Assembly (NCBI GenBank): GCA_013215095.1
Contig: JABSPM010000011.1
Span: 3,613 to 67,612 of the forward strand
Direction of reading: 5' to 3'
DNA length: 64,000 nucleotides
Source: Flavobacteriaceae bacterium
GTDB lineage: Bacteria > Bacteroidota > Bacteroidia > Flavobacteriales > Flavobacteriaceae
How positions within the stretch are numbered: the first letter of the stretch is position 1; the number at the start of each line of letters is the position of its first letter. A program made the position numbers and the translations under genes. Positions 1 through 64,000 of the stretch are shown in pieces. The notes below the pieces were generated by a model. That model searched no databases. It was not told the origin of the DNA and saw only the letters and a list, made by a program, of their open reading frames with translations.

Positions 1-50
1 GAACCCTTCGCCTTATGAGAGCGATGCTCTACCGTTTAAGCTACATCTCA
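1..50 (-). tRNA. tRNA-Met(CAT), partial
   Basis: Last visible tRNA of the array, cut by the window edge. The anticodon stem TCGCT/GGCGA encloses the loop CTCATAA with anticodon CAT. The 5' acceptor strand is TGAGATG at 44-50. The T arm is mostly outside the window, so elongator Met, initiator Met and lysidine-modified Ile cannot be separated. Confidence 0.8.
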
Positions 51-55
51 ATATG

Positions 56-127
56 TTGAGGTAATAGGATTCGAACCTATGACTTTCACGATGTAAGCGT
101 GACGCTCTTCCACTGAGCTATACCTCA
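56..127 (-). tRNA. tRNA-Val(TAC)
   Basis: Full cloverleaf: acceptor TGAGGTA/TACCTCA, anticodon stem TCACG/CGTGA with loop CTTACAT (anticodon TAC), and a T arm with TTCGAAT. No CCA is encoded. Five bases separate it from the next tRNA downstream. Confidence 0.9.
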
Positions 128-133
128 ATATTG

Positions 134-206
134 TACTCCGTAAGGGAATCGAACCCTTATTTTCTGCTAGAAAGGCAGACGTACTAAACCATTATACGAA
201 CGGAGC
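134..206 (-). tRNA. tRNA-Glu(TTC)
   Basis: Acceptor GCTCCGT/ACGGAGT (with a G-T first pair), anticodon stem TCTGC/GCAGA, loop CTTTCTA (anticodon TTC), T loop TTCGATT. CCA is not encoded. Confidence 0.9.
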
Positions 207-212
207 CTTTTG

Positions 213-284
213 CGGTTCATACGAGAATCGAACTCGTATCTCCCGAGAGACAGTCGGGAAGGATAGCCATTACCCCAATGAACC
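213..284 (-). tRNA. tRNA-Asp(GTC)
   Basis: Perfect acceptor GGTTCAT/ATGAACC, anticodon stem CCCGA/TCGGG, loop CTGTCTC (anticodon GTC), T loop TTCGATT. It is one of the regular members of the array. Confidence 0.9.
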
Positions 285-292
285 AATTTTTG

Positions 293-364
293 TACATCTA
301 CTAAGATTCGAACTTAGACTCAGAGATTAGAAATCTCTTGTGCTATCCATTACACCATAAGCGT
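293..364 (-). tRNA. tRNA-Arg(TCT)
   Basis: Anticodon stem AGAGA/TCTCT with loop TTTCTAA (anticodon TCT). The D arm GTG/CAC and T arm CTAAG/CTTAG are good. The acceptor ACGCTTA/TAGATGT carries a C-A mismatch at the fourth pair, one of several imperfections in this array. Confidence 0.85.
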
Positions 365-375
365 ATTATTTTAAG

Positions 376-447
376 AGCACCTATCGAGACTCGAACTCGA
401 AACTGAAGATTGGAAGTCTACTATGTTGCCAATTACACCATAGATGC
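376..447 (-). tRNA. tRNA-Gly(TCC), weak anticodon stem
   Basis: Acceptor GCATCTA/TAGGTGC and T loop TTCGAGT are standard. The anticodon stem GTAGA/TCTTC encloses CTTCCAA (anticodon TCC) but has a T-T mismatch. Identity follows from the anticodon only. Confidence 0.75.
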
Positions 448-453
448 TTGTTG

Positions 454-535
454 TGGGAATGATAGGATTCGAACCTACTTTGCCTAAGCACCAGTTTTAC
501 AGACTGGCTCAACGCTCCAACGTTGACGCATTCCC
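454..535 (-). tRNA. tRNA-Tyr(GTA)
   Basis: Perfect acceptor GGGAATG/CATTCCC, anticodon stem CCAGT/ACTGG, loop CTGTAAA (anticodon GTA), and the long variable arm expected of a class II bacterial tRNA-Tyr. Confidence 0.92.
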
Positions 536-543
536 TTTTTCTG

Positions 544-616
544 AGACAAGGATGAGATTCGAACTCATAAAAAACAGTTTTGCAGACTGTTGCCTTAACC
601 ATTCAGCCACCTTGTC
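544..616 (-). tRNA. tRNA-Cys(GCA)
   Basis: Perfect acceptor GACAAGG/CCTTGTC, anticodon stem ACAGT/ACTGT, loop CTGCAAA (anticodon GCA), T loop TTCGAAT. Four bases separate it from the next gene. Confidence 0.9.
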
Positions 617-620
617 CTTG

Positions 621-692
621 CGATATTGGTAGGGCTCGAACCTACAGCCTCAGACTTAACAGGTCTTTGCTCTGCCATTGAGCTACAATATT
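621..692 (-). tRNA. tRNA-Asn(GTT)
   Basis: Loop CTGTTAA gives anticodon GTT. The acceptor AATATTG/CAATATC has an A-C mismatch at the first pair, and the anticodon stem has an A-G top pair. The T arm GTAGG/CCTAC is sound. Confidence 0.8.
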
Positions 693-697
693 ATATG

Positions 698-770
698 TGG
701 AGCTACGGAGACTTGCACTCCATTCTGTGGTATGCAACACCACTGTTTTGGCTCGTTAAACTATACCCCC
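698..770 (-). tRNA. aberrant tRNA-Ala(TGC)
   Basis: Anticodon stem GTGGT/ACCAC with loop GTTGCAT gives anticodon TGC. The acceptor GGGGGTA/TAGCTCC keeps a G3-T70 pair, the alanine identity element in well-studied tRNAs, but has G5-G68. The D loop lacks the GG dinucleotide and the T loop is TGCAAGT, not TTCRANY, so the normal D-loop/T-loop contact appears lost on both sides. It is either a specialised tRNA or a decaying gene. Confidence 0.65.
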
Positions 771-778
771 ATATTTTG

Positions 779-866
779 CGGAGAGTAGAGGAATCGAACC
801 TCCACCGCCTCTGGTGCGGCCTTGTTTAGCAGACAAGTGTAACAAACCAGTATTTACCTACTCTCC
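779..866 (-). tRNA. tRNA-Ser(GCT)
   Basis: Perfect acceptor GGAGAGT/ACTCTCC, anticodon stem CTTGT/ACAAG, loop CTGCTAA (anticodon GCT), and the long variable arm of a serine tRNA. Confidence 0.92.
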
Positions 867-877
867 ATTTATTTTAG

Positions 878-951
878 TCTGAGAGACAGGATTCGAACCT
901 GCAACCTCCTGCGTCCAAGGCAGGTAAACTAAACCATCGTTATCCTCTCAG
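878..951 (-). tRNA. tRNA-Pro(TGG)
   Basis: Acceptor CTGAGAG/CTCTCAG with a C1-G72 pair as in proline tRNAs, anticodon stem CCTGC/GCAGG, loop CTTGGAC (anticodon TGG), T loop TTCGAAT. Confidence 0.9.
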
Positions 952-956
952 TTTTG

Positions 957-1043
957 CGGAAGGCGTGGGAGTCGAACCCACACGAGTCGTTAGCTCCTAA
1001 CTGTTTTCAAGACAGCGACCACCGCCAATTGGCTTGTCCTTAC
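957..1043 (-). tRNA. degenerate tRNA-Ser(TGA)
   Basis: Anticodon stem GCTGT/ACAGT with loop CTTGAAA gives TGA, and a long variable arm is present. The D loop has collapsed to about four bases between GCC and GGC. The best acceptor pairing, GTAAGGA/GCCTTCC, has two mismatches. It is likely impaired or a pseudo-tRNA; the 5' end is uncertain by a few bases. Confidence 0.65.
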
Positions 1044-1049
1044 TTTTTG

Positions 1050-1122
1050 TTGACCCGATGGGATTCGAACTCATGACCTCGACGTTAAAAGCGCCTTGCT
1101 CTGCCAGCTGAGCTACGAGTCA
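1050..1122 (-). tRNA. tRNA-Lys(TTT), first of the array
   Basis: Promoter-proximal member. Acceptor TGACTCG/CGGGTCA, loop CTTTTAA (anticodon TTT). The T stem has an A-C mismatch and the anticodon stem an A-G top pair. It begins about 27 bases after the terminator hairpin at 1149-1182, so array transcription must pass or bypass that hairpin. Confidence 0.85.
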
Positions 1123-1148
1123 ATATTTTATATTTCAATGAACACCAC

Positions 1149-1182
1149 AAAAAAAGCGCCTCCTGTTTTGGGAGACGCTTCT
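1149..1182 (-). terminator. Rho-independent terminator T1 before the tRNA array
   Basis: On the minus strand a GAAGCGTCTCC/GGAGGCGCTTT hairpin is followed by seven T. It closes the micro-ORF cassette at 1207-1416 and stands directly upstream of the first tRNA, so it could act as an attenuator. Confidence 0.75.
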
Positions 1183-1206
1183 GTATTGTTATATCACCTA
1201 TTTAGG

Positions 1207-1416
1207 TCAATTTAATATACACTTCTCCCGTTTATAGTTATACAGTCTTTCTCCATAAAAATCTAAATTCGATTTGCTACTGGCAGTTTGCTCCAATAGT
1301 GTCGGCGAAATAAACTGTGCGACTGTTTGTATTACTTGTTTTCTCATCTCTTTAATTTGATAAAAATTCCAACAACGTTGATTTTCTTTCTTATTTATAT
1401 GTTGCTGTATTTTCAT
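1207..1416 (-). CDS. micro-ORF cassette S1, 69 aa, unknown
   Basis: Unrecognised basic 69-aa ORF beginning MKIQQHINKK. The ATG lies about 25 bases after a promoter-like CATATTTGC (1441-1449, minus) and the ORF ends just before a strong terminator. This gives a self-contained promoter/short ORF/terminator unit like those ending at 1712, 6458 and 6837. The hairpin element at 1521-1553 is upstream. It may be a leader peptide or a small RNA instead of a protein gene; no homologue is recognised. Confidence 0.4.
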   Translation of the reverse strand: MKIQQHINKKENQRCWNFYQIKEMRKQVIQTVAQFISPTLLEQTASSKSNLDFYGERLYNYKREKCILN

Positions 1417-1440
1417 TTGTCTTTTATTGTTTTTGACAGT

Positions 1441-1449
1441 GCAAATATG
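1441..1449 (-). promoter_or_regulatory. Bacteroidota-type -7 box of cassette S1
   Basis: Minus-strand CATATTTGC, close to the TAnnTTTG consensus. The identical 9-mer also lies before cassettes S2 (1852-1860) and S4 (6938-6946). Confidence 0.5.
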
Positions 1450-1520
1450 GAATTAATTTTTTAATTACACAATAAAAATTTAATTTATTTCATTGATAAT
1501 CAATTAGTTGAATTGATTTT

Positions 1521-1554
1521 AGATAATAGATTTCCTGTCCGCTTTTTGCGGATA
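1521..1554 (-). promoter_or_regulatory. hairpin element B1
   Basis: Inverted repeat TCCGC-TTTTT-GCGGA followed on the minus strand by a conserved flank. It agrees with the element at 6664-6697 at about 24 of 34 positions, including a C-G to T-A pair change that preserves the stem. It sits about 75 bases upstream of the S1 promoter. Function unknown. Confidence 0.45.
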
Positions 1555-1653
1555 CTAATCATTTTACACAATAGTCTGTCTCCCTGTTGTTTGTCAATTA
1601 TTTGTTATTTTTTATGTTCTTTTAATTTTTCATTTTATTGCTAAAAAAATTCA

Positions 1654-1688
1654 TAAAAAAAGCGCCCAATTTTTTTATTGGACGCTTG
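1654..1688 (-). terminator. Rho-independent terminator T2
   Basis: Minus-strand hairpin AAGCGTCCAAT/ATTGGGCGCTT followed by T7. It ends cassette S2. Confidence 0.75.
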
Positions 1689-1711
1689 TATTACTATTTC
1701 TGATTATATGA

Positions 1712-1843
1712 TTAACTCAAAATTTTCAATTTAAATAGATACATAACGCCCTTTTTAGACAGAGACACTAAATTTGCCATCCCTCTATAATCACATTCAC
1801 TAAAGCGTGATTTCGGTTGAATATGTATTTGTTGTGTTATCAT
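1712..1843 (-). CDS. micro-ORF cassette S2, 43 aa, unknown
   Basis: Short basic ORF beginning MITQQIHIQP, slightly reminiscent of the S1 start (QQHI/QQIHI). The start at 1843 is only nine bases from a CATATTTGC box, so either the transcript starts further up, at element A1 (1871-1926), or the ORF is not translated as drawn. It is followed by terminator T2. No known family. Confidence 0.3.
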   Translation of the reverse strand: MITQQIHIQPKSRFSECDYRGMANLVSLSKKGVMYLFKLKILS

Positions 1844-1870
1844 TTTGTTTTGCAAATATGCTATTTTAAT

Positions 1871-1926
1871 TTTATAGTACAAATGTTTAATACAATTACG
1901 CATTGTTTTTACGTAGTTGAAAAAAT
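1871..1926 (-). promoter_or_regulatory. shared promoter/operator element A1
   Basis: About 55 bp nearly matching 10881-10936 upstream of rtcB. The core TAGTACAAATGT is exact; TA.TA.AA.TACGCA, TTTT.CGT and an A-run follow at identical spacing. The minus strand reads ACATTTGTACTA, a degenerate -7 box. It is likely a common binding site, plausibly for the WYL regulator. Confidence 0.6.
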
Positions 1927-2483
1927 TATTTTTTCTTAAAAAAACCTAATTCCTTTTTATTAACACCTATTGAATTTATCACATTCCATTCTTTATTCTT
2001 TTTGAATCCAATGTAAAAGGTTTTGATATTACTATTATTTACTATATGTACCATTAAACTTCCATAATTATTAACCTTTGTATTTGAACTGTACCAAACA
2101 AAAATACCAGAATCTGTAAACTGAGATATTAATCTTTGATGGTTTTTTTCAGATGGTTGCTTCTTATGAACTTGAGTTTTATTGATTTTTTTCACATAAC
2201 TATTCAATGCATTCTTATGATAATAGTTTTCTTCAATAATTCTATTTGGTATAAAAGGCGGAACTCTTACTTCACTTTCTTTATTCCAAAAGCCTAAAGC
2301 ACCTAAGTATTTTCCAGTAAAGTTAAGCCATTTTCTATCAAACCAATTATTTACTTTAAAGAGGTATACTTCATCTGGTTTTTCTAAATTAATGTACTAA
2401 TTGATAAGTTTCTGACATTTTAATGTAAATGAATCGTCATCCAGTATATGAGTTGATAATTCTATGCTATTAACGTTTATCAT
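1926..2483 (-). pseudogene. hypothetical protein interrupted by an in-frame TAG
   Basis: A single reading frame of 185 codons runs from an ATG at 2483 to 1926, broken only by TAG at codon 29 (2397-2399). The frame continues with coding-like sequence (KPDEVYLFKVNNWFDRKW, later SQFTDSGIFVWYS). The C-terminal 93 codons have their own ATG at 2207. No family is recognised. The start lies immediately downstream of the TPR gene, so it was probably the last gene of the rtcB-prfH operon. It could be a pseudogene, a sequencing error or a read-through gene. Confidence 0.55.
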
Positions 2484-2485
2484 AA

Positions 2486-3028
2486 TTATTTCTTTTTCTT
2501 CTTTTTTGACTTCTTCTTTTTCTTTTTAGGTTTATCTAATGCTTTTTTCTTTTTAATGCGTTTTTCTTCCTCAATTAAGAAATAAAAATCATCATCATTA
2601 TAACAATGCTTTTTGGCCTTTTTTAAGCTTCTTATGCAAATGTTGTAGTTGCCTTTTATTTCTTCAATACATGAAGATAATCGGTATATCTCTGCCTTAA
2701 CGATATGTTGTATATTAATGGCAAAGGCAATGAGTTTTGTTGCTCTATCCAATTGGTTATTCTGAATAAGGGCTGTGATATACACTACATAGACCTCTTT
2801 ATAGTAAGTGTCTATAGCGATGACCTTATCAAAACACTCAAAGGCCTTTTCCGGCATTGACAAATGTTTATCGTATATTTCGCCAAGTAAGCAAAGTGAT
2901 GCACAATGATTTTCGTCATATGATAATGCATAGTTCAACGCTTCACAAACTTCTTCCCAGTCACTGCACCAGCCGCTCATTGCGCCTTTTGCCTTTAAAT
3001 AATAGTTGTCTGCTATTGTTAATCCCAT
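2486..3028 (-). CDS. TPR-repeat protein with poly-lysine tail
   Basis: 180 aa. Three tetratricopeptide-like helical hairpins span about residues 1-140 (for example ALNYALSYDENHCASLCLLGEIY). The last 25 residues are almost all lysine, a tail suited to binding RNA or ribosomes, though that is inference. The start overlaps the prfH stop by 10 bases, indicating translational coupling. TPR proteins usually scaffold complexes; its place next to PrfH suggests a partner of the rescue machinery. The A-rich 3' end is prone to slippage, so the exact C-terminus should be taken with care. Confidence 0.8.
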   Translation of the reverse strand: MGLTIADNYYLKAKGAMSGWCSDWEEVCEALNYALSYDENHCASLCLLGEIYDKHLSMPEKAFECFDKVIAIDTYYKEVYVVYITALIQNNQLDRATKLIAFAINIQHIVKAEIYRLSSCIEEIKGNYNICIRSLKKAKKHCYNDDDFYFLIEEEKRIKKKKALDKPKKKKKKSKKKKKK

Positions 3029-3717
3029 TTTTGTGTTCTTAATTCGTTTTTTAATTTTTGTCGTTTTGACTTGTAATTTTTTGTTGTTTTTTTTATTCTA
3101 AAATCGGATCCTTTAAAGATTTTTACTGGATTACCTCTTTTAAGATTTAGATGGTTTTCCCATTGGCTTTGAAGTGTAGTTTTTAATTTTTGGTTATCAT
3201 GTGCTGCAATCTTTTCTTGTAAACGTTGTAGCGCTATTTTTTTGTTTTGATGTTGTGACCTGCTTTCTGAAACCAAAACCTGAAGACCCGTGTCTATATG
3301 CGTTGCTCTTACTGCTGAACTTACTTTATTAACATGTTGTCCCCCAGGTCCCGAACGTCGTATGGCTTGAAATTTTATACCGTTCTCATTTAGAATTGTT
3401 GGTTGTGAAGAAGTCTTTACCTCATAGATTCCTATAAACCAGTTTTTACGTTTTTGAAATTTACGAAATGATGATTTTCCTATCCATTGCACAGTTCCCA
3501 ACCAATTTTTTAAAAAAGACTCTAATGCTTTTCCATGTAATTGAATGGTTGCGGATTGTAACGTTCTATTTTCTGTACCTTCTTCTCGATGTAGAATAGT
3601 ATATGTTATTCCAGATTTTTTTAAATCTTCGATAATATGCTTTAAAACTTGAGCTACAACCCAGCAACATTCTACTGGACCTCTGCCTGATGTTATTTGT
3701 ATTATTTTAGTTTTCAT
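3019..3717 (-). CDS. prfH: peptide chain release factor homologue PrfH
   Basis: 232 aa. It has the catalytic GGQ loop at residues 125-127 within RRSGPGGQHVNKVSSAVRATH, which catalyses peptidyl-tRNA hydrolysis in the ribosomal A site. The codon-reading domain of RF1/RF2 is missing, as is typical of PrfH, which works on ribosomes with damaged decoding centres. PrfH is known to be genetically linked to RtcB2 RNA ligase, whose gene lies two genes upstream here. The start overlaps the preceding nucleotidyltransferase gene by 4 bases (ATGA), and the downstream TPR gene overlaps its 3' end, so the genes form one operon. Confidence 0.93.
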   Translation of the reverse strand: MKTKIIQITSGRGPVECCWVVAQVLKHIIEDLKKSGITYTILHREEGTENRTLQSATIQLHGKALESFLKNWLGTVQWIGKSSFRKFQKRKNWFIGIYEVKTSSQPTILNENGIKFQAIRRSGPGGQHVNKVSSAVRATHIDTGLQVLVSESRSQHQNKKIALQRLQEKIAAHDNQKLKTTLQSQWENHLNLKRGNPVKIFKGSDFRIKKTTKNYKSKRQKLKNELRTQKWD

Positions 3718-4262
3718 TTTAAAGGGTTTTTTGATAACAATGTATTTCCTACTGGATCTTTACTTTGCTCTAATAATTTTACTGCTGCTTTTACAGCCCA
3801 ATATTTATTGCTTGAATGAATATTTGAATAATAACCGAGTAAAGTCTTAGGTTCTACTATCGTCCATCCATTGATAGTAATAGTTTCTACAGACGCAGAT
3901 TCGAAAAAATCAATAGTGATTCGAATCTGTTTACCACTTTCTAACCAGTCTGTTTTTTCATAGCGTCTAAAATTTTCTTGACTCGGTAAATAATCATATC
4001 GTGTCCATACTTTTTGAAACCCCTGTTCTAAAAGAATCCTCATAACTTGCGGTACTCGTTTAGGATTAACAAATATGTCAATATCCTTATGATCATGCGC
4101 ATGCTTATATTCTGTATGATTAGACTCAGACATAAAATGCCACGCCCAACCTCCAGAAATTATAATCCATTGTTTTAATTGCTCTAATATTTTTAAGCCA
4201 TGCTCTATTCTATAATCTGGCCATAGCTCTTCGTATCTTTTTATATTGTGATTTGCTCCCAT
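3714..4262 (-). CDS. nucleotidyltransferase-fold protein in the rtcB-prfH operon
   Basis: 182 aa. The motif ISGGWAWHF (GG at 37-38) followed by HKDIDIFV (Asp60, Asp62) is the GG...DxD signature of the polymerase-beta nucleotidyltransferase superfamily, closest in look to aminoglycoside 2''-adenylyltransferase-like and AbiEii-like proteins. The substrate is unknown. Sitting between RtcB and PrfH with 7-base and -4-base spacing, it may modify or prepare RNA ends before ligation; that role is inferred from position only. It is not of the RlaP type found at 6953-8772. Confidence 0.75.
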   Translation of the reverse strand: MGANHNIKRYEELWPDYRIEHGLKILEQLKQWIIISGGWAWHFMSESNHTEYKHAHDHKDIDIFVNPKRVPQVMRILLEQGFQKVWTRYDYLPSQENFRRYEKTDWLESGKQIRITIDFFESASVETITINGWTIVEPKTLLGYYSNIHSSNKYWAVKAAVKLLEQSKDPVGNTLLSKNPLK

Positions 4263-4269
4263 AATTTTT

Positions 4270-5661
4270 TTATTTATCCATTCTTACAATTTTTGGTGTA
4301 AATGTTCCCAATACTTCTACCAATTCTTGTTGATTATTCATTACTTTATTGATATCCTTATAAGCCATTGGCGCTTCATCTACACCTCCGCCAATAAGTG
4401 TAACATCATGTGTTTTTAACTGTTGCTTTACATCACTTTTAGTGAATTTCTCTTTACACTTTCTGCGTGAATGTAAGCGTCCTGCACCGTGAGAAGCTGA
4501 GTTTAAACTTTCGCTATTTCCTAAGCCCTTAATAATGTATCCTGGAGCAGTCATAGAACCAGGAATGATTCCTAACTCACCACTTGAAGCAGGTGTTGCT
4601 CCTTTGCGATGTACAATACATTCTTTTCCGTTTACCGTTTCTTTCCAAGCAAAATTGTGATGATTCTCAATTTTTGCAACTGCTTTAGAACCGAGCAACT
4701 TGCCTATGCGATAATGAATATCATCATGACATGCCTTTGCATAATCTCCTGCTAAATTCATGGCTAACCAATATTCTTGTCCATCATGTGTGTTTAAATC
4801 TAACCACGCTAAGTGCTGAACATTTTTTGGTAATGGACATTGTTTGGTTGCTAAATATGTATAATGTTTTGCAATGTTAGCGCCTAAACCTCTAGATCCA
4901 CTGTGCGACAATACACCAACATAGTCTCCTGCTTTAAGGTGCCACTGGTTGTTTTCATCTGTAAAGGAAACTATTCCAAATTCTACAAAATGATTACCGC
5001 CACCAGAAGTTCCTAATTGTTTAAATGCTTTTGTTTTAAGCCTTTTTAACAAAGGGACATCATTAAATTCTTGTCTGTCAAAAATTTCATGATCGTGTTT
5101 TTTATCATGTGTTTCATACATTCCAAATTTGGTATGATTTGACAAGATATTCTCCATTTGATACTGTTTCCCTTTAAGGTAAGATGCTTTCATTGGGTAG
5201 ATAGTTAAACACATTCTACAGCCAATATCTACACCAACACCATATGGGATTACTGCATTTTCTGTAGCCAAAACACCACCTATTGGTAAACCATATCCTG
5301 TATGTGCATCTGGCATTAAAGCTCCCGATACTGCTATTGGTAATTTCAAAGCATCATACAGTTGGTACTTTGCTTGTTCATCAATTTCATTTTCGCCATA
5401 AATGGTGAAAGGAGCTCTCGTATTTTTCAATTTGTGGAATTTTACTTCAACGGGTTTTACTAAACCTTCAGCTACTTTTCCCCAAATAGCATTGCCTTGA
5501 AACTTTTCTGGATTCTGCAATACTTCTTTTGCTTCTTCTAATATTCGTTCTTTCTTATCTCTTTTTCGGTATCTGTTTATTTGCCCTAAAGCAATATTGA
5601 TACTGTTATTTTTTGGGAAGCCTAATTTTATTAAGTCTTTCCCTTTTAGTTTATTTCCCAT
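4270..5661 (-). CDS. rtcB: RtcB-family RNA ligase (PrfH-linked)
   Basis: 463 aa, within the usual RtcB range. RtcB joins RNA 2',3'-cyclic phosphate or 3'-phosphate ends to 5'-OH ends using GTP and Mn2+. Visible elements are MPDAHTGYG-IGGV (116-130), the metal cysteine in GVGVDIGC (Cys148), GNHF (222-225), SHSGSRGLG (252-260) and the guanylylated histidine in HGAGR (391-395). It heads the operon rtcB-NTase-prfH-TPR; RtcB copies paired with PrfH are known to reseal ribosomal RNA cut by ribotoxins. It differs strongly from the second copy at 9421-10812, so the two probably serve different substrates. Confidence 0.95.
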   Translation of the reverse strand: MGNKLKGKDLIKLGFPKNNSINIALGQINRYRKRDKKERILEEAKEVLQNPEKFQGNAIWGKVAEGLVKPVEVKFHKLKNTRAPFTIYGENEIDEQAKYQLYDALKLPIAVSGALMPDAHTGYGLPIGGVLATENAVIPYGVGVDIGCRMCLTIYPMKASYLKGKQYQMENILSNHTKFGMYETHDKKHDHEIFDRQEFNDVPLLKRLKTKAFKQLGTSGGGNHFVEFGIVSFTDENNQWHLKAGDYVGVLSHSGSRGLGANIAKHYTYLATKQCPLPKNVQHLAWLDLNTHDGQEYWLAMNLAGDYAKACHDDIHYRIGKLLGSKAVAKIENHHNFAWKETVNGKECIVHRKGATPASSGELGIIPGSMTAPGYIIKGLGNSESLNSASHGAGRLHSRRKCKEKFTKSDVKQQLKTHDVTLIGGGVDEAPMAYKDINKVMNNQQELVEVLGTFTPKIVRMDK

Positions 5662-5699
5662 AATATGTTTTCGTTTAAGATGTCCTCAATAGCATATTT

Positions 5700-6345
5700 T
5701 TTAAGGCTTTTAAGGGCTCTTTCTGTTTTTTACTTTTCCTTTTTTCGATCGGATAGATTCCAGTAATCTTTCTATCTATTAAGTTTTTGGTCTGCTTCAT
5801 AATAACCACTTTTTAAAAGCTGTTGTTCTAACAAAGCGGATTCACTTTCTAATAGTGGATCAATACGTTTTGAATGCGTTATATAGGCTCTTTATTTAAT
5901 TCTATAAGCTCATTTAGAGATTCTTATATAAAATCTAAGCTTTAATTTTTTGCGTTCATTCTTATAATAGAATGGTGTATACATACATTGTGCTCTAAAA
6001 CTTAGTTTGTTAAACTGCCTCTTGCTTGTAGTTGGAAAATCTTTATAGATAAGATGTTTTGAGGTTTGATGTAGCCACTTTTTTTGTGCTTCTTCTTTTG
6101 TTCTGCCCCAAAATATTTTTTCAATCTTATCATATACTTCTAAAATAGCTGCTTTATTCTTGTAGCGTTCTACTTTATGCGTAATTATAATTTCTTTAAA
6201 CCAACCGTGACGAATGGGCTTTTTTAACTCTATATATCCCAATTCTCACATTTCTTTCCAGATTTCAGAACGTCGCTTCCAAATACGAGGAAAGTCTTTC
6301 TCTCTTATTTCTTTTATATGCTTTGGTTTCAATTATCATATTTTA
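5700..6345 (-). pseudogene. decayed gene upstream of rtcB, several shifts and stops
   Basis: Coding-like sequence extends over three frames. A start-like ATGATAATTGAAACC occurs near 6341. KHIKEIREKDFPRIWKRR lies in another frame ending at a TGA; the frame then reopens as a 110-codon ORF (5910-6242, GYIELKKPIRHGWFKEIIIT), and a third frame carries KRIDPLLESESALLEQQLLK near 5790-5890. Together these suggest an ancestral protein of roughly 180-200 aa of unrecognised family that once led the rtcB-prfH operon. I see no way to restore it without at least three changes. Confidence 0.6.
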
Positions 6346-6375
6346 ATCTTTACTATTGGTTTCGTGAAGATTTAT

Positions 6376-6397
6376 GTATAGCCAAAATATGGCGTAC
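6376..6397 (-). promoter_or_regulatory. imperfect palindrome in the promoter region of the rtcB-prfH operon
   Basis: GTA-GCCA and TGGC-TAC half-sites face each other around an A/T core, directly after terminator T3. The minus strand reads CATATTTTGG, near the -7 consensus. It could be a promoter with an operator. Confidence 0.35.
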
Positions 6398-6436
6398 AAA
6401 AAAGTCCGAAACGTTTTTTTGGCTTCGGACTCTTTT
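6398..6436 (-). terminator. Rho-independent terminator T3
   Basis: Minus-strand hairpin AGTCCGAAGC/GTTTCGGACT followed by T6. It ends cassette S3. Confidence 0.8.
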
Positions 6437-6457
6437 AATATGATAGATGTAATCTAT

Positions 6458-6544
6458 TTAATAAGGAAAGTAGTCTCGAAGTAGATGCACAAAAGGACCG
6501 AGTTCTCTCTGCATTGTATTATGTAATTTGATAAATAACATCAT
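6458..6544 (-). CDS. micro-ORF cassette S3, 28 aa, unknown
   Basis: Short ORF beginning MMLFIKLHNT and ending RDYFPY, 35-40 bases after a perfect TAGGTTTG -7 box (6583-6590) and just before terminator T3. The hairpin element B2 lies about 75 bases further up, the same layout as cassette S1. It may be a leader peptide or part of a small RNA. Confidence 0.35.
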   Translation of the reverse strand: MMLFIKLHNTMQRELGPFVHLLRDYFPY

Positions 6545-6582
6545 TACTTCGTTTTTAAAATTGTTTGTGCTTTATTGCGATG

Positions 6583-6590
6583 CAAACCTA
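6583..6590 (-). promoter_or_regulatory. -7 promoter box of cassette S3
   Basis: TAGGTTTG on the minus strand is an exact match to the Bacteroidota TAnnTTTG consensus. Confidence 0.6.
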
Positions 6591-6663
6591 TAACGTTTTT
6601 TTAAATTATGCAAGAAAAAATTAAACTTATTTACTTGAAAATCAGTAAGTTATGTTGTTTTTT

Positions 6664-6697
6664 AGGTAATAGGGTTCCTATCCGTATCATACAGATA
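6664..6697 (-). promoter_or_regulatory. hairpin element B2
   Basis: Near-perfect palindrome TATCCGTAT-C-ATACAGATA with a flank matching element B1 (1521-1554) at about 24 of 34 positions. It lies upstream of the S3 promoter as B1 lies upstream of S1. Confidence 0.45.
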
Positions 6698-6776
6698 ACA
6701 GCTGTTTTTCATAACTGTTTGTTAAGTAGGTATTTAGCTTTAAACTCACATTTTTTCAAATCAGAAAAAAAATTAT

Positions 6777-6810
6777 AAAAAAAGACGTCCAATTTCTTGG
6801 ACGCCTTTTA
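6777..6810 (-). terminator. Rho-independent terminator T4
   Basis: Minus-strand hairpin GGCGTCCAAG/TTGGACGTC followed by T7. It is similar in sequence to T1 and T2 and closes cassette S4. Confidence 0.8.
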
Positions 6811-6836
6811 AATTTTATATCTTTTTAAAGTTTTAC

Positions 6837-6902
6837 CTATTTCATATACAACAGAAATAGCTTTTCAGCATCCTTTTTATGTTTAATTAATATACTATTC
6901 AT
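6837..6902 (-). CDS. micro-ORF cassette S4, 21 aa, unknown
   Basis: Short ORF beginning MNSILIKHKK, about 36 bases after the CATATTTGC box at 6938-6946 and followed by terminator T4. It lies just downstream of the RlaP gene, whose stop at 6953 is next to this promoter. Coding status is uncertain. Confidence 0.3.
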   Translation of the reverse strand: MNSILIKHKKDAEKLFLLYMK

Positions 6903-6952
6903 AGGTCTAAACTTTGTTTTGTTTGCAATTATTGAATGCAAATATGCAAGAA

Positions 6953-8026
6953 TTAATACGTTTTTTCCAAATTTTTGGAGTAAATTTTTGTTCTCATCGA
7001 TATTAATAGTTGATTTATTCTATCTAAATCTGGCCTTTCTTGTAATTTAGAACGTCTATATAATTGTTTTAGTTCTAGTTTTCGCTCTTCTGCCCAACTT
7101 ACTAGTTCATCATACTCGTATTTACCTTTCTTAATATCTAATAGAAAGGTTCTATCCGAACGTTTTACATTAATGGTGTTTTCGGTAGCAATTTCCTTAG
7201 CCATATGTAATAATCTAAATGTGTGCATCATATTTTTAGAATCGTAATTTTTGCCATGTGATACAGTATTTTTATAACGTTCTTCATTACGTTTGCCTAC
7301 CCAGTCCCAATATTCTTTATACTTTTTACAATACGTCGAATAACCATCTTTATTAAAAAAGAGCATGCCTATAGCTGCTTCTCCTTTTGGAATGGAACTT
7401 AATGCAATATCATTTGCTCTATCACTTCGAGTAATACCTTTATAAGGAATCTCTAAGCTGTGATATAAATTGTTACAATCTTTTAGATGTGCAATATTAG
7501 CGACTCCACAGTTTTCTTGTTTTATATTTTTGATGCTTAAGAATACTTTTAGCGGAATTGATTTTCCGTTTTCATATACAAAGCAAAAATCTAAAACTAA
7601 TTTACGTTCTTTTTCAACTGGGTTCACAATTTTCTTTTCTAAACCTCGAGCTTTTTTTATTTGAGCATAGGCATAATTAGCAAATGATTTTTCACAATTT
7701 TTAGATATAAAATAATCAAGCTTTATTTTATCAAAAATAGGATGCTTATAAAGCACGCATTCTTCAGGTATATTTAACAATTCTAAGATATTAGGATTGT
7801 TTTTTGAGCATAGCTCTATAAATTTTCGTAGCTCATAATACACAATATCATTAGATTCATTGTTCACTTGACCAACATAGTCTAAAGAATAAAAGCTCTC
7901 TTTTGGAAGAATGAAAACACCTCGTATATCAGTATCTGATTCGGGTGTGTCCAATCCATAAGCTCTACTTCCGCTTATACATTCAAAAATGATATGCCCA
8001 GATTTTTTTAGTTCTTCTATAGTCAT
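6953..8026 (-). CDS. RlaP-type nucleotidyltransferase (COG3541/PF10127 family)
   Basis: 357 aa. The N-terminal nucleotidyltransferase core has SGSRAYG (18-24) and SDTDIRGVF (Asp31 and Asp33 metal ligands, Arg35), followed by the long helical C-terminal region of the family Pfam calls RNA repair pathway DNA polymerase beta family. Members are repeatedly found beside RtcB, and the proposed role is adding nucleotides to or modifying damaged RNA ends; no substrate can be read from sequence. The start overlaps the stop of the next gene upstream by 4 bases. It is the larger of two adjacent, divergent paralogues. Confidence 0.88.
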   Translation of the reverse strand: MTIEELKKSGHIIFECISGSRAYGLDTPESDTDIRGVFILPKESFYSLDYVGQVNNESNDIVYYELRKFIELCSKNNPNILELLNIPEECVLYKHPIFDKIKLDYFISKNCEKSFANYAYAQIKKARGLEKKIVNPVEKERKLVLDFCFVYENGKSIPLKVFLSIKNIKQENCGVANIAHLKDCNNLYHSLEIPYKGITRSDRANDIALSSIPKGEAAIGMLFFNKDGYSTYCKKYKEYWDWVGKRNEERYKNTVSHGKNYDSKNMMHTFRLLHMAKEIATENTINVKRSDRTFLLDIKKGKYEYDELVSWAEERKLELKQLYRRSKLQERPDLDRINQLLISMRTKIYSKNLEKTY

Positions 8027-8772
8027 CCTATTGTTTTTATAAAGAGTTCATTGAACTCCTTTGGATTAGACTTTTCATTTACTAAATCATTTTTGACACG
8101 ATTATTCTCTTCAGCAATTTGCTTTACCAATTCAATTAAACTATCATCAACTGGTTCATTGCTTTTTTCTATATTCTTGCTTTTTAAAAGAATCAATTCA
8201 TCTAAAGTTGAATGATACTTATTATCAATTAAAGGATATAGTTCTCGAAACAAAACTGGAGGTATTGTATGCTTTTCATAAACCCATTTAGCACATAGAG
8301 CTGTTCGAATAGCATAAAAGAAACTTTTCAATGTCATCTTATCTGAACCTAAAGTTTCTTCAAACCCTTTATTCATACTATGATAGTGATAAAAACCTGA
8401 AACAGGATTAAAGTTGTTTACTGCCAAGGTTTTTATTTCATTCAAAAAAACAGCATTTTCCCTATAAACTAGAGGAGAGAATAACCATCCTAAAAATGAA
8501 GCATTAGATTTTGCTAACAACTTAAGTGCTTTTCTCACATCCCAACCAGAACCATCCAACAAATCATTTTCAGTCATAAACTGAATAGAATCTTTTTGCT
8601 CCCAAAGGTTTAAATACCAATCCTTTTTATGTTTGTATACAAAACGAATGTCATAGTCAGAGTCTGGGGAAGCAAAGCCCCAAGCTCTACTTCCAGATTC
8701 TACAGCGAATAAGATTTCTATGTTTTTATCTTGCTCTATCTGTGAGAGCTTATTTAGTATGTTTTCTTTCAT
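8023..8772 (-). CDS. RlaP-type nucleotidyltransferase, second paralogue
   Basis: 249 aa. ESGSRAWGF (26-33) and SDYDIRFVY (Asp39, Asp41, Arg43) reproduce the active site of the neighbouring gene, but the rest is shorter and clearly divergent. The downstream gene starts inside its stop codon (ATGA overlap), so the two are translationally coupled and may form a heteromer or act in sequence on RNA ends. It lies 11 bases after the cysteine-rich gene in the rtcB operon. Confidence 0.88.
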   Translation of the reverse strand: MKENILNKLSQIEQDKNIEILFAVESGSRAWGFASPDSDYDIRFVYKHKKDWYLNLWEQKDSIQFMTENDLLDGSGWDVRKALKLLAKSNASFLGWLFSPLVYRENAVFLNEIKTLAVNNFNPVSGFYHYHSMNKGFEETLGSDKMTLKSFFYAIRTALCAKWVYEKHTIPPVLFRELYPLIDNKYHSTLDELILLKSKNIEKSNEPVDDSLIELVKQIAEENNRVKNDLVNEKSNPKEFNELFIKTIG

Positions 8773-8783
8773 GATTATAATAT

Positions 8784-10815
<2,032 letters not shown>

Positions 10816-10880
10816 TCATTTCTTTTTTTAATATGTTGATTTTCTATCTACGTCTGTCGTAACGATTTGTTTTCATAAAC

Positions 10881-10936
10881 AATAGTACAAATGTCTATTA
10901 GAACTACGCAGTTATTTTGCGTTGATAAAAAAAAGC
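10881..10936 (-). promoter_or_regulatory. shared promoter/operator element A2
   Basis: Intergenic element between rtcB and the divergent WYL gene. It contains the inverted repeat ACGCA-N7-TGCGT (10905-10921) and the block TAGTACAAATGT, both at the same spacing as in element A1 at 1871-1926. The position permits control of rtcB and autoregulation of the WYL gene. Confidence 0.65.
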
Positions 10937-10961
10937 GTTATTTTTCTCGAAAATTGATGTT

Positions 10962-11972
10962 ATGGCTCTGAATAAAAATGCACTGATTCGTTATAAAACT
11001 ATTGATAAATGTTTACAAAACACTTATCGTAGATGGACTTTAGATGACTTAATAGAAGCGTGTTCTGACACTTTATATGAATATGAGGGGCGAAAAATTA
11101 ATATCAGTAAACGAACGGTGCAACTAGATATTCAGATGATGCGTAGTGATAAACTCGGATATAAGGCGCCTATTGTAGTTTATGAAAGAAAGTATTATAA
11201 GTATGAAGATGAAAATTACTCCATAACAGATATTCCACTTACAGAAAATGATATGGGTGTGCTTACAGAAACGGTTGAGATGCTTAAGCAATTTAAGGAT
11301 TTTTCGTTGTTTTCTGAATTGGGCGGAATTATTCAGCGTTTGGAAGATAAGGTTTATACCGAAAAAACACATCAATCTGCTATTATTCATCTCGATAGAA
11401 ATGAAAATTTAAAAGGTTTAGAGCATTTAGATGTATTGTATCAGTCTATTCTGAAGAAAATTGTGCTAAAGGTCAGTTATCAATCTTTTAAGGCGCGGCA
11501 AGCTTCTGATATTATTTTTCATCCATTCATTTTAAAAGAGTTTAAAAATCGTTGGTTTTTAGTTGGTAAATCTGGAGTAGAGGCAAAATCAGCTGTGGTA
11601 ACTTTGGCTTTGGATAGAATATTAGAAATTGATTTTGATACATCAATTTCATATACAAATGAGGTGTTTAATGGTGATGCATATTATAAAGATGTTGTAG
11701 GAGTTACAGTGTCTAATACACGTGCAGAGCGCGTTCAATTTTGGGTGGATAGATACAATGCACCCTATGTGTCTACAAAGCCATTTCATCACTCTCAACG
11801 TACCATAGAGCGGCGAGAAGATGGTGTTGTTTTTAATATTTTTGTGCAGATTAATTTTGAATTAGAACGTTTAATTTTAGGATTTGGCAATAGTATTGAA
11901 GTTATTAAGCCAAAAAGATTACGTGCGCGTATAAAAAAGAAATTAGAGCACGCTGTCGGGTTTTATAAGTAA
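10962..11972 (+). CDS. WYL-domain transcriptional regulator
   Basis: 336 aa. The N-terminal winged-helix segment (about 1-80: YRRWTLDDLIEACSD, KRTVQLDIQMMRS) is followed by a WYL domain (about 150-250: KIVLKVSYQSFKARQ, FHPFILKEFKNRWFLVG) and a C-terminal WCX-like extension. WYL regulators bind nucleic-acid ligands in several DNA-damage and phage-defence systems, so a ligand such as an RNA or nucleotide end from damaged RNA is attractive here but not shown. It is divergent from the rtcB operon with 149 bases between start codons, which hold element A2. Confidence 0.9.
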   Translation: MALNKNALIRYKTIDKCLQNTYRRWTLDDLIEACSDTLYEYEGRKINISKRTVQLDIQMMRSDKLGYKAPIVVYERKYYKYEDENYSITDIPLTENDMGVLTETVEMLKQFKDFSLFSELGGIIQRLEDKVYTEKTHQSAIIHLDRNENLKGLEHLDVLYQSILKKIVLKVSYQSFKARQASDIIFHPFILKEFKNRWFLVGKSGVEAKSAVVTLALDRILEIDFDTSISYTNEVFNGDAYYKDVVGVTVSNTRAERVQFWVDRYNAPYVSTKPFHHSQRTIERREDGVVFNIFVQINFELERLILGFGNSIEVIKPKRLRARIKKKLEHAVGFYK

Positions 11973-12009
11973 AGCCTTGTTTTAAATGTCAATAGTAATA
12001 GGGGGTTAT

Positions 12010-12205
12010 GTCATTTTTCATTTGAAATAACTTGAATAAAACGCCATTTACTCCTTTTTCTTTCCATATAAAAAGAAACCGTAGCTTCGGCTTTGTTTTT
12101 ATTTTTCACTTTATAGAAATAAAAAAGATCTTTTTCTTTTGAACTAACACAAAAAATCATCATTTTCCTAATGCGTAATTTAGCAGAAGAACTGGTATTA
12201 TGATG
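12010..12205. repeat. dispersed repeat, full copy (R1)
   Basis: The left part (from TTTTTCATTTGAAATAACTT) matches 61051-61180; the right part (AAAAAATCATCATTTTCCTA and on) matches 51841-51895. No credible protein is encoded; the ORF spanning it is a shadow. It may be a decayed mobile or regulatory element. Confidence 0.6.
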
Positions 12206-12281
12206 AAACGCTATAAATGGGATAATAAAAATAGATGGCGACTTCAGGATTGCCATCTTTTTATATGATTTTAAATGAGCA

Positions 12282-13755
12282 CTATAGTTTAAGTATTTTT
12301 TTTGTTTGGGTTGAATTCTTATCTGTGAGATACACGGTGTAGAGTCCTTTTGGAAGATGAGAGACGTCAATGCTATTGTTTATATTTGCCTTTAGTAAAG
12401 TTTGTCCTAACATGTTTATGAGGCTTATGTTTCCATTGCCTATACCTTTAATGTGTAGTTTTTCATGTACAGGATTAGGATATAATGCAATGTTTGGGGT
12501 GTTGTTCTCTGTAATATTTAATGTATCTTCAGCTGTTACCATTTGTGTAATCTCATTCCAGCTTTCCTTGTCGTTTTCTATGTAGAGGGTTACTGTGTAG
12601 TCGCCTTCCACAGTATATTGATGTGTTGGGTGTTGTTCGTTACTCGTAGTGCTATCACCAAAATCCCACCACCAAGCTAATGCATCTTCGCTTTCATCTT
12701 GAAAATCCACTGTTAAAGGCGCTGCGTTTTGTAAACTAAAATTAACAAGTGGTTTATGACGGTCCCATAAAAAAGAAGAAGTTCTGTCTAGAATAATGTC
12801 CCAAAATTGATTAGGTTCTCCTGGCCAATCGCCGTTATCGGTACCGTGAAATTCGTGGGGTTCTCCGGTAACAAAATAGGTTTCATGTGTAATGCCCAAA
12901 GTCATCATGGTATCATGTATTAATGAGCTTCCGTCAACTTCTGGAAATGCAGGGAAGCTAAATGGGTGGTCTCGTTCAAAAGATACTGTTGTATCTGCGG
13001 TACCGTGAACTAGTAGGGCAGGAGTATAGTCTGCATTAGTAATTAGGTCTTTGGTTTGTATGGCTCCCCAAAGATTTATAATGCCGTCAGGTTGACCGTT
13101 TTCGCTAAGATGTAGCCCAATGTCTATAGGCCCCATTTCTGGAGCTTCATGAAAAAATGGAAATAACAGGTCTGTATATGTGCTAAAATGGGTTTCTGAA
13201 GATTGCTCATTTGGTTCATTCATATAAGCGGCATGTAATGCAATAAAACCGCCTGCACTGCTACCTGCCATATATACTTTGTCAGGGTCAATACCATAGG
13301 TGCTAGCATTAGCTCTTAAAAAACGAACAGCACTTCTGCCATCTTGAATGCCGCGATAGACAGCTCGCACACCATGGAGCGTTACATTTTCTAGGATATA
13401 AAAACTTTTTCTATAATCAATAGTAGCTGTAACATAGCCTTTTCGAGCAAGAGAGTCGCAAAATGCAACCATATCCTCATGGTTTCTATTGCCGTTTATA
13501 AAGCCTCCGCTATGAGCAAATATGATTGCTGGTCTAATGGATAAATTGTCACCTTGGGGTTCGTAAATATCCATGACTAAATCTGCCTCTGTTGTATAAG
13601 ATTCATCATTATAAGGGAAATTTATAAAAGGAGCAGTACCATAAACAACATTCTCAGTTTTTAATACTGCATCAAATTGTGTGGCGGTGTATCTGTAATT
13701 TTGTGCAAATATGAACGTTGTGCAGATGTAGATTAAGTGTATTCCTTTTTTTCAT
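12282..13755 (-). pseudogene. secreted alpha/beta hydrolase with PKD and T9SS sorting domains, frameshifted
   Basis: The main frame (12282-13574) encodes an esterase-like hydrolase: AHSGGFINGN oxyanion region, GSSAGGFIALHAA nucleophile elbow, LLVHGTADTTV acid loop and GEPHEFHGT histidine region. A PKD domain (WWWDFGDSTTSNEQHPTH) and a C-terminal type IX secretion sorting tail (NPVHEKLHIKG...KKILKL) follow. The frame extends upstream without stops into a good signal peptide (ICTTFIFAQ), but the ATG at 13755 is out of frame by one base because of a seven-T run (13746-13752, A7 in the gene). With six A the protein would start MKKGIHLIY. It may be a sequencing error, a recent mutation or phase variation. 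Confidence 0.8.
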
Positions 13756-13891
13756 AAATTAGGATATTTGAGGTAAAGATACTGTTTTTATAAATTGAAG
13801 AGGTGACTTAAAATGTGCCTGTTTTGAAAGAGGTCAGTGTATTGGTTAGAGAATCTAAGTCTTTTGAAAATAAAAAACAAGCTAAATAAAA

Positions 13892-13922
13892 AAAGCAAGC
13901 TCTTTATTTTTTAGCTTGCTTT
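13892..13922 (-). terminator. terminator beside attL
   Basis: Hairpin AAGCAAGCT/AGCTTGCTT with flanking A and T runs, bidirectional. It probably was the terminator downstream of tRNA-Arg before the element inserted; a similar hairpin lies at 29185-29221. Confidence 0.7.
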
Positions 13923-13933
13923 CCCTTTTATTA

Positions 13934-13954
13934 GTGACCTCGGCAGGGTTCAAA
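13934..13954 (-). repeat. attL, partial copy of the tRNA-Arg 3' end
   Basis: 21 bp containing GTGACCTCGGCAGG, identical to 29228-29248 except for one base. It is the displaced 3' end of tRNA-Arg left by integration. Confidence 0.85.
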
Positions 13955-14090
13955 TAATTAAATTCCAAAACACTTAAATAGCATCGAATACACACTTAAT
14001 CAACTGATTTTAAGTGATAAAAAATCTATTCTAATCTAAAGAAATCTAAATAAGTTTTATTTTTTCGTTACAAATTTCGTTACATTTTTT

Positions 14091-14098
14091 TATCTTTG
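14091..14098 (+). promoter_or_regulatory. -7 promoter box of the integrase
   Basis: TATCTTTG, exact TAnnTTTG match, 23 bases before the integrase ATG. A TTTCGTTACA-like direct repeat lies just upstream (14064-14084). Confidence 0.55.
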
Positions 14099-14121
14099 TT
14101 ACGATTTAATATTATAAACTT

Positions 14122-15552
14122 ATGGCTAGTTTTAGATTTCATTACAGAAGTACAAAGGACAAGGGCAATATATCCATTAGACTAATCCATAAAGAACTGG
14201 ATTGTGTTTTAGCAACACCATATATTACAAAAAAAGAATACTGGATTTACAAAACAACTAAGAACGGTAAATCTACATCTCGACATAGAAAACTGGAAGA
14301 ATTAAAAGGAGGTGTCGAACTAAAACAACACAAAGCTGATTTATTTGATTTCAAAGAGAAGCTAGAAAATCAATTAGAACGAGACTTAAATAATGGTGTA
14401 CCAATTACTAAGCAATGGTTAAAAACTGCTATCTCTGAAAACAGCTCGGTATTGGTTTCATCAGACCAAATTAACAACGAACAAGAGAGGCTAAACCAAC
14501 AGAAAAAACGCCTTTGGGAGATTAGAGAAAAAAACTTACTGCTCAATGCTATTAAAACCATCTATGCAAAATATGGCTCTAACAATGATGAGCTAAAGAA
14601 ATTTAAAACAAGTTATAATTGGGTATCTGACTATCAAGATTATAAAACTTTAACAGTAGGTCAATCAGTTGTATTAAAGGCTATAGACTATAATCAGGGC
14701 TTTATAGACGACTTTAAATATTGGGCAATTGTCATCAAGAAATACAAATTAAGTACTGCTGTAGGTCATTTAAAACGAATAAAACGAGCTATAAAATATG
14801 CTGAATCCATCGAACAAGAAGGAGTTGTTAAACTTCATAGAACCATTAATGATGTAGTGTACAGTACAAAGAGAGAACAGGAGCAACAAGAAGATAAAAT
14901 TGTTATTAGATTAACTTTTGATGAATTTGATAGGATAGACAATTTAGATTTTAGTGATAATAAAGAATTAAGAGAGGTGCAGAAATGTATGCTTATTGGA
15001 GGAGAAACAGGTTTGCGTTTTACAGATTTTGGAAAAATGAATGACAAGCATTTAAAAACTACTTTGGAAGGAGTGAAATATTGGGAGTTTAAAACCAGTA
15101 AAACTAAGAAATGGGTTCAAATAACTAAGACCGAAAGGTTAAGTTATTTCCTAAAAAAGTATGGTAATCCAAAAACCCAATATTCCGATAATGAAGATAT
15201 ATTTATCAATAAAAAGATGAAAGAAATATGCAGATTTGCAAAAATTAATGAACCAACTGAAATGGAGATAAGTCGAAGTGTTGTAATTGACAATGAAAAA
15301 TGCAGAAGATATGTTAGGGATGTTTTTCCAAAGTATATGGGTATTACAACAAGAAGTCTTAGACGTTCATTTGCAACAAATTATTATGGATTAATGGATT
15401 CAGAACTTATAATGAGGGTTACTGGTCATACTGATGTTAAATCTCTTAGAGAATACATTGATGTTCACGATAGTAGCATTGTAGCTATCAGCTTTAACAA
15501 AATCAATGAAATACATAGAAAAAGAGCTACTGGTTTAAGAAAAGTAGATTAA
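14122..15552 (+). CDS. tyrosine integrase of the tRNA-Arg element
   Basis: 476 aa. It has an Arm-DNA-binding N-terminus (SFRFHYRSTKDKGNISIRLI), a SAM-like core-binding region and a C-terminal catalytic domain: GGETGLRFTDF with the first arginine, TRSLRRSFATN (the usual HxxR box, here with Arg in the His position), GHTDVKSLREYID with the nucleophilic tyrosine. It catalyses site-specific recombination between attP and the tRNA-Arg 3' end, and lies about 170 bases from attL as expected. The gene follows an exact promoter box. Confidence 0.93.
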   Translation: MASFRFHYRSTKDKGNISIRLIHKELDCVLATPYITKKEYWIYKTTKNGKSTSRHRKLEELKGGVELKQHKADLFDFKEKLENQLERDLNNGVPITKQWLKTAISENSSVLVSSDQINNEQERLNQQKKRLWEIREKNLLLNAIKTIYAKYGSNNDELKKFKTSYNWVSDYQDYKTLTVGQSVVLKAIDYNQGFIDDFKYWAIVIKKYKLSTAVGHLKRIKRAIKYAESIEQEGVVKLHRTINDVVYSTKREQEQQEDKIVIRLTFDEFDRIDNLDFSDNKELREVQKCMLIGGETGLRFTDFGKMNDKHLKTTLEGVKYWEFKTSKTKKWVQITKTERLSYFLKKYGNPKTQYSDNEDIFINKKMKEICRFAKINEPTEMEISRSVVIDNEKCRRYVRDVFPKYMGITTRSLRRSFATNYYGLMDSELIMRVTGHTDVKSLREYIDVHDSSIVAISFNKINEIHRKRATGLRKVD

Positions 15553-15553
15553 T

Positions 15554-16738
15554 ATGTTAAAAGAATACACCAATAGGTTAACTGAATTAACCAGTCAATT
15601 TTTAGACGAATCCGATACTAAGAAGTTAGAGACACTTACAAACAATATTGAAAAATGTATTAGTAATTTATTTATTGAGAGTGACAATAAATTTACATCG
15701 ATTTTAATAACAAGATTTTAAAAACCTCTAAGCTATCATATTAGACAAATTGAGGATAATCCTATTCCAAACAGTCGTTCAAAAAAAGAACAACGACAAC
15801 AACAATTACAAGTTCTAAAATTAGCTTATTCACTTAGAAACTCTGTATTAAAAGACTATCAAGACCAATTAAACAATACTGATTATTTTCAAGACTATAT
15901 TATTGAAAAAGGAGCTGAGAGAGATTTTATAATCACTCCTGATTATAAAAGTTTACCTATTGAAGTTATTCCAATAAACACGTTTAAAACACTATTATTA
16001 AATAGCCATACGCAGACAATATCATATTTTAAAAAGCAATCTCAAATAAAACATGAAATCTATAAAGATGAACTTTATCTATTCGTTAATGATGCAAAAG
16101 TGAAAATTGCAAAATTAAATAGCTTAATAAGGAAACAAACACTTATTATAAATGAACTACAAAAGGAGGTTGATAAAGAGAAAGACTACTTACTAGACGT
16201 ACTTTTTGACCGTCAGCAAGAGGTAACGAATCATAAAATACATAAGGAAACTTTAGAAAAATTACTTGAGCAACTTTATCAAACCTTTTATTTTTTAAAG
16301 ACTTATGAAGAGAATAGGGTTATCCCTCTAACCGTTTTCGGTCATAGAAATTATGATGCTATGCAATGGTTTTATCAAGAATTAAAAGATTTCTTAGAAA
16401 ACTCAACATCATATAATCACATTATTGAAGTCTTTAGTTTGGAGAATCGAAACCCAATATCAAAAATTGAACTTGTTAATGGAACTTTGAATGACTATGC
16501 ACACTTGATAAACGAGTTAGAGCCATATTTTACAAAAGAACTAAGAGCAAGAAGTCAATATAATCAATGGTGGTCAGATAGATTTGTATTTACTACAAAT
16601 GGAAATATTAGGGTTGAAAAAACTAAAGATGCTATTTCAACAATGAGAAGTAACACGAGAAAAGACCCGTCAAGAAAATCATCAAAAAGAAGTAAAATCA
16701 ACCAAATTGTACAAACAATTGCTAATATCCCTCAATAA
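15554..16738 (+). pseudogene. unknown protein, interrupted by an in-frame TAA
   Basis: One reading frame of 394 codons starts one base after the integrase stop (ATG at 15554) and runs to 16738, broken only by TAA at codon 56 (15719-15721). The downstream part can restart at a GTG (16100), giving 212 aa. It contains charged coiled-coil-like stretches (KLNSLIRKQTLIINELQKEV) and a basic C-terminus (TRKDPSRKSSKRSK). No family is recognised; genes of this kind are common next to integrases in Bacteroidota elements. A terminator hairpin follows at 16766-16800. Confidence 0.6.
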
Positions 16739-16765
16739 TCCCTCATAAATTCATCGTATAATGTA

Positions 16766-16800
16766 CAGACTGTTCTAAATATGGGCGGTCTTTTTATTTT
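16766..16800 (+). terminator. Rho-independent terminator
   Basis: Hairpin AGACTGTTC/GGGCGGTCT followed by T5-A-T5, just after the integrase-linked gene. Confidence 0.65.
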
Positions 16801-16874
16801 TAGCAAATAAGGTTAATAGCTTTACCCCACACAACCCTCAATTTTTTGCACTCATAATTTTAAAATATATAGTT

Positions 16875-17150
16875 ATGAGTAATTTACAATTAATACAGGT
16901 AACACCTGTGCAATTAGAGGAACTTGTTAAACAAGTTATTAAAGAACAATTAGAGGAACTTAAAAAGTTTTTCACTCACAAAGAACCAGTAGAGTATTTA
17001 AGTAGACACGAAACAGCAGAAATGCTTAAAATTAATGTTTCTACGCTTCATAATTGGGTTAAGAAAGGTATTCTGAAATCTTACGGGATTGAGGGACGAG
17101 TGTATTTTAAACGCTCGGAGGTAGAACAAGCTCTTGTAGAACTTAAATAA
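16875..17150 (+). CDS. excisionase-family helix-turn-helix protein
   Basis: 91 aa. The C-terminal half is a MerR-like HTH_17 domain (VEYLSRHETAEMLKINVSTLHNWVKKGILKSYGIEGRVYFKRSEVEQAL, described by position 37-86), typical of Xis/AlpA-like recombination directionality factors; the first 35 residues form an acidic helix. It precedes the polymerase-like gene by 8 bases. It likely steers excision or represses early genes. Confidence 0.85.
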   Translation: MSNLQLIQVTPVQLEELVKQVIKEQLEELKKFFTHKEPVEYLSRHETAEMLKINVSTLHNWVKKGILKSYGIEGRVYFKRSEVEQALVELK

Positions 17151-17158
17151 TAAGAGCT

Positions 17159-18655
17159 ATGAAAACATCTACTAAGCAGGGAGATTATTTTGTTAATCTC
17201 CCTAGCTTACTGTATTCAGATTTGAAAGCAGTATGCAAGAAAGACGATAGTATCAGTTTGGAATTATCAGCCTTGTTGGTTCATCTCATTTTAACCAATA
17301 AATATGCTGATAAAAATTTTCAAGGCGGTAAAGAATGGGTTAATTTATGTGCTAAAATTCTAAGAGATAATTACAACACCAAAGAGTATAAAAGCAGTGA
17401 ACATTTAAAATTTTTGGTTGAGAATGCTATTTTAGAAATGCAATGCCACTATCACGACCCCAGTGGAAAAAACAGCCGTAGCAGAGCTTATAGAATCCAT
17501 CAGAAATATTTTGACATCAAAGAGAAAGGGAAAACACTATTTGATAGAGCGTTTGCTATTATTCCAGTCACAGAATCAGGGATTAAAAAGAAATGTTTAA
17601 AACGTATTCAACAAAGAAAACAAAAAGCCAACCGAAAAGTTAGTCATTTAACAAAATGGCTTACCAGTGATAAATTCAAATTTGATAAAGCAACAGCAAT
17701 TAAATTTGTTGAATCTAAATATGTAAAACAAGAAGGAAAAAAAGATAAAAGGCTGTTCCATATCAAGAACTTTGAAGCAGCATTACAAATCTATTCAATG
17801 GAGGGTCGAGATAACAGATTACATTCTTGTTTTACTGCTTTATCATCAGACTTAAAACAATTTATAACATTTGATGGCAAACCATTAAAAGAAGCAGATA
17901 TAAAGAGTTCTCAACCATTTATTTTAACCATAGTTTTAGACCTTATTATTAAAGAGTACCATAAACAAATCAATAAGAAAGGTTATATAACAGTAACACA
18001 TTTTACTAAAAGAATTACTAAGCTATTGTATAAATATTTAAATACTACAATAGATAATGTTATAGATATTTACAATATGTGTTATTATATTACTTCTAAT
18101 GTGTTAATTAATATTCAAACCACTGATATTAAATGTATTGAGAAATTCATTTTTTCAATTAGAAGTGGAGATATTTATGAGCAAGTTGGTAAAGAATTGT
18201 TTCAGTCTGGAGCTATTTGGCTTGAAGATGGCATCTACTATACCAAGCTGTTAAAAAAAGATTCTAAAGAGCAAACTATAGAACCTTTTGAAACATTACG
18301 CAAATGTGCAAAAACCATTACTTTAAATGCTATTTATTGCAGTCCTAAAACCAAGGCTGTAAGAGCAGTTAATGAATTTAGAAAACTATTTCCCATTGTT
18401 ACCAAATGGTTAGATGCTTTGAAGAAGCATAATTATTCTGATTTGGCAGTTCTAATGCAACAAATGGAAGCAAAAGCCGTATTGCTTCATTGCTCAAAGA
18501 AGATAGCAGAGAAGCACCCTAAACTACCTCTAATCAGCCGACACGATAGCCTTTCTACAACCATTGATAATTTTGATGTTTTGCACTCCGAATATCAGGT
18601 GTTATTGACTGATTATTTTGGGGTAAATGTAGAGGTCGGGAAAGAGGATTGGTAA
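17159..18655 (+). CDS. putative family A polymerase-like protein of the element
   Basis: 498 aa, not confidently assigned. LKEADIKSSQPF (Asp247) resembles motif A of family A polymerases (D-x-S-x-x-P), LRKCAKTITLNAIYC resembles motif B (R-x3-K...Y), QQMEAKAVLL resembles the helix before motif C, and SRHDSL resembles motif C (HDE with Ser for Glu). The N-terminal 200 residues are basic with a possible helix-turn-helix. These marks suggest a divergent polymerase or replication protein, possibly inactive since the motif C acid is replaced. It lies directly after the HTH gene and is the last plus-strand gene before the restriction operon. Confidence 0.5.
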   Translation: MKTSTKQGDYFVNLPSLLYSDLKAVCKKDDSISLELSALLVHLILTNKYADKNFQGGKEWVNLCAKILRDNYNTKEYKSSEHLKFLVENAILEMQCHYHDPSGKNSRSRAYRIHQKYFDIKEKGKTLFDRAFAIIPVTESGIKKKCLKRIQQRKQKANRKVSHLTKWLTSDKFKFDKATAIKFVESKYVKQEGKKDKRLFHIKNFEAALQIYSMEGRDNRLHSCFTALSSDLKQFITFDGKPLKEADIKSSQPFILTIVLDLIIKEYHKQINKKGYITVTHFTKRITKLLYKYLNTTIDNVIDIYNMCYYITSNVLINIQTTDIKCIEKFIFSIRSGDIYEQVGKELFQSGAIWLEDGIYYTKLLKKDSKEQTIEPFETLRKCAKTITLNAIYCSPKTKAVRAVNEFRKLFPIVTKWLDALKKHNYSDLAVLMQQMEAKAVLLHCSKKIAEKHPKLPLISRHDSLSTTIDNFDVLHSEYQVLLTDYFGVNVEVGKEDW

Positions 18656-18767
18656 CTGTTTTTGATGCTCTTACAGCTCCTCTAAGAGACTTTCTATTAT
18701 CAGGCTAAGAAGTAGCTAGAAGTTAAAAATAAAAAGCTCAGAGGAGTTGTTTCAAAAAAATGAAAAT

Positions 18768-19190
18768 CTACTGGTCATTTGCATTCAATGGAGGAACTTC
18801 TCCAAATTCTTGAAAGTACGAATTTAATATCTCAGACTCCCTTTCTTTAGGGTTGTTATGTTGACTTAGCTCAATATATAAGCTGTGGTAAGGGTAGTTA
18901 TCTGATATTCTTGAATTTCGATTGTATCTCCTGCCACCACTATGATTGGTTGATTTATATTTTGTAGGATGGATAACTTTTTGAAGCGTGATTATCCTGT
19001 TGACAAAACTATCTGCTTTACCAATGTATAGGATTCCGTTTATGTCAGTTTTAAGTAACCTGTTTATTGGTTTTCTTTGTTCATTCTTTTTACTAAACAA
19101 TTTATAGACACCTCCACTATTTCCGAAATCATCATCAATAAGATTCCAAAGATTAGGGGATGAAAGTTGATAAATTTTGCTCAAACTCAT
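18768..19190 (-). CDS. GIY-YIG-like nuclease-fold protein
   Basis: 140 aa. GGVYKLF...NGILYIGKADSFVNRI matches the two short strands of the GIY-YIG fold, and a Glu in KERESEIL may supply the metal ligand. Such domains cut DNA in homing enzymes and in some restriction enzymes. It is the last gene of the type I restriction operon; the start overlaps the stop of the next upstream gene by one base. Whether it restricts DNA or is a bystander is unknown. Confidence 0.65.
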   Translation of the reverse strand: MSLSKIYQLSSPNLWNLIDDDFGNSGGVYKLFSKKNEQRKPINRLLKTDINGILYIGKADSFVNRIITLQKVIHPTKYKSTNHSGGRRYNRNSRISDNYPYHSLYIELSQHNNPKERESEILNSYFQEFGEVPPLNANDQ

Positions 19191-20020
19191 TATTCTTGTT
19201 GTCTGTAGATTTCATCTAATGTTTTCCCCTCTTTATTTTTCCAAACTAACCAACCATTATTACTGCTACCAATACAGAAATCAGCAGCGGTACTTGGGCT
19301 TTTAAAGGTGTAATCTTGGGTTAAGACTAACTTATTATCAACAGTTTTGGCAGTTTGCTCGATTATTTTTTCTCGTTTAGTTTTCCAACCAAATGAAGGA
19401 ACAGTATCTTTTGAAATAATACTATCTTTTAAAATGGTAAAACCACTGCCATCATAGTACCCTATCGCTTCTGAGCTTCTGTAGTTTGTATAAAAAAGCT
19501 TGTTCGATTTCTTGATGTTTACAGAATCTTTGAAGATGGGTAAATTGATAAAATCTGTCACGTATATAACATCTCTAAAAAAGCCTTCTACACTATCTTT
19601 AATATGTCGTTGCACATTTGGTTTTTTAGGCTTTTGTTTGTTCTCTGATAAATCAAAACGATTGATTTTTAAGCCTTTTTCTATTGCCAAATATTCCAAG
19701 TAAAGCACCTCGGTTTTGTTTATAGAATTAGCCTGAGAAATGAAGACAACGGCTGTTTCCCAAAAATCTTTCTTTTGGTTATGCTCATAAACTCTATCAA
19801 TAAAATTATCTGTTTCACCAATGTAAGCTTTTGGTTTTATAGAACTACTTTCTTCAAAAAGTATATACAGACAAGAGGTTTTTAATTCATCTAGTTTTTT
19901 TGCTTTCGTTAAATCAGCTCTTGGAATAACAAAAGTCATAATGTTGCGATTGCTAATTTGAATACTTCTAATTCCGTTAGGAGTGCCTTCTATTAGATGT
20001 GTTGTGATTACTTCTCCCAT
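19190..20020 (-). CDS. GIY-YIG protein with C-terminal DUF4357
   Basis: 276 aa. The N-terminal GIY-YIG domain (SCLYILFEES...AYIGETDNFIDRVYEHN, about 45-85) is followed by a linker and a DUF4357-like C-terminus (AIGYYDGSGFTILKDSII...SPSTAADFCIGSSNNGWLVW). This architecture is often encoded with type I restriction-modification systems; its exact role is not established. The gene overlaps its neighbours by one base on each side, inside the hsd operon. Confidence 0.8.
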   Translation of the reverse strand: MGEVITTHLIEGTPNGIRSIQISNRNIMTFVIPRADLTKAKKLDELKTSCLYILFEESSSIKPKAYIGETDNFIDRVYEHNQKKDFWETAVVFISQANSINKTEVLYLEYLAIEKGLKINRFDLSENKQKPKKPNVQRHIKDSVEGFFRDVIYVTDFINLPIFKDSVNIKKSNKLFYTNYRSSEAIGYYDGSGFTILKDSIISKDTVPSFGWKTKREKIIEQTAKTVDNKLVLTQDYTFKSPSTAADFCIGSSNNGWLVWKNKEGKTLDEIYRQQE

Positions 20021-20541
20021 TACTTACGTTTTGGTGTTGTTAATTTTGCAATAGCTCCTTTACCAATAATCTTTAAAAAGAACTTCTGCCGTATTCTATT
20101 TTCATAGACAATCTCTATTTCGTATTCAACCTCACTAATAGGTTTCTCTGAATTATTTATGGTAAAAATCCATCTTCTTGTAGTGTCGGTAATTATATTT
20201 TCATTAAATATTGGTTCAAGTTCATAAGGTAGATGTTTATTTCGTTCATCAAGGATTAAATCCCCTTTGATAATCTTGAAATCTAACAAATTACACCATT
20301 CTCCTTTATTATTAATATCAAAATTAATCTTATTCTCATCCGCTCTTTGTTGAACTCCATTTAACCATAAATGAGGTTGATATTTTAACTCTAAATCTCT
20401 TTCTAAAACCTTTGCAATCTTCGATAAGTCAGATATGGTTTTACTTTTTTTGCTGTCCTTGTAAAAAAGGTAGATAAGTGAAAAAAATGTTGCTAATGCA
20501 CCAACTGAGGCACATATATGAAACATATCTTGTAACTGCAT
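20020..20541 (-). CDS. membrane-anchored protein of the restriction operon
   Basis: 173 aa, unrecognised. A single N-terminal transmembrane helix (about 8-27, ICASVGALATFFSLIYLF) is followed by a basic coiled segment and a beta-rich soluble domain. It lies 6 bases after hsdR and overlaps the GIY-YIG gene, so it is co-transcribed with the restriction system. A membrane partner in a type I operon is not usual. Confidence 0.65.
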   Translation of the reverse strand: MQLQDMFHICASVGALATFFSLIYLFYKDSKKSKTISDLSKIAKVLERDLELKYQPHLWLNGVQQRADENKINFDINNKGEWCNLLDFKIIKGDLILDERNKHLPYELEPIFNENIITDTTRRWIFTINNSEKPISEVEYEIEIVYENRIRQKFFLKIIGKGAIAKLTTPKRK

Positions 20542-20547
20542 AATATT

Positions 20548-23500
20548 TTAATTTTTTATCTTTAAATCTTTCTCAAAATCAAACAACAATTGCCCTAATC
20601 TGCTTTCGGTTTCTTTAATAAAAAAGTCTCCGAGTTGCTCTCTGTTTCTGCGTTTAAATTTTCTGTACACCTTGGCAAAATCTGAATTGATTTCATCTTG
20701 GTCAAATACATTGCCATCATCAAGAATTTTAGTAGCTACACGTTTCCCTAAATCATCTTTTAGTGCAAACTCAAAAAACAGCTCTATTTTTTCTTCAAAA
20801 CTTATAATCAGTTGTTCTATTTCGGCTTCTTCTTGATTACGTTTTTCAATTACTTTTAGAATATCAAACTTGTATTGTTTGCCTTCATTGCCATTAGGCT
20901 CTTTTACGCCACTAGTAACAGGATTACCTACTGGATAATCTTTAGGCTCAACAATTCCTATTCGGTTATCAAAGTAGATTTCTACATCGTCAATGATGTC
21001 ATTTGTTCTATTAATGTTGTTGTAAATATTGTTGAACCTTCTCCAAAATTTTAAGAATATCTTATCGCTGTATTTTGGATTATAAACGATTACAAATTCT
21101 ATAAGGTTAAGAATGTTAAAATACTTATTTACCTTATTCTTAAACAGTTTACTGGCTTTTGGGTTACCCTCTATAAAATATATAGCATCATCTTCAAACT
21201 CTGTGATTACCTCTAAAGTGCTATTACCTTCTAAATAAGATTTAAAGTTCTCGAAATGGTCTTCAAACAAATCACTTTGTCTTAACTCATTGTAATATAC
21301 TTCTAACAGTTTTTCGCTTTCTAGCGGATTAAAATCACTAACAACAACATTGCTAAAATGTTCAAATGCCTTTTGAATGTTCTTGATATTTACGTTCTTG
21401 TACGAGAAGTCGACAATCTTGCAGTCATTCTTATACTTAGTAGTTCGGTTAACTCTGGAAATTGTCTGAATAGCATTAATACCACTAATCTCCTTGTCTA
21501 AAAATAAGGTTTGTAGTTTAGGTTCGTCAAAACCTGTTTGTAGCTTATCTACAACAATGATTAGACCGTTTCTTTTATGCTTGAACTCTTGCAATACCTT
21601 TTTCTCTGTTAGACCTTTGTTTAAAGATTTTGGATTGGGATAGTTCTGTTCATCTGAATTACTATAAACGATAAAAATAGGTGCATCTTTAAAACGGCTA
21701 TTGTGATTACTTAATAGCACCTGCTCATCAAAGTACTTTTGAATATGTTCTTTGTACTTAATAGCTGAGGTTATAGAAGCAGTTCCTAACATTGCTTTTG
21801 CAGTTCCTCTTATCGTTGGAAAAACTGTAGTAAGTAATCTATCAACTATAAATTTCGAAATTGCTTGTATGCGTTCTTCATTCTCGTATATTTTTTTCTT
21901 ACGGATTCTATATTTTTTCCCATTTTCATCAATTCCTGTATCAGTTCCGTTAGGTATTTCTTCCTTATATAAAGCACCTTCAAAGCCTTCTAATTCATCA
22001 TCTGGTTTTTCAAAGTACATTTTAGAAGATACTGGCACAAGCCCTTTTAGAGGGTTCAAAATATACTTATCCTTAATTGCCTCTGCCATCGTATAACTAT
22101 CAAAAGGAATCCACATTTTCTCTCCTTCGGCATACTTATTAAATTCACCAAAACGAGCTAAAGTATGGTCACTAGGTGTGGCTGTAAAACCAATGATAAT
22201 ATTTTTCTTTTGCTGTGCTTTTAGATATACTTCACTTGTATCAAAGCTGTTTTGTAACTCATCAAACAAATAGGTCATCTCTTCGTGCTGAGTACCACTA
22301 TTAGAACGGTGTACCTCATCAATTAAAAAAGCAACACGCATAGAAGCTAAACGTACCAAAGCCCCTTCGTTATTATCTAAAATATCTTTTACAGATTTAA
22401 ACTTTTGCAGATTAACTACTACGATTCTAACATCGGATTCTAAGGCTTTCTTAAACTCTGATTTATCAGAAGCTTCAATGAACATTTTGTTATTGATGTT
22501 CATATTATACATCTTGGTATCGAGTTGGTCTCTTAATTGAAGTCTATCTACAACCAACATTATTTTATCATAAACAAACTCACCATCTCGTCTAAGGTCT
22601 TTGAGTTTTAAAGCTGTCCAACCTATGATGTTACTCTTACCAAATCCTGCTGCATATTGCAGTAATAAAGAATAGACGTGTTTGTTGTTTTGGTACTTTT
22701 TTCTGTTGGTAATGAGTTCTTTAATGATAGGCTCAGAAACTTTTTGTTCTTTTAGTTTCTTCTCAAATTGTTTAATGAAATAATCAACTTCGTTTTCGTG
22801 GGTTAAGAACTCATCTATCTTGCTGATAATCTTATCAACTCCAAACTTTTGTTTTGGTCTAGGTGCAATCAGCCTACCATCATTATGCTTGTATTCTTTC
22901 TTTTTAGATTTTTCATTAACGACCAATTCACGTTCTAAGAAGTTAAAGTAACGTATCTCATCTTCAATACTTTTTTTGCTGTATAAGGCTTTAAAAACCT
23001 CTTCAAACTTAGTTGTACGTGATACATTTTTATTGAGTAGTGGAACGCTTTTAAAGCTCTCTTGAAATACTTTCTTTTTATAGTTTTCAAAATCGTAGCT
23101 TCCATTGTTATACACCGTTTTTATTTCATCAAAGTAGTTACTGATATTACGGATAACGTAGGTGTTATTAATATCCGTTGTAGTGATATGTATAGCTTTT
23201 TCAAACAGCCAGAGCATATCTTTACGAATGGTTTGTGATAGGTCATTCTTACCTGCAATGTCTAAGTATTTGCATACTGCTTGTTGATAGTCCTTAACTA
23301 TCTTATTACGTCCGTTCTTTTGTGCATTCTGATTGTTGTAATTACTCTTCAATTCACTGTAACCAAAGTAAATACCATTGATAAAGAACGTAATATCTGG
23401 ACGAAACGAGAATAGGCGTTTATTGTCGTGCCTGTAAGTAAAAGGTAATTCCTGAATAACAGAAAAAATATTTTCATTGAAGAGCTTATCTTCTTCTAAA

Positions 23501-23832
23501 GGTGAACCACTAGGATAAAACAAATAGAACTCTTCTCCGTGAAACGTAATACCCTTGTTAAGCAATAAAGCAACGTTAGTAGCACTTTTAATACGTTGTT
23601 CTACCAAGGTCATAAACTCATCTAGTAACTGGGTTTCGTCTCCTATCTTTTTAAGTACTTTTTTATAACTCTTTTTGTTATGTGTCGTTTGACTAATGAA
23701 GTTCTTTAAGTCGTTAACAATAAAGTGCTTTGGTGAAACAGTGTTTGCTTTAACCTCTTGGTACTGCAAACCGTTTTTGTCTTCGCTTAAAAACTTAACT
23801 AAATATTTGTCTTGTAATTGTAATTCTATCAT
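20548..23832 (-). CDS. hsdR: type I restriction enzyme, R subunit
   Basis: 1094 aa. An N-terminal PD-(D/E)xK nuclease region (FRPDITFFINGIYFGYSELK) is followed by SF2 helicase motifs: GFGKSN (motif I, near residue 395), LIDEVHRSNSG (DEAD-like motif II, near 505), GFTATP (motif III, near 550) and QTISRVNRTT (motif VI, near 790). It translocates DNA and cuts unmodified DNA when bound to HsdMS. It overlaps the hsdS stop by one base. Confidence 0.95.
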   Translation of the reverse strand: MIELQLQDKYLVKFLSEDKNGLQYQEVKANTVSPKHFIVNDLKNFISQTTHNKKSYKKVLKKIGDETQLLDEFMTLVEQRIKSATNVALLLNKGITFHGEEFYLFYPSGSPLEEDKLFNENIFSVIQELPFTYRHDNKRLFSFRPDITFFINGIYFGYSELKSNYNNQNAQKNGRNKIVKDYQQAVCKYLDIAGKNDLSQTIRKDMLWLFEKAIHITTTDINNTYVIRNISNYFDEIKTVYNNGSYDFENYKKKVFQESFKSVPLLNKNVSRTTKFEEVFKALYSKKSIEDEIRYFNFLERELVVNEKSKKKEYKHNDGRLIAPRPKQKFGVDKIISKIDEFLTHENEVDYFIKQFEKKLKEQKVSEPIIKELITNRKKYQNNKHVYSLLLQYAAGFGKSNIIGWTALKLKDLRRDGEFVYDKIMLVVDRLQLRDQLDTKMYNMNINNKMFIEASDKSEFKKALESDVRIVVVNLQKFKSVKDILDNNEGALVRLASMRVAFLIDEVHRSNSGTQHEEMTYLFDELQNSFDTSEVYLKAQQKKNIIIGFTATPSDHTLARFGEFNKYAEGEKMWIPFDSYTMAEAIKDKYILNPLKGLVPVSSKMYFEKPDDELEGFEGALYKEEIPNGTDTGIDENGKKYRIRKKKIYENEERIQAISKFIVDRLLTTVFPTIRGTAKAMLGTASITSAIKYKEHIQKYFDEQVLLSNHNSRFKDAPIFIVYSNSDEQNYPNPKSLNKGLTEKKVLQEFKHKRNGLIIVVDKLQTGFDEPKLQTLFLDKEISGINAIQTISRVNRTTKYKNDCKIVDFSYKNVNIKNIQKAFEHFSNVVVSDFNPLESEKLLEVYYNELRQSDLFEDHFENFKSYLEGNSTLEVITEFEDDAIYFIEGNPKASKLFKNKVNKYFNILNLIEFVIVYNPKYSDKIFLKFWRRFNNIYNNINRTNDIIDDVEIYFDNRIGIVEPKDYPVGNPVTSGVKEPNGNEGKQYKFDILKVIEKRNQEEAEIEQLIISFEEKIELFFEFALKDDLGKRVATKILDDGNVFDQDEINSDFAKVYRKFKRRNREQLGDFFIKETESRLGQLLFDFEKDLKIKN

Positions 23833-25151
23833 TAGGCAGTGACTTTTATTTTTCCTGTTACTACATCGTTAATTAAGGTCTTACGTAACTCTTTTAAGGT
23901 TATGATTTGGTCTTTGATAGTATCAATGATGGTGTCAATTGTTTGCGTTTTGGTATCTAAATAATCAGCTATTTGCTGTTGTTCTTCCCTAGAAAAAAAA
24001 CAAACCTTCAAATGCCTCACGTTTCCTTGATTTATTCCTTCTTGTGCACCGCCAGTCATTAAAGCTCTTATACTTTCTCTTTTAGACATCAAGTAATAAT
24101 AATAGTAACGATTGTATATATTCTTCTCACTAGAAGTCATTGAAACAATAGATTGATTAATAGTTGTGTCAAAGTTTAAAAAACCTACATTAGAACAAGT
24201 CGCACCAGTTAATGCGATTAATACAGAACCTTTAGAAGCTAATTTAGTAGAGCTTCGATTCAGAGCCTCTTCTGATATATAGTGTTTTACGATTTCTTTA
24301 TTTACATTGTTGTTTTGAATTGCACCAGATGGAATCCAAGGAATTGCACCTGTCCAAAACGAGCTATTTTTTGTTGAAGGTGTACCTCCTGACAAAGTCT
24401 TGAATAAATCTTTAATTCGTTTTACTTCCCAATGCTCAGGAATTTGACCAATCCATTCAATACCACTATCTTTTAGTTTTACGTTTTTATCTAAACCCTT
24501 GGTTACAGTTTCATTAATCAAGCTTTTTCTTAGGTTTTGGTAATGTTCTATTTTTTGTTCTAATAGGTCTATTTTCTTATCAATAGCTGTTGTTTTTTTC
24601 TCTAAGTAATCTGCTATTTGTTTTTGCTCTTGGATTGGTGGTAGTGGAATTGAGAATTGTCTAGTTTCTCCCATACTTAGACCTTCTCTTGAACTTCCAG
24701 ATTGAATTAAATTTATATAATCTTTAATTAGGTTAGACTTAATATACAATGATATGAATGGGACTAACTCTTTACTAGCTCTTAAATAAAGAATATGCTG
24801 ATTAATATTAGCTTCTTCAAGACTATCAGGTACAATACAACTTCTTCCAATAGATGCACCAGTAATATTTATCAATATATCTAAAGGTTTGATTTGTGAA
24901 TTTTGCATCTTTTGATGAGTTTCACTATCTATATATGAAACATTATCTAATTTCAAACCATTATCATAAACATTCTGACTTCTTAAAAAAGTAATTCCAG
25001 TAGTTTTATAGGATTCACTACCGCCTTTTGGCGTAACACCACTACCCATTTTTTTAGCGACATCTTTAACTCTTTTTACTTTCCAATGTTCTGGAACTTT
25101 ACCTAGCCAATGAACCTCTGAATCTTTGTATTTTGAATACTGCTTTATCAT
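23832..25151 (-). CDS. hsdS: type I restriction-modification, S subunit
   Basis: 439 aa. Two target-recognition domains, each introduced by a similar segment (HWLGKVPEHWKVKRVKD near 14-30 and WIGQIPEHWEVKRIKD near 232-248) and each ended by a helical spacer (EQKQIADYLEKKTTAIDKKI and EQQQIADYLDTKTQTIDTII). It sets the bipartite DNA specificity. It overlaps hsdM by 4 bases. Specificity cannot be read from sequence. Confidence 0.95.
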   Translation of the reverse strand: MIKQYSKYKDSEVHWLGKVPEHWKVKRVKDVAKKMGSGVTPKGGSESYKTTGITFLRSQNVYDNGLKLDNVSYIDSETHQKMQNSQIKPLDILINITGASIGRSCIVPDSLEEANINQHILYLRASKELVPFISLYIKSNLIKDYINLIQSGSSREGLSMGETRQFSIPLPPIQEQKQIADYLEKKTTAIDKKIDLLEQKIEHYQNLRKSLINETVTKGLDKNVKLKDSGIEWIGQIPEHWEVKRIKDLFKTLSGGTPSTKNSSFWTGAIPWIPSGAIQNNNVNKEIVKHYISEEALNRSSTKLASKGSVLIALTGATCSNVGFLNFDTTINQSIVSMTSSEKNIYNRYYYYYLMSKRESIRALMTGGAQEGINQGNVRHLKVCFFSREEQQQIADYLDTKTQTIDTIIDTIKDQIITLKELRKTLINDVVTGKIKVTA

Positions 25152-27241
25152 AAGCTTAATTGGTTTTCAAGGTCTTTTAAGGCAGTTTCTAACTGGTCTA
25201 GGTCTTCTAAGATATTTGTTACAGGACGTAATTGTTCAGGTTGGTAAAACACCTTGTTAAAGTTTATTTCAACACCTGTAAGCCTATCTAGGTATTCAAA
25301 AGGTCTTGTGATATACGTAGCCATAAAATCAACTATATTCTGTTCGTTCTTAACTTCATTAGGGCTGTATGGTATTATCTCATAGTCTTTCTCAGTATCA
25401 GGTGTTAATTCGCAAGTAATGTTAATACTTGCATCTTTGGTTTTAGTTGCTTTTTTAAAACTTGCTTTCATCACAATTTTACCACAACCTAATGCCGTTT
25501 GTTTGCCGTTTTCTTCTTTTATTAATGTTTCTTTTTCACTATCATACCAATAGATAGGATTTTCAGTAAACACCTTTAAATCTTCTTCTTTATAATCAAG
25601 GTTGTTAATCATTGGTTTTATAGCCTCATCAAAGTAAGCTCTGAGATTAACGTACTTTGATTTGTCAAATTCTGTGATTACAAAATCTGTTATCGTTGTT
25701 GTATCATTTTCAGCAGTTTGTTCAATCTTTAAAGGCTTTAGCTTTATGGATTTAGCAGGAACTTTTTCACCTTGTCTATTTTTAATCAAAGGCATCTCTA
25801 TAGCTTTACCATCTTCATCGACATTGGTTAATTGTATAAACTGCTTGTTATAATAAAAGTACCATTTCTCAAAGACCTTAGAAATATCTGTATTCTCAAA
25901 GTTGGTTAACTCGTCAACAATACGTTTTCTGTCTTCTTCTATAATTTCTCTACGCTTTTTACCTTTACTCTTTTTAAGCATTGTAAACAGACCAGAAGCA
26001 TCAATTAAGATAACCTTATTTTTACGTTCAGCAGATTTATTTTTATTAATCACCCATAAATAGGTGTGAATATTGGTGTTGAAAAATTCATCTTTAGGTA
26101 ACTGTATTAAAGCCTCAACCCAATCCTGATTAAATAAGTAGTTTCTTATGCTGTCTTCACCACTTCCTGCATCGCCACTAAAAATAGAAGCTCCGTTATG
26201 TACCACAACTGCTAAACCATTATCATCATCTAACTGAGATACGATATGTTGTGCAAATAGCATTTGACCATCACTAATAGAAGGTAGAGCTTTAAAACGG
26301 TTAGTTTGGTCATTGAGAATATCTTTTTTATAACCATCCCAAGGAATACCATAAGGCGGATTAGCCACAATAACATCAAAGCGTTTATCAGAGAACTTTA
26401 AGCCTGTTAATGAGTTACCATACTTTATATGAGAATCTTTACGGAATCGAGATTCGATTTTTGCCAAGGCATAAAGGGTATCATTCCAGTCTTCACCATA
26501 AGTAGCCGTTAGTCTGTTAGGATAAATATTATTGATACGCTCTTCTGTACCAAAGAGCATATTTCCACCACCACAGGTAGGGTCATATATGGTTAAAAAC
26601 CTGTTATTATCATCAATTTTGGAAGTAATAATTTCAGCAATCAAAGCAATTATATCATCAGGTGTATATTGCTCTCCTGCTGTTTCTGCTGATATATCAG
26701 CCCATTTGCGTTTTATGTGTTCTTCTAAGGTGGTAATTTCTGAATTATTAAAAGGCTCTAAGTCAATTTCACTCCAAGCTTTTGCGAAAGCAAAAAGAAT
26801 TTTTTTCTTTTTCAATTGTCCTACAATCCCTGATACATTTAAGAACTTCTCATCTTCATTACCTGCATTCACACCAAGTAGTCCTTTTGTTTCAGCATCA
26901 TAAGCCTCTAAGTAAGCATCAAAATCTAGCTTGAATGTACTATCATTTTTACAGATGCTTTTAAGCGTTTTATTGTGCTTAATGACATATTCATTATACC
27001 CTAAGTTTAGGTCTTCAAACTCTTCTAAGTAGTCTTCTAACTCTTTTTTTGAAAATTCAGAAACAGAAGCAACACCATAGTCTTTTAATAATATTTTAGA
27101 TTCTCTCAGTAGTCTACTTTCAACCATAAGCAGACCAAAGAAGGGCATCATAAACTTTGGGAAATCAGATTGTTTTATTCCTGCTCCAATTAATAGGTCG
27201 GCTGTTTTCCAAACATCAGATTCGTACTGTAGTACATTCAT
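25148..27241 (-). CDS. hsdM: type I restriction-modification, M subunit
   Basis: 697 aa, longer than classical HsdM. N6-adenine methyltransferase motifs are DPTCGGGNMLFG (motif I, near 218-229) and VANPPYGIPWD (motif IV NPPY, near 293-300). The N-terminal helical domain and a C-terminal extension with LTGVEINFNKVFY are present. It modifies host DNA at the HsdS target. It is the first enzyme gene of the operon, one base after the XRE regulator. Confidence 0.95.
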   Translation of the reverse strand: MNVLQYESDVWKTADLLIGAGIKQSDFPKFMMPFFGLLMVESRLLRESKILLKDYGVASVSEFSKKELEDYLEEFEDLNLGYNEYVIKHNKTLKSICKNDSTFKLDFDAYLEAYDAETKGLLGVNAGNEDEKFLNVSGIVGQLKKKKILFAFAKAWSEIDLEPFNNSEITTLEEHIKRKWADISAETAGEQYTPDDIIALIAEIITSKIDDNNRFLTIYDPTCGGGNMLFGTEERINNIYPNRLTATYGEDWNDTLYALAKIESRFRKDSHIKYGNSLTGLKFSDKRFDVIVANPPYGIPWDGYKKDILNDQTNRFKALPSISDGQMLFAQHIVSQLDDDNGLAVVVHNGASIFSGDAGSGEDSIRNYLFNQDWVEALIQLPKDEFFNTNIHTYLWVINKNKSAERKNKVILIDASGLFTMLKKSKGKKRREIIEEDRKRIVDELTNFENTDISKVFEKWYFYYNKQFIQLTNVDEDGKAIEMPLIKNRQGEKVPAKSIKLKPLKIEQTAENDTTTITDFVITEFDKSKYVNLRAYFDEAIKPMINNLDYKEEDLKVFTENPIYWYDSEKETLIKEENGKQTALGCGKIVMKASFKKATKTKDASINITCELTPDTEKDYEIIPYSPNEVKNEQNIVDFMATYITRPFEYLDRLTGVEINFNKVFYQPEQLRPVTNILEDLDQLETALKDLENQLSL

Positions 27242-27242
27242 T

Positions 27243-27458
27243 CTATTGTAAATCTTTTTTATCTAATAATAGTTCTTTCACTTCAACTCCAAGTATATCA
27301 GCAATCTTATATAGGTCTTCCAAACTCGGTTGCCTTCTATTCGCAACGTATGAGTTGACCATATTATAGCTTTTTCCAAGCTGTTCAGATAACCAAACTT
27401 GTTTTATACCTTTCCTATCCAGAACTTCTTTTATTCTGTTAAATTTTATATCAGACAT
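27243..27458 (-). CDS. XRE-family HTH regulator, controller of the hsd operon
   Basis: 71 aa. A complete Cro/CI HTH is visible (RIKEVLDRKGIKQVWLSEQLG and RQPSLEDLYKIADIL, residues 5-60). It is one base upstream of hsdM, the usual place of a controller protein that delays restriction on entry into a new host. Confidence 0.9.
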   Translation of the reverse strand: MSDIKFNRIKEVLDRKGIKQVWLSEQLGKSYNMVNSYVANRRQPSLEDLYKIADILGVEVKELLLDKKDLQ

Positions 27459-27819
27459 AACTATATGAAGTTAAAAAAACATCTCATCTTATGAGTGTAA
27501 AACTAATTATTATATTGTACTTACGAAAGAATTATTTCTATATTTGTGAATCATTAAATATGAATATATAGTAAAGACAAATTAGAAAAATAGAATAACG
27601 GAAGCGTTAGATTGTTGTTTAACAAGGGAAATCGGCAAAATTTCAAAACAGTAAAAACAGCAAGTATAATGTTCCCGTCCAGTATGGACGTTGGGATGTA
27701 CTTGTTTACTGTTGGCTTTGCCGAGCCTCCCTGTTGCAAGGTCTGAAACCTCAACGTCTTCTTTTTGATATGTATTTAACTTTCATCTTGGGGTTTGATG
27801 GAGCAAAGCAAATTTCATT
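27459..27819. other. intergenic region with possible structured RNA
   Basis: No gene is seen. The stretch 27660-27770 contains short inverted repeats (CGTCCA-GTA-TGGACG near 27678-27692) and GC-rich blocks unlike the surrounding AT-rich DNA. It also holds the promoter region of the hsd operon (minus) near 27480-27550. Confidence 0.35.
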
Positions 27820-28209
27820 ATGAAAAAAACTATCAAATTTTTTACCGCAATTCTTATCGTATTCTTCGTATTAAGCTGTTCAAGCGACGACGATAACAAT
27901 AGTCAATCTTTATCAGTAGAAATTGTTGGAAACTGGTCAGGTACATTTTCGGGAGAAGATACAGGAACTTGGAATATCAATGTATCAGAATCAGGAGAAG
28001 TAACAGGCACAGGATTTTCAACAACTTTTCAAGAGAACTATATATTTGAAGGTAGCGTAAATTTGGACGGTCAATTAAATGCAACGGTAGGCACTTCAAG
28101 TACAGGAGCTACATTTGTAGGTGTATTAAATACAAATGGTACTGGTTCGGGAACTTGGAACAATTCGGATGCAGATTTAAGTGGTAACTGGGAAGGGAAT
28201 AAAGATTAA
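27820..28209 (+). CDS. small lipoprotein
   Basis: 129 aa. A lipoprotein signal peptide ends at LSCSSDDDNN (Cys20), with the acidic residues after the cysteine that mark surface export in Bacteroidota. The rest is a Gly/Ser/Thr-rich beta domain with repeated GNWSGTFSGEDTGTW-like segments, as in small lipocalin-like proteins. Function unknown. It is followed after 3 bases by a small membrane protein. Confidence 0.75.
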   Translation: MKKTIKFFTAILIVFFVLSCSSDDDNNSQSLSVEIVGNWSGTFSGEDTGTWNINVSESGEVTGTGFSTTFQENYIFEGSVNLDGQLNATVGTSSTGATFVGVLNTNGTGSGTWNNSDADLSGNWEGNKD

Positions 28210-28212
28210 GTT

Positions 28213-28398
28213 ATGAAAAAGGTTTTTAAGACTTTAGCAATGCTTTACCTATTATATAGCCTATTTGCTATTCCTATAAGTTTTACATCAAGTTATCATA
28301 AAACATCAGATGTTATTCATATTCTCTTGTTTTTTGTCACTATTATTTTTGCATTAGCTAGTTGTATGTTGATTTATAAGAATGTTAAACAAGAATAA
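28213..28398 (+). CDS. small two-helix membrane protein
   Basis: 61 aa with two hydrophobic helices (about 6-24 and 34-56). It sits 3 bases after the lipoprotein gene and 3 bases before the next ORF, so it is probably co-transcribed. Not recognised. Confidence 0.5.
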   Translation: MKKVFKTLAMLYLLYSLFAIPISFTSSYHKTSDVIHILLFFVTIIFALASCMLIYKNVKQE

Positions 28399-28401
28399 AA
28401 A

Positions 28402-28753
28402 ATGTTATTTATTGATAGATTGTTGCATAATAATAAGCTGTTAAAAGTCTACCTAGATTTAGAACTGGAGTTTTACGAATTAGACTTTGTAAACCTTAAC
28501 ATTAATTTTGTGTATAACGAGACTGATTTTTATAATAAGGCTGTTAAAGGTATTCCTGCATATTTACAGTTAGAGAAGTCAAGCAAAAAAAGCCTATGAG
28601 TATTTTCCTGATGTGGACTTAACAAGATTACAGAAAAATCAAAGATACGGTATCATAGGGTTTAAGCATTTACGGTCTTTTTCTACAAAAGCTGTTCTAA
28701 CAAAAAGCAGTTTAAGGCTTAGTAGTATTAAGTTTAAAGAACATAAAATATGA
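28402..28753 (+). pseudogene. small unknown gene frameshifted in an A7 run
   Basis: The frame from 28402 ends at 28599 just after a run of seven A (28585-28591). With six A it would continue without a stop as KAYEYFPDVDLTRLQK to 28753, giving about 117 aa. No family is recognised. This is the second gene in the window with the same A7 lesion. Confidence 0.5.
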
Positions 28754-29228
28754 CAGCAATAGCAGAAAATACTATAAAGACCTTGTATGTATGTTTTTTG
28801 AGAAAATTAGAGGACTTAGGGTGTGTATATAAATCTTCCTCCCCTTGCTCAAAAAGAAAATCGGATATTATTTGAGGGGGTGGAGTATGTGATTTTAGCT
28901 TTTAGTAGAAATTTTTCAACTTTTTTTAAACAGACAATGAGAGCTGTTAAGGTACAACCTTAGCAGTTTTTTTGTTGTATAGGGAAAACCTATGCTTTGT
29001 GACATCATATTAAAAAAGACAATTGATTTATCGTAGTAATATAAAGGGATTAGCAAGGTAAGACTAAATTGTCTTTTGGTTTGTATTTGGTAAGTCTGAA
29101 ACTTCTGTTTTGTTTGTGTTTCAACAAAAAACAAATATTTTCGTTACAATTACCGTTACAAATTGGAGTAAATTAGTACAAATAAAAAAGCAACTAACTA
29201 ATAATCAGTTAATTGCTTTTTATTCTTG
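28754..29228. other. right end of the integrative element, no clear gene
   Basis: AT-rich DNA without a credible ORF; the terminator at 29185-29221 and attR follow. Confidence 0.5.
29185..29221 (-). terminator. terminator downstream of tRNA-Arg
   Basis: Hairpin AAAAAGCAA-TAACT/AGTTA-TTGCTTTTT, just past the 3' end of tRNA-Arg on the minus strand. Confidence 0.75.
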
Positions 29229-29248
29229 TGACCTCGGCAGGATTCAAA
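29228..29248 (-). repeat. attR, tRNA-Arg 3' end
   Basis: 21-bp direct repeat of 13934-13954 (one mismatch), overlapping the tRNA 3' end. Confidence 0.85.
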
Positions 29249-29302
29249 CCTGCAACCTCTTGAGCCGTAATCAAGTGCACTATTCAGTTATGCTACGAGG
29301 CC
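29229..29302 (-). tRNA. tRNA-Arg(ACG), integration target
   Basis: Acceptor GGCCTCG/CGAGGTC, anticodon stem CTTGA/TCAAG, loop TTACGGC (anticodon ACG), T arm GCAGG/CCTGC. It reads CGN codons after A34 deamination. The intact gene survives because the element carries its own 3' end. Confidence 0.93.
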
Positions 29303-29376
29303 AATTTTGTGGGTGCAAATATATTTTATTTTCTAATAAAGACAAAGAAAAGCGTAAAAATAATTATTTTTCTCCC

Positions 29377-29892
29377 ATGAATAAATTAGAACCATATATT
29401 AGAGATATACAGGATTTTCCAAAAGAGGGTATCTTATTTAAAGATGTGACGCCTTTGCTTCAAGATGCTAAAGGTCTGGAGTTGTGTTTGCAAGAGCTCA
29501 AAATGCTTTTGAGAATGAGACAAATAGATAAGGTTGTGGGTATGGAGTCTCGTGGGTTTTTATTTGGAACCTTATTAGCAAAAGAATTAAATGCTGGTTT
29601 TGTTTTAGCTAGAAAACCGGGTAAATTACCATATGAAACCATTTCTGAAGCCTACAGTTTGGAGTACGGAGCGGATGCTATAGAGATGCATATAGATGCT
29701 ATTAAAAAAGGTGAGCGGGTGTTAATCCATGATGATGTTTTGGCAACTGGAGGCACAGCAGAGGCTGTTTGTAAGTTGGTTGAACGGCTAGGTGGTGTGA
29801 TTGTGCAATGTAATTTTATTATGGAAATTGGTGTACTTAATGGTAGAGATAAGCTTCAGGGTTATGATGTGAAGTCTGTATTGCAGTACTAG
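29377..29892 (+). CDS. apt: adenine phosphoribosyltransferase
   Basis: 171 aa from the ATG at 29377 (MNKLEPYIRD); the longer open frame upstream runs through the tRNA and is not used. It makes AMP from adenine and PRPP for purine salvage. The type I PRTase PRPP loop VLIHDDVLATGGTAEA (115-130) is clear, with DFPKEGILFKDVTPLL (13-28) and GMESRGFLFG (55-64) as in other Apt proteins. Confidence 0.95.
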   Translation: MNKLEPYIRDIQDFPKEGILFKDVTPLLQDAKGLELCLQELKMLLRMRQIDKVVGMESRGFLFGTLLAKELNAGFVLARKPGKLPYETISEAYSLEYGADAIEMHIDAIKKGERVLIHDDVLATGGTAEAVCKLVERLGGVIVQCNFIMEIGVLNGRDKLQGYDVKSVLQY

Positions 29893-30041
29893 TCTAGGGC
29901 GCGTTTAGTAACGTAAAGACGCCAGCCAAATATGGCTAATTGAAACGTAGTTGCTTTGCTTAAATCTAATCGTTGTTTTGTGTAACTAGGTAGTATGGCT
30001 TTATTGATCTTGGCTAAAATGGTAAATACGCGCTTTTTCAT
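29889..30041 (-). CDS. conserved 50-aa flavobacterial protein
   Basis: 50 aa, start MKKRVFTILAKINKAILPSY, end RLYVTKRALD. The pattern matches my memory of a very short, widely conserved Flavobacteriia ORF that automatic pipelines sometimes label SsrA-binding protein; it is far too short for SmpB, so I assign no function. It converges on apt, overlapping its stop by 4 bases. Confidence 0.7.
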   Translation of the reverse strand: MKKRVFTILAKINKAILPSYTKQRLDLSKATTFQLAIFGWRLYVTKRALD

Positions 30042-30680
30042 GTCTAGGAGTTTCTGGTAACAAAAGTAGCAAAACTTATTCTAGAACTAAGTCTTACAAT
30101 TTTGTTTCTTTCAGATTTATCCAATCGACGTTAGTATGTCGATGATTAGTTGGGTAAGTGCGATCATTTTTTAGGGTTTTAAAAGATTAATAAAATAGTT
30201 CAATTTCGAAATTGTTTTGTCAATATATATATTTAGGAATCTTCCTTGCAAATGATTTAGGTGAAATCGATGAAATTGACTTTACAGTATTAAGTGAAAT
30301 AATAATTATGATTTCGATATTTTGTGACTTACCTTGTTTTATGTTATATTTTGTAATTATTTATCGTCTTTTGTGTTTTAATGTGTAGTTTTTGAAGGCT
30401 GTTTTGTGGTTTAAAAAATATAAATAAGGCTGTTTTGGTATTAGTTTGAGGTGTTTTTTGAGATTTCGTCTTTTAGGTTGGTTTTTTAGTGAAGGCTCGC
30501 ATTACAATATCAATCTTTAAGGATGGTGAAGTGCTGTAATTTGAGGGTAATGTAATAAGGCTTTTTGTGGAAGGTGTTTTTGAAAAATTTTCTTTACCGA
30601 AGGTGTGTGGTGTTTCAGTGCAAAAATACTATAAAATATTTGTTTTTTAGTGATAAAAAGTTTGCTTGTCGCACTGCTAA
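30042..30680. other. intergenic region without recognised gene
   Basis: AT-rich. A short inverted repeat CGAC...GTCG is present near 30126-30143; otherwise nothing is seen. Confidence 0.5.
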
Positions 30681-31075
30681 TTGATGAGGTTTTTGTGTAT
30701 TACACAGATTTTAAATATAGTTAATAACAAAATAACATCATCTAATTTGATAACTATTTTCAGCGAAGTAAATGACCCTAGGCGTGATGTACTGAAACTT
30801 CATAAATTAAATGACACCCTCTTTATCTCAGTGCTTGTAGTGATTTGTAGCGCAGATGATACATGGAAAAAATTGAAGTCTTTGCCATTTCAAAAGAAAA
30901 ATTCCTGAAGACATTCTTAGAATTACCTAATGGCATCCCTAAGCTAAACACACATAGGCTGTATTTGCAGCTATAGACAATCAATGTTTTAAAAACTGCT
31001 TTATAAATTGGGAGATCTTATTTACTCTCGTTTTAAAACTTCAGAAAAGATTAGCTCACTATCTGGTGTGGTAAT
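30681..31075 (+). pseudogene. ISAs1-family transposase remnant
   Basis: The N-terminal region of an ISAs1 (H-repeat-like) transposase is readable: FSEVNDPRRDVLKLHKLNDT, then ICSADDTWKKLKSL. After a shift near 30895 it continues as FLKTFLELPNGIP, and in a further frame AAIDNQCFKNC. The catalytic domain is absent. A dead fragment. Confidence 0.75.
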
Positions 31076-31235
31076 TTGAGTAATTCCTTTTTTATTTCTT
31101 GTTTAGTCATAAGATAAGGATACTAATATAACACCTATTTTAAACTAGAATCTTTCTGATTTTAAAAAAAATCAAAAATAAGCCTAGGCATAAAGCCCGT
31201 CAAGGTGGGTTAGACGCACGGATACAATTTATTAT

Positions 31236-31243
31236 TATCTTTG
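31236..31243 (+). promoter_or_regulatory. -7 promoter box of the YqeY-family gene
   Basis: TATCTTTG followed by C, exact TAnnTTTG match, 23 bases before the ATG at 31267. Confidence 0.55.
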
Positions 31244-31266
31244 CATATAATAAATATATAGAAATA

Positions 31267-31716
31267 ATGAGTTTACAGCAGGAAGTAATGACCGCTATGA
31301 AAGCAGCTATGAAAGCAAAAAATCAAACAGCATTAACGGCTTTGAGAGCGGTGAAGTCTGCAATACTATTAGCACAAACTGAAAATGGAGCTTCTCAAGG
31401 TTTATCGGAAGACCAAGAGTTGAAGTTACTTCAAAAGTTAGTGAAACAACGTAAGGATAGTGCGACTATTTATGAGCAGCAAGATAGAAAGGATTTGGCT
31501 GAGCCTGAATTAGAAGAAGCTAAAGTTATTGAGCAATTTTTGCCAGAAGCTTTAAGTGAAGAAGAGATTGAAAAAATAGTCGTTCTAGCTATAGAGAAAG
31601 TTGGTGCCTCTGGAATGAAAGACATGGGGCAAGTTATGGGGATTGTAAGTAAAGAATTGACTGGACGAGCAGATGGTAAAACCATATCTACTATCGTTAA
31701 AAGTAAGTTGGTGTAA
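31267..31716 (+). CDS. GatB/YqeY domain protein
   Basis: 149 aa, the full length of the YqeY family. The helical N-terminal part (MKAAMKAKNQTALTALRAVKSA) and C-terminal GASGMKDMGQVMGIVSKELTGRADG match the domain shared with the tail of GatB, which helps bind tRNA in the amidotransferase. The free-standing protein's role is not established. It stands alone between a transposase remnant and the exopolysaccharide locus. Confidence 0.92.
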   Translation: MSLQQEVMTAMKAAMKAKNQTALTALRAVKSAILLAQTENGASQGLSEDQELKLLQKLVKQRKDSATIYEQQDRKDLAEPELEEAKVIEQFLPEALSEEEIEKIVVLAIEKVGASGMKDMGQVMGIVSKELTGRADGKTISTIVKSKLV

Positions 31717-32219
31717 CCATACGTATGTATTTGGTCTAATTTAGCCTGTATTATGCATGGGACAATCATGGATCCGTTGTAAAACGATTTATTCAAGTCA
31801 TTTCAAAGGGAAAAAAGGTATAAATAAAGACTACCAAGTATGCGTTTTTTAGGCTAACGTATTTTGTCCATATCGAAGCCATGCTTAATCTATGAAAATA
31901 CCAAACTTTAGGTAAATTGATATCTCCATTTTGAGGTGTTTGCATAATATGAGATTTGTGCTTATCGTGAACACTATTCAGTTTTAAATGGATTAAGTAT
32001 AGATATGCTAGGTTTTGATGGGTATGTTAAGATGTTAGGATGTTAGGATGTTAGGATGGATGTTTCTATGGGGCTATGTTATTTGCATTCAAGGAGTTAT
32101 TTTTTTGCTTAGATGGCCAGAGTATTGGTTTTTGTAAGTAGTGTTTTGTCTTTAAATTGATCTTGTCTAAAAAATAATTCGTAATTTTGGACTTCTAATC
32201 CTAACACATTCTTTTTAGA
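31717..32219. other. intergenic region with a short tandem repeat
   Basis: No gene recognised. It includes four copies of ATGTTAGG (first one ATGTTAAG) at 32024-32055. Confidence 0.6.
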
Positions 32220-32957
32220 ATGAAAAGAATACTTATTACATTCACTGCGTGTTTAGTTGTCATCCAACTTAATGCGCAAAGGGACTATAACGCTATATCT
32301 TTAGATTTGGCTGGTGGATTGAGTATGCCACTTTTTCCACTTACTCAGATAAAGCAATCGGATTATATATTATCCATGCATTTTGATGTGGGCTTAAAAT
32401 ATATGCTTTCGGAGTATTTTGGTTTGCGTGTTAATTTTACGCATGATCATTTTCAGAGTAAATCTCGGAATGATGACTTGCAGTATACTTTTAATAAATA
32501 CAATAGAGTTGCTCTAGAAGGGGTGTATAACATTACTCGCAAGTTAGGAGTTAATTGTAATGAATATTTTAATACACTTGTTTTTATTGGAGGAGGTGTT
32601 ACTTATGCTTTTCCTGGTTCGCTTAAACGATATAATGATACGGGTGTTTTTGCTTTTGGAATTGAGCCAGAAAATAGCTCACGTTATGAGCGTATAGGAA
32701 ATGTAGTGTTAGGCTTAAGACCTCAGGTGCGTTTCTCATCATCCTTGGCACTAAAATTTGATGTAGCTTATGTTCATAATCTAGAACAGCAGTATTTTTT
32801 TAATGGAGAACTTGTGGACGCTAATCGTACAAAAATTAAAGCAGGTTTTTTGAGTCTGGGTATTGGTATTAAGTTCTATATTGGTTTAAATTATGAACAT
32901 GCAGATTGGTTACCGCAAGATGTCGAGTATAAAACTATTTCCCTTAAGCGTAAATAG
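32220..32957 (+). CDS. outer-membrane beta-barrel protein
   Basis: 245 aa. A Sec signal peptide (MKRILITFTACLVVIQLNAQ) is followed by alternating beta strands typical of OmpA-like or OprF-like eight-stranded barrels (LGLRPQVRFSSSLALKFDVAYVHN). It precedes the flippase by 21 bases at the head of the exopolysaccharide cluster. Specific role unknown. Confidence 0.8.
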   Translation: MKRILITFTACLVVIQLNAQRDYNAISLDLAGGLSMPLFPLTQIKQSDYILSMHFDVGLKYMLSEYFGLRVNFTHDHFQSKSRNDDLQYTFNKYNRVALEGVYNITRKLGVNCNEYFNTLVFIGGGVTYAFPGSLKRYNDTGVFAFGIEPENSSRYERIGNVVLGLRPQVRFSSSLALKFDVAYVHNLEQQYFFNGELVDANRTKIKAGFLSLGIGIKFYIGLNYEHADWLPQDVEYKTISLKRK

Positions 32958-32978
32958 TGTAATTTAAAGGAGTAATTT

Positions 32979-34265
32979 TTGAAAAACCTTTCTGAATATT
33001 TGAAAAAAAACTTTATAGTATCTGCAAGTAAAATTGTTGTGACTACTATGGTTACCTTGTTTTTATTGCCATTGGTTATAAAAAAGCTTGGACTAGAATT
33101 GTATGGGGTTATTAGTTTAACGCTAATTTTTAGTGGGGTGTCTTCCATCTTAGACCTAGGTTTGTCTAAAGCTGTAGTAGTTTTAAGTGGAGATGAAGCC
33201 ACTTCTGAAAATAGAGTAGTGTCATCAGCATTATTAATCAATGGAACTATCATAGCATTATTGGTTGTGATTTTTATGGTGTTGCAATTTGCTTCTGTTG
33301 ACGTATTAGGTGAAGATTTAAATATTAACAAAAGTGATAAGTGCTTGGTCTTAATTTCTGGGTTTTTAATGCTAATTTTAATGTTGTTAAATAATCTTTG
33401 CAGGGCTGTATTGGAAGCCAATTATTTGATGCATATTGTGAGTTTAGGTTTAGCGATTTATACACCTTTAATGTATATAATTATTGGTGTTGCTAGTTGT
33501 TTTACACAAGATACAAGCTTTTATATTCTCACACCTTTAGTATTGACAACGTTACTCTTCATTGTTAATGTCTATATTATTGTAAAAAGAACTAAAGTTA
33601 AATTGGTTAAAGTCACTAAAAAAGATGTGCTTTATGTCGGAAAATGTACGCTTGGCTTTTTAAATGTCGGCTTAGTCAATAGTATGGTAATGCCGGTAAT
33701 GCGTTATAGTTTTGTGCTCATGACGGCAAGCGTAGAGTTGTATGCTTTATTCGATTTATCATTTAAAATTGCAATGTTGGCAAATGGACTAATTATTTCT
33801 ATAGCAGCACCAATGTTTGCAGTATTCTCTCAGAAGATAAAGGAACAACCAAAAGAAATGACAAGGATTGCAAATAAAATATTCAAAATATCGTTAGCAT
33901 TATATGGGTTAATTTTGTTGGGATACTTTTTACTAGGAAAATGGATATTGCCGTATTTTAACTTGGGTATACAGAATACAAGGGTCTTATATGAGATTAC
34001 TTTTGTGTTGATTGCAGCTTTAGGAACGGTCGCTGTGGTTGAGGTGTACTACAGATATTTTCTTGGACAGAAGAAACTAACTAAGGCTTTTTTTCTAAAG
34101 CTTTTTGTTCCTCTTGTAGCAGTTGTGTTTTTTTATCTGTTTAAAGGATATGAGCTTATTTTTAGGTTTATTTATGCTTATGGAATGGGCTTGTTTATGA
34201 GTGCTATACTTATTGTGTTGGCATTTTTAAAAGAGGTTAATCTGTTAAAAATAAGGCAAGTATGA
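32979..34265 (+). CDS. Wzx-type polysaccharide flippase
   Basis: 428 aa, starting at TTG (32979). About 12 hydrophobic helices, with the conserved N-terminal shape of MATE/MOP oligosaccharide flippases (FIVSASKIVVTTMVTLFLLP, YGVISLTLIFSGVSSILDLG). It moves lipid-linked repeat units across the inner membrane. Its last codons overlap the polymerase start (ATGA). Confidence 0.85.
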   Translation: MKNLSEYLKKNFIVSASKIVVTTMVTLFLLPLVIKKLGLELYGVISLTLIFSGVSSILDLGLSKAVVVLSGDEATSENRVVSSALLINGTIIALLVVIFMVLQFASVDVLGEDLNINKSDKCLVLISGFLMLILMLLNNLCRAVLEANYLMHIVSLGLAIYTPLMYIIIGVASCFTQDTSFYILTPLVLTTLLFIVNVYIIVKRTKVKLVKVTKKDVLYVGKCTLGFLNVGLVNSMVMPVMRYSFVLMTASVELYALFDLSFKIAMLANGLIISIAAPMFAVFSQKIKEQPKEMTRIANKIFKISLALYGLILLGYFLLGKWILPYFNLGIQNTRVLYEITFVLIAALGTVAVVEVYYRYFLGQKKLTKAFFLKLFVPLVAVVFFYLFKGYELIFRFIYAYGMGLFMSAILIVLAFLKEVNLLKIRQV

Positions 34266-35554
34266 TAGGGGTGTTGTTAGTGTTTTATGTTGTAGCTTTT
34301 GTCCTTGGAATAAAAAGACCAACGGCTTTCGTTATTTTTTATGTTTTGGCCTCAACAAAGTTTCTAGGTTTTTTGGATCCGTCGACATTTATTTTTTCGG
34401 GTTTAGAATTAGGGTATTTTGGACTCAATCTCATTGCATTGCTTTGTGCTTTTTTTTCAAAAAAGTGGTTTTTGGTGCCAAGAGTACTTTTTGCCTACAT
34501 CTTTCTCATTGTGCTTATTTTGTTACATGGTATATTAAAACCAGTTATGGACTATAATTCCTCATTGATACAAGCTATTATGGCAAGTAAAGAAATTTGG
34601 TACTACTTTCTGTTTTTCTATTTAGTTGTTTATAGAGATGATATAAACGATGAAGAACTCTTTAAAGGAATAAAAACGATTGGAGTATATCTTAGTTTAG
34701 TGTATGTTATAGGATATTTTATTCCAGTTATACGTCCGCCACTATACGATAATGTAACCTATATAAGAACCTTTTTTCCAACCTATATTAGTTTGGCTCT
34801 CTTTTTTTATGCGATACGATTAAAGTTTTCAAATAGCAGAAACTTATATGACAGAGTGGTAGTAGTAATTTTGTTTCTAGGCTTGTTTTTTGCTGCGCAT
34901 TTGAGCTTAACTATAATGACGCTAGCAGGATTTGTACTCTATAAATATGTCTATAATATAAAATTGAATGTTGATAGATATTCGGTAAAGAAATTTGCCT
35001 TTGTGGTTTTTGTAGGTGTTTGTATGACAATTATATTTTTTGAGGGGTTTTATGATGCGGCAAAACTGAATATCGATCAAATTATATCAGGAGAAGACAA
35101 TGCGTTGTCATCGAGAGATGTATATAATGCGTTTCGTTGGGAAGTTATAGAGCGAAGTAAAAGTTTTGGACATGGTTTTATTCATCAATCTTCAAATTTG
35201 ATGAAAACGGTGAGCACAGTAGGAAACAACCGTTTTATGGAACGTTTAACTGTAATTGACTCTGGTTATGTAGATATGTTCCTAAAGTTTGGTTATATAG
35301 GAACGGCTATCATTTTATTAGTAATGAGCCGATATTACCTTCTTGGTTTTGTGAAAAAACACAAAAACCCATTAAGTTTAGCAATGTCCATCTATTTAGC
35401 CCAATATTATTTTATCAATTATACATGGTCTGTATATACATTTGCTCATGGTATTATACCAGGAGTTATTGCATTGTATTTATTGGCTAAAAATTTACAA
35501 TCTTGGGAGGTCATAAAATCCGAAGTTCGAACGCAACAAATCAATGGTATATGA
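34262..35554 (+). CDS. Wzy-type O-antigen/exopolysaccharide polymerase
   Basis: 430 aa with 10-12 transmembrane helices and a large extracytoplasmic loop (ISGEDNALSSRDVYNAFRWE) characteristic of Wzy/O-antigen ligase-like proteins. It polymerises flipped repeat units in the periplasm. Assignment rests on topology and position between Wzx and glycosyltransferases, because the family is poorly conserved. Confidence 0.75.
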   Translation: MIGVLLVFYVVAFVLGIKRPTAFVIFYVLASTKFLGFLDPSTFIFSGLELGYFGLNLIALLCAFFSKKWFLVPRVLFAYIFLIVLILLHGILKPVMDYNSSLIQAIMASKEIWYYFLFFYLVVYRDDINDEELFKGIKTIGVYLSLVYVIGYFIPVIRPPLYDNVTYIRTFFPTYISLALFFYAIRLKFSNSRNLYDRVVVVILFLGLFFAAHLSLTIMTLAGFVLYKYVYNIKLNVDRYSVKKFAFVVFVGVCMTIIFFEGFYDAAKLNIDQIISGEDNALSSRDVYNAFRWEVIERSKSFGHGFIHQSSNLMKTVSTVGNNRFMERLTVIDSGYVDMFLKFGYIGTAIILLVMSRYYLLGFVKKHKNPLSLAMSIYLAQYYFINYTWSVYTFAHGIIPGVIALYLLAKNLQSWEVIKSEVRTQQINGI

Positions 35555-36633
35555 GTGCAAAAGTATTGATAGTATTACCATCATATAACCTTTATGGTGG
35601 AACACCTAAAAAAACATTAGATTTAATTAAGTTTTCTAAACATCATTGTTTTGTCTATGTGTGGACCAATTCTTATGCCGAAGAATTTAAGCCCTTGTTT
35701 TTAGATACCAAGGCGACCATTGTTGAAGGGAATTATGGTAGGAACCTATTGAAACACATTTCTGCTATTATTAAAATAATAGATGCACATAAAATTCAAA
35801 TTATACATTCTCAATTTTTCTTTGGAGAACTCCTCTTAGGTATTGTAAAAATACTTCGACCGAAACTTAAAGTTTTAATTGCTTTCGTTGGGTCATTGTC
35901 ACCAGCAGGATACAGAAAATTAATTCTCAAACAGGTCTATAAAAGGGCAGATGCTTTTGTTTACATCTCTAATTATGTAAAAAGAGAAAAAATTAATGTA
36001 TTTCCAGTTTTGGAGAGAAAGAATGGATATGTCATATATAACGGAACTAAAAATCCAATTGCTGACCTTTATCTGGACGTGTCTAAAGAAAAAACGTTTA
36101 TCTTTCTTGCGGTCTCTGGGCTTACCGTTATTAAAAATATTCAAGTGATTATAGATGCGGTTAAGGTCCTTAGAAAGCAAGGTCAAGATAATATAAAAGT
36201 TCTTGTGGCTGGGGATGGACCTTTGATGACGCATTTTCAGTCAGAAATAGAAACCTACAAATTAGAACCATATATAGAATTATTAGGTTATCAAAAAGAC
36301 GTTGGTAAACTCCTATTATCAGCCGATGCATTTTTGCATCCTTGTTATGTAGAAGGTTTTGGAATTGCGGTTGCAGAAGCTATGATGGCTGAAAAACCAA
36401 TTGTTGGAGCCAATACTGGGGCACTGCCAGAGTTACTTGAAAATAAAGTGACAGGACTAACGGTAGATCCTTTTGATGCAAATCAATGGGCTAGTGCTAT
36501 GTTGCAATTAGTCATGGATAAGCCGCTAGCTATGACCCTTGGAAAGAATGCTAAAGCCTATGCAAAACGAGTCTTTTCCGTTGATGCTTATGTTAAGAAC
36601 TATGATAATCTATATAAAACCTTATTGAAATAA
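35551..36633 (+). CDS. GT4 glycosyltransferase
   Basis: About 360 aa from the ATG at 35551 (MSAKVLIVLPSYNLYGG), overlapping the polymerase stop by 4 bases; an earlier start at 35503 would lie deep in the polymerase gene. GT-B fold: the C-terminal donor site EGFGIAVAEAMMAEKPIVGAN (E-x7-E motif) and VAGDGPLM are clear. It transfers a sugar from a nucleotide donor to the lipid-linked repeat unit. Confidence 0.88.
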   Translation: MSAKVLIVLPSYNLYGGTPKKTLDLIKFSKHHCFVYVWTNSYAEEFKPLFLDTKATIVEGNYGRNLLKHISAIIKIIDAHKIQIIHSQFFFGELLLGIVKILRPKLKVLIAFVGSLSPAGYRKLILKQVYKRADAFVYISNYVKREKINVFPVLERKNGYVIYNGTKNPIADLYLDVSKEKTFIFLAVSGLTVIKNIQVIIDAVKVLRKQGQDNIKVLVAGDGPLMTHFQSEIETYKLEPYIELLGYQKDVGKLLLSADAFLHPCYVEGFGIAVAEAMMAEKPIVGANTGALPELLENKVTGLTVDPFDANQWASAMLQLVMDKPLAMTLGKNAKAYAKRVFSVDAYVKNYDNLYKTLLK

Positions 36634-36640
36634 TATATTT

Positions 36641-37759
36641 ATGAAAGTAGTCATATTACATCCACCATTATACCCTATGAATCATAAGTTTTTCAATGAA
36701 CTTGGGAAGCATATTGATTTGGTAGTGTATAGTTTTGGTAATTATCCAGGATACCATGCTACTTGGAAAGTAAAAGACTATATTTCACCTAGTAACAACT
36801 ACAGCCTCAAAGTTTTAGAAGGTAATACAGATTTAAAGCGATTGGCAGTGTCTTATAAGTTGCAGTTAAATCCCTCATTTTTAAAATATCTACATAAGGA
36901 GTACCCTCAAATTGTAATTTCGGTTGCATTTTGGGTGCCAAGTTTATATGTGGCGGTATTTAAGCATTTTTATAAATGCAAACTATTAATATTAACTGAC
37001 GCCATAAGTGTTACTGAATCCCAGATTTCTACATTTAAGAAATTACTGCGTTTTTTTATATCTAGACGAGCTGATGCTTTTGTTTCTGGATCTGATTTAA
37101 CAACACAATATTTGCAAACTATAACTAAAGGTAAAGCAATATTTAAGTCAACGCAAACCATTGATAGCGTTTCTTGGTCGAAGGATTTGAAGACTCTAGA
37201 ATCAAAGTCGCATTTACGAAAAGCACTAGGCTTGCCCATGAGTAAAAAAATTGTGTTAACTGTAGGGCATCTTATTCCTTTAAAAAATAATGATAAGATT
37301 ATTGATAGCATTAAAGATTTGGATAATGTGCATTTAGTGATTGTTGGAGAAGGATACTTGCGAGAGACTTTAGAAGAGAAAATTAAGATAGAACAGTTAG
37401 AACAGCGTGTGACTTTGTTAAAAAGAAAAGAAGGTACTGCTTTGAAAGCATATTTTAAAGCCTCAGATATCTTTGTTTTTGCCTCTGCAAGAGATACTTT
37501 TGGTTATGTTGTATTAGAGGCTTTAGCCTCTGGTCTCCCAGTTGTATGTTCTAAGTTTTCTGGCGCAAGCAGTTTAATAGATGATGGTTATAATGGCTTT
37601 GTTATAAATCCAGAACAGTCTTTTACTAAAGAAATTTTAGCTGCAATAGAACAACTTGAAACTTTAGCTAATAACGCATTACAATCTTCTGAAAACTTTA
37701 CGATTGAAAGAAAAGTAGAAGGTTTTGTTGAAATTTTAAAGCAGGTGGTAAACGATTAG
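36641..37759 (+). CDS. GT4 glycosyltransferase
   Basis: 372 aa, GT-B fold. IVLTVGHLIPLKNNDKIIDS opens the C-terminal domain, VGEGYLRETLEEKIK follows, and DTFGYVVLEALASGLPVVCSKF is the E-x7-E donor site. It starts 7 bases after the preceding glycosyltransferase. Acceptor and donor unknown. Confidence 0.88.
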   Translation: MKVVILHPPLYPMNHKFFNELGKHIDLVVYSFGNYPGYHATWKVKDYISPSNNYSLKVLEGNTDLKRLAVSYKLQLNPSFLKYLHKEYPQIVISVAFWVPSLYVAVFKHFYKCKLLILTDAISVTESQISTFKKLLRFFISRRADAFVSGSDLTTQYLQTITKGKAIFKSTQTIDSVSWSKDLKTLESKSHLRKALGLPMSKKIVLTVGHLIPLKNNDKIIDSIKDLDNVHLVIVGEGYLRETLEEKIKIEQLEQRVTLLKRKEGTALKAYFKASDIFVFASARDTFGYVVLEALASGLPVVCSKFSGASSLIDDGYNGFVINPEQSFTKEILAAIEQLETLANNALQSSENFTIERKVEGFVEILKQVVND

Positions 37760-37874
37760 AGATTTTTTATGAAAATATTTAGAATTAGTAAGTGTGGTTT
37801 TTTGAAATTAAACAAGATGTGTTTTTTGTTTATAAAGGAGGAGATTAATAGTAAAATTAGATAAGCTTATTATT

Positions 37875-38003
37875 ATGATAATGTATTCTAAACATGTACA
37901 AATTTTAAAATCAATGTCTAAAAATTCAGAATCATCAATAAAGAAGTACACTTTAGAGAATAAAGTGAAGGAGTTTTATGAAATATTTAGTTTAAAAACA
38001 TAG
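37875..38003 (+). pseudogene. C-terminal remnant of a glycosyltransferase
   Basis: A 42-codon frame with MSKNSESSIKKYTLENKVKEF resembles the last helices of GT4 enzymes (as in SSENFTIERKVEGFVEIL of the gene before). It suggests deletion of a whole glycosyltransferase between 37760 and 38006. Confidence 0.4.
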
Positions 38004-38006
38004 GTT

Positions 38007-38531
38007 ATGAGATCATTTTGTTTATTCATCTATTATTTGATTGGTCAACATCTGCCAATGCAGCCTTTTCCTGGGTATAAATTCTTTTATAAAATGCGGT
38101 ATTTTCTTGTAAAACGAATTGTTAAAAAATGCGGTAAAGATGTTATTGTCAAGGATAAATGCTATTTTGGAAATGGGCAACGCCTAAGTATCGGTGATAG
38201 AACTCAGTTAGGGCAAAATGCGCAATTAGGAGGAGAAATTCATTTGGGAGATGATATTCTTATGGGACCAGACATTGTCATCATGGCAACAGCTCACGCT
38301 ATGGATAGATTAGATATACCAATTAATCAACAGGGAGCTGCAGAAGAGCGTCCAGTAAAAATTGGTAATGATGTTTGGATTGGTACTAGAGCAATAATAA
38401 TGCCTGGCGTGGAAATAGGAGACCATAGTATTGTAGCTTCTGGAGCAGTAGTTACAAAATCCTTTGAGCCTTATTCGGTAATTGGTGGGGTGCCAGCTAA
38501 ACTAATAAAAAAAAGAACTGATAAGAAGTGA
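38007..38531 (+). CDS. hexapeptide-repeat O-acetyltransferase
   Basis: 174 aa. Left-handed beta-helix repeats run through about 45-165 ([40 protein letters not shown]), with the conserved acceptor/active-site His in [10 protein letters not shown] and the NDVWIG motif of the maltose/serine acetyltransferase family. It probably acetylates a sugar of the repeat unit. Confidence 0.9.
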
Positions 38532-39787
38532 TACAAACATTCTTTACATATCTAAATAATGCCCAAATAGCATATCTTATGCCAAACGGTTATAAGACTA
38601 TTTTGGACGCGGATACGTCTTTGCAAGATATAGATGTATTGTTTAAACAAAAAGACTTTGAAAATGTCAATGCTATCCTGAAATCATTTTGCAAGCAATC
38701 TAATTATGAAATTGTGCAATGTTATGATCAAGATATTTATGCCAAGAATTTCTTTTTATACAATGAAGGTACACAACAGTTTTTAAACTTGGATATTTGC
38801 GGTAAATTGATAGGGAAACACATTACTTTTTTCAGTGAGAATGAACTATTTCCAACATCGGAAATTTATAAAGGTATTCCTGTTTTAAAGCCACATCAAG
38901 AATTTGTATATTATCTTGTGAAGCGCATTGATAAAACTGAAATTTCTAAACCCCAATTTGAACATTTAAAGACATTGTTTGATAAAAATGTACAAGAATG
39001 TTTAGCATATATAAAGCGTTATGTGAATTCTGATACAGATATTTTACAAAAAGCTTTTGAACAACACAATTATGAAATGCTAAAAGCTAATCTTGAAGGT
39101 TTAGCAAAGGCTGTTATTAGAAACCGGAAGCTAAGTGTAGCGGAAAAAGTTAAAAATCAATTCCGAATTTTTAAGAGAATTATACAGCCAACAGGATTTT
39201 CTATAGCATTTTTAGGGCCAGACGGTTCTGGTAAATCTACTGTTATTGAGGGAGTTGTAACGTCTGAATTACCGTTTAGAAGAGTGGATTATTTTCATCT
39301 TAAACCATTTCCAACAAAAAATGGAATGACATCGCAAACGGTTACAGACCCACACGCATTGCCGCCGTATTCGGTATTAAAATCATATTTAAAACTTTGT
39401 GTATTCATAATGCAATATAATTATGGTTGGCTAATTAATATCATCACATTAAAGATAAAATCATCTTTAATTATCTTCGATCGTTATTATGATGATATAA
39501 TTGTAGATCATAAACGTTATAGGTATGGTGGCAATGTGGGCATGGCAAAATTGGTAAGATGGTTTATTCCAAAACCTAACTTATATGTCATTCTTACTGC
39601 GGCTCCAGAAATAATTCATAGCCGTAAGCAGGAAGTGACTATAGATGAACTTAGGCGACAAGTGAAAGCATATAAAACATTAGTAGATGATAAACGTTAT
39701 ATTAACGTAGATGTAAGTCAACCACCAGAAACTATAGTTAAAAAAGTAATTAATGAGACAATGAGGAAACGTTATGCAGCCTATTGA
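38528..39787 (+). CDS. nucleotidyltransferase-like/thymidylate kinase-like fusion
   Basis: 419 aa starting at GTG (GTGA overlap with the acetyltransferase). The N-terminal 180 residues include [18 protein letters not shown], like a minimal nucleotidyltransferase DxD. The C-terminal 200 residues are a P-loop kinase with [11 protein letters not shown] (Walker A, near 229-239), [11 protein letters not shown] (lid/DR motif) and a thymidylate-kinase shape. Such fusions occur in polysaccharide loci; the substrate is unknown. It is followed by a kinase-like gene overlapping by 14 bases. Confidence 0.75.
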
Positions 39788-40766
39788 TTTTTTGTCACAT
39801 AGTGTCTATTTGTATTTGCCTTCAAAAGAAAAATGTAAGGTGATATTAGATGTAACCAACGGCGGTGTGGCTTCCAATGCATTTAAGCTATATAATCCGT
39901 TTTCTAAAAAAGCAAGAGTGTTAAAATGGGCGGCTAAAATGTGTTTTGTAAATTTAAATCCGCTATTTAAAAGCTTGGCAAAAAAGCATAAAGTAGATAG
40001 CGCATTTATCGCTTATTTAGAATCTGAGTTGAGAGAAGATTTTTCTGTTTCGGTCTATAAAGCTACAGCAAAAGATAAATTGGTGATACAATTACAAACC
40101 AAAGCTGGGATTTATGGCTATGTCAAGTTTCCTATAAATGCCATAGGCTTAAAACGAATTACTAATGAGATAAAAGCCATTGAAATGCTTTCAGAAAGAG
40201 GAATCGTAAAGCCAGCAAAAGCAATATTAAATTTTAAGAACACATCATTTATTATAATAGATGAATTAGAAGGAACTATTGAAGATGTAGCTTTTAAAGA
40301 TACGTTTACTGTGTTGCAAGGGTTTAAAAAAACAAATCAATATGAATTAAAAAATCACCCGAGGATTTTGCAGCTATTAGCGCAAGCCAAAAATTCAGAG
40401 GTTACACTTTTAGGAGGAATGCTCAAACAGCTTATAGCAACGTCTCAATGCCATTACTATGAGGTGTTTGAGCATGGTGACTTTACACCTTGGAATTTAA
40501 TAAAAACAAAACACGGCGTAGTGCCTTTTGATTTTGAATATTTTGTAGTCTCTGGTTTAGAATATTTAGATGCTATAAAATTTGTCTATCAAATAGGTAA
40601 ACTGCTCAAAAATCTTCAAGGTTTGGAACTTCAGTGTTTTGTAAGTGCTCAGATTCCATGTGAGGAACCAGAGCTGCTATTTAAGATATTTTTAATTAAA
40701 GAAATTCTTCGATTAGAAAACGATGATGAAAATTTTGATTTTGAACTCCAAATGCTTCAACTATAA
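39774..40766 (+). CDS. APH-like phosphotransferase of the polysaccharide locus
   Basis: 330 aa. YYEVFEHGDFTPWNLI and VPFDFEYF reproduce the catalytic HGDxxxxN and metal DxE/D motifs of the aminoglycoside phosphotransferase/choline kinase fold. It overlaps the preceding P-loop kinase and its last base is the first base of the next glycosyltransferase. The pair probably phosphorylates or activates an unusual sugar or substituent. Confidence 0.75.
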   Translation: MQPIDFLSHSVYLYLPSKEKCKVILDVTNGGVASNAFKLYNPFSKKARVLKWAAKMCFVNLNPLFKSLAKKHKVDSAFIAYLESELREDFSVSVYKATAKDKLVIQLQTKAGIYGYVKFPINAIGLKRITNEIKAIEMLSERGIVKPAKAILNFKNTSFIIIDELEGTIEDVAFKDTFTVLQGFKKTNQYELKNHPRILQLLAQAKNSEVTLLGGMLKQLIATSQCHYYEVFEHGDFTPWNLIKTKHGVVPFDFEYFVVSGLEYLDAIKFVYQIGKLLKNLQGLELQCFVSAQIPCEEPELLFKIFLIKEILRLENDDENFDFELQMLQL

Positions 40767-42019
40767 TGGTATTAAAAAAAATACTTATCTCCTGCTATGC
40801 TTGTAGTCCTTATAGAGGTTCAGAGCCAGGTATGGGGTGGAACTTTGTGTCTGGATTAAGTGAAGATTATCAAGTGCATGTTATTGTTGAAGAAGAAAAG
40901 TTTAAAGTAGACATTGAGAGGTATTTGAAAGAAACATCAATAGCGTATGAACATTTACATTTTTATTTTATAAAGAAAAAAAGAAATAGAAAGCTAAGGA
41001 AAATATGGCCACCATCTTATTATTGGTTCTATAAGCAATGGCAAAAAGAGGCATTTCAACTGGCAATAGCATTGCATAACACTCATCATTTTGATTTATG
41101 CCACCAACTTAATATGGTTGGATATAGAGAACCAGGGTATTTATGGAAATTAGATGTTCCATTTGTTTGGGGACCAATAGGAGGGTTGCAAAATACATCA
41201 TGGAAACTATTTGGGTTTTTAGATCTTTATGGGAAACTATTTTATGGTGGACGAAACCTATATAATAGTATTCAAGCGAATTTTTTGATAAGGCCAAAAC
41301 GTGCAGCAACTCGAAATAATGCTAAAATTATTGCGGCAACACCAGATATTAAAGCAGCTCTTAAAACATTATGGGATGTAGAAGCGTCTATTCTTACGGA
41401 GGTAGGTGCCTTAAAACACATACAGCAAAACATTAATCATAGAGCTGCATCTGAACCTATAAATGTTGTGTGGTCTGGACAACACACTTCAGGTAAGGCG
41501 CTGAATATCTTGTTACTTAGCTTGCTGAAATTGCAGAAAACGACCAATTGGAATCTTCATATACTTGGAGAAGGTAAAGAAACTAAATAATGGAAGCAAT
41601 TAGCACATCGACTTGGTATAAATAGCCGTTGTATCTGGTATGGGTGGTTGCCAAAAGACCAAGCAATAAAAGTAATGAAACAAGGTCATTTGTTTGTAAT
41701 GACGAGTTTGAAAGATTTAACTTCAACCGTAATTATAGAAGCTATTTCTTTAGCTTTGCCAGTTATAACGATTGATCATTGTGGTTTTTCACATGTAATT
41801 AATAAGACATGTGGTATAAAAATACCTATTGCAAAACCATCAAACATTACGACGGATATAGCCTTAGCAATTCAAAAATTATATGATAATGAAACCTTGA
41901 GGCAGCAATTGTCTATTGGAGCGCAACAGCGATCCAAGGATTTTCAATGGCGAGATAAAGTACATAAACTTAAGCAACATTATACCCAATTACTAGATGA
42001 AAATACTGCTTGTTCATAA
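40766..42019 (+). pseudogene. GT4 glycosyltransferase interrupted by an in-frame TAA
   Basis: A single frame runs from 40766 to 42019 (417 codons), broken only by TAA at 41588-41590 after LHILGEGKETK. Before the stop is the acceptor domain (ISCYACSPYRGSEPGMGWNF), after it WKQLAHRLGI and the donor site TSTVIIEAISLALPVITID. One base change (AAA or GAA to TAA) would restore it. As written, the protein loses its donor-binding half and is inactive unless read through. Confidence 0.8.
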
Positions 42020-43157
42020 TAAATACGGAAAATTTAGTGGTGAGGAAGCGGTAGTTGAATCTCAAATAGATATGCTTAAATCTAATGGACATGAAGTTAT
42101 TACATATTATAGGAGCAGTGAAGAGATCTTAGAAATGAAGCAGGGGAAATTCAAGGCTTTTTTTAGTGCTTTAAATAATCCAAAGTCCAAATCAGACATC
42201 AGAGCATTAATTGTAAAAGAGCATCCCAATGTAGTGCATGTTCATAATTTATATCCTTTGATTGCGCCATCGGTGTTAAAAATGATTAAAGGGTTTAATC
42301 TGCCTATTGTGATGACGGTTCATAATTATAGAATAGCTTGTCCAAACGGGTTGTTTTATTCAAATAATAAAGTCTGTGAAAAATGTTTAGGTTTTGGGAA
42401 AGAATTGAATTGTGTAGTTCGCAACTGTGAAGGTAGTATTTTTAAAAGTGCTGGCTATGCCTTACGAAATTATTGGGCACGTGTAAATGGATATTATCAT
42501 AATTATGTTGATACGTTTTTGTGTCTTACCGCCTTTCAGAAGGAAAAACTTATAGAAGCAGGTGTGGAAGAGGCGAAATGTAGCATATTACCTAATTTTT
42601 ATAATAAAGATATTCAGGATTTGGATTATGATTTAGGAAAGCGAGATTATGTGGCTTTTGCTGGAAGATTAAGTCCAGAAAAAGGCATACATATTCTTAT
42701 CAAAGCAGCTAAACAACTTCCACATATTAAGTTTCAGTTGGCAGGACGTTTAAGAGAGGGGTATGAGATTGGAGAAACAATTCCATCAAATGTAACCCTA
42801 AGAGGAATGCTTAATAAGAAGGAAATGCGACATTTCTATGCCAAAGCAAGATTGTATTTGCATACAAGCGTTTGCTATGAGGGGTTTCCTATGGTGTTTC
42901 CTGAAGCAATGGCACATAAGTTGCCGTTAATTGCACCTAAATTGGCAGGTTACCCAGAAGTGGTGCTCCAAGATTATAATGGAAAACTTTTTAAACCCGA
43001 AGACGCCAGTGATTTGGCGCAAGTTATTGGAAATCTTTGGGAGAATGAATCTGAATTGAAAGCACTGTCAAAGAACAGTTTTAAATATGTTAACTCTAAA
43101 TTTAACCTCAAATATTATTATTCTAAATTATTTGAAGCCTATAATAAATTGATTTGA
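41997..43157 (+). CDS. GT4 glycosyltransferase
   Basis: 386 aa. KILLVHNKYGKFSGEEAVVE at the N-terminus, AFAGRLSPEKGIHILIKAAK at the domain border and CYEGFPMVFPEAMAHKLPLIA as donor site are typical of GT4. Four cysteines in CPNGLFYSNNKVCEKCLGF suggest a small metal site seen in some members. It overlaps the previous gene by 23 bases. Confidence 0.9.
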   Translation: MKILLVHNKYGKFSGEEAVVESQIDMLKSNGHEVITYYRSSEEILEMKQGKFKAFFSALNNPKSKSDIRALIVKEHPNVVHVHNLYPLIAPSVLKMIKGFNLPIVMTVHNYRIACPNGLFYSNNKVCEKCLGFGKELNCVVRNCEGSIFKSAGYALRNYWARVNGYYHNYVDTFLCLTAFQKEKLIEAGVEEAKCSILPNFYNKDIQDLDYDLGKRDYVAFAGRLSPEKGIHILIKAAKQLPHIKFQLAGRLREGYEIGETIPSNVTLRGMLNKKEMRHFYAKARLYLHTSVCYEGFPMVFPEAMAHKLPLIAPKLAGYPEVVLQDYNGKLFKPEDASDLAQVIGNLWENESELKALSKNSFKYVNSKFNLKYYYSKLFEAYNKLI

Positions 43158-43170
43158 AAAATACGGTATT

Positions 43171-43890
43171 ATGAATTTAAAAGAAGTGATTAAAGAAAAC
43201 GTGTTTGAAAGTGATTTGTCTCGTATTGGATTGGGTAAACCACTGGTTATTAACACTATAAACCCGCATTCTTACTGTGTTGCAAAAGAAGATAAAAAAT
43301 TTGCAAACGCCTTGTTAAGTAGCGATTATTTAATGCCAGATGGTTCTGGTATTGTATTGGCAAAACTAATATTAGAAGGTAAGCGAATTCAAAAAATTGC
43401 AGGAGCGGATATTCATAAATTTTTATTGCAACAAGCAAATGTTAATGGTTGGAAAGTGTTTTATCTAGGTGCGTCTGAAAAGACACTAGGGCTTATAAAA
43501 AAAAGAGCGTTAGAGGAGTATCCAAATATTTTACTTTCGTATTATTCTCCGCCATATAAGCCAGAATTTTCAGATAGTGATACAGCAGAGATGATAAAAC
43601 AGGTTAATACATTTCAGCCAGATGTATTATTTGTTGGAATGACTGCGCCTAAGCAAGAAAAATGGGTTTACGAGAATAGAGAGCAGTTAAACGCTAGAGT
43701 CATTACATCGATAGGGGCAGTATTTGATTTTTTTGCAGGAACAGTAAAACGTTCTGGTAAAATATGGATCAATTTGGGATTGGAGTGGCTTCCAAGGTTA
43801 GTAAGGGAGCCAAAACGCCTTTGGAAACGTAATTTTGTGTCTACACCATTGTTTTTGTGGTATTTGATTAAGGCGAAGTTAAACCTATAA
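43171..43890 (+). CDS. WecG/TagA/CpsF-family glycosyltransferase (GT26)
   Basis: 239 aa, family length. NTINPHSYCVAKEDKKFANAL, LMPDGSGIVLA, FYLGASEKTLGLIKKRA, VLFVGMTAPKQEKWV and GAVFDFFAGTVKRSG are the successive GT26 blocks. It usually adds the second sugar to an undecaprenyl-linked primer, consistent with the WecA-like initiator encoded after the insertion sequence. Confidence 0.93.
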   Translation: MNLKEVIKENVFESDLSRIGLGKPLVINTINPHSYCVAKEDKKFANALLSSDYLMPDGSGIVLAKLILEGKRIQKIAGADIHKFLLQQANVNGWKVFYLGASEKTLGLIKKRALEEYPNILLSYYSPPYKPEFSDSDTAEMIKQVNTFQPDVLFVGMTAPKQEKWVYENREQLNARVITSIGAVFDFFAGTVKRSGKIWINLGLEWLPRLVREPKRLWKRNFVSTPLFLWYLIKAKLNL

Positions 43891-44013
43891 ATTTTGGTTA
43901 AGCTCACAAGATCTTAAGTCTTTTACATCATTACGTTTTCCGTGTTCATCTTTCTTAAGCGGCATATTTTTGTCTTGTATATTGTTGTTTTTTGGATTTT
44001 TATAGTACCCCAT
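43885..44013 (-). CDS. possible small basic protein
   Basis: 42 aa from an internal ATG (MGYYKNPKNNNIQDKNMPLK). Its composition is coding-like, but no family is recognised. It converges with the GT26 gene and overlaps its stop by 6 bases. Low confidence. Confidence 0.3.
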   Translation of the reverse strand: MGYYKNPKNNNIQDKNMPLKKDEHGKRNDVKDLRSCELNQNL

Positions 44014-44094
44014 GAACCTAAAGCGAAATTTGAAACAATAGTCCTCCCAAAATATAAAATCAATACCCATTAACAAAAAAACAATTTTTTACTA

Positions 44095-45430
44095 CTCTAA
44101 AAATATGGGCGGTGTTGTGCGATTTATATTCTATCTTTAATTCTACCATTAATTGTGTGGATATAGATCAAGTCCTCCATGAAAAAAGAGAATAGCACTT
44201 CTAAAGTTCTTAAAAGTTCTATAGCCTCTGCCTACAGTTTTTATTTCTTGTATTTTGCCATTTAGTCTTTCAGCCATTGCATTAGAGAAGCTATTTGTAA
44301 GAGCATTTATTACACCTTTTAGGTGTGCGTTAAACATTTTAGCAACTTTTACAAGTTCCTTAATTTTAGTGTTTAACACGCTTGCTCCCCATTTGACAAA
44401 CAAACTAAATGCTTCACTAATTGTTTGGCTACCAAAAATATCTTTAAAATTTTCTCTTACTCTCCAAGCTTTACTTACCTGATAATTTGCAGCTTGGATA
44501 TGCTCAAAAATAATCTGCTGTTTGTCAGTTAGATTTGCTTTGTTTTTAAGCAAAACAAACCTACTATTCTTTAACTCTTCGTGTTGCTTGACTTCACGCC
44601 TGCGTACTTTGTCAATAGCATTATTAAGGTATTTTATAAGATGAAAACGGTTGTGTACAATTGCTGCTTTTGGTAATACTTCTTATACTGAACTTAGATA
44701 TGCCTTCCACATATCTACAGATACTGTTTCTACAGAGTCCCTATGTTCTGGTTTTACAACCTGCTGCAACAAACTTTTAGCTGCCTTGATGTCTCTACCT
44801 TCTGAAATATCTATAATACAACCAGTTAATGGGCTGCTTAAAACAGTAACGTAGTTATGCCCTTTTCTAAAAGATTTTTCATCAAGGCTTAGATTGGTAA
44901 AAGCAACATCTTTTGGGCGTCGATTCATACCTCTGTCTACTGAACAATGAATAATTCTGTTCACTACATTGAATCCACAGCGTAATAATTTTGCAGTTTG
45001 AGTTTGGTTTTTAGTAGCTTTTAACAAATCAATGCACAAACCTTCAAACAAATAGGAGTGTCGCTCATAGTTATTCGCCCAAGGAACTTTTATGGTCTTT
45101 ACTTCCTTTGATGATTTTATACGAGGTATCTGGCAATTAATAAAGGTCCTAAACTGCATAGTATCTAAATGCCGCCATCTACGAGACTCCCTATGGTCAT
45201 ATATACTAAAAACTTCATAGATTCTAGACATTCTGCCTTAGAACCTATATAGCGTACAAAAATATCAATCTCATCCATTTTGAAGTCCACCTTAACATCT
45301 TCTACTTTCCAATCTTCACCAAAATTTAATAACAAATCAAAAGACTGTTCTGAAAACATATCTTTTTATTTGCTAATTTAATGATTCTACAATATTAGTA
45401 GTGTAAACCTGTCTTTTTTAGTGGGTTTTT
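44095..45430 (-). mobile_element. decayed ISL3-family insertion sequence
   Basis: Remains of one transposase gene with weakly matching ends: CTAAAAA-containing segments near 44097-44115 and, inverted, near 45405-45425. Boundaries are approximate. It splits the polysaccharide locus between the glycosyltransferases and the wecA-wza-wzc group. Confidence 0.6.
44149..45359 (-). pseudogene. ISL3-family transposase, frameshift plus in-frame TAA
   Basis: The N-terminus (45359-45165, MFSEQSFDLLLNFGEDWKVE) is in one frame; after a shift near 45200-45230 the main frame continues with FTNLSLDEKSFRKGHNYVTV (DDE domain) and VSVDMWKAYLSSV. A TAA at 44683-44685 then interrupts it before EVLPKAAIVHNRFHLIKYLN, and it ends with AMAERLNGKIQEIKTVGRGY (the final Glu region) at 44149. 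It is inactive without repair of both lesions. Confidence 0.85.
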
Positions 45431-45668
45431 GTGTTTTTATAAAAAGGGTAATCATATTTAATTAAAGTATAAATAAGCACTAATTAAGTAGGTTTTTTTT
45501 GTTTTTTAGTGGTGTAAATATATGTTTATTGTGTTGAATGTATTTAGTGAATTTATGTGGTTTTTTTCTAAAAAGTTAAAATTCATGTATATAAACATAT
45601 TTAATCACTAAATTTTTGTACCTTTGCATCTCCCAGCCATTTTATAACAATAACTAATATTTTTTCGA
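45360..45668 (+). promoter_or_regulatory. intergenic region with the promoter of the wecA-wza-wzc group
   Basis: AT-rich. TACCTTTG followed by C (45619-45626) is an exact -7 box, 42 bases before the ATG at 45669. No gene is seen. Confidence 0.55.
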
Positions 45669-46778
45669 ATGAGTATGATTAGCTCTAACCTCATGTTTAT
45701 GGAAAACAGTATTTCTTGGATAATTACTGCTATTCTGTTGTCCTACACAATTTCATATTTTATGATTCCTGTTATTATAAAAGTGTCTAATTTAAAGAAG
45801 TTAGCCGATGCACCAGGTAAACGGTGTGTTCATGTAGCAGAAGTTCCAAACCTTGGTGGCGTTGGAATTTTTCTGAGTATTGTTGTAGTGACAACGTTTT
45901 TGGGGAGTTACTTTTTAGATAAGAATTTACTTGTATTGTTGGGAGCATTAACTATATTGTTTTTTACTGGCTTAAAAGATGATTTGATAGAATTATCTCC
46001 AATAAGTAAGCTTTTAGGGCAACTAATTTCTATTTTATCAGTGATTTTGATCGCAGATTTTAGAATTGATAATCTTCATGGCTTAATGGGAATATGTCAG
46101 TTGTCTTATAGTGTGTCTGTCTTGTTAACCTTATTTGTATTTCTATTGGTTATTAATTCTTATAATTTGATAGATGGTGTAGATGGATTGGCAGGAGGTA
46201 TTGGTTTAATCTCAAGTCTAATTTTTGGATTGTTTTTTGTGAAAGCAAATATACCAATGATGGTATTTTTATCTTTTGCAATTGTGGGGTCTTTAGTAGC
46301 ATTTTTAAGTTTTAATCTGTCTAAGAAAATGAAAATATTTATGGGAGACACGGGGTCAATGATTATTGGGTTTCTACTAGCCTACCAATGTGTGAGTTTT
46401 GTTAATGTTAATATTGCAGAATCAATATTGTTTGGTGTTAATGGACCGCTTATAGCCTTATCTATTATAAGTTTTCCGTTATTAGATACAGTTAGGGTAA
46501 TTATCGTAAGATTAAAAAAGAAACAAAATGTATTTGCAGGGGACCAAAATCATCTGCATCATAGTTTATTAAGACTTGGTTTGAAACATTGGCAAATCTC
46601 TTTAATAGGTTCGTCTTTTGGTCTATTAATGCTGCTACTTATCTATAAATTTAATATGATAGAAACCAATACACTACTATTGATAATGTGTATGAAAAGC
46701 CTGTTTTTTGTGTTGTCTATAAATATGATTAAGAAGATCTTGGTAACCGCTAAAAAGTTAAAGCTAAGGATGCCATAA
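45669..46778 (+). CDS. WecA-like undecaprenyl-phosphate sugar-1-phosphate transferase
   Basis: 369 aa with about 11 transmembrane helices. MraY/WecA motifs are visible: KRCVHVAEVPNLGGVGIFLS, GLKDDL (DD metal pair), NSYNLIDGVDGLAGGIG, FMGDTGSM and the HHSLLRLG histidine loop. It starts repeat-unit synthesis by putting a GlcNAc-1-P-type sugar onto the lipid carrier. It has its own promoter after the IS remnant. Confidence 0.92.
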   Translation: MSMISSNLMFMENSISWIITAILLSYTISYFMIPVIIKVSNLKKLADAPGKRCVHVAEVPNLGGVGIFLSIVVVTTFLGSYFLDKNLLVLLGALTILFFTGLKDDLIELSPISKLLGQLISILSVILIADFRIDNLHGLMGICQLSYSVSVLLTLFVFLLVINSYNLIDGVDGLAGGIGLISSLIFGLFFVKANIPMMVFLSFAIVGSLVAFLSFNLSKKMKIFMGDTGSMIIGFLLAYQCVSFVNVNIAESILFGVNGPLIALSIISFPLLDTVRVIIVRLKKKQNVFAGDQNHLHHSLLRLGLKHWQISLIGSSFGLLMLLLIYKFNMIETNTLLLIMCMKSLFFVLSINMIKKILVTAKKLKLRMP

Positions 46779-46832
46779 AACCAAGATATTCATCATAATA
46801 GCATACGCATTTATTGTATAATTAATATTCTT

Positions 46833-47606
46833 ATGACCCGCAAGTTAAATGATGTAGTATTTTTTATGTTTATGCTTTTGTTAGTGTTTTCTTGTAAGTC
46901 CAAGAAGGATTTTTGGTATTTTCAAGATCTACAAGACAACCAACAAACGGCTTTAAATTTTGAAACTACAGAGATTCAGTATAACGACATTTTGTCGATA
47001 AAATTAAGTGCTTTAAACCCAGAGTCAATTTTACCATATCATTTTGATAATAGTGTTTCTCCCAATGTGAGTTCCACGGATATTTTGAAATTGCAAGGCT
47101 ATTTAGTAGAGCGCGATGGAACTATCTCATACCCTATATTAGGAAGAATACAGGTTGCGGGAAAATCTACCAAAGATCTCGAAATCTATCTTAAGCACTT
47201 ATTGGAAGATGGCGGTCATGTAAATAATCCATCTGTAAGTGTTAGAATTTTAAATTATAAAGTGACAGTACTTGGAGAGGTAGCAAAACCAGGAACTTAT
47301 ACGATTACAGAACAAAACATTTCTTTGCCACAAGTTTTGGGCTATGCAGGTGATCTAACAATTCATGCTGAACGTAAAAATATAATGGTTATTAGAGATG
47401 TAGGCGGTGATCAGGTGGTTAAGCATATTGATTTGACCAAGTCAGATTGGTTCACATCACCTTTTTATTATGTTAGACAAAACGATGTTATTGTTGTTAG
47501 TGCTAATGATGCCAGAGTTAAAAGTGCTGGGTTTATTGGTAATGCTGGGACGTTTATGGGTATTATTTCAATATTACTTACAACTATCGTTTTAATTACT
47601 AGGTAA
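46833..47606 (+). CDS. Wza-type polysaccharide export lipoprotein
   Basis: 257 aa. Lipobox LLVFSCKSKKD (Cys21). A PES domain (YNDILSIKLSALNPES...QGYLVERDGTISYPILGRIQVAG) and a SLBB domain (VTVLGEVAKPGTYTITEQNISLPQVLGYAGD) follow, with a C-terminal hydrophobic helix. It forms the outer-membrane exit for the polysaccharide, partnering Wzc, whose gene follows after 6 bases. Confidence 0.92.
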   Translation: MTRKLNDVVFFMFMLLLVFSCKSKKDFWYFQDLQDNQQTALNFETTEIQYNDILSIKLSALNPESILPYHFDNSVSPNVSSTDILKLQGYLVERDGTISYPILGRIQVAGKSTKDLEIYLKHLLEDGGHVNNPSVSVRILNYKVTVLGEVAKPGTYTITEQNISLPQVLGYAGDLTIHAERKNIMVIRDVGGDQVVKHIDLTKSDWFTSPFYYVRQNDVIVVSANDARVKSAGFIGNAGTFMGIISILLTTIVLITR

Positions 47607-47612
47607 AGTCTT

Positions 47613-49982
47613 ATGGCAAACAATCCTTATTACATGTCGGATTTAAGTCGCACTTTCAATATAAAGGAAGAGGCTTTTAAGTATTTGAGAAAATGGCCTT
47701 GGTTTGTGGCAACTTCGGCCGTGTTTGTTGTTATTGCTTTTTTTTACCTAAAATATAGTCCCGTTATTTATGAGACTTATGCCAAAATTAAAATTTTAGA
47801 CGAAACATCTAAAGGTCTAGAATTGCCAAAAGATTTATCATCTTTATTTGAAAGTTCCAAGGTCAACTTGGAAAACGATATAGAGATTCTAAAGTCATAC
47901 CGTTTGTTACATAGAGTTGTAGAAAAGCTAAATTTGGATGTAAATTATTATGAGGAAGGTACAATTAAGAAAATGGAATTATGGGAGACACCTTTTAAGG
48001 TTAAACCTAAAGATTCTTTACAGTATGAAAGCTTAAAGGGGGCATCATTTCAATTCCTAATTCAGTCGAATCATATAGAAATTTCTGATATATTTGATGA
48101 AAAATGGCATGTTTCGGGTAAAATTTATGATCGCACAGCCTTACCGTTTCATGTCATTATAAATGATACGGCACTGTTCTATAGGCATAGCGGAAAAAAC
48201 TATACAGTAAGCTTTCATTCTAGCGATATTATAGCTAAAAATTTGGCAAATAATCTAAAGGTGTCGCATGTGGGTAAAATGAGTGACATACTAAAGTTAA
48301 ATCTAAGAGGTGAAAATAAGAAGAAATCGGAAGCTATAATTAATGAAATTATCAATCAATTTAACCTTGATGGGATTGCAGATAGACAATTAGTATCTCA
48401 AAGAACAATAGACTTTGTTGATGCGCGTTTTGAATTTTTAACCGAAGAATTAGACTCTATAGAGGAAGGAAAAAAAAGATATAAACGAAAGAATAATTTA
48501 AGCGATATAAAACTAGATACTGAGTATAAATTATTAGATCGATCAAATTCTAATAAGGAAGTTATAGAACAAGAAACGCAATTGGAATTGGCCAGATTAC
48601 TTAAAGAAACATTAAACAAACCGGAGGACGATAGTTTACTGCCAGCTAATATAGGTATAGATAATGTTAGAATTAATACGCTAATTACTGAGTATAATAC
48701 TCTGTTGCTTAGTCGACGTAAAATGCGAATTAGTGCCGGAGAAAACAATCCTCTTGTAAGCAATATGACTGACAAACTAAATCAGTTGAAGGTTAATATT
48801 TTTAATTCTGTGTTAGCCCTTGAGGAACAGTATCAAAGAACTTTAAAGAGAATTAATCGTAATAATCAGCGCACTAAGTTTGTGTTTTCTGAAATTCCTA
48901 AGAAGGAAAAATTCTTGCGTTCTATTGAGCGACAACAAATGATAAAGGAGGCCTTATACATTTTATTGTTAGAAAAGCGTGAAGAGGCAGCTATTAATTT
49001 GTCGGTAACTTCACCTTCAATAAAAATAGTAGATTATGCTATAACCGATCATAAACCGATATCCCCGAAGTCTAGAAGTACATATCTTACGGCTTTATTT
49101 TTTGGGTTACTCTTGCCTTTTGGGGTCATATATATTATACTCTTACTAGACACCAAAGTGCATACAAAATCAGATATAGAACAGCAAACCCGTGCTATAG
49201 CTCCTGTAATCGGTGAAGTTCCATTTATAAAACATAAAAACTTAATTTCTGGGTATGGTGAACAATCGGTTTTAGCAGAATCCTTTAGAATTTTGAGAAC
49301 AAATATTACTCATAATTTGGGACAGAGAGAAAAGGAGGGTGGAAAGCTTATTTATGTAACCTCTACAATTAAAGGGGAAGGAAAAACTTTTACAGCTTTA
49401 AATTTGGCTTTAACCTATGCGTCTTATAATAAAAATGTTTTATTAGTAGGTGCCGATTTTAGAAATCCAAAAATTCATGGCTATTTGAATTTGGATCGAC
49501 AGGTAATCAGAGGATTATCGAATTATCTGGATGATCCATCACTTTGTCTAGAGGACTTATATGTAGATTATAATTTGAATAATATGCCATTTAAAATATT
49601 ATTCTCTGGACCAATTCCTCCAAATGTATCTAGCTTAATCTCTAATGGAAATTATGAAAAGTTTATTGAAAATGCTAAAAAAGAATTTGATTATGTTATT
49701 GTAGATACAGCACCAACAATTCTAGTTGCGGATACCTTACTAATATCCTGTCATGCAGATTATACAGTTTATTTGGTGAGATCTGATTTTACAGAGAAAC
49801 GACTCTTAGGGTTTTCTAGAGAATTATTAGAAGAGGAAAAGCTTGGTAAAACGGGTTATGTTATCAATGGTATAAACCCAAATCAATCTTATGGTTATAG
49901 TTATAACTACGGTTATAATTATGGGTATTCCATGGATGAACAGAGGAAAAAATGGTTTAAAAGGTTATTTCATAAATCTTAA
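47613..49982 (+). CDS. Wzc-type chain-length determinant and BY-kinase
   Basis: 789 aa. Two transmembrane helices flank a Wzz domain with long coiled coils. The C-terminal tyrosine autokinase has STIKGEGKTFTALNLA (Walker A, near 580-595), VLLVGADFRNPKIHG (Walker A') and YVIVDTAPT (Walker B). The tail has a tyrosine cluster (SYGYSYNYGYNYGYS) that is phosphorylated in related enzymes. It controls polymer length and export with Wza and Wzy. Confidence 0.93.
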   Translation: MANNPYYMSDLSRTFNIKEEAFKYLRKWPWFVATSAVFVVIAFFYLKYSPVIYETYAKIKILDETSKGLELPKDLSSLFESSKVNLENDIEILKSYRLLHRVVEKLNLDVNYYEEGTIKKMELWETPFKVKPKDSLQYESLKGASFQFLIQSNHIEISDIFDEKWHVSGKIYDRTALPFHVIINDTALFYRHSGKNYTVSFHSSDIIAKNLANNLKVSHVGKMSDILKLNLRGENKKKSEAIINEIINQFNLDGIADRQLVSQRTIDFVDARFEFLTEELDSIEEGKKRYKRKNNLSDIKLDTEYKLLDRSNSNKEVIEQETQLELARLLKETLNKPEDDSLLPANIGIDNVRINTLITEYNTLLLSRRKMRISAGENNPLVSNMTDKLNQLKVNIFNSVLALEEQYQRTLKRINRNNQRTKFVFSEIPKKEKFLRSIERQQMIKEALYILLLEKREEAAINLSVTSPSIKIVDYAITDHKPISPKSRSTYLTALFFGLLLPFGVIYIILLLDTKVHTKSDIEQQTRAIAPVIGEVPFIKHKNLISGYGEQSVLAESFRILRTNITHNLGQREKEGGKLIYVTSTIKGEGKTFTALNLALTYASYNKNVLLVGADFRNPKIHGYLNLDRQVIRGLSNYLDDPSLCLEDLYVDYNLNNMPFKILFSGPIPPNVSSLISNGNYEKFIENAKKEFDYVIVDTAPTILVADTLLISCHADYTVYLVRSDFTEKRLLGFSRELLEEEKLGKTGYVINGINPNQSYGYSYNYGYNYGYSMDEQRKKWFKRLFHKS

Positions 49983-50027
49983 TCGAAATCATACAATAAT
50001 GTCTCTAAAAATAAGTTGTTTTATATA

Positions 50028-50876
50028 ATGCAAGGACAACTGATACGTTTTATTTTAGCTTCTGGTAATGATGTAATCATAGGCTTTATTGTAGCATTAT
50101 TTTTAGTCATAGCTTATTTTGGGTTTAGGATGCTTGAAATGATGTATGTCTTTAAAAGAAGACGACCTCTTTATATACATCTCTATTTACGATTAAATCG
50201 TCTTTCAAGTGCACAAAAATTAATTCTAGATGATCATCTTTCGTTTTATAAGAAGCTCAATAGGAAACAACAGCGTTATTTTGAACATCGCGTTTATAAG
50301 TTTATAGAAGATAAAGATTTTATAGGACGTCAAGGGCAACCTATTAATGATGAGGTGAAAGTCTTAATTTCTGCCACGGCGGTAATGCTTACTTTTGGTT
50401 TTAGAGATTATTTTATAGGATTAATAGATACAATTTTGGTGTATCCAAAGTCCTATTATTCTAATATTTCGGATGGTTATCATAAGGGTGAATTTAATCC
50501 TCAATTAAGAGCTCTTGTGTTGTCATGGGAAGACTTTAATCATGGCTACGACATAGAAAATGACAATCTCAATCTCGGTGTTCATGAGTTTTCTCATGCC
50601 ATACATCTCAATAGTCTTAAAGAACGTGATGTAAGTTCTGGCATCTTTTCTGATGGCTATAAAGAATTGATGCATTTACTTTCTAAAGATGAAGAGCTGC
50701 GATTACGACTGATAACAACCAGATATTTTAGAGATTATGCATATACCAACCAGTATGAGTTTATTGCAGCAATTATCGAGAGTTTTATAGAAAACCCAAA
50801 AGATATTAGAAGTCAATTTCCAATGATATATAAAAAGGTAAAGCAGATGCTTAACTTTAATTTTGCGGGGTATTAA
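50028..50876 (+). CDS. MtfA-like zinc peptidase family protein (M90)
   Basis: About 282 aa from the ATG at 50028 (MQGQLIRFIL). An N-terminal transmembrane helix (10-32) is followed by a soluble domain with LGVHEFSHAIHL (HExxH zinc motif) and a downstream Glu in NQYEFIAAIIESF, as in the MtfA/M90 family. Its link to the exopolysaccharide locus may be only positional. Confidence 0.85.
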   Translation: MQGQLIRFILASGNDVIIGFIVALFLVIAYFGFRMLEMMYVFKRRRPLYIHLYLRLNRLSSAQKLILDDHLSFYKKLNRKQQRYFEHRVYKFIEDKDFIGRQGQPINDEVKVLISATAVMLTFGFRDYFIGLIDTILVYPKSYYSNISDGYHKGEFNPQLRALVLSWEDFNHGYDIENDNLNLGVHEFSHAIHLNSLKERDVSSGIFSDGYKELMHLLSKDEELRLRLITTRYFRDYAYTNQYEFIAAIIESFIENPKDIRSQFPMIYKKVKQMLNFNFAGY

Positions 50877-50907
50877 CCTACTGTGCGATATGAATTTAAG
50901 GTGTTTT

Positions 50908-51567
50908 CTAAGAGTTAGCAATAGCTTTTAGGTCCGTTATAGTAGCTAATTGATTAGCACTTCCAAAAACATAACTTCCAGCAACCAATACATCTGCACC
51001 AGCATCTATCAATTGTTTCGCGTTTTTATTAGTAACACCTCCATCAATTTCAATTTTTGTAGTGGCGCCTTTTCGGTCAATAAGTTCTTTTAGTTGTTTT
51101 ACTTTTGAGTAGGTGTTCTCAATAAATTTTTGACCGCCAAAACCTGGGTTCACACTCATTATGCAAACAAGGTCAATGGCACTTATCGTATCTTCTAAAA
51201 CATTGACATTTGTATGCGGGTTTAAAGCAACTCCTGCTTGCATGCCTTCAGATTTTATAGCTTGTAAAGTACGGTGCAAATGCGTGCAGGCCTCATAATG
51301 TACTGTGAGTATGTTGCTGCCAAGGTCTGCGAAAGTTTTAATATACCTGTCAGGATCCACAATCATTAAATGTACATCTATAACTTTTTTAGCATGTGTG
51401 GAAATAGATTTTAACACTGGCATTCCAAACGAGATATTAGGAACAAAAACACCATCCATAATATCAATATGAAACCAATCGGCATCGCTTTTGTTTATCA
51501 TTTCTATGTCTCTTTGAAGATTGGCGAAATCTGCTGCCAAAACGGAAGGTGCTATCAAATTACTCAT
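50908..51567 (-). CDS. rpe: ribulose-phosphate 3-epimerase
   Basis: 219 aa. TIM-barrel epimerase with APSVLAADFANL, WFHIDIMDGVFVPNISFG, HLMI, MSVNPGFGGQKF and EIDGGV holding the metal and catalytic aspartates. It interconverts ribulose-5-P and xylulose-5-P in the pentose phosphate pathway. Converges with the peptidase gene. Confidence 0.96.
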   Translation of the reverse strand: MSNLIAPSVLAADFANLQRDIEMINKSDADWFHIDIMDGVFVPNISFGMPVLKSISTHAKKVIDVHLMIVDPDRYIKTFADLGSNILTVHYEACTHLHRTLQAIKSEGMQAGVALNPHTNVNVLEDTISAIDLVCIMSVNPGFGGQKFIENTYSKVKQLKELIDRKGATTKIEIDGGVTNKNAKQLIDAGADVLVAGSYVFGSANQLATITDLKAIANS

Positions 51568-51840
51568 GTTAAATTGTTTGTTTGCTGCAAAAATATATTA
51601 AATATGAGTTAAACTCAGTTTTTATCAAGAAATTTTATGACCAATACATGATTGTAGTTTGAATTGCACAACTAAGAAATGTAAATGTTATCCTTTAAAC
51701 AGTGTGAGGGCAGGGTGAATAAGAAAAAGGTTGTGATCATTCCCAAAGTACAAACGAAATTGCTTTGTAGGGGAAGTGTTTGCAGAGACCTAATACCATC
51801 TCTACTCCTAAGTTACTCAATTAAAATGCGCTTTTTTATC

Positions 51841-51895
51841 TAATACAAAAAATCATCATTTTCCTAATGTGTAATTTAACAGAAGAACTGGTGTA
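51841..51895. repeat. dispersed repeat, right-half copy (R2)
   Basis: AAAAAATCATCATTTTCCTA and the following GTAATTTA-CAGAAGAACTGG match 12150-12198 with few changes. Confidence 0.65.
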
Positions 51896-51960
51896 ATTGA
51901 TAAGGGCAAATAGCGGAATTCTTTAGTAGCTATAAATAGTGGTGTTGCTCTATAAAAGTG

Positions 51961-51985
51961 AACCCAGAGTAATCAGCTCTGGGTT
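51961..51985 (-). terminator. hairpin downstream of the sigma factor gene
   Basis: Nine-bp stem AACCCAGAG/CTCTGGGTT with a seven-base loop; the minus-strand T run after it is weak, so termination is probable but not certain. Confidence 0.5.
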
Positions 51986-52048
51986 CTTTCATCAATCAAA
52001 AAACGAACAGTTATGTAACTGTTTGTTGCGGTTAAAGGTTAGTTATAA

Positions 52049-52912
52049 TTAACCTAAATATGTTTTTAATATTTTACTTCTTGAGGTATGTTTTAATCTA
52101 CGAATGGCTTTTTCCTTAATTTGACGCACACGCTCTCTAGTTAAATCGAATGTTTCCCCAATTTCTTCCAAAGTCATAGGGTGTTGGTTGCCTAAACCAA
52201 AGTATAAACGAATGACATCTGCCTCACGAGGTGTCAAGGTTTCTAAAGCTCTTTCAATCTCTGTACGTAATGATTCGTGCAATAAATCTTTGTCTGGATT
52301 TGGAGATTCTCCACTTCGTAATACATCATATAAATTCGAATCTTCTCCTTCCACTAAAGGCGCATCCATAGAAACATGGCGGCCAGAATTTTTCATAGAC
52401 TCTTTAACATCGTTAATGGTCATGTCTAATTCTTTTGCGATTTCTTCTGCACTTGGCGGTCGCTCATGAGATTGTTCTAGGAACGCATAGGTTTTATTAA
52501 TTTTATTAATAGAACCAATTTTGTTCAATGGTAAGCGCACAATACGTGATTGCTCCGCTAAGGCTTGTAAAATAGATTGACGAATCCACCATACTGCGTA
52601 AGAGATAAATTTAAAACCTCTTGTTTCATCAAATCTTTGAGCAGCCTTAATCAAACCTAGATTACCCTCGTTAATTAAATCAGGAAGTGTTAATCCTTGA
52701 TTTTGATATTGCTTAGCTACAGATACTACGAAACGTAAGTTAGCTTTCGTAAGTTTTTCAAGAGCAATTTGATCTCCTGCTTTAATACGCTGTGCTAACT
52801 CTACTTCTTCGTCTGCTGTAATTAAGTCAACTTTACCAATTTCTTGAAGATATTTATCTAAGGAAGCAGTTTCTCTATTAGTAACCTGCTTAGTAATTTT
52901 AAGTTGTCTCAT
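52049..52912 (-). CDS. rpoD: primary RNA polymerase sigma factor, Bacteroidota type
   Basis: 287 aa. It lacks region 1.1 as is usual in this phylum. Region 1.2 ([20 protein letters not shown]), region 2 ([26 protein letters not shown]), region 3 and region 4 with the HTH ([22 protein letters not shown]) are complete. It directs transcription from TAnnTTTG promoters, such as those marked in this window. Confidence 0.94.
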
Positions 52913-53026
52913 CTAATCGTCTCCTGTATTTTATTCGGGTTTAATAAAAAGTATCATATAGTTATACGCACAATTTTATATAAATGTTACAAAGAGGTTA
53001 TATTTTTTTTGAAAAAATGTGTTTTT

Positions 53027-54262
53027 TTAGAATTTATAACTCATTCCAAGGTTGAAATTAATGCTGAAAGGATTAATACTGTTATTTCTATTATAAGTAT
53101 TCAGATAGTATTTAAAAGTGGGTTCAATATGTAATTTTAGCTTATCGGAAATCAAATAGTTTAATCCTGAACCAATACTTAAACTCATAGAGAGTTTACT
53201 TAAATTATTTGCTGTTCCTATCTCTATACTATTACCATTAGAAGACTCTGCTGTAATGGTATCATCTAATAAAGCTAAAAAGCTTACGCCTCCAAAAAAT
53301 GTTAATTGAAGATTGGATTTAGAAGGCGTGTAATAATACTGTAGCGGAAATTCAAGATACGTTAGTTGTTGTTTAAAGTCTATTTCTGAAAGCGAACCAA
53401 GTGCGGCATATGAATTAATAGAATTGTCTAAATTTATATTCTGATATCCATGACTATATTTTAAAGTACTATCTAAATTTGTAGAATCTGCTGCTTTTGT
53501 AGTAGTGGATAGTTTACTGTATTGCATACCAAAACTAATACTAGAATGTTTTGATAAATCATAACCAAGGGCAATACCATAGGTGATTGAGATTTCGCTT
53601 TTTATAGAATTGTTTTTTAATGATTCATCAATTGCTGAACCATTTTTTAATGTGCTAAAATGATTAGCGCCAATACTGGTTTTAATATAATGTTTTCGGG
53701 AATCTTTATGGTTGTTCTTTTTGAAGTTTTTTTCAGTTTTTGCAATATTAATTAAGCTACTATAGGTCAATAGTTGCATGTTTATTATAGAATAGGGTTC
53801 TATGTTGTATGTTGAATATACTTGATTGCTATTTGAAGTATATTTCGAAGTTTTGCTTGTAGTATGTTTTTTGCTAGTTGAAGATTGAGAACTATTTTTA
53901 TGACTTTGCTCTAAAGTTTTATGTCCTAGTTTTAGAGAAGTATTTGTAATATTAGTAGTTGTAATTTCTTGTTTTGGTTTTGGTTTTTTTTCTAAAGAAG
54001 TTTTGTTCTTAGAATGTATATGGTCTACGTTTTTATGTTCTTTTGATTGTTCTGCATTTGTATTTCGTAAAAAATAGAAAGTACTAGATAATAATAACAG
54101 TAAGAGTAAGCCACCAGAGACAAATTTCCAATAGGTTACTCGTTTGTTTTCTTTTTTATCTAGTTCTTCTTCTATACGATCCCAAACTCTGTTATGAGGC
54201 GAAACCTTATAGGTTTCTAGTTGCTCTTTATAAGCACGTCCTATGTCTTTTTTATTTGCCAT
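53027..54262 (-). CDS. membrane-anchored outer-membrane beta-barrel protein, anti-sigma-like N-terminus
   Basis: 411 aa. The cytoplasmic N-terminal stretch (VWDRIEEELDKK) and a single transmembrane helix (about 49-66) are followed by a polar Ser/Thr/Lys linker and a C-terminal beta-barrel-like domain (FNLGMSYKF end). In Bacteroidota such proteins are often encoded right after an ECF sigma gene and may act as its anti-sigma partner. The start overlaps the sigma gene by 11 bases. Confidence 0.7.
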   Translation of the reverse strand: MANKKDIGRAYKEQLETYKVSPHNRVWDRIEEELDKKENKRVTYWKFVSGGLLLLLLLSSTFYFLRNTNAEQSKEHKNVDHIHSKNKTSLEKKPKPKQEITTTNITNTSLKLGHKTLEQSHKNSSQSSTSKKHTTSKTSKYTSNSNQVYSTYNIEPYSIINMQLLTYSSLINIAKTEKNFKKNNHKDSRKHYIKTSIGANHFSTLKNGSAIDESLKNNSIKSEISITYGIALGYDLSKHSSISFGMQYSKLSTTTKAADSTNLDSTLKYSHGYQNINLDNSINSYAALGSLSEIDFKQQLTYLEFPLQYYYTPSKSNLQLTFFGGVSFLALLDDTITAESSNGNSIEIGTANNLSKLSMSLSIGSGLNYLISDKLKLHIEPTFKYYLNTYNRNNSINPFSINFNLGMSYKF

Positions 54263-54809
54263 GAATTAGGTTGCTATGGTTTTGGGATGAATGAATTTGT
54301 TCTATTTTTTCTTTTAAAATATACTTAGCTCTGTGCAAATTAGATTTAGATGTTCCTGTCGCTATTTTTAATATTTCTGAAATATCTTTATGAGAGTAAC
54401 CGTCCAATTCATATAGGCTGAATACAAGACGGTATCTGTCAGGCAATTCTTGGACCATTTTTAAAATTGTTGAGAGCGGTAGCTTAAACTCATCAATTTC
54501 AACCTTAGTATCTGCTAATAGATTATCGTTTAGAATTACATTGATAAAGGCATCTTTTTTATATTTATCAATGGCTTTATTAATTGTGATACGCTTCATC
54601 CAACCTTCAAAACTACCATTGCCTTTGTAGTATGAAATGTTTTTTAAAATTGAAAGAAAAGCATCTTGGAGATTGTCTTCTGCATCTTCAACATTTTTAC
54701 AATACTTTAAGCATAATAAATACAGCGTATCTTTATAACGATTATAAAGCTCATGTTGAGCACTTCGTTTGTTTTTTTTACACGCTTTTATGAGATTATT
54801 TAATGTCAA
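54252..54809 (-). CDS. ECF sigma-70 family sigma factor
   Basis: 185 aa. Region 2 (ELYNRYKDTLYLLCLKYCKN, AEDNLQDAFLSILKN) and region 4 (LPDRYRLVFSLYELDGYSHKDISEIL, TSKSNLHRAK) are clear. It probably senses envelope state with the overlapping membrane protein. Confidence 0.9.
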   Translation of the reverse strand: MTLNNLIKACKKNKRSAQHELYNRYKDTLYLLCLKYCKNVEDAEDNLQDAFLSILKNISYYKGNGSFEGWMKRITINKAIDKYKKDAFINVILNDNLLADTKVEIDEFKLPLSTILKMVQELPDRYRLVFSLYELDGYSHKDISEILKIATGTSKSNLHRAKYILKEKIEQIHSSQNHSNLIHGK

Positions 54810-54877
54810 TACTTAGTTATTGCGATTGAGCTATATTTATATAGTCTTAAATTATGAAAATGGTTGCGTATAAAAGC

Positions 54878-54913
54878 AAAAAAACCTCTAATGTTATCTA
54901 TTAGAGGTTTTTT
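54878..54913 (-). terminator. pnp terminator
   Basis: Hairpin ACCTCTAAT/ATTAGAGGT with T7 on either strand, 20 bases after the pnp stop. Confidence 0.85.
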
Positions 54914-54932
54914 GTATGAAATAGAAAAGAAA

Positions 54933-57185
54933 TTAATCTTCTTTTTTATGTTCTTTTGGTTTTCTATCGTCGCGATTTCTATTATCTCTACGATTATCAC
55001 GTCCGCGATTATCTCTACCGCGATTATTGTTATCACGTTTTTCTCTTGGAGGACGTTCTACATAACCTTCTGGTTTTGGTAAAATTGCTTTGCGAGATAC
55101 TTTTTCACGTTTAGTTCTTGGATCAAATCCAAAGTATTTCACATCAATAATATCTCCAATGTTTACAACATCAGTGACGTTACTTGTGCGTTCCCATGCC
55201 ATTTCAGAAATATGTAATAGTTGTTCATTTCCTGGGGCTTCCGTAAATTCTACAACAGCACCAAAATCTAAAATTTTAACAACTTTCATCTCATAAACGC
55301 TACCTTTTTCTGGCTTGAATGTCATGGCTTCAATTTTAGCAATTACGGCATCTATACCTTCTTGGTTCGTTCCTAAAATTTCAACGACACCTTGCTCATC
55401 AACTTCGTTAATTACAATAGTGGTTTCAGTCTCTTTTTGCAGCTCTTGAATATGTTTTCCTCCAGGACCAATGAAAGCACCAATTAAATCTCCCGGAATC
55501 GTTCTATTAATCATTTTAGGCGCATGTGATTTAACATCCTCATTTGGAGTTTCAATAGTGTCTACAATTCTGTCTAAAATATGTAAGCGACCATCACGAG
55601 CTTGATTTAAAGCATTAACAAGAATCTCATAGGATAATCCTTTTACTTTAATATCCATTTGACATGCAGTAATACCATCTGCAGTTCCGGTTACTTTAAA
55701 GTCCATGTCACCTAAGTGGTCTTCATCACCTAAAATATCAGATAATACTGCGTACTTGCCAGATTCTGTATCAGAGATTAATCCCATAGCTATACCAGAA
55801 ACAGGTTTTTTCATTTGTACACCTGCATCCATCATTGCCATGGTTCCTGCACAAACTGTTGCCATTGAAGAAGAACCATTAGATTCTAAAATTTCAGAAA
55901 CAATACGTACTGTATAAGGGCAATCATCTGGTACCATACCTTTTAATGCACGTTGTGCTAAGTTTCCATGTCCTACCTCACGACGCGATGTTCCTCTAAT
56001 AGGTCTTGCTTCTCCAGTAGAGAATGGCGGAAAGTTATAATGTAAATAGAAACGCTCTTCTCCTTCGTAAGATGGCATGTCTATTTGATTGGCTTCTCTC
56101 GAAGTTCCTAGAGTTACTGTTGCTAAAGCTTGAGTTTCTCCACGTGTAAAAATTGACGACCCATGAGTGGATGGCAAATAGTCTACTTCACACCATATTG
56201 GTCTAATATCTGTTGTCTTACGACCGTCCAAACGTAAGCCTTCATTAAGAGTCAGATCTCTAACAGCAGCTTTTTCTGCTTTACTATAATACTTAGAAAT
56301 TAAGCCACCAAAATCTTCAACTTCTTCTTCCGAAAAAGATGCGACGATTTCTTCTTTAATTTCTGTAAATGCAGCACTTCTTTCGTGTTTAGATGACCCA
56401 GCCTTTGCTACAGCATATACTTTGTCATATGCCATGTCATGAATTTTTTGAGCTAATGTTTCATCAGCACGTTCTGGTTCATATTCGCGTGTTGCTTTTT
56501 TACCAAAAGCTTCTGCTAATCTTACTTGTGCTTCACATTGAATTTTTATAGCTTCATGAGCAGCCTTAATAGCTTCTGTCATTTCTTCTTCAGAAATCTC
56601 GTCCATTTCACCTTCTACCATCATGACAGAATCTGCTGAAGCACCAATAACCATATCAATGTCAGAATCTTCTAGTTGTGCGAATGAAGGGTTAATGATA
56701 AATTCTCCGTTGATACGACCAACCCTTACTTCAGAAATAGGACATTCAAAAGGAAAATCAGATAACTGAATAGCAGCGGAAGCGGCTAAGCCAGCCATTG
56801 CATCTGGCATTACATCAGGGTCATGAGACATTAATTGAATCATTACCTGTGTTTCGGCATGATAATCTTTTGGAAAAAGCGGACGAAGTACGCGATCTAC
56901 TAAGCGCATAGTTAAAACTTCACCGTCGCTTGGTCTTGCCTCTCGTTTAAAGAAGCCTCCAGGATAACGTCCAGCAGCAGCAAATTTCTCGCGGTAATCT
57001 ACTGTTAAAGGTAAAAAGTCTACATCTGATTGTTTGTAGTTGGAAACAACTGTACACAAGAGCATACATTTTCCAGATTGCACAACAACGCTACCATGAG
57101 CTTGTTTTGCTAATTTTCCGGTTTCGATAGAAATCTCTCTTCCATCTCCAAGGTCTATAACCTCTCTAAAAACTTTTGGAATCAT
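54933..57185 (-). CDS. pnp: polynucleotide phosphorylase
   Basis: 750 aa. Two RNase PH cores ([20 protein letters not shown] near the start; [25 protein letters not shown] in the second), a KH domain ([19 protein letters not shown]) and an S1 domain ([17 protein letters not shown]) are in standard order. The tail is very rich in Arg, Asn and Asp ([16 protein letters not shown]). It degrades RNA 3'-5' using phosphate. It follows rpsO, as in many bacteria. Confidence 0.97.
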
Positions 57186-57343
57186 AAATATTTTTTAATT
57201 CTAATTGAACAAAGGTCGTTGTGTTGTTGTAGTTGTTGTGTGACCAATGAAAAACTGTAATTAGCTTCTTATTATTTTATATTCTGCTTAAATATAACTA
57301 GAAAAATGATGTATTTTAACTTATACAAGAGTATTGTTAAAAC

Positions 57344-57371
57344 AAAAAAGAGGCTATAAAGCCTCTCTTTT
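57344..57371 (-). terminator. rpsO terminator/attenuator before pnp
   Basis: Hairpin AGAGAGGC/GCCTCT flanked by A6 and T6, directly after the rpsO stop. Confidence 0.8.
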
Positions 57372-57641
57372 TTATTTTCTTAATCCTAATTCTTTTACTA
57401 TCGCACGATATCTCATGATATCTTTTTTTGCTAAGTAATCAAGTAAAGCTCTACGCTTACCTACTAGTTTTACCAATGAACGCTCAGTGTTAAAATCTTT
57501 GCGATTTTTCTTTAAGTGCTCAGTTAAGTGATTAATTCTAAATGTAAATAACGCAATCTGCCCTTCAGATGATCCTGTGTCATTTGCATTTTTACCATGT
57601 TTTTTAAAGATGTCTCCTTTAATTTCTTTACTTAAATACAT
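57372..57641 (-). CDS. rpsO: ribosomal protein S15
   Basis: 89 aa from the ATG at 57641 (MYLSKEIKGDIF); the longer open frame upstream is noncoding leader. TGSSEGQIALFTFRINHLTEH and LVGKRRALLDYL are the S15 signatures. It binds 16S rRNA helices 20-22 early in 30S assembly. Confidence 0.97.
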   Translation of the reverse strand: MYLSKEIKGDIFKKHGKNANDTGSSEGQIALFTFRINHLTEHLKKNRKDFNTERSLVKLVGKRRALLDYLAKKDIMRYRAIVKELGLRK

Positions 57642-57887
57642 TCCAATATTATTTATAATGATTTTTATGTACAGATACGGTTTTCGTATCAAGCCGCAAA
57701 TATAGTATTTTTTAGACACTTCCAATTGATTAGTAAGTGTTTTATTTATACGGCTAAAAAAAGTTCTTTTAGACACTTCAATTAAAATCAAATCTTTTTT
57801 AATTCACAAGATTATGACGTGATTATAAATACTTATAAAATAGAAGAATACTCCGTGAATTGTGTGATTAAAAGTCTTTATTTCTGG

Positions 57888-58895
57888 CTATTGTTTCATT
57901 ATTTTTTTTATCATAAATCCTTCTTCTGTATAGATTTTGATTATATATAGGCCGCGTTGTAAAGCTTCTAAATCAATTTTATTTTGAGGATGGTCTAGAT
58001 GCATTATGCGCTTTGCATTAATGTCATACACTTCAAGCAAATAAATCGTATTAGCATTAGAATTGATATTTAAAATAGCTTTGGTTGGGTTTGGATATAA
58101 TGCAATACTATGGTCTAAATTATGGTAGTCAACACTCAAGTTTGGGGTTGAGATGGCTTCATGGGTGACAACAGTATCATTTATTCCTGCTAAAGGAATA
58201 TTAAATGAGGTGCTTGTAGATCTGAAAATTAATCTTCCATCAGTATCGTCATAATAAAAATATGAGGTTTGAATAGCGGTTCCTACATTTGGATAAATAC
58301 TGTAATCAAAACTTAAATTTTGTTCTGTTTTTAGTCGGGTGACGTTACCGCTATAAGCACCATTTCCTAAATCATTAAGATTTAATGTGCCGTAGGCATC
58401 AACTACCGTTGTTAGTGTACCGTTAAAATTTCCAGAATATGTGGTGTATTGATAGTTTCCTGCGACATTATCTGTGTTAGAATAATTATAATTTAAAGGA
58501 AATGTACCAAGTGTAGCGTTATCTGTAGCATAATTTAACATAAGGTCTTCGCCTGAAACACCAGTCATTGAAATTTCGTTAGCTACGTCTTTAATATATA
58601 AATTATTTTGAACGCTTGGATTACTCGCGTTTGTAATGGTTAAAACGGAAGTTGTGCCAGGATATGTGCTCAACTGACTGGCATTTGGTGTTGCGTAGGT
58701 GTCTGTATTGCTGTCATTTTGACTAAGGCTTGTAAAGTTCCAAGTTAAGTTAGAACCGCTTGAGCTGTGATCTATAGCATCATTAGAGGTTATTACAAAA
58801 TAGGTGGTTTCTATAGTATTAGTGTAATTGTTAATAGGGGATTGCCCAAACGATAGCTGCAGTACTAGTAGTGTAAGTCCTAAAGTTTTTTTCAT
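57888..58895 (-). CDS. secreted protein with type IX sorting domain
   Basis: 335 aa. A signal peptide (MKKTLGLTLLVLQLSFGQ) is followed by a Thr/Asn/Ser-rich beta region without recognised fold and a C-terminal T9SS type A sorting domain (IALYPNPTKAILNINS...GLYIIKIYTEEGFMIKKIMKQ). Exported through the type IX system. Function unknown. Confidence 0.85.
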   Translation of the reverse strand: MKKTLGLTLLVLQLSFGQSPINNYTNTIETTYFVITSNDAIDHSSSGSNLTWNFTSLSQNDSNTDTYATPNASQLSTYPGTTSVLTITNASNPSVQNNLYIKDVANEISMTGVSGEDLMLNYATDNATLGTFPLNYNYSNTDNVAGNYQYTTYSGNFNGTLTTVVDAYGTLNLNDLGNGAYSGNVTRLKTEQNLSFDYSIYPNVGTAIQTSYFYYDDTDGRLIFRSTSTSFNIPLAGINDTVVTHEAISTPNLSVDYHNLDHSIALYPNPTKAILNINSNANTIYLLEVYDINAKRIMHLDHPQNKIDLEALQRGLYIIKIYTEEGFMIKKIMKQ

Positions 58896-58960
58896 ATTAT
58901 CATGTTATTCGTTAGAGATGATTATTGTAGTCTTACTGCTTTTAAAATAAAGAAGTGTAT

Positions 58961-58988
58961 AAAAAAGACCTCAATATGAGGTCTTTTA
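58961..58988 (-). terminator. accD terminator
   Basis: Hairpin AAAGACCTC/GAGGTCTTT with A and T runs, immediately after the accD stop. Confidence 0.8.
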
Positions 58989-58989
58989 C

Positions 58990-59847
58990 TTATGTTCTTA
59001 AAGGTTGGTTTTGAATTAAATCAATATACAAATTCACCTTGTTTTTTAAATCTTTTCTATGGGTAATGAAGTCTAAGAAGCCATGCTCTAGTAAGAACTC
59101 TGAAGTCTGAAAGCCTTCTGGTAATTCTTTACCGGTAGTATCTCTTACAACTCGTGGACCAGCAAATCCAATAAGCGCTCCTGGTTCACTGATGTTAATG
59201 TCGCCGAGCATTGCAAAAGAAGCTGTAGTTCCTCCAGTTGTAGGGTCTGTACATAATGAGATGTAAGGTAGTTTTGCTTCAGCTAATTGTGCTAGTTTCG
59301 CTGAAGTTTTTGCTAATTGCATCAAAGATAAAGCAGCTTCCATCATACGTGCGCCACCTGATTTCGAAATCATCATAAAAGGTAATTTATTTTTTAGCGC
59401 ATAGTCAGCAGCACGTGCAATTTTTTCGCCTACAACACTTCCCATTGAGCCTCCAATAAAACTAAAGTCCATACACGCAATCACCAAATCTTTACCTTTA
59501 GATTTTCCAATAGCGGTTCTTACAGCGTCTTTAAGATTTGTTTTTTCTTTTGCTTGTTTTAGGCGGTCTGGATATTTTTTTGTGTCAACAAATTTTAAAG
59601 GGTCTTTAGATTCTAATTTTGAATCTAACTCCTTAAATTTATTATCGTCAAATAAAATTTCAAAATATTCTTTACTTCCAATTCTTACATGATACCCATC
59701 TTCTGGACTCACATAGAAGTTTTTCTCTAATTCTTCAGTATCAATAACTTTACCAGTTGGCGACTTGTACCATAGCCCTTTTGGGGTGTCGCGCTTTGCT
59801 TCGGTAGGTGTTTGAATACCTTTGTCTTTACGTTTAAACCAAGCCAT
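58990..59847 (-). CDS. accD: acetyl-CoA carboxylase carboxyltransferase beta subunit
   Basis: 285 aa. The crotonase-like carboxyltransferase core is clear: [40 protein letters not shown] and [19 protein letters not shown]. The N-terminal zinc ribbon of E. coli AccD appears reduced (no CxxC pair), a known variation. It transfers the carboxyl group from biotin to acetyl-CoA in fatty-acid synthesis. Confidence 0.95.
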
Positions 59848-59895
59848 TATGCGTATTGTGTTTTAAGTTAGTTTAGATTGCAAAACTAGTAAAAA

Positions 59896-60963
59896 TTACA
59901 AAGTATTTACATTATTTAGATCTTCAAAGGCTTTTTTTAATCTTTCAACGAAAGCATTTTCTCCTTCTCGTAACCATTTTCTAGGGTCATAATGTTTCTT
60001 ATTAGGCACATCGTCTCCTTCTGGATTTCCAATTTGTGATTGTAAATATGCATGCTTTTCAGCGAAGTAATCTCGGACACCAGTCATGAAGGCGTATTGC
60101 ATATCTGTATCAATGTTCATTTTAATAACTCCATATCCAATGGCTTCTCTAATTTCTTCGAGTGTAGAACCAGAACCACCATGGAAAACAAAGTCAATAT
60201 GGTTGTGACCAACGCCATATTTTTCTGAAATATGCTCTTGAGAGTTCTTTAAAATTTTTGGAGTTAGTTTTACATTTCCAGGTTTGTATACACCATGAAC
60301 ATTCCCAAAAGCAGCGGCAATTGTAAATTGATTACTCACTTTGCTTAACTCTTCATAAGCATAAGCAACTTCTTCTGGTTGCGTATATAAGCGCGATTCA
60401 TCTACATCTGTATTGTCAACTCCATCTTCTTCGCCTCCAGTAATTCCTAATTCAATTTCTAGAGTCATACCCATTTTTGACATACGCTCTAGATACTGTT
60501 TGCAGATTGCAATGTTTTCTTCAATAGGTTCTTCAGATAAGTCAATCATATGAGAACTGTAAAGCGGCTTTCCAGTTTCCTCAAAATGCGTTTCACTAGC
60601 TTCCAATAAACCATCAATCCATGGTAATAATTTTTTTGCACAATGGTCTGTGAGCAAAATTACAGGAACACCATAAGCCTCAGCCATTAAATGTACATGC
60701 TTTGCACCAGCGACAGAACCTGCAATAGCTGCTTTTTGGTCTGCATTGGATAAACCTTTTCCTGCATTGAAACAGGCGCCTCCATTTGAGAATTGAATAA
60801 TTACTGGGGCGTTTAAAGCTTTGGCTGTTTCTAGTACGCCATTGACGCTATTGGACCCTACAACATTAACTGCTGGTAAAGCAAAACCTTTTGCTTTAGC
60901 AAGTTTGAATATTTCTTGTACTTCTTTTCCTGTTGCGACCCCAGCTTTTATATTATGGCTCAT
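59896..60963 (-). CDS. fbaA: class II fructose-bisphosphate aldolase
   Basis: 355 aa, the long FbaA type. Zinc ligands and active-site segments are visible: LTDHCAKKLLPWIDGLLEA, ELGITGGEEDGVDNT, FGNVHGVYKPG, FHGGSGST and INIDTD-like KMNIDTDMQYAF. It cleaves fructose-1,6-bisphosphate in glycolysis and gluconeogenesis. Confidence 0.97.
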   Translation of the reverse strand: MSHNIKAGVATGKEVQEIFKLAKAKGFALPAVNVVGSNSVNGVLETAKALNAPVIIQFSNGGACFNAGKGLSNADQKAAIAGSVAGAKHVHLMAEAYGVPVILLTDHCAKKLLPWIDGLLEASETHFEETGKPLYSSHMIDLSEEPIEENIAICKQYLERMSKMGMTLEIELGITGGEEDGVDNTDVDESRLYTQPEEVAYAYEELSKVSNQFTIAAAFGNVHGVYKPGNVKLTPKILKNSQEHISEKYGVGHNHIDFVFHGGSGSTLEEIREAIGYGVIKMNIDTDMQYAFMTGVRDYFAEKHAYLQSQIGNPEGDDVPNKKHYDPRKWLREGENAFVERLKKAFEDLNNVNTL

Positions 60964-61329
60964 GTATTGGTGTTTTTAATTGAAAATTAGAGCCCAAAAA
61001 TAAGGAAATTTTAGAGATAATGAATTGTATAATATAGACTTTTGGACTATTATCATTTTTCATTTGAAATTACTTGAATAAAGCTCTATTTTCTTTTTTC
61101 CATTTCAGTATAAAAATAGACCGTGGTTAAGGTTATGTTTTCATTTTCTAATTTATAAAGAAAAAAGCATCTTTTTCTTTTATGGTACTTTTAAATGGAA
61201 AATGGTATAAAACAACTTTAGAAGGCATGTAATGGCATGTTATAGTAGAGTTGTGTATATATTGCACTTCGTGTAATGTAGTGCTGTCTCCAAGGTATGC
61301 GCAAATCATTAAAAAGAATGGTGTGATAT
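60964..61329. other. intergenic region with repeat copy R3
   Basis: No gene is seen; most of it is the dispersed repeat listed separately. Confidence 0.6.
61051..61180. repeat. dispersed repeat, left-half copy (R3)
   Basis: TTTTTCATTTGAAAT-ACTTGAATAAA and the following CATTT-CTTTTTTC, ATAAAAATAGACCGTGG and CATCTTTTTCTTTT blocks follow 12013-12140 in the same order with substitutions. Confidence 0.6.
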
Positions 61330-63894
61330 TTAGAAAGGATAGTTAATACCTATGTTGTAAACAGCCTTTGAGAAATTATAGTCATTAAACCATCTATTAT
61401 CTATTGGATAAGAAGGGTCATACGTTTTAAAACCAATATCAAAACGTCCAACGACAAAGCCAAAGTCATAACGCAATCCAAAACCAGAGCCTATAGCAAT
61501 ATCCTTTATAGATTCAAAATTAGAAAATGTAGCGTTAGCGTCATCAACGTCGTCAAGAACATTCCAAATATTTCCAATATCTACAAAGAAGGCGCCGTCC
61601 AAACTTCCAAATATGGCATAACGATGCTCAATATTAAAAGCTATTTTCATGTTAGCTTCATTAAATTGGTTATTACTATCGGAACTTCCAGGCCCAAGGT
61701 TATAAGCCGTCCATGCGCGATTATCATTTGTACCTCCTGCAAAGAAACTTTTGGAAAATGGTATACTCGTGGAGTTACCAAAAGGGATAGCAATACCAAA
61801 AAAGGTTTTTAATGCAATAACGTTATTACGACCAGCGTTCCAATATTTAACATAATCAAATTCTGTTTTAACATATTGGGAAAAATTAACACCAAAAATT
61901 TCATACCTGTCATCCGTGTTTTTTTGTAAATCTAAAAGTTGAGATGCACTAGACAAAAGGTTTCCTGCAAGTTCTATTTTAGCTTTAAAAATCGAAAAAT
62001 CCTTATCAAAAACATTTTCTTTCTTATTTATAGCATAACTAAAATTACTTGCTACAATAAGATTGTTTTCGGTAAGTCTATCTTTACGTTCTTTAATGTT
62101 GTTAACCTCTTGATATTCTTGTGGGTTTGAGTTTTTAAATGCCGCATCTTGAAGCACTAGATTCATAAAATTATCTGTCGTATCTTTAATAAGGCTTTCA
62201 TTACCATCTGCATCAACAGAAATATAATTGGAAGGTGTGTTGTAGTTTTCTAAAGCGATGTTTTCTAGTCTGCTGAACGAATTTTGATAGACACTAAAAT
62301 AATTTCCTGGATTTAAATTCCTGACATATTGTGTGTTAAAGACATCAAGACTATTCGTTACCCTATTGGATGAAAACCATTTGTAATTAAATATACCGTT
62401 TACAGTTTGTTTGTCTAGTCCAATATTTGTTTGACTTGTAAATCCTAAACTAATCTGTGTAATTGGGGCCATGTGTTTAGGAATAATTTTATTGGTGTTC
62501 AAAGGAAAAAATAGACGTGGTAATCTTAGTTTTATATCAGCACCAATTTCATTAATATCAAAGAATTGTTGCGCATCATTATTACCACCATCCTTGGAGG
62601 CGCCAATTGCACCAATTGCCGATATTTCAAGAGTTTCTGCTCCTCTAAATATATTGCGTGCCAGCAATGATGAACTAAAAGATACTCCAACCGTTTGAAT
62701 GTTACTTTGAGAAACATTGACATTAAAACCAAGTCCAAATTTCTTTTTTGGAGTTAAAGTAATAGTAGCTGTTAATGTAGAGTCTTGCTCGTTAACATCG
62801 TAGTCAATGCGTGGGTATTTAAAGGTTTTTAGCTCATTTAAATACCTGTAAGTTCTTATGCGATCTATATCTTTAAAAATATTTCCTTTAGTAATTAATA
62901 CTGCATCAGTTAAAGCTTTTGGGCGGTATTTGATTTTTTGGTCATAGCTATAAAGATTGTAGCCGTCATATATAATAGAGTCTTGAAATGCTTGTTTTTG
63001 CGTTCTGTAAGCGGCATTGGTAATGATATTGACGTCTTTTATTTTGAATATTTTAAAGGGTATTCTTGCTATAGAATCTTCATTACGAATAATGCGATTA
63101 GCAATCTCTATTTGGACATCAACTTTTTTTGAGACACCAGATGTATCTTGAGTAAATCGGATATAGTCTTGTGTGAAATGATAAACGCCAGAGTTTCTAA
63201 ATGTGGTATTTAAACGTTGACGTTCATCTGCAAAATCAGCTTCCTTAAATTGTTCACCTTTTTTTATAAAGGACGCTTGTTTTGAAGTTTCATATAGAGA
63301 ATCAATTACCTTAGATGCTATGCGTGTAGATATGGAGTCTATTTTGTAAGGTTGACCAGTTGTTACGTCAAAAGTGAGTGTGGCCTTTTGGTTTTTATTT
63401 TTGTTTATATCATAGGTTACAACGCGGTCAAACCAACCATTTTTAAAAAAATAGTTTTCAAGATTCGTTTTGGATTTTAGAGTTTTTAAAGAGTCTAAAA
63501 TTACAGGGGCTTCACCTGTTTTACGCAGCCAAGAATTTAAGCCCAGAGCTGTTTCCTTAAGTTTAGCTAACTGTTTAGCAGATAGTCGTTTGGTTTTGCG
63601 TTCTCGACGATGAGGTTTATTATCTAACCAAGTTTCAAAAAGCGAATCTCTATTGTCTCGAGCCAAATTGTAGATGTGAAGACGCAAAGGATAATTAACC
63701 AAAGGAAGTGTTACGTTTTGTTTCTGTAGAAGTAGGTTGTTAATGTCTTCTTTTCTGTTGACTTTATTATTAATACGTACCTCCGTATCAGTGAGCAAGT
63801 AATCATTTCTTTTAACTCGTTTTACGACATTACAAGACGAAAAGCCAAATGCGGTAATGAGGATTAGTGCTATTTTTTTAAGAGTTATTTTCAA
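61330..63894 (-). CDS. tamL: TamL-type Omp85 outer-membrane assembly lipoprotein
   Basis: 854 aa. Lipobox ITAFGFSSCNVVKRVKRNDYLL (Cys21) identifies TamL, the BamA-like lipoprotein of Bacteroidota. POTRA-like domains occupy about 30-400 and a 16-strand barrel the C-terminal half, with FFAGGTNDNRAWTAYNLGPG near the conserved lid-lock region. It works with TamB in outer-membrane biogenesis. It stands alone with the start at 63894. Confidence 0.9.
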   Translation of the reverse strand: MKITLKKIALILITAFGFSSCNVVKRVKRNDYLLTDTEVRINNKVNRKEDINNLLLQKQNVTLPLVNYPLRLHIYNLARDNRDSLFETWLDNKPHRRERKTKRLSAKQLAKLKETALGLNSWLRKTGEAPVILDSLKTLKSKTNLENYFFKNGWFDRVVTYDINKNKNQKATLTFDVTTGQPYKIDSISTRIASKVIDSLYETSKQASFIKKGEQFKEADFADERQRLNTTFRNSGVYHFTQDYIRFTQDTSGVSKKVDVQIEIANRIIRNEDSIARIPFKIFKIKDVNIITNAAYRTQKQAFQDSIIYDGYNLYSYDQKIKYRPKALTDAVLITKGNIFKDIDRIRTYRYLNELKTFKYPRIDYDVNEQDSTLTATITLTPKKKFGLGFNVNVSQSNIQTVGVSFSSSLLARNIFRGAETLEISAIGAIGASKDGGNNDAQQFFDINEIGADIKLRLPRLFFPLNTNKIIPKHMAPITQISLGFTSQTNIGLDKQTVNGIFNYKWFSSNRVTNSLDVFNTQYVRNLNPGNYFSVYQNSFSRLENIALENYNTPSNYISVDADGNESLIKDTTDNFMNLVLQDAAFKNSNPQEYQEVNNIKERKDRLTENNLIVASNFSYAINKKENVFDKDFSIFKAKIELAGNLLSSASQLLDLQKNTDDRYEIFGVNFSQYVKTEFDYVKYWNAGRNNVIALKTFFGIAIPFGNSTSIPFSKSFFAGGTNDNRAWTAYNLGPGSSDSNNQFNEANMKIAFNIEHRYAIFGSLDGAFFVDIGNIWNVLDDVDDANATFSNFESIKDIAIGSGFGLRYDFGFVVGRFDIGFKTYDPSYPIDNRWFNDYNFSKAVYNIGINYPF

Positions 63895-64000
63895 CTATCA
63901 ATAAATAAATTTAGTTTTACTCGATAAAAGAGACGTACACGGTTTAAGGTTTGTCTCAAAATTAGACCTTAGTGGTTTATTTATGTTCCTTTATATGTAC

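Follow-up and report, generated by a model that had tools for sequence, protein, structure and literature searches.

A type I restriction operon on a tRNA-integrated island and a GIY-YIG/DUF4357 nuclease that accompanies unrelated type I systems

In the available parts of the papers cited here, a methylating defence system combined with a nuclease for whatever slips past it is an established pattern. BREX is paired with the type IV enzyme BrxU (PMC8565348), the immigration control region of E. coli combines a type IV nuclease with a neighbouring methylating defence (PMC12707154), and EVE proteins adjoin hsd operons with the same second-layer logic (PMC7641849). In CMoRE/PD-T4-3, a GIY-YIG nuclease, the C-terminus senses modification (PMC12923530). 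Fusions of GIY-YIG with RAMA have been proposed as modification readers; the accessible part of that source also reports a failure to confirm that the RAMA protein MPND prefers 6mA, and states that modification-dependent enzymes are expected alone, without methyltransferase neighbours (PMC11037411). DUF4357 occurs in GmrSD homologues and with GIY-YIG (PMC4619093). A GIY-YIG gene beside hsd genes has been noticed before, next to hsdS on a Lactococcus plasmid, for which the authors offer restriction or homing (PMC4420470).

The locus described here lies in a window of 64,000 nucleotides, the whole stretch of DNA that was analysed, from a Flavobacteriaceae genome of 3.07 Mb over 118 contigs. All seven ORFs of the original prediction are found at 18768-27458 on the minus strand, in the order XRE-hsdM-hsdS-hsdR-TM-GIY/DUF4357-GIY140. 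The first encodes an XRE/HTH_3 regulator of 71 aa (27243-27458; Pfam HTH_3). HsdM, the type I adenine methyltransferase (697 aa; 25148-27241), matches Pfam N6_Mtase at an E-value of 1.8e-49 and PADLOC MTase_I, and contains the motifs DPTCGGG and NPPY. HsdS (439 aa; 23832-25151) has two target recognition domains, seen as two Methylase_S stretches. HsdR, the restriction and translocation subunit (1094 aa; 20548-23832), carries the Pfam domains SWI2_SNF2, ResIII and T1R_D3-like, a D..ExK site at residue 146, DEVH, motif VI and a P-loop-like AAGFGKS; its score against NCBIfam TIGR00348, 143.9 bits, is under the cut-off of 284.55. Judged from sequence, an HsdM, an HsdS with two target recognition domains and an HsdR that joins a nuclease to an SF2 motor make this a type I system. 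As in type I hsdMSR systems generally, the full M, S and R core looks complete, with intact motifs; the difference is that three co-oriented genes are added after hsdR. They encode a 173-aa protein with one N-terminal hydrophobic segment (20020-20541), a 276-aa GIY-YIG/DUF4357 nuclease of the PDC-S14 type (19190-20020) and a single-domain GIY-YIG nuclease of 140 aa, GIY140 (18768-19190), all three on the minus strand like the hsd genes.

In transcription order the six junctions measure +1, -4, -1, +6, -1 and -1 nt. The operon had been expected to run without gaps through overlaps of one to four bases, and this is correct for four junctions (hsdM/hsdS with 4 bases; hsdS/hsdR, TM/GIY-DUF4357 and GIY-DUF4357/GIY140 with 1 base each), while tiny gaps of 1 and 6 nt separate XRE from hsdM and hsdR from TM. 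Upstream of the operon, at 27515-27546 on the plus strand, lies a divergent promoter-like stretch (TTG, 21 nt, TATATTTG), which we take to resemble the Bacteroidetes promoter consensus.

The 3' end of tRNA-Arg is duplicated at 13934-13954: this 21-nt repeat agrees at 20 of 21 nt with 29228-29248, within the tRNA-Arg(acg) gene (29228-29302, minus strand), and no further copy with up to five mismatches occurs on either strand of the window. Together with a tyrosine integrase gene on the plus strand (14122-15552; Pfam Phage_integrase), this repeat defines an integrated island of 15.3 kb at 13934-29248, with a GC content of 31.3% compared to 33.1% and 32.9% in the flanks. The island also encodes, on its plus strand, a small HTH protein that looks excisionase-like by eye (16875-17150) and a 498-aa protein for which a replication role is a guess (17159-18655) and for which the Pfam scan gave no informative match. 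Relatives of the integrase and HTH genes adjoin the hsd operons of three other loci (L047, L095 and L096), the first of which has a relative of the 498-aa gene as well. At locus L071, an ORF that looks integrase-like by eye directly follows a tRNA-Asp gene. A search for tRNA-Arg/apt DNA in 40 relatives, in which loci L099 and L100 were opened, did not show an empty insertion site.

The cores most similar to the one in the window reveal how variable the stretch after hsdR is. In the closest one found (L095:12789-16971, genome G133), HsdM is 66% and HsdR 63% identical to the window proteins, and the hsd core is followed, with a 1-base overlap, by a gene for a 130-aa protein with three hydrophobic segments; 9 nt further comes a DUF5655 protein matching PDC-S18, and then other genes including one for a Beta protein. 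As in the window, a membrane protein thus precedes a candidate nuclease. A core on a Planktothrix plasmid (HsdM 56% identical) has no co-oriented gene directly after hsdR. The post-hsdR stretch thus differs among all three cores. On a Planktothrix plasmid, a MazF/PemK-type toxin gene and a small partner lie between hsdM and hsdS (L101:8472-9037). We considered the three extra genes as one conserved module and rejected the idea, as relatives of each occur apart.

The 173-aa protein has its sole hydrophobic segment at residues 6-27 by hydropathy, and the rest belongs to no known family; neither it nor the 140-aa protein matches a Pfam, PADLOC or NCBIfam model at an E-value of 0.1. A single-sequence fold of the 173-aa protein had a pLDDT of 37.4 and was set aside. 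The protein is rare: we accepted one other copy in 299 genomes of the family, one in a phylum sample of 395 and one more in a class sample of 375, after dropping matches in G642 (E-value 4e-5, a 402-aa frame) and G811 (5e-4, an internal stop). A search of the G414 family returned the known copy only (1 of 56). In two of the three accepted relatives the gene follows a restriction subunit, in L035 at a distance of 14 nt, where HsdR is 22% and the TM protein 61% identical to the counterpart in the window, and in L068 131 nt behind a Res gene, the locus being called type III-like because of N6_N4_Mtase and ResIII domains. The third has metabolic genes on both sides (L078). The protein may tether a component to the membrane, and the membrane localisation that had been suggested for the operon is possible but thinly supported, two relatives speaking for it and the one among metabolic genes against. 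In genome G102, to which L035 belongs, the type I operon is enlarged by PIN-domain and GmrSD genes, and the gene for the TM protein comes immediately behind hsdR (L071:7728-11501 and L035:1-8231). We rejected the idea that the TM gene or the 140-aa gene came from phages, as 50,697 phage records gave no match; viral-contig scans gave none for the TM protein and one relative of the 140-aa protein.

The 140-aa protein belongs to the GIY-YIG superfamily, as judged from conserved residues and predicted fold. GVY, YIG, R65, E118 and N136 are invariant in 6/6 alignment rows, and the model (pLDDT 90.6) gives VIA Z-scores of 8.6 with T4 EndoII, 7.2 with the UvrC N-domain and 6.8 with I-TevI. Foldseek ranks 1-13 are all GIY-YIG entries, with a best E-value of only 0.011. 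A profile match to 8fje at 5e-8 proved to be a short repeat and was set aside. The relatives come from two other genomes of the 299, two genome contigs, one Klebsiella plasmid and one viral contig; one (L036) is an 85-aa frame with a stop within the matched stretch. Those on the 5.7 kb Klebsiella plasmid (L070:3217-3657) and the viral contig (L077:7971-8411) are closely similar to each other and have no hsd genes nearby. None of the six relatives is near HsdM or HsdS, and we rejected GIY140 as a type I partner; it is probably an independent DNA nuclease, carried, like the TM protein, as further cargo.

Much of this would be expected if plain clustering of defence genes had assembled the locus, that is, if the extras merely travelled on a mobile island, each for itself and functionally unconnected to type I restriction. 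The island with its integrase and repeat, the absence of hsd genes around GIY140 relatives, the wholly different extras behind a related hsd core and the TM relative among metabolic genes all fit such an explanation. We consider it unlikely, though it deserves serious weight, and the evidence against it comes from the 276-aa nuclease.

This protein matches the PADLOC profile of PDC-S14, a single-gene anti-phage candidate, nearly end to end (residues 2-274, E-value 1.5e-78). The Pfam GIY-YIG match is barely above the cut-off (22.8 against 22.6 bits), and that of DUF4357 is far above (71.6 against 38.4 bits). The DUF4357 region also overlaps a weak Pfam RAMA match (E-value 5.8e-5) whose 23.4 bits are under the cut-off of 35.2. 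The catalytic residues Y52, Y66, R76, H80, E109 and N127 are invariant in all 31 rows of the alignment, and so is Leu54, at the position of the third tyrosine. Both GIY-YIG proteins of the window deviate from the GIYxY-YIG motif in having Leu as the second residue after the GIY tyrosine, and their two families match each other, profile against profile, with a probability of 48.7. Four profile searches against solved structures returned no firm relative, with UvrC and I-TevI at E-values of 0.3 to 0.8, and no anticodon-nuclease domain is among the Pfam, PADLOC and NCBIfam matches of the three extras. The literature searched, with preprints and many subscription papers outside its reach, yielded no functional study or mechanism of GIY-DUF4357 (PDC-S14). 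The gene is present in 27 of the 299 family genomes, the source genome counted, and a viral-contig scan gave one relative.

Linkage to type I genes sets this nuclease apart from GIY140. In 16 of the 26 family loci an HsdM or HsdS gene is found no further than about 8 kb away, compared to 1 of 20 control regions (Fisher p = 6e-5). The controls, hand-placed, one per genome, in 19 GIY-DUF4357 genomes and G102, are arbitrary genomic regions and not other defence genes, so the comparison cannot tell type I linkage and general clustering apart. Among plasmid and viral loci, a non-random choice of 10 of 43 GIY-DUF4357 plasmid records plus viral contig L112, the corresponding count is 6 of 11, which is not independent because the Hsd profile seeds (8 M, 7 S and 8 R) include plasmid and viral loci; none came from L038-L063. 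HsdR was excluded from both counts because its profile also matches other helicases (L106 and L109). An hsd-type match in the same co-oriented gene run, with such HsdR-profile helicase matches counted, occurs in 18 of 37 loci. Ten of the 26 family loci and 5 of the 11 others lack both HsdM and HsdS within the stretch. Some loci are truncated by contig ends. The second nuclease layer that had been proposed for the three extra genes is thus backed by linkage for GIY-DUF4357, and not for GIY140. Likewise, a survey of gene order, named as a check, finds GIY-DUF4357 recurring with hsd genes, but the extras do not stay together as a set of three, and related cores differ in them.

The positions of the nuclease gene vary. 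On Alteromonas and Acinetobacter plasmids it is flanked by hsdS and hsdR, in Parabacteroides and Salinibacter it follows hsdM, and in B. uniformis it is divergent from the hsd operon. The Variovorax, Paenarthrobacter and Exiguobacterium plasmids have no restriction subunit near it; in Rhodococcus only a large DEAD/DEAH helicase is near, and in Rhodothermus a helicase and a DNA methyltransferase lie on the opposite strand, with no match to the HsdM and HsdS profiles. The viral contig carries hsdM-hsdS-GIY/DUF4357-GmrSD-like (L112:185-16846), with an HsdR match at 13387-16846 and, upstream of hsdM, a gene that looks reverse-transcriptase-like by eye. On a maximum-likelihood tree built from 37 copies, of which 23 are linked and 14 unlinked (L060 left out for its split frame; long branches for L110, L111 and the window), linkage requires 6 changes compared to a mean of 11.4 in shuffles, with counts as low as 6 in 0/500 shuffles for the label hsd and 1/500 for the label none. 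Linkage to hsd genes is therefore clustered on the tree, yet has switched several times. This grouping, together with the two plasmids on which the nuclease sits between hsdS and hsdR, argues against defence-gene clustering as the whole explanation.

The same two plasmids, and the several operons in which the nuclease adjoins hsdM, could instead point to a partner subunit, recruited by HsdM-HsdS or following HsdR to shred or finish cutting the target DNA. The identities of the proteins, compared for 18 of 37 loci, make this rather improbable. In L038/L040 the nucleases are 98% identical while HsdM is 30% and HsdS 29% identical; in L054/L055 the values are 84% compared to 31% and 23%, and in L102/L103 79% compared to 25% for HsdM and 26% for HsdR. 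The opposite pattern, with nuclease and HsdM similar to the same degree, is seen in L052/L056 (93% and 90%) and L045/L051 (89% and 93%). Closely similar nucleases thus accompany unrelated type I systems, whether through nuclease transfer or through hsd replacement around the nuclease. A nuclease that changes hsd families in this way is not expected to bind one of them tightly, and the stand-alone copies argue against a dedicated subunit. Exchange also bears on a guardian role, in which the nuclease would lie dormant, as a back-up or suicide effector, until a phage blocks the type I complex, like PrrC with EcoprrI. The location of GIY-DUF4357 within type I operons and the PrrC precedent, in the part of the source available (PMC12707154), are in favour; a specific inhibitory contact, however, is unlikely for a nuclease exchanged between HsdM families that share about 30% identity, and in 10 of 26 loci there would be no HsdM or HsdS at hand. 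We give this role a slim chance.

DNA alignments narrow the exchanged unit to a single gene. When the linked family loci were aligned, 15 of 16 (all but L057), the nuclease ORF proved common to 96 of 105 locus pairs, and in 80 of the 105 nothing outside it aligns at an E-value of 1e-8. In L038/L040 the shared DNA is 95% identical over 854 nt and the block ends within 9 nt of the ORF. Shared DNA that often ends near ORF ends might suggest a selfish, homing-type element that spreads itself and lands near hsd genes by chance. Homing copies an element into homologous flanks. The flanks, however, fail to align in those 80 pairs, and the linkage to hsd genes would be left without explanation, so we regard a selfish gene as very improbable, even though homing was raised for the Lactococcus gene in the accessible text (PMC4420470).

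The explanation that we favour, tentatively and at somewhat less than even chances, is a type I system carried by an island integrated at a tRNA gene, in which the stretch after hsdR is exchangeable and GIY-DUF4357 is a portable, modification-reading nuclease of a second layer. The linkage, the exchange of one gene and the invariant catalytic residues are observed, and modification reading and defence are inferred from them and from precedents; the copy next to a GmrSD-like gene on viral contig L112 also speaks for this explanation. From what is known of the family, the hsd core would methylate self DNA and cut unmodified DNA. GIY-DUF4357 would be a separate portable nuclease that accompanies many type I systems and not that of the window in particular. 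Its C-terminal part would read a base modification, as type IV enzymes do, and it would cut phage DNA that escapes type I cleavage through modification while ignoring the 6mA made by HsdM; with methyltransferases so often adjoining, it is hardly likely to be triggered by the 6mA of type I sites. The precedents of methylating systems with a second nuclease, of CMoRE and of GIY-YIG-RAMA fusions, together with the weak RAMA overlap, lead us to favour a second layer of this type IV-like kind. What speaks most against modification reading is that HsdM or HsdS near 16 of 26 loci is the opposite of the stand-alone occurrence expected of modification-dependent type IV endonucleases. The RAMA score under its cut-off, the unconfirmed preference of MPND and the 10 of 26 family and 5 of 11 other loci without HsdM or HsdS also count against the favoured explanation.

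A wider proposal, distinctly unlikely in our estimate, is that type I systems have a portable partner nuclease. GIY-DUF4357 would sense a state common to type I action or phage countermeasures, not a given sequence, and so persist while the adjoining hsd genes change; a small membrane protein encoded right after the restriction subunit, which occurs in two unrelated forms and follows type I as well as type III-like subunits, would anchor restriction at the point of phage DNA entry. If the favoured explanation is true, type I operons are platforms that combine one constant second nuclease with restriction cores that change, and DUF4357 joins the readers of DNA state as a new member. L038 and L040, with nucleases 98% and HsdM proteins 30% identical, make it directly testable if a single nuclease works with unrelated type I systems, and hence if there is functional coupling or mere clustering of defence genes.

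Compared with known systems, as far as the cited sources were available, the nuclease combines familiar elements in a different setting. PDC-S14 was listed as a single-gene candidate, and here it is a member of a type I operon. Like CMoRE/PD-T4-3, GIY-DUF4357 has an N-terminal GIY-YIG nuclease and a separate C-terminal domain (PMC12923530), but the window proteins are without the GIYxY-YIG motif and the C-terminal domain of the 276-aa protein is DUF4357. With wH-GIY-YIG and GIY-YIG-RAMA fusions it shares a GIY-YIG domain joined to a possible 6mA-reading domain (PMC11037411); it differs in having DUF4357 in place of wH, a RAMA match below the cut-off and frequent methyltransferase neighbours. 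PrrC is, similarly, an extra nuclease gene within a type I operon (PMC12707154), but PrrC, an anticodon nuclease, is embedded within a single type IC locus, whereas the GIY-YIG protein is found beside unrelated hsd sets. As in BREX with BrxU (PMC8565348) and the E. coli immigration control region (PMC12707154), a methylating defence adjoins a second-layer nuclease; there BREX or hsd genes are combined with GmrSD, Mrr or McrBC, and here GIY-YIG/DUF4357 shares one operon with hsd.
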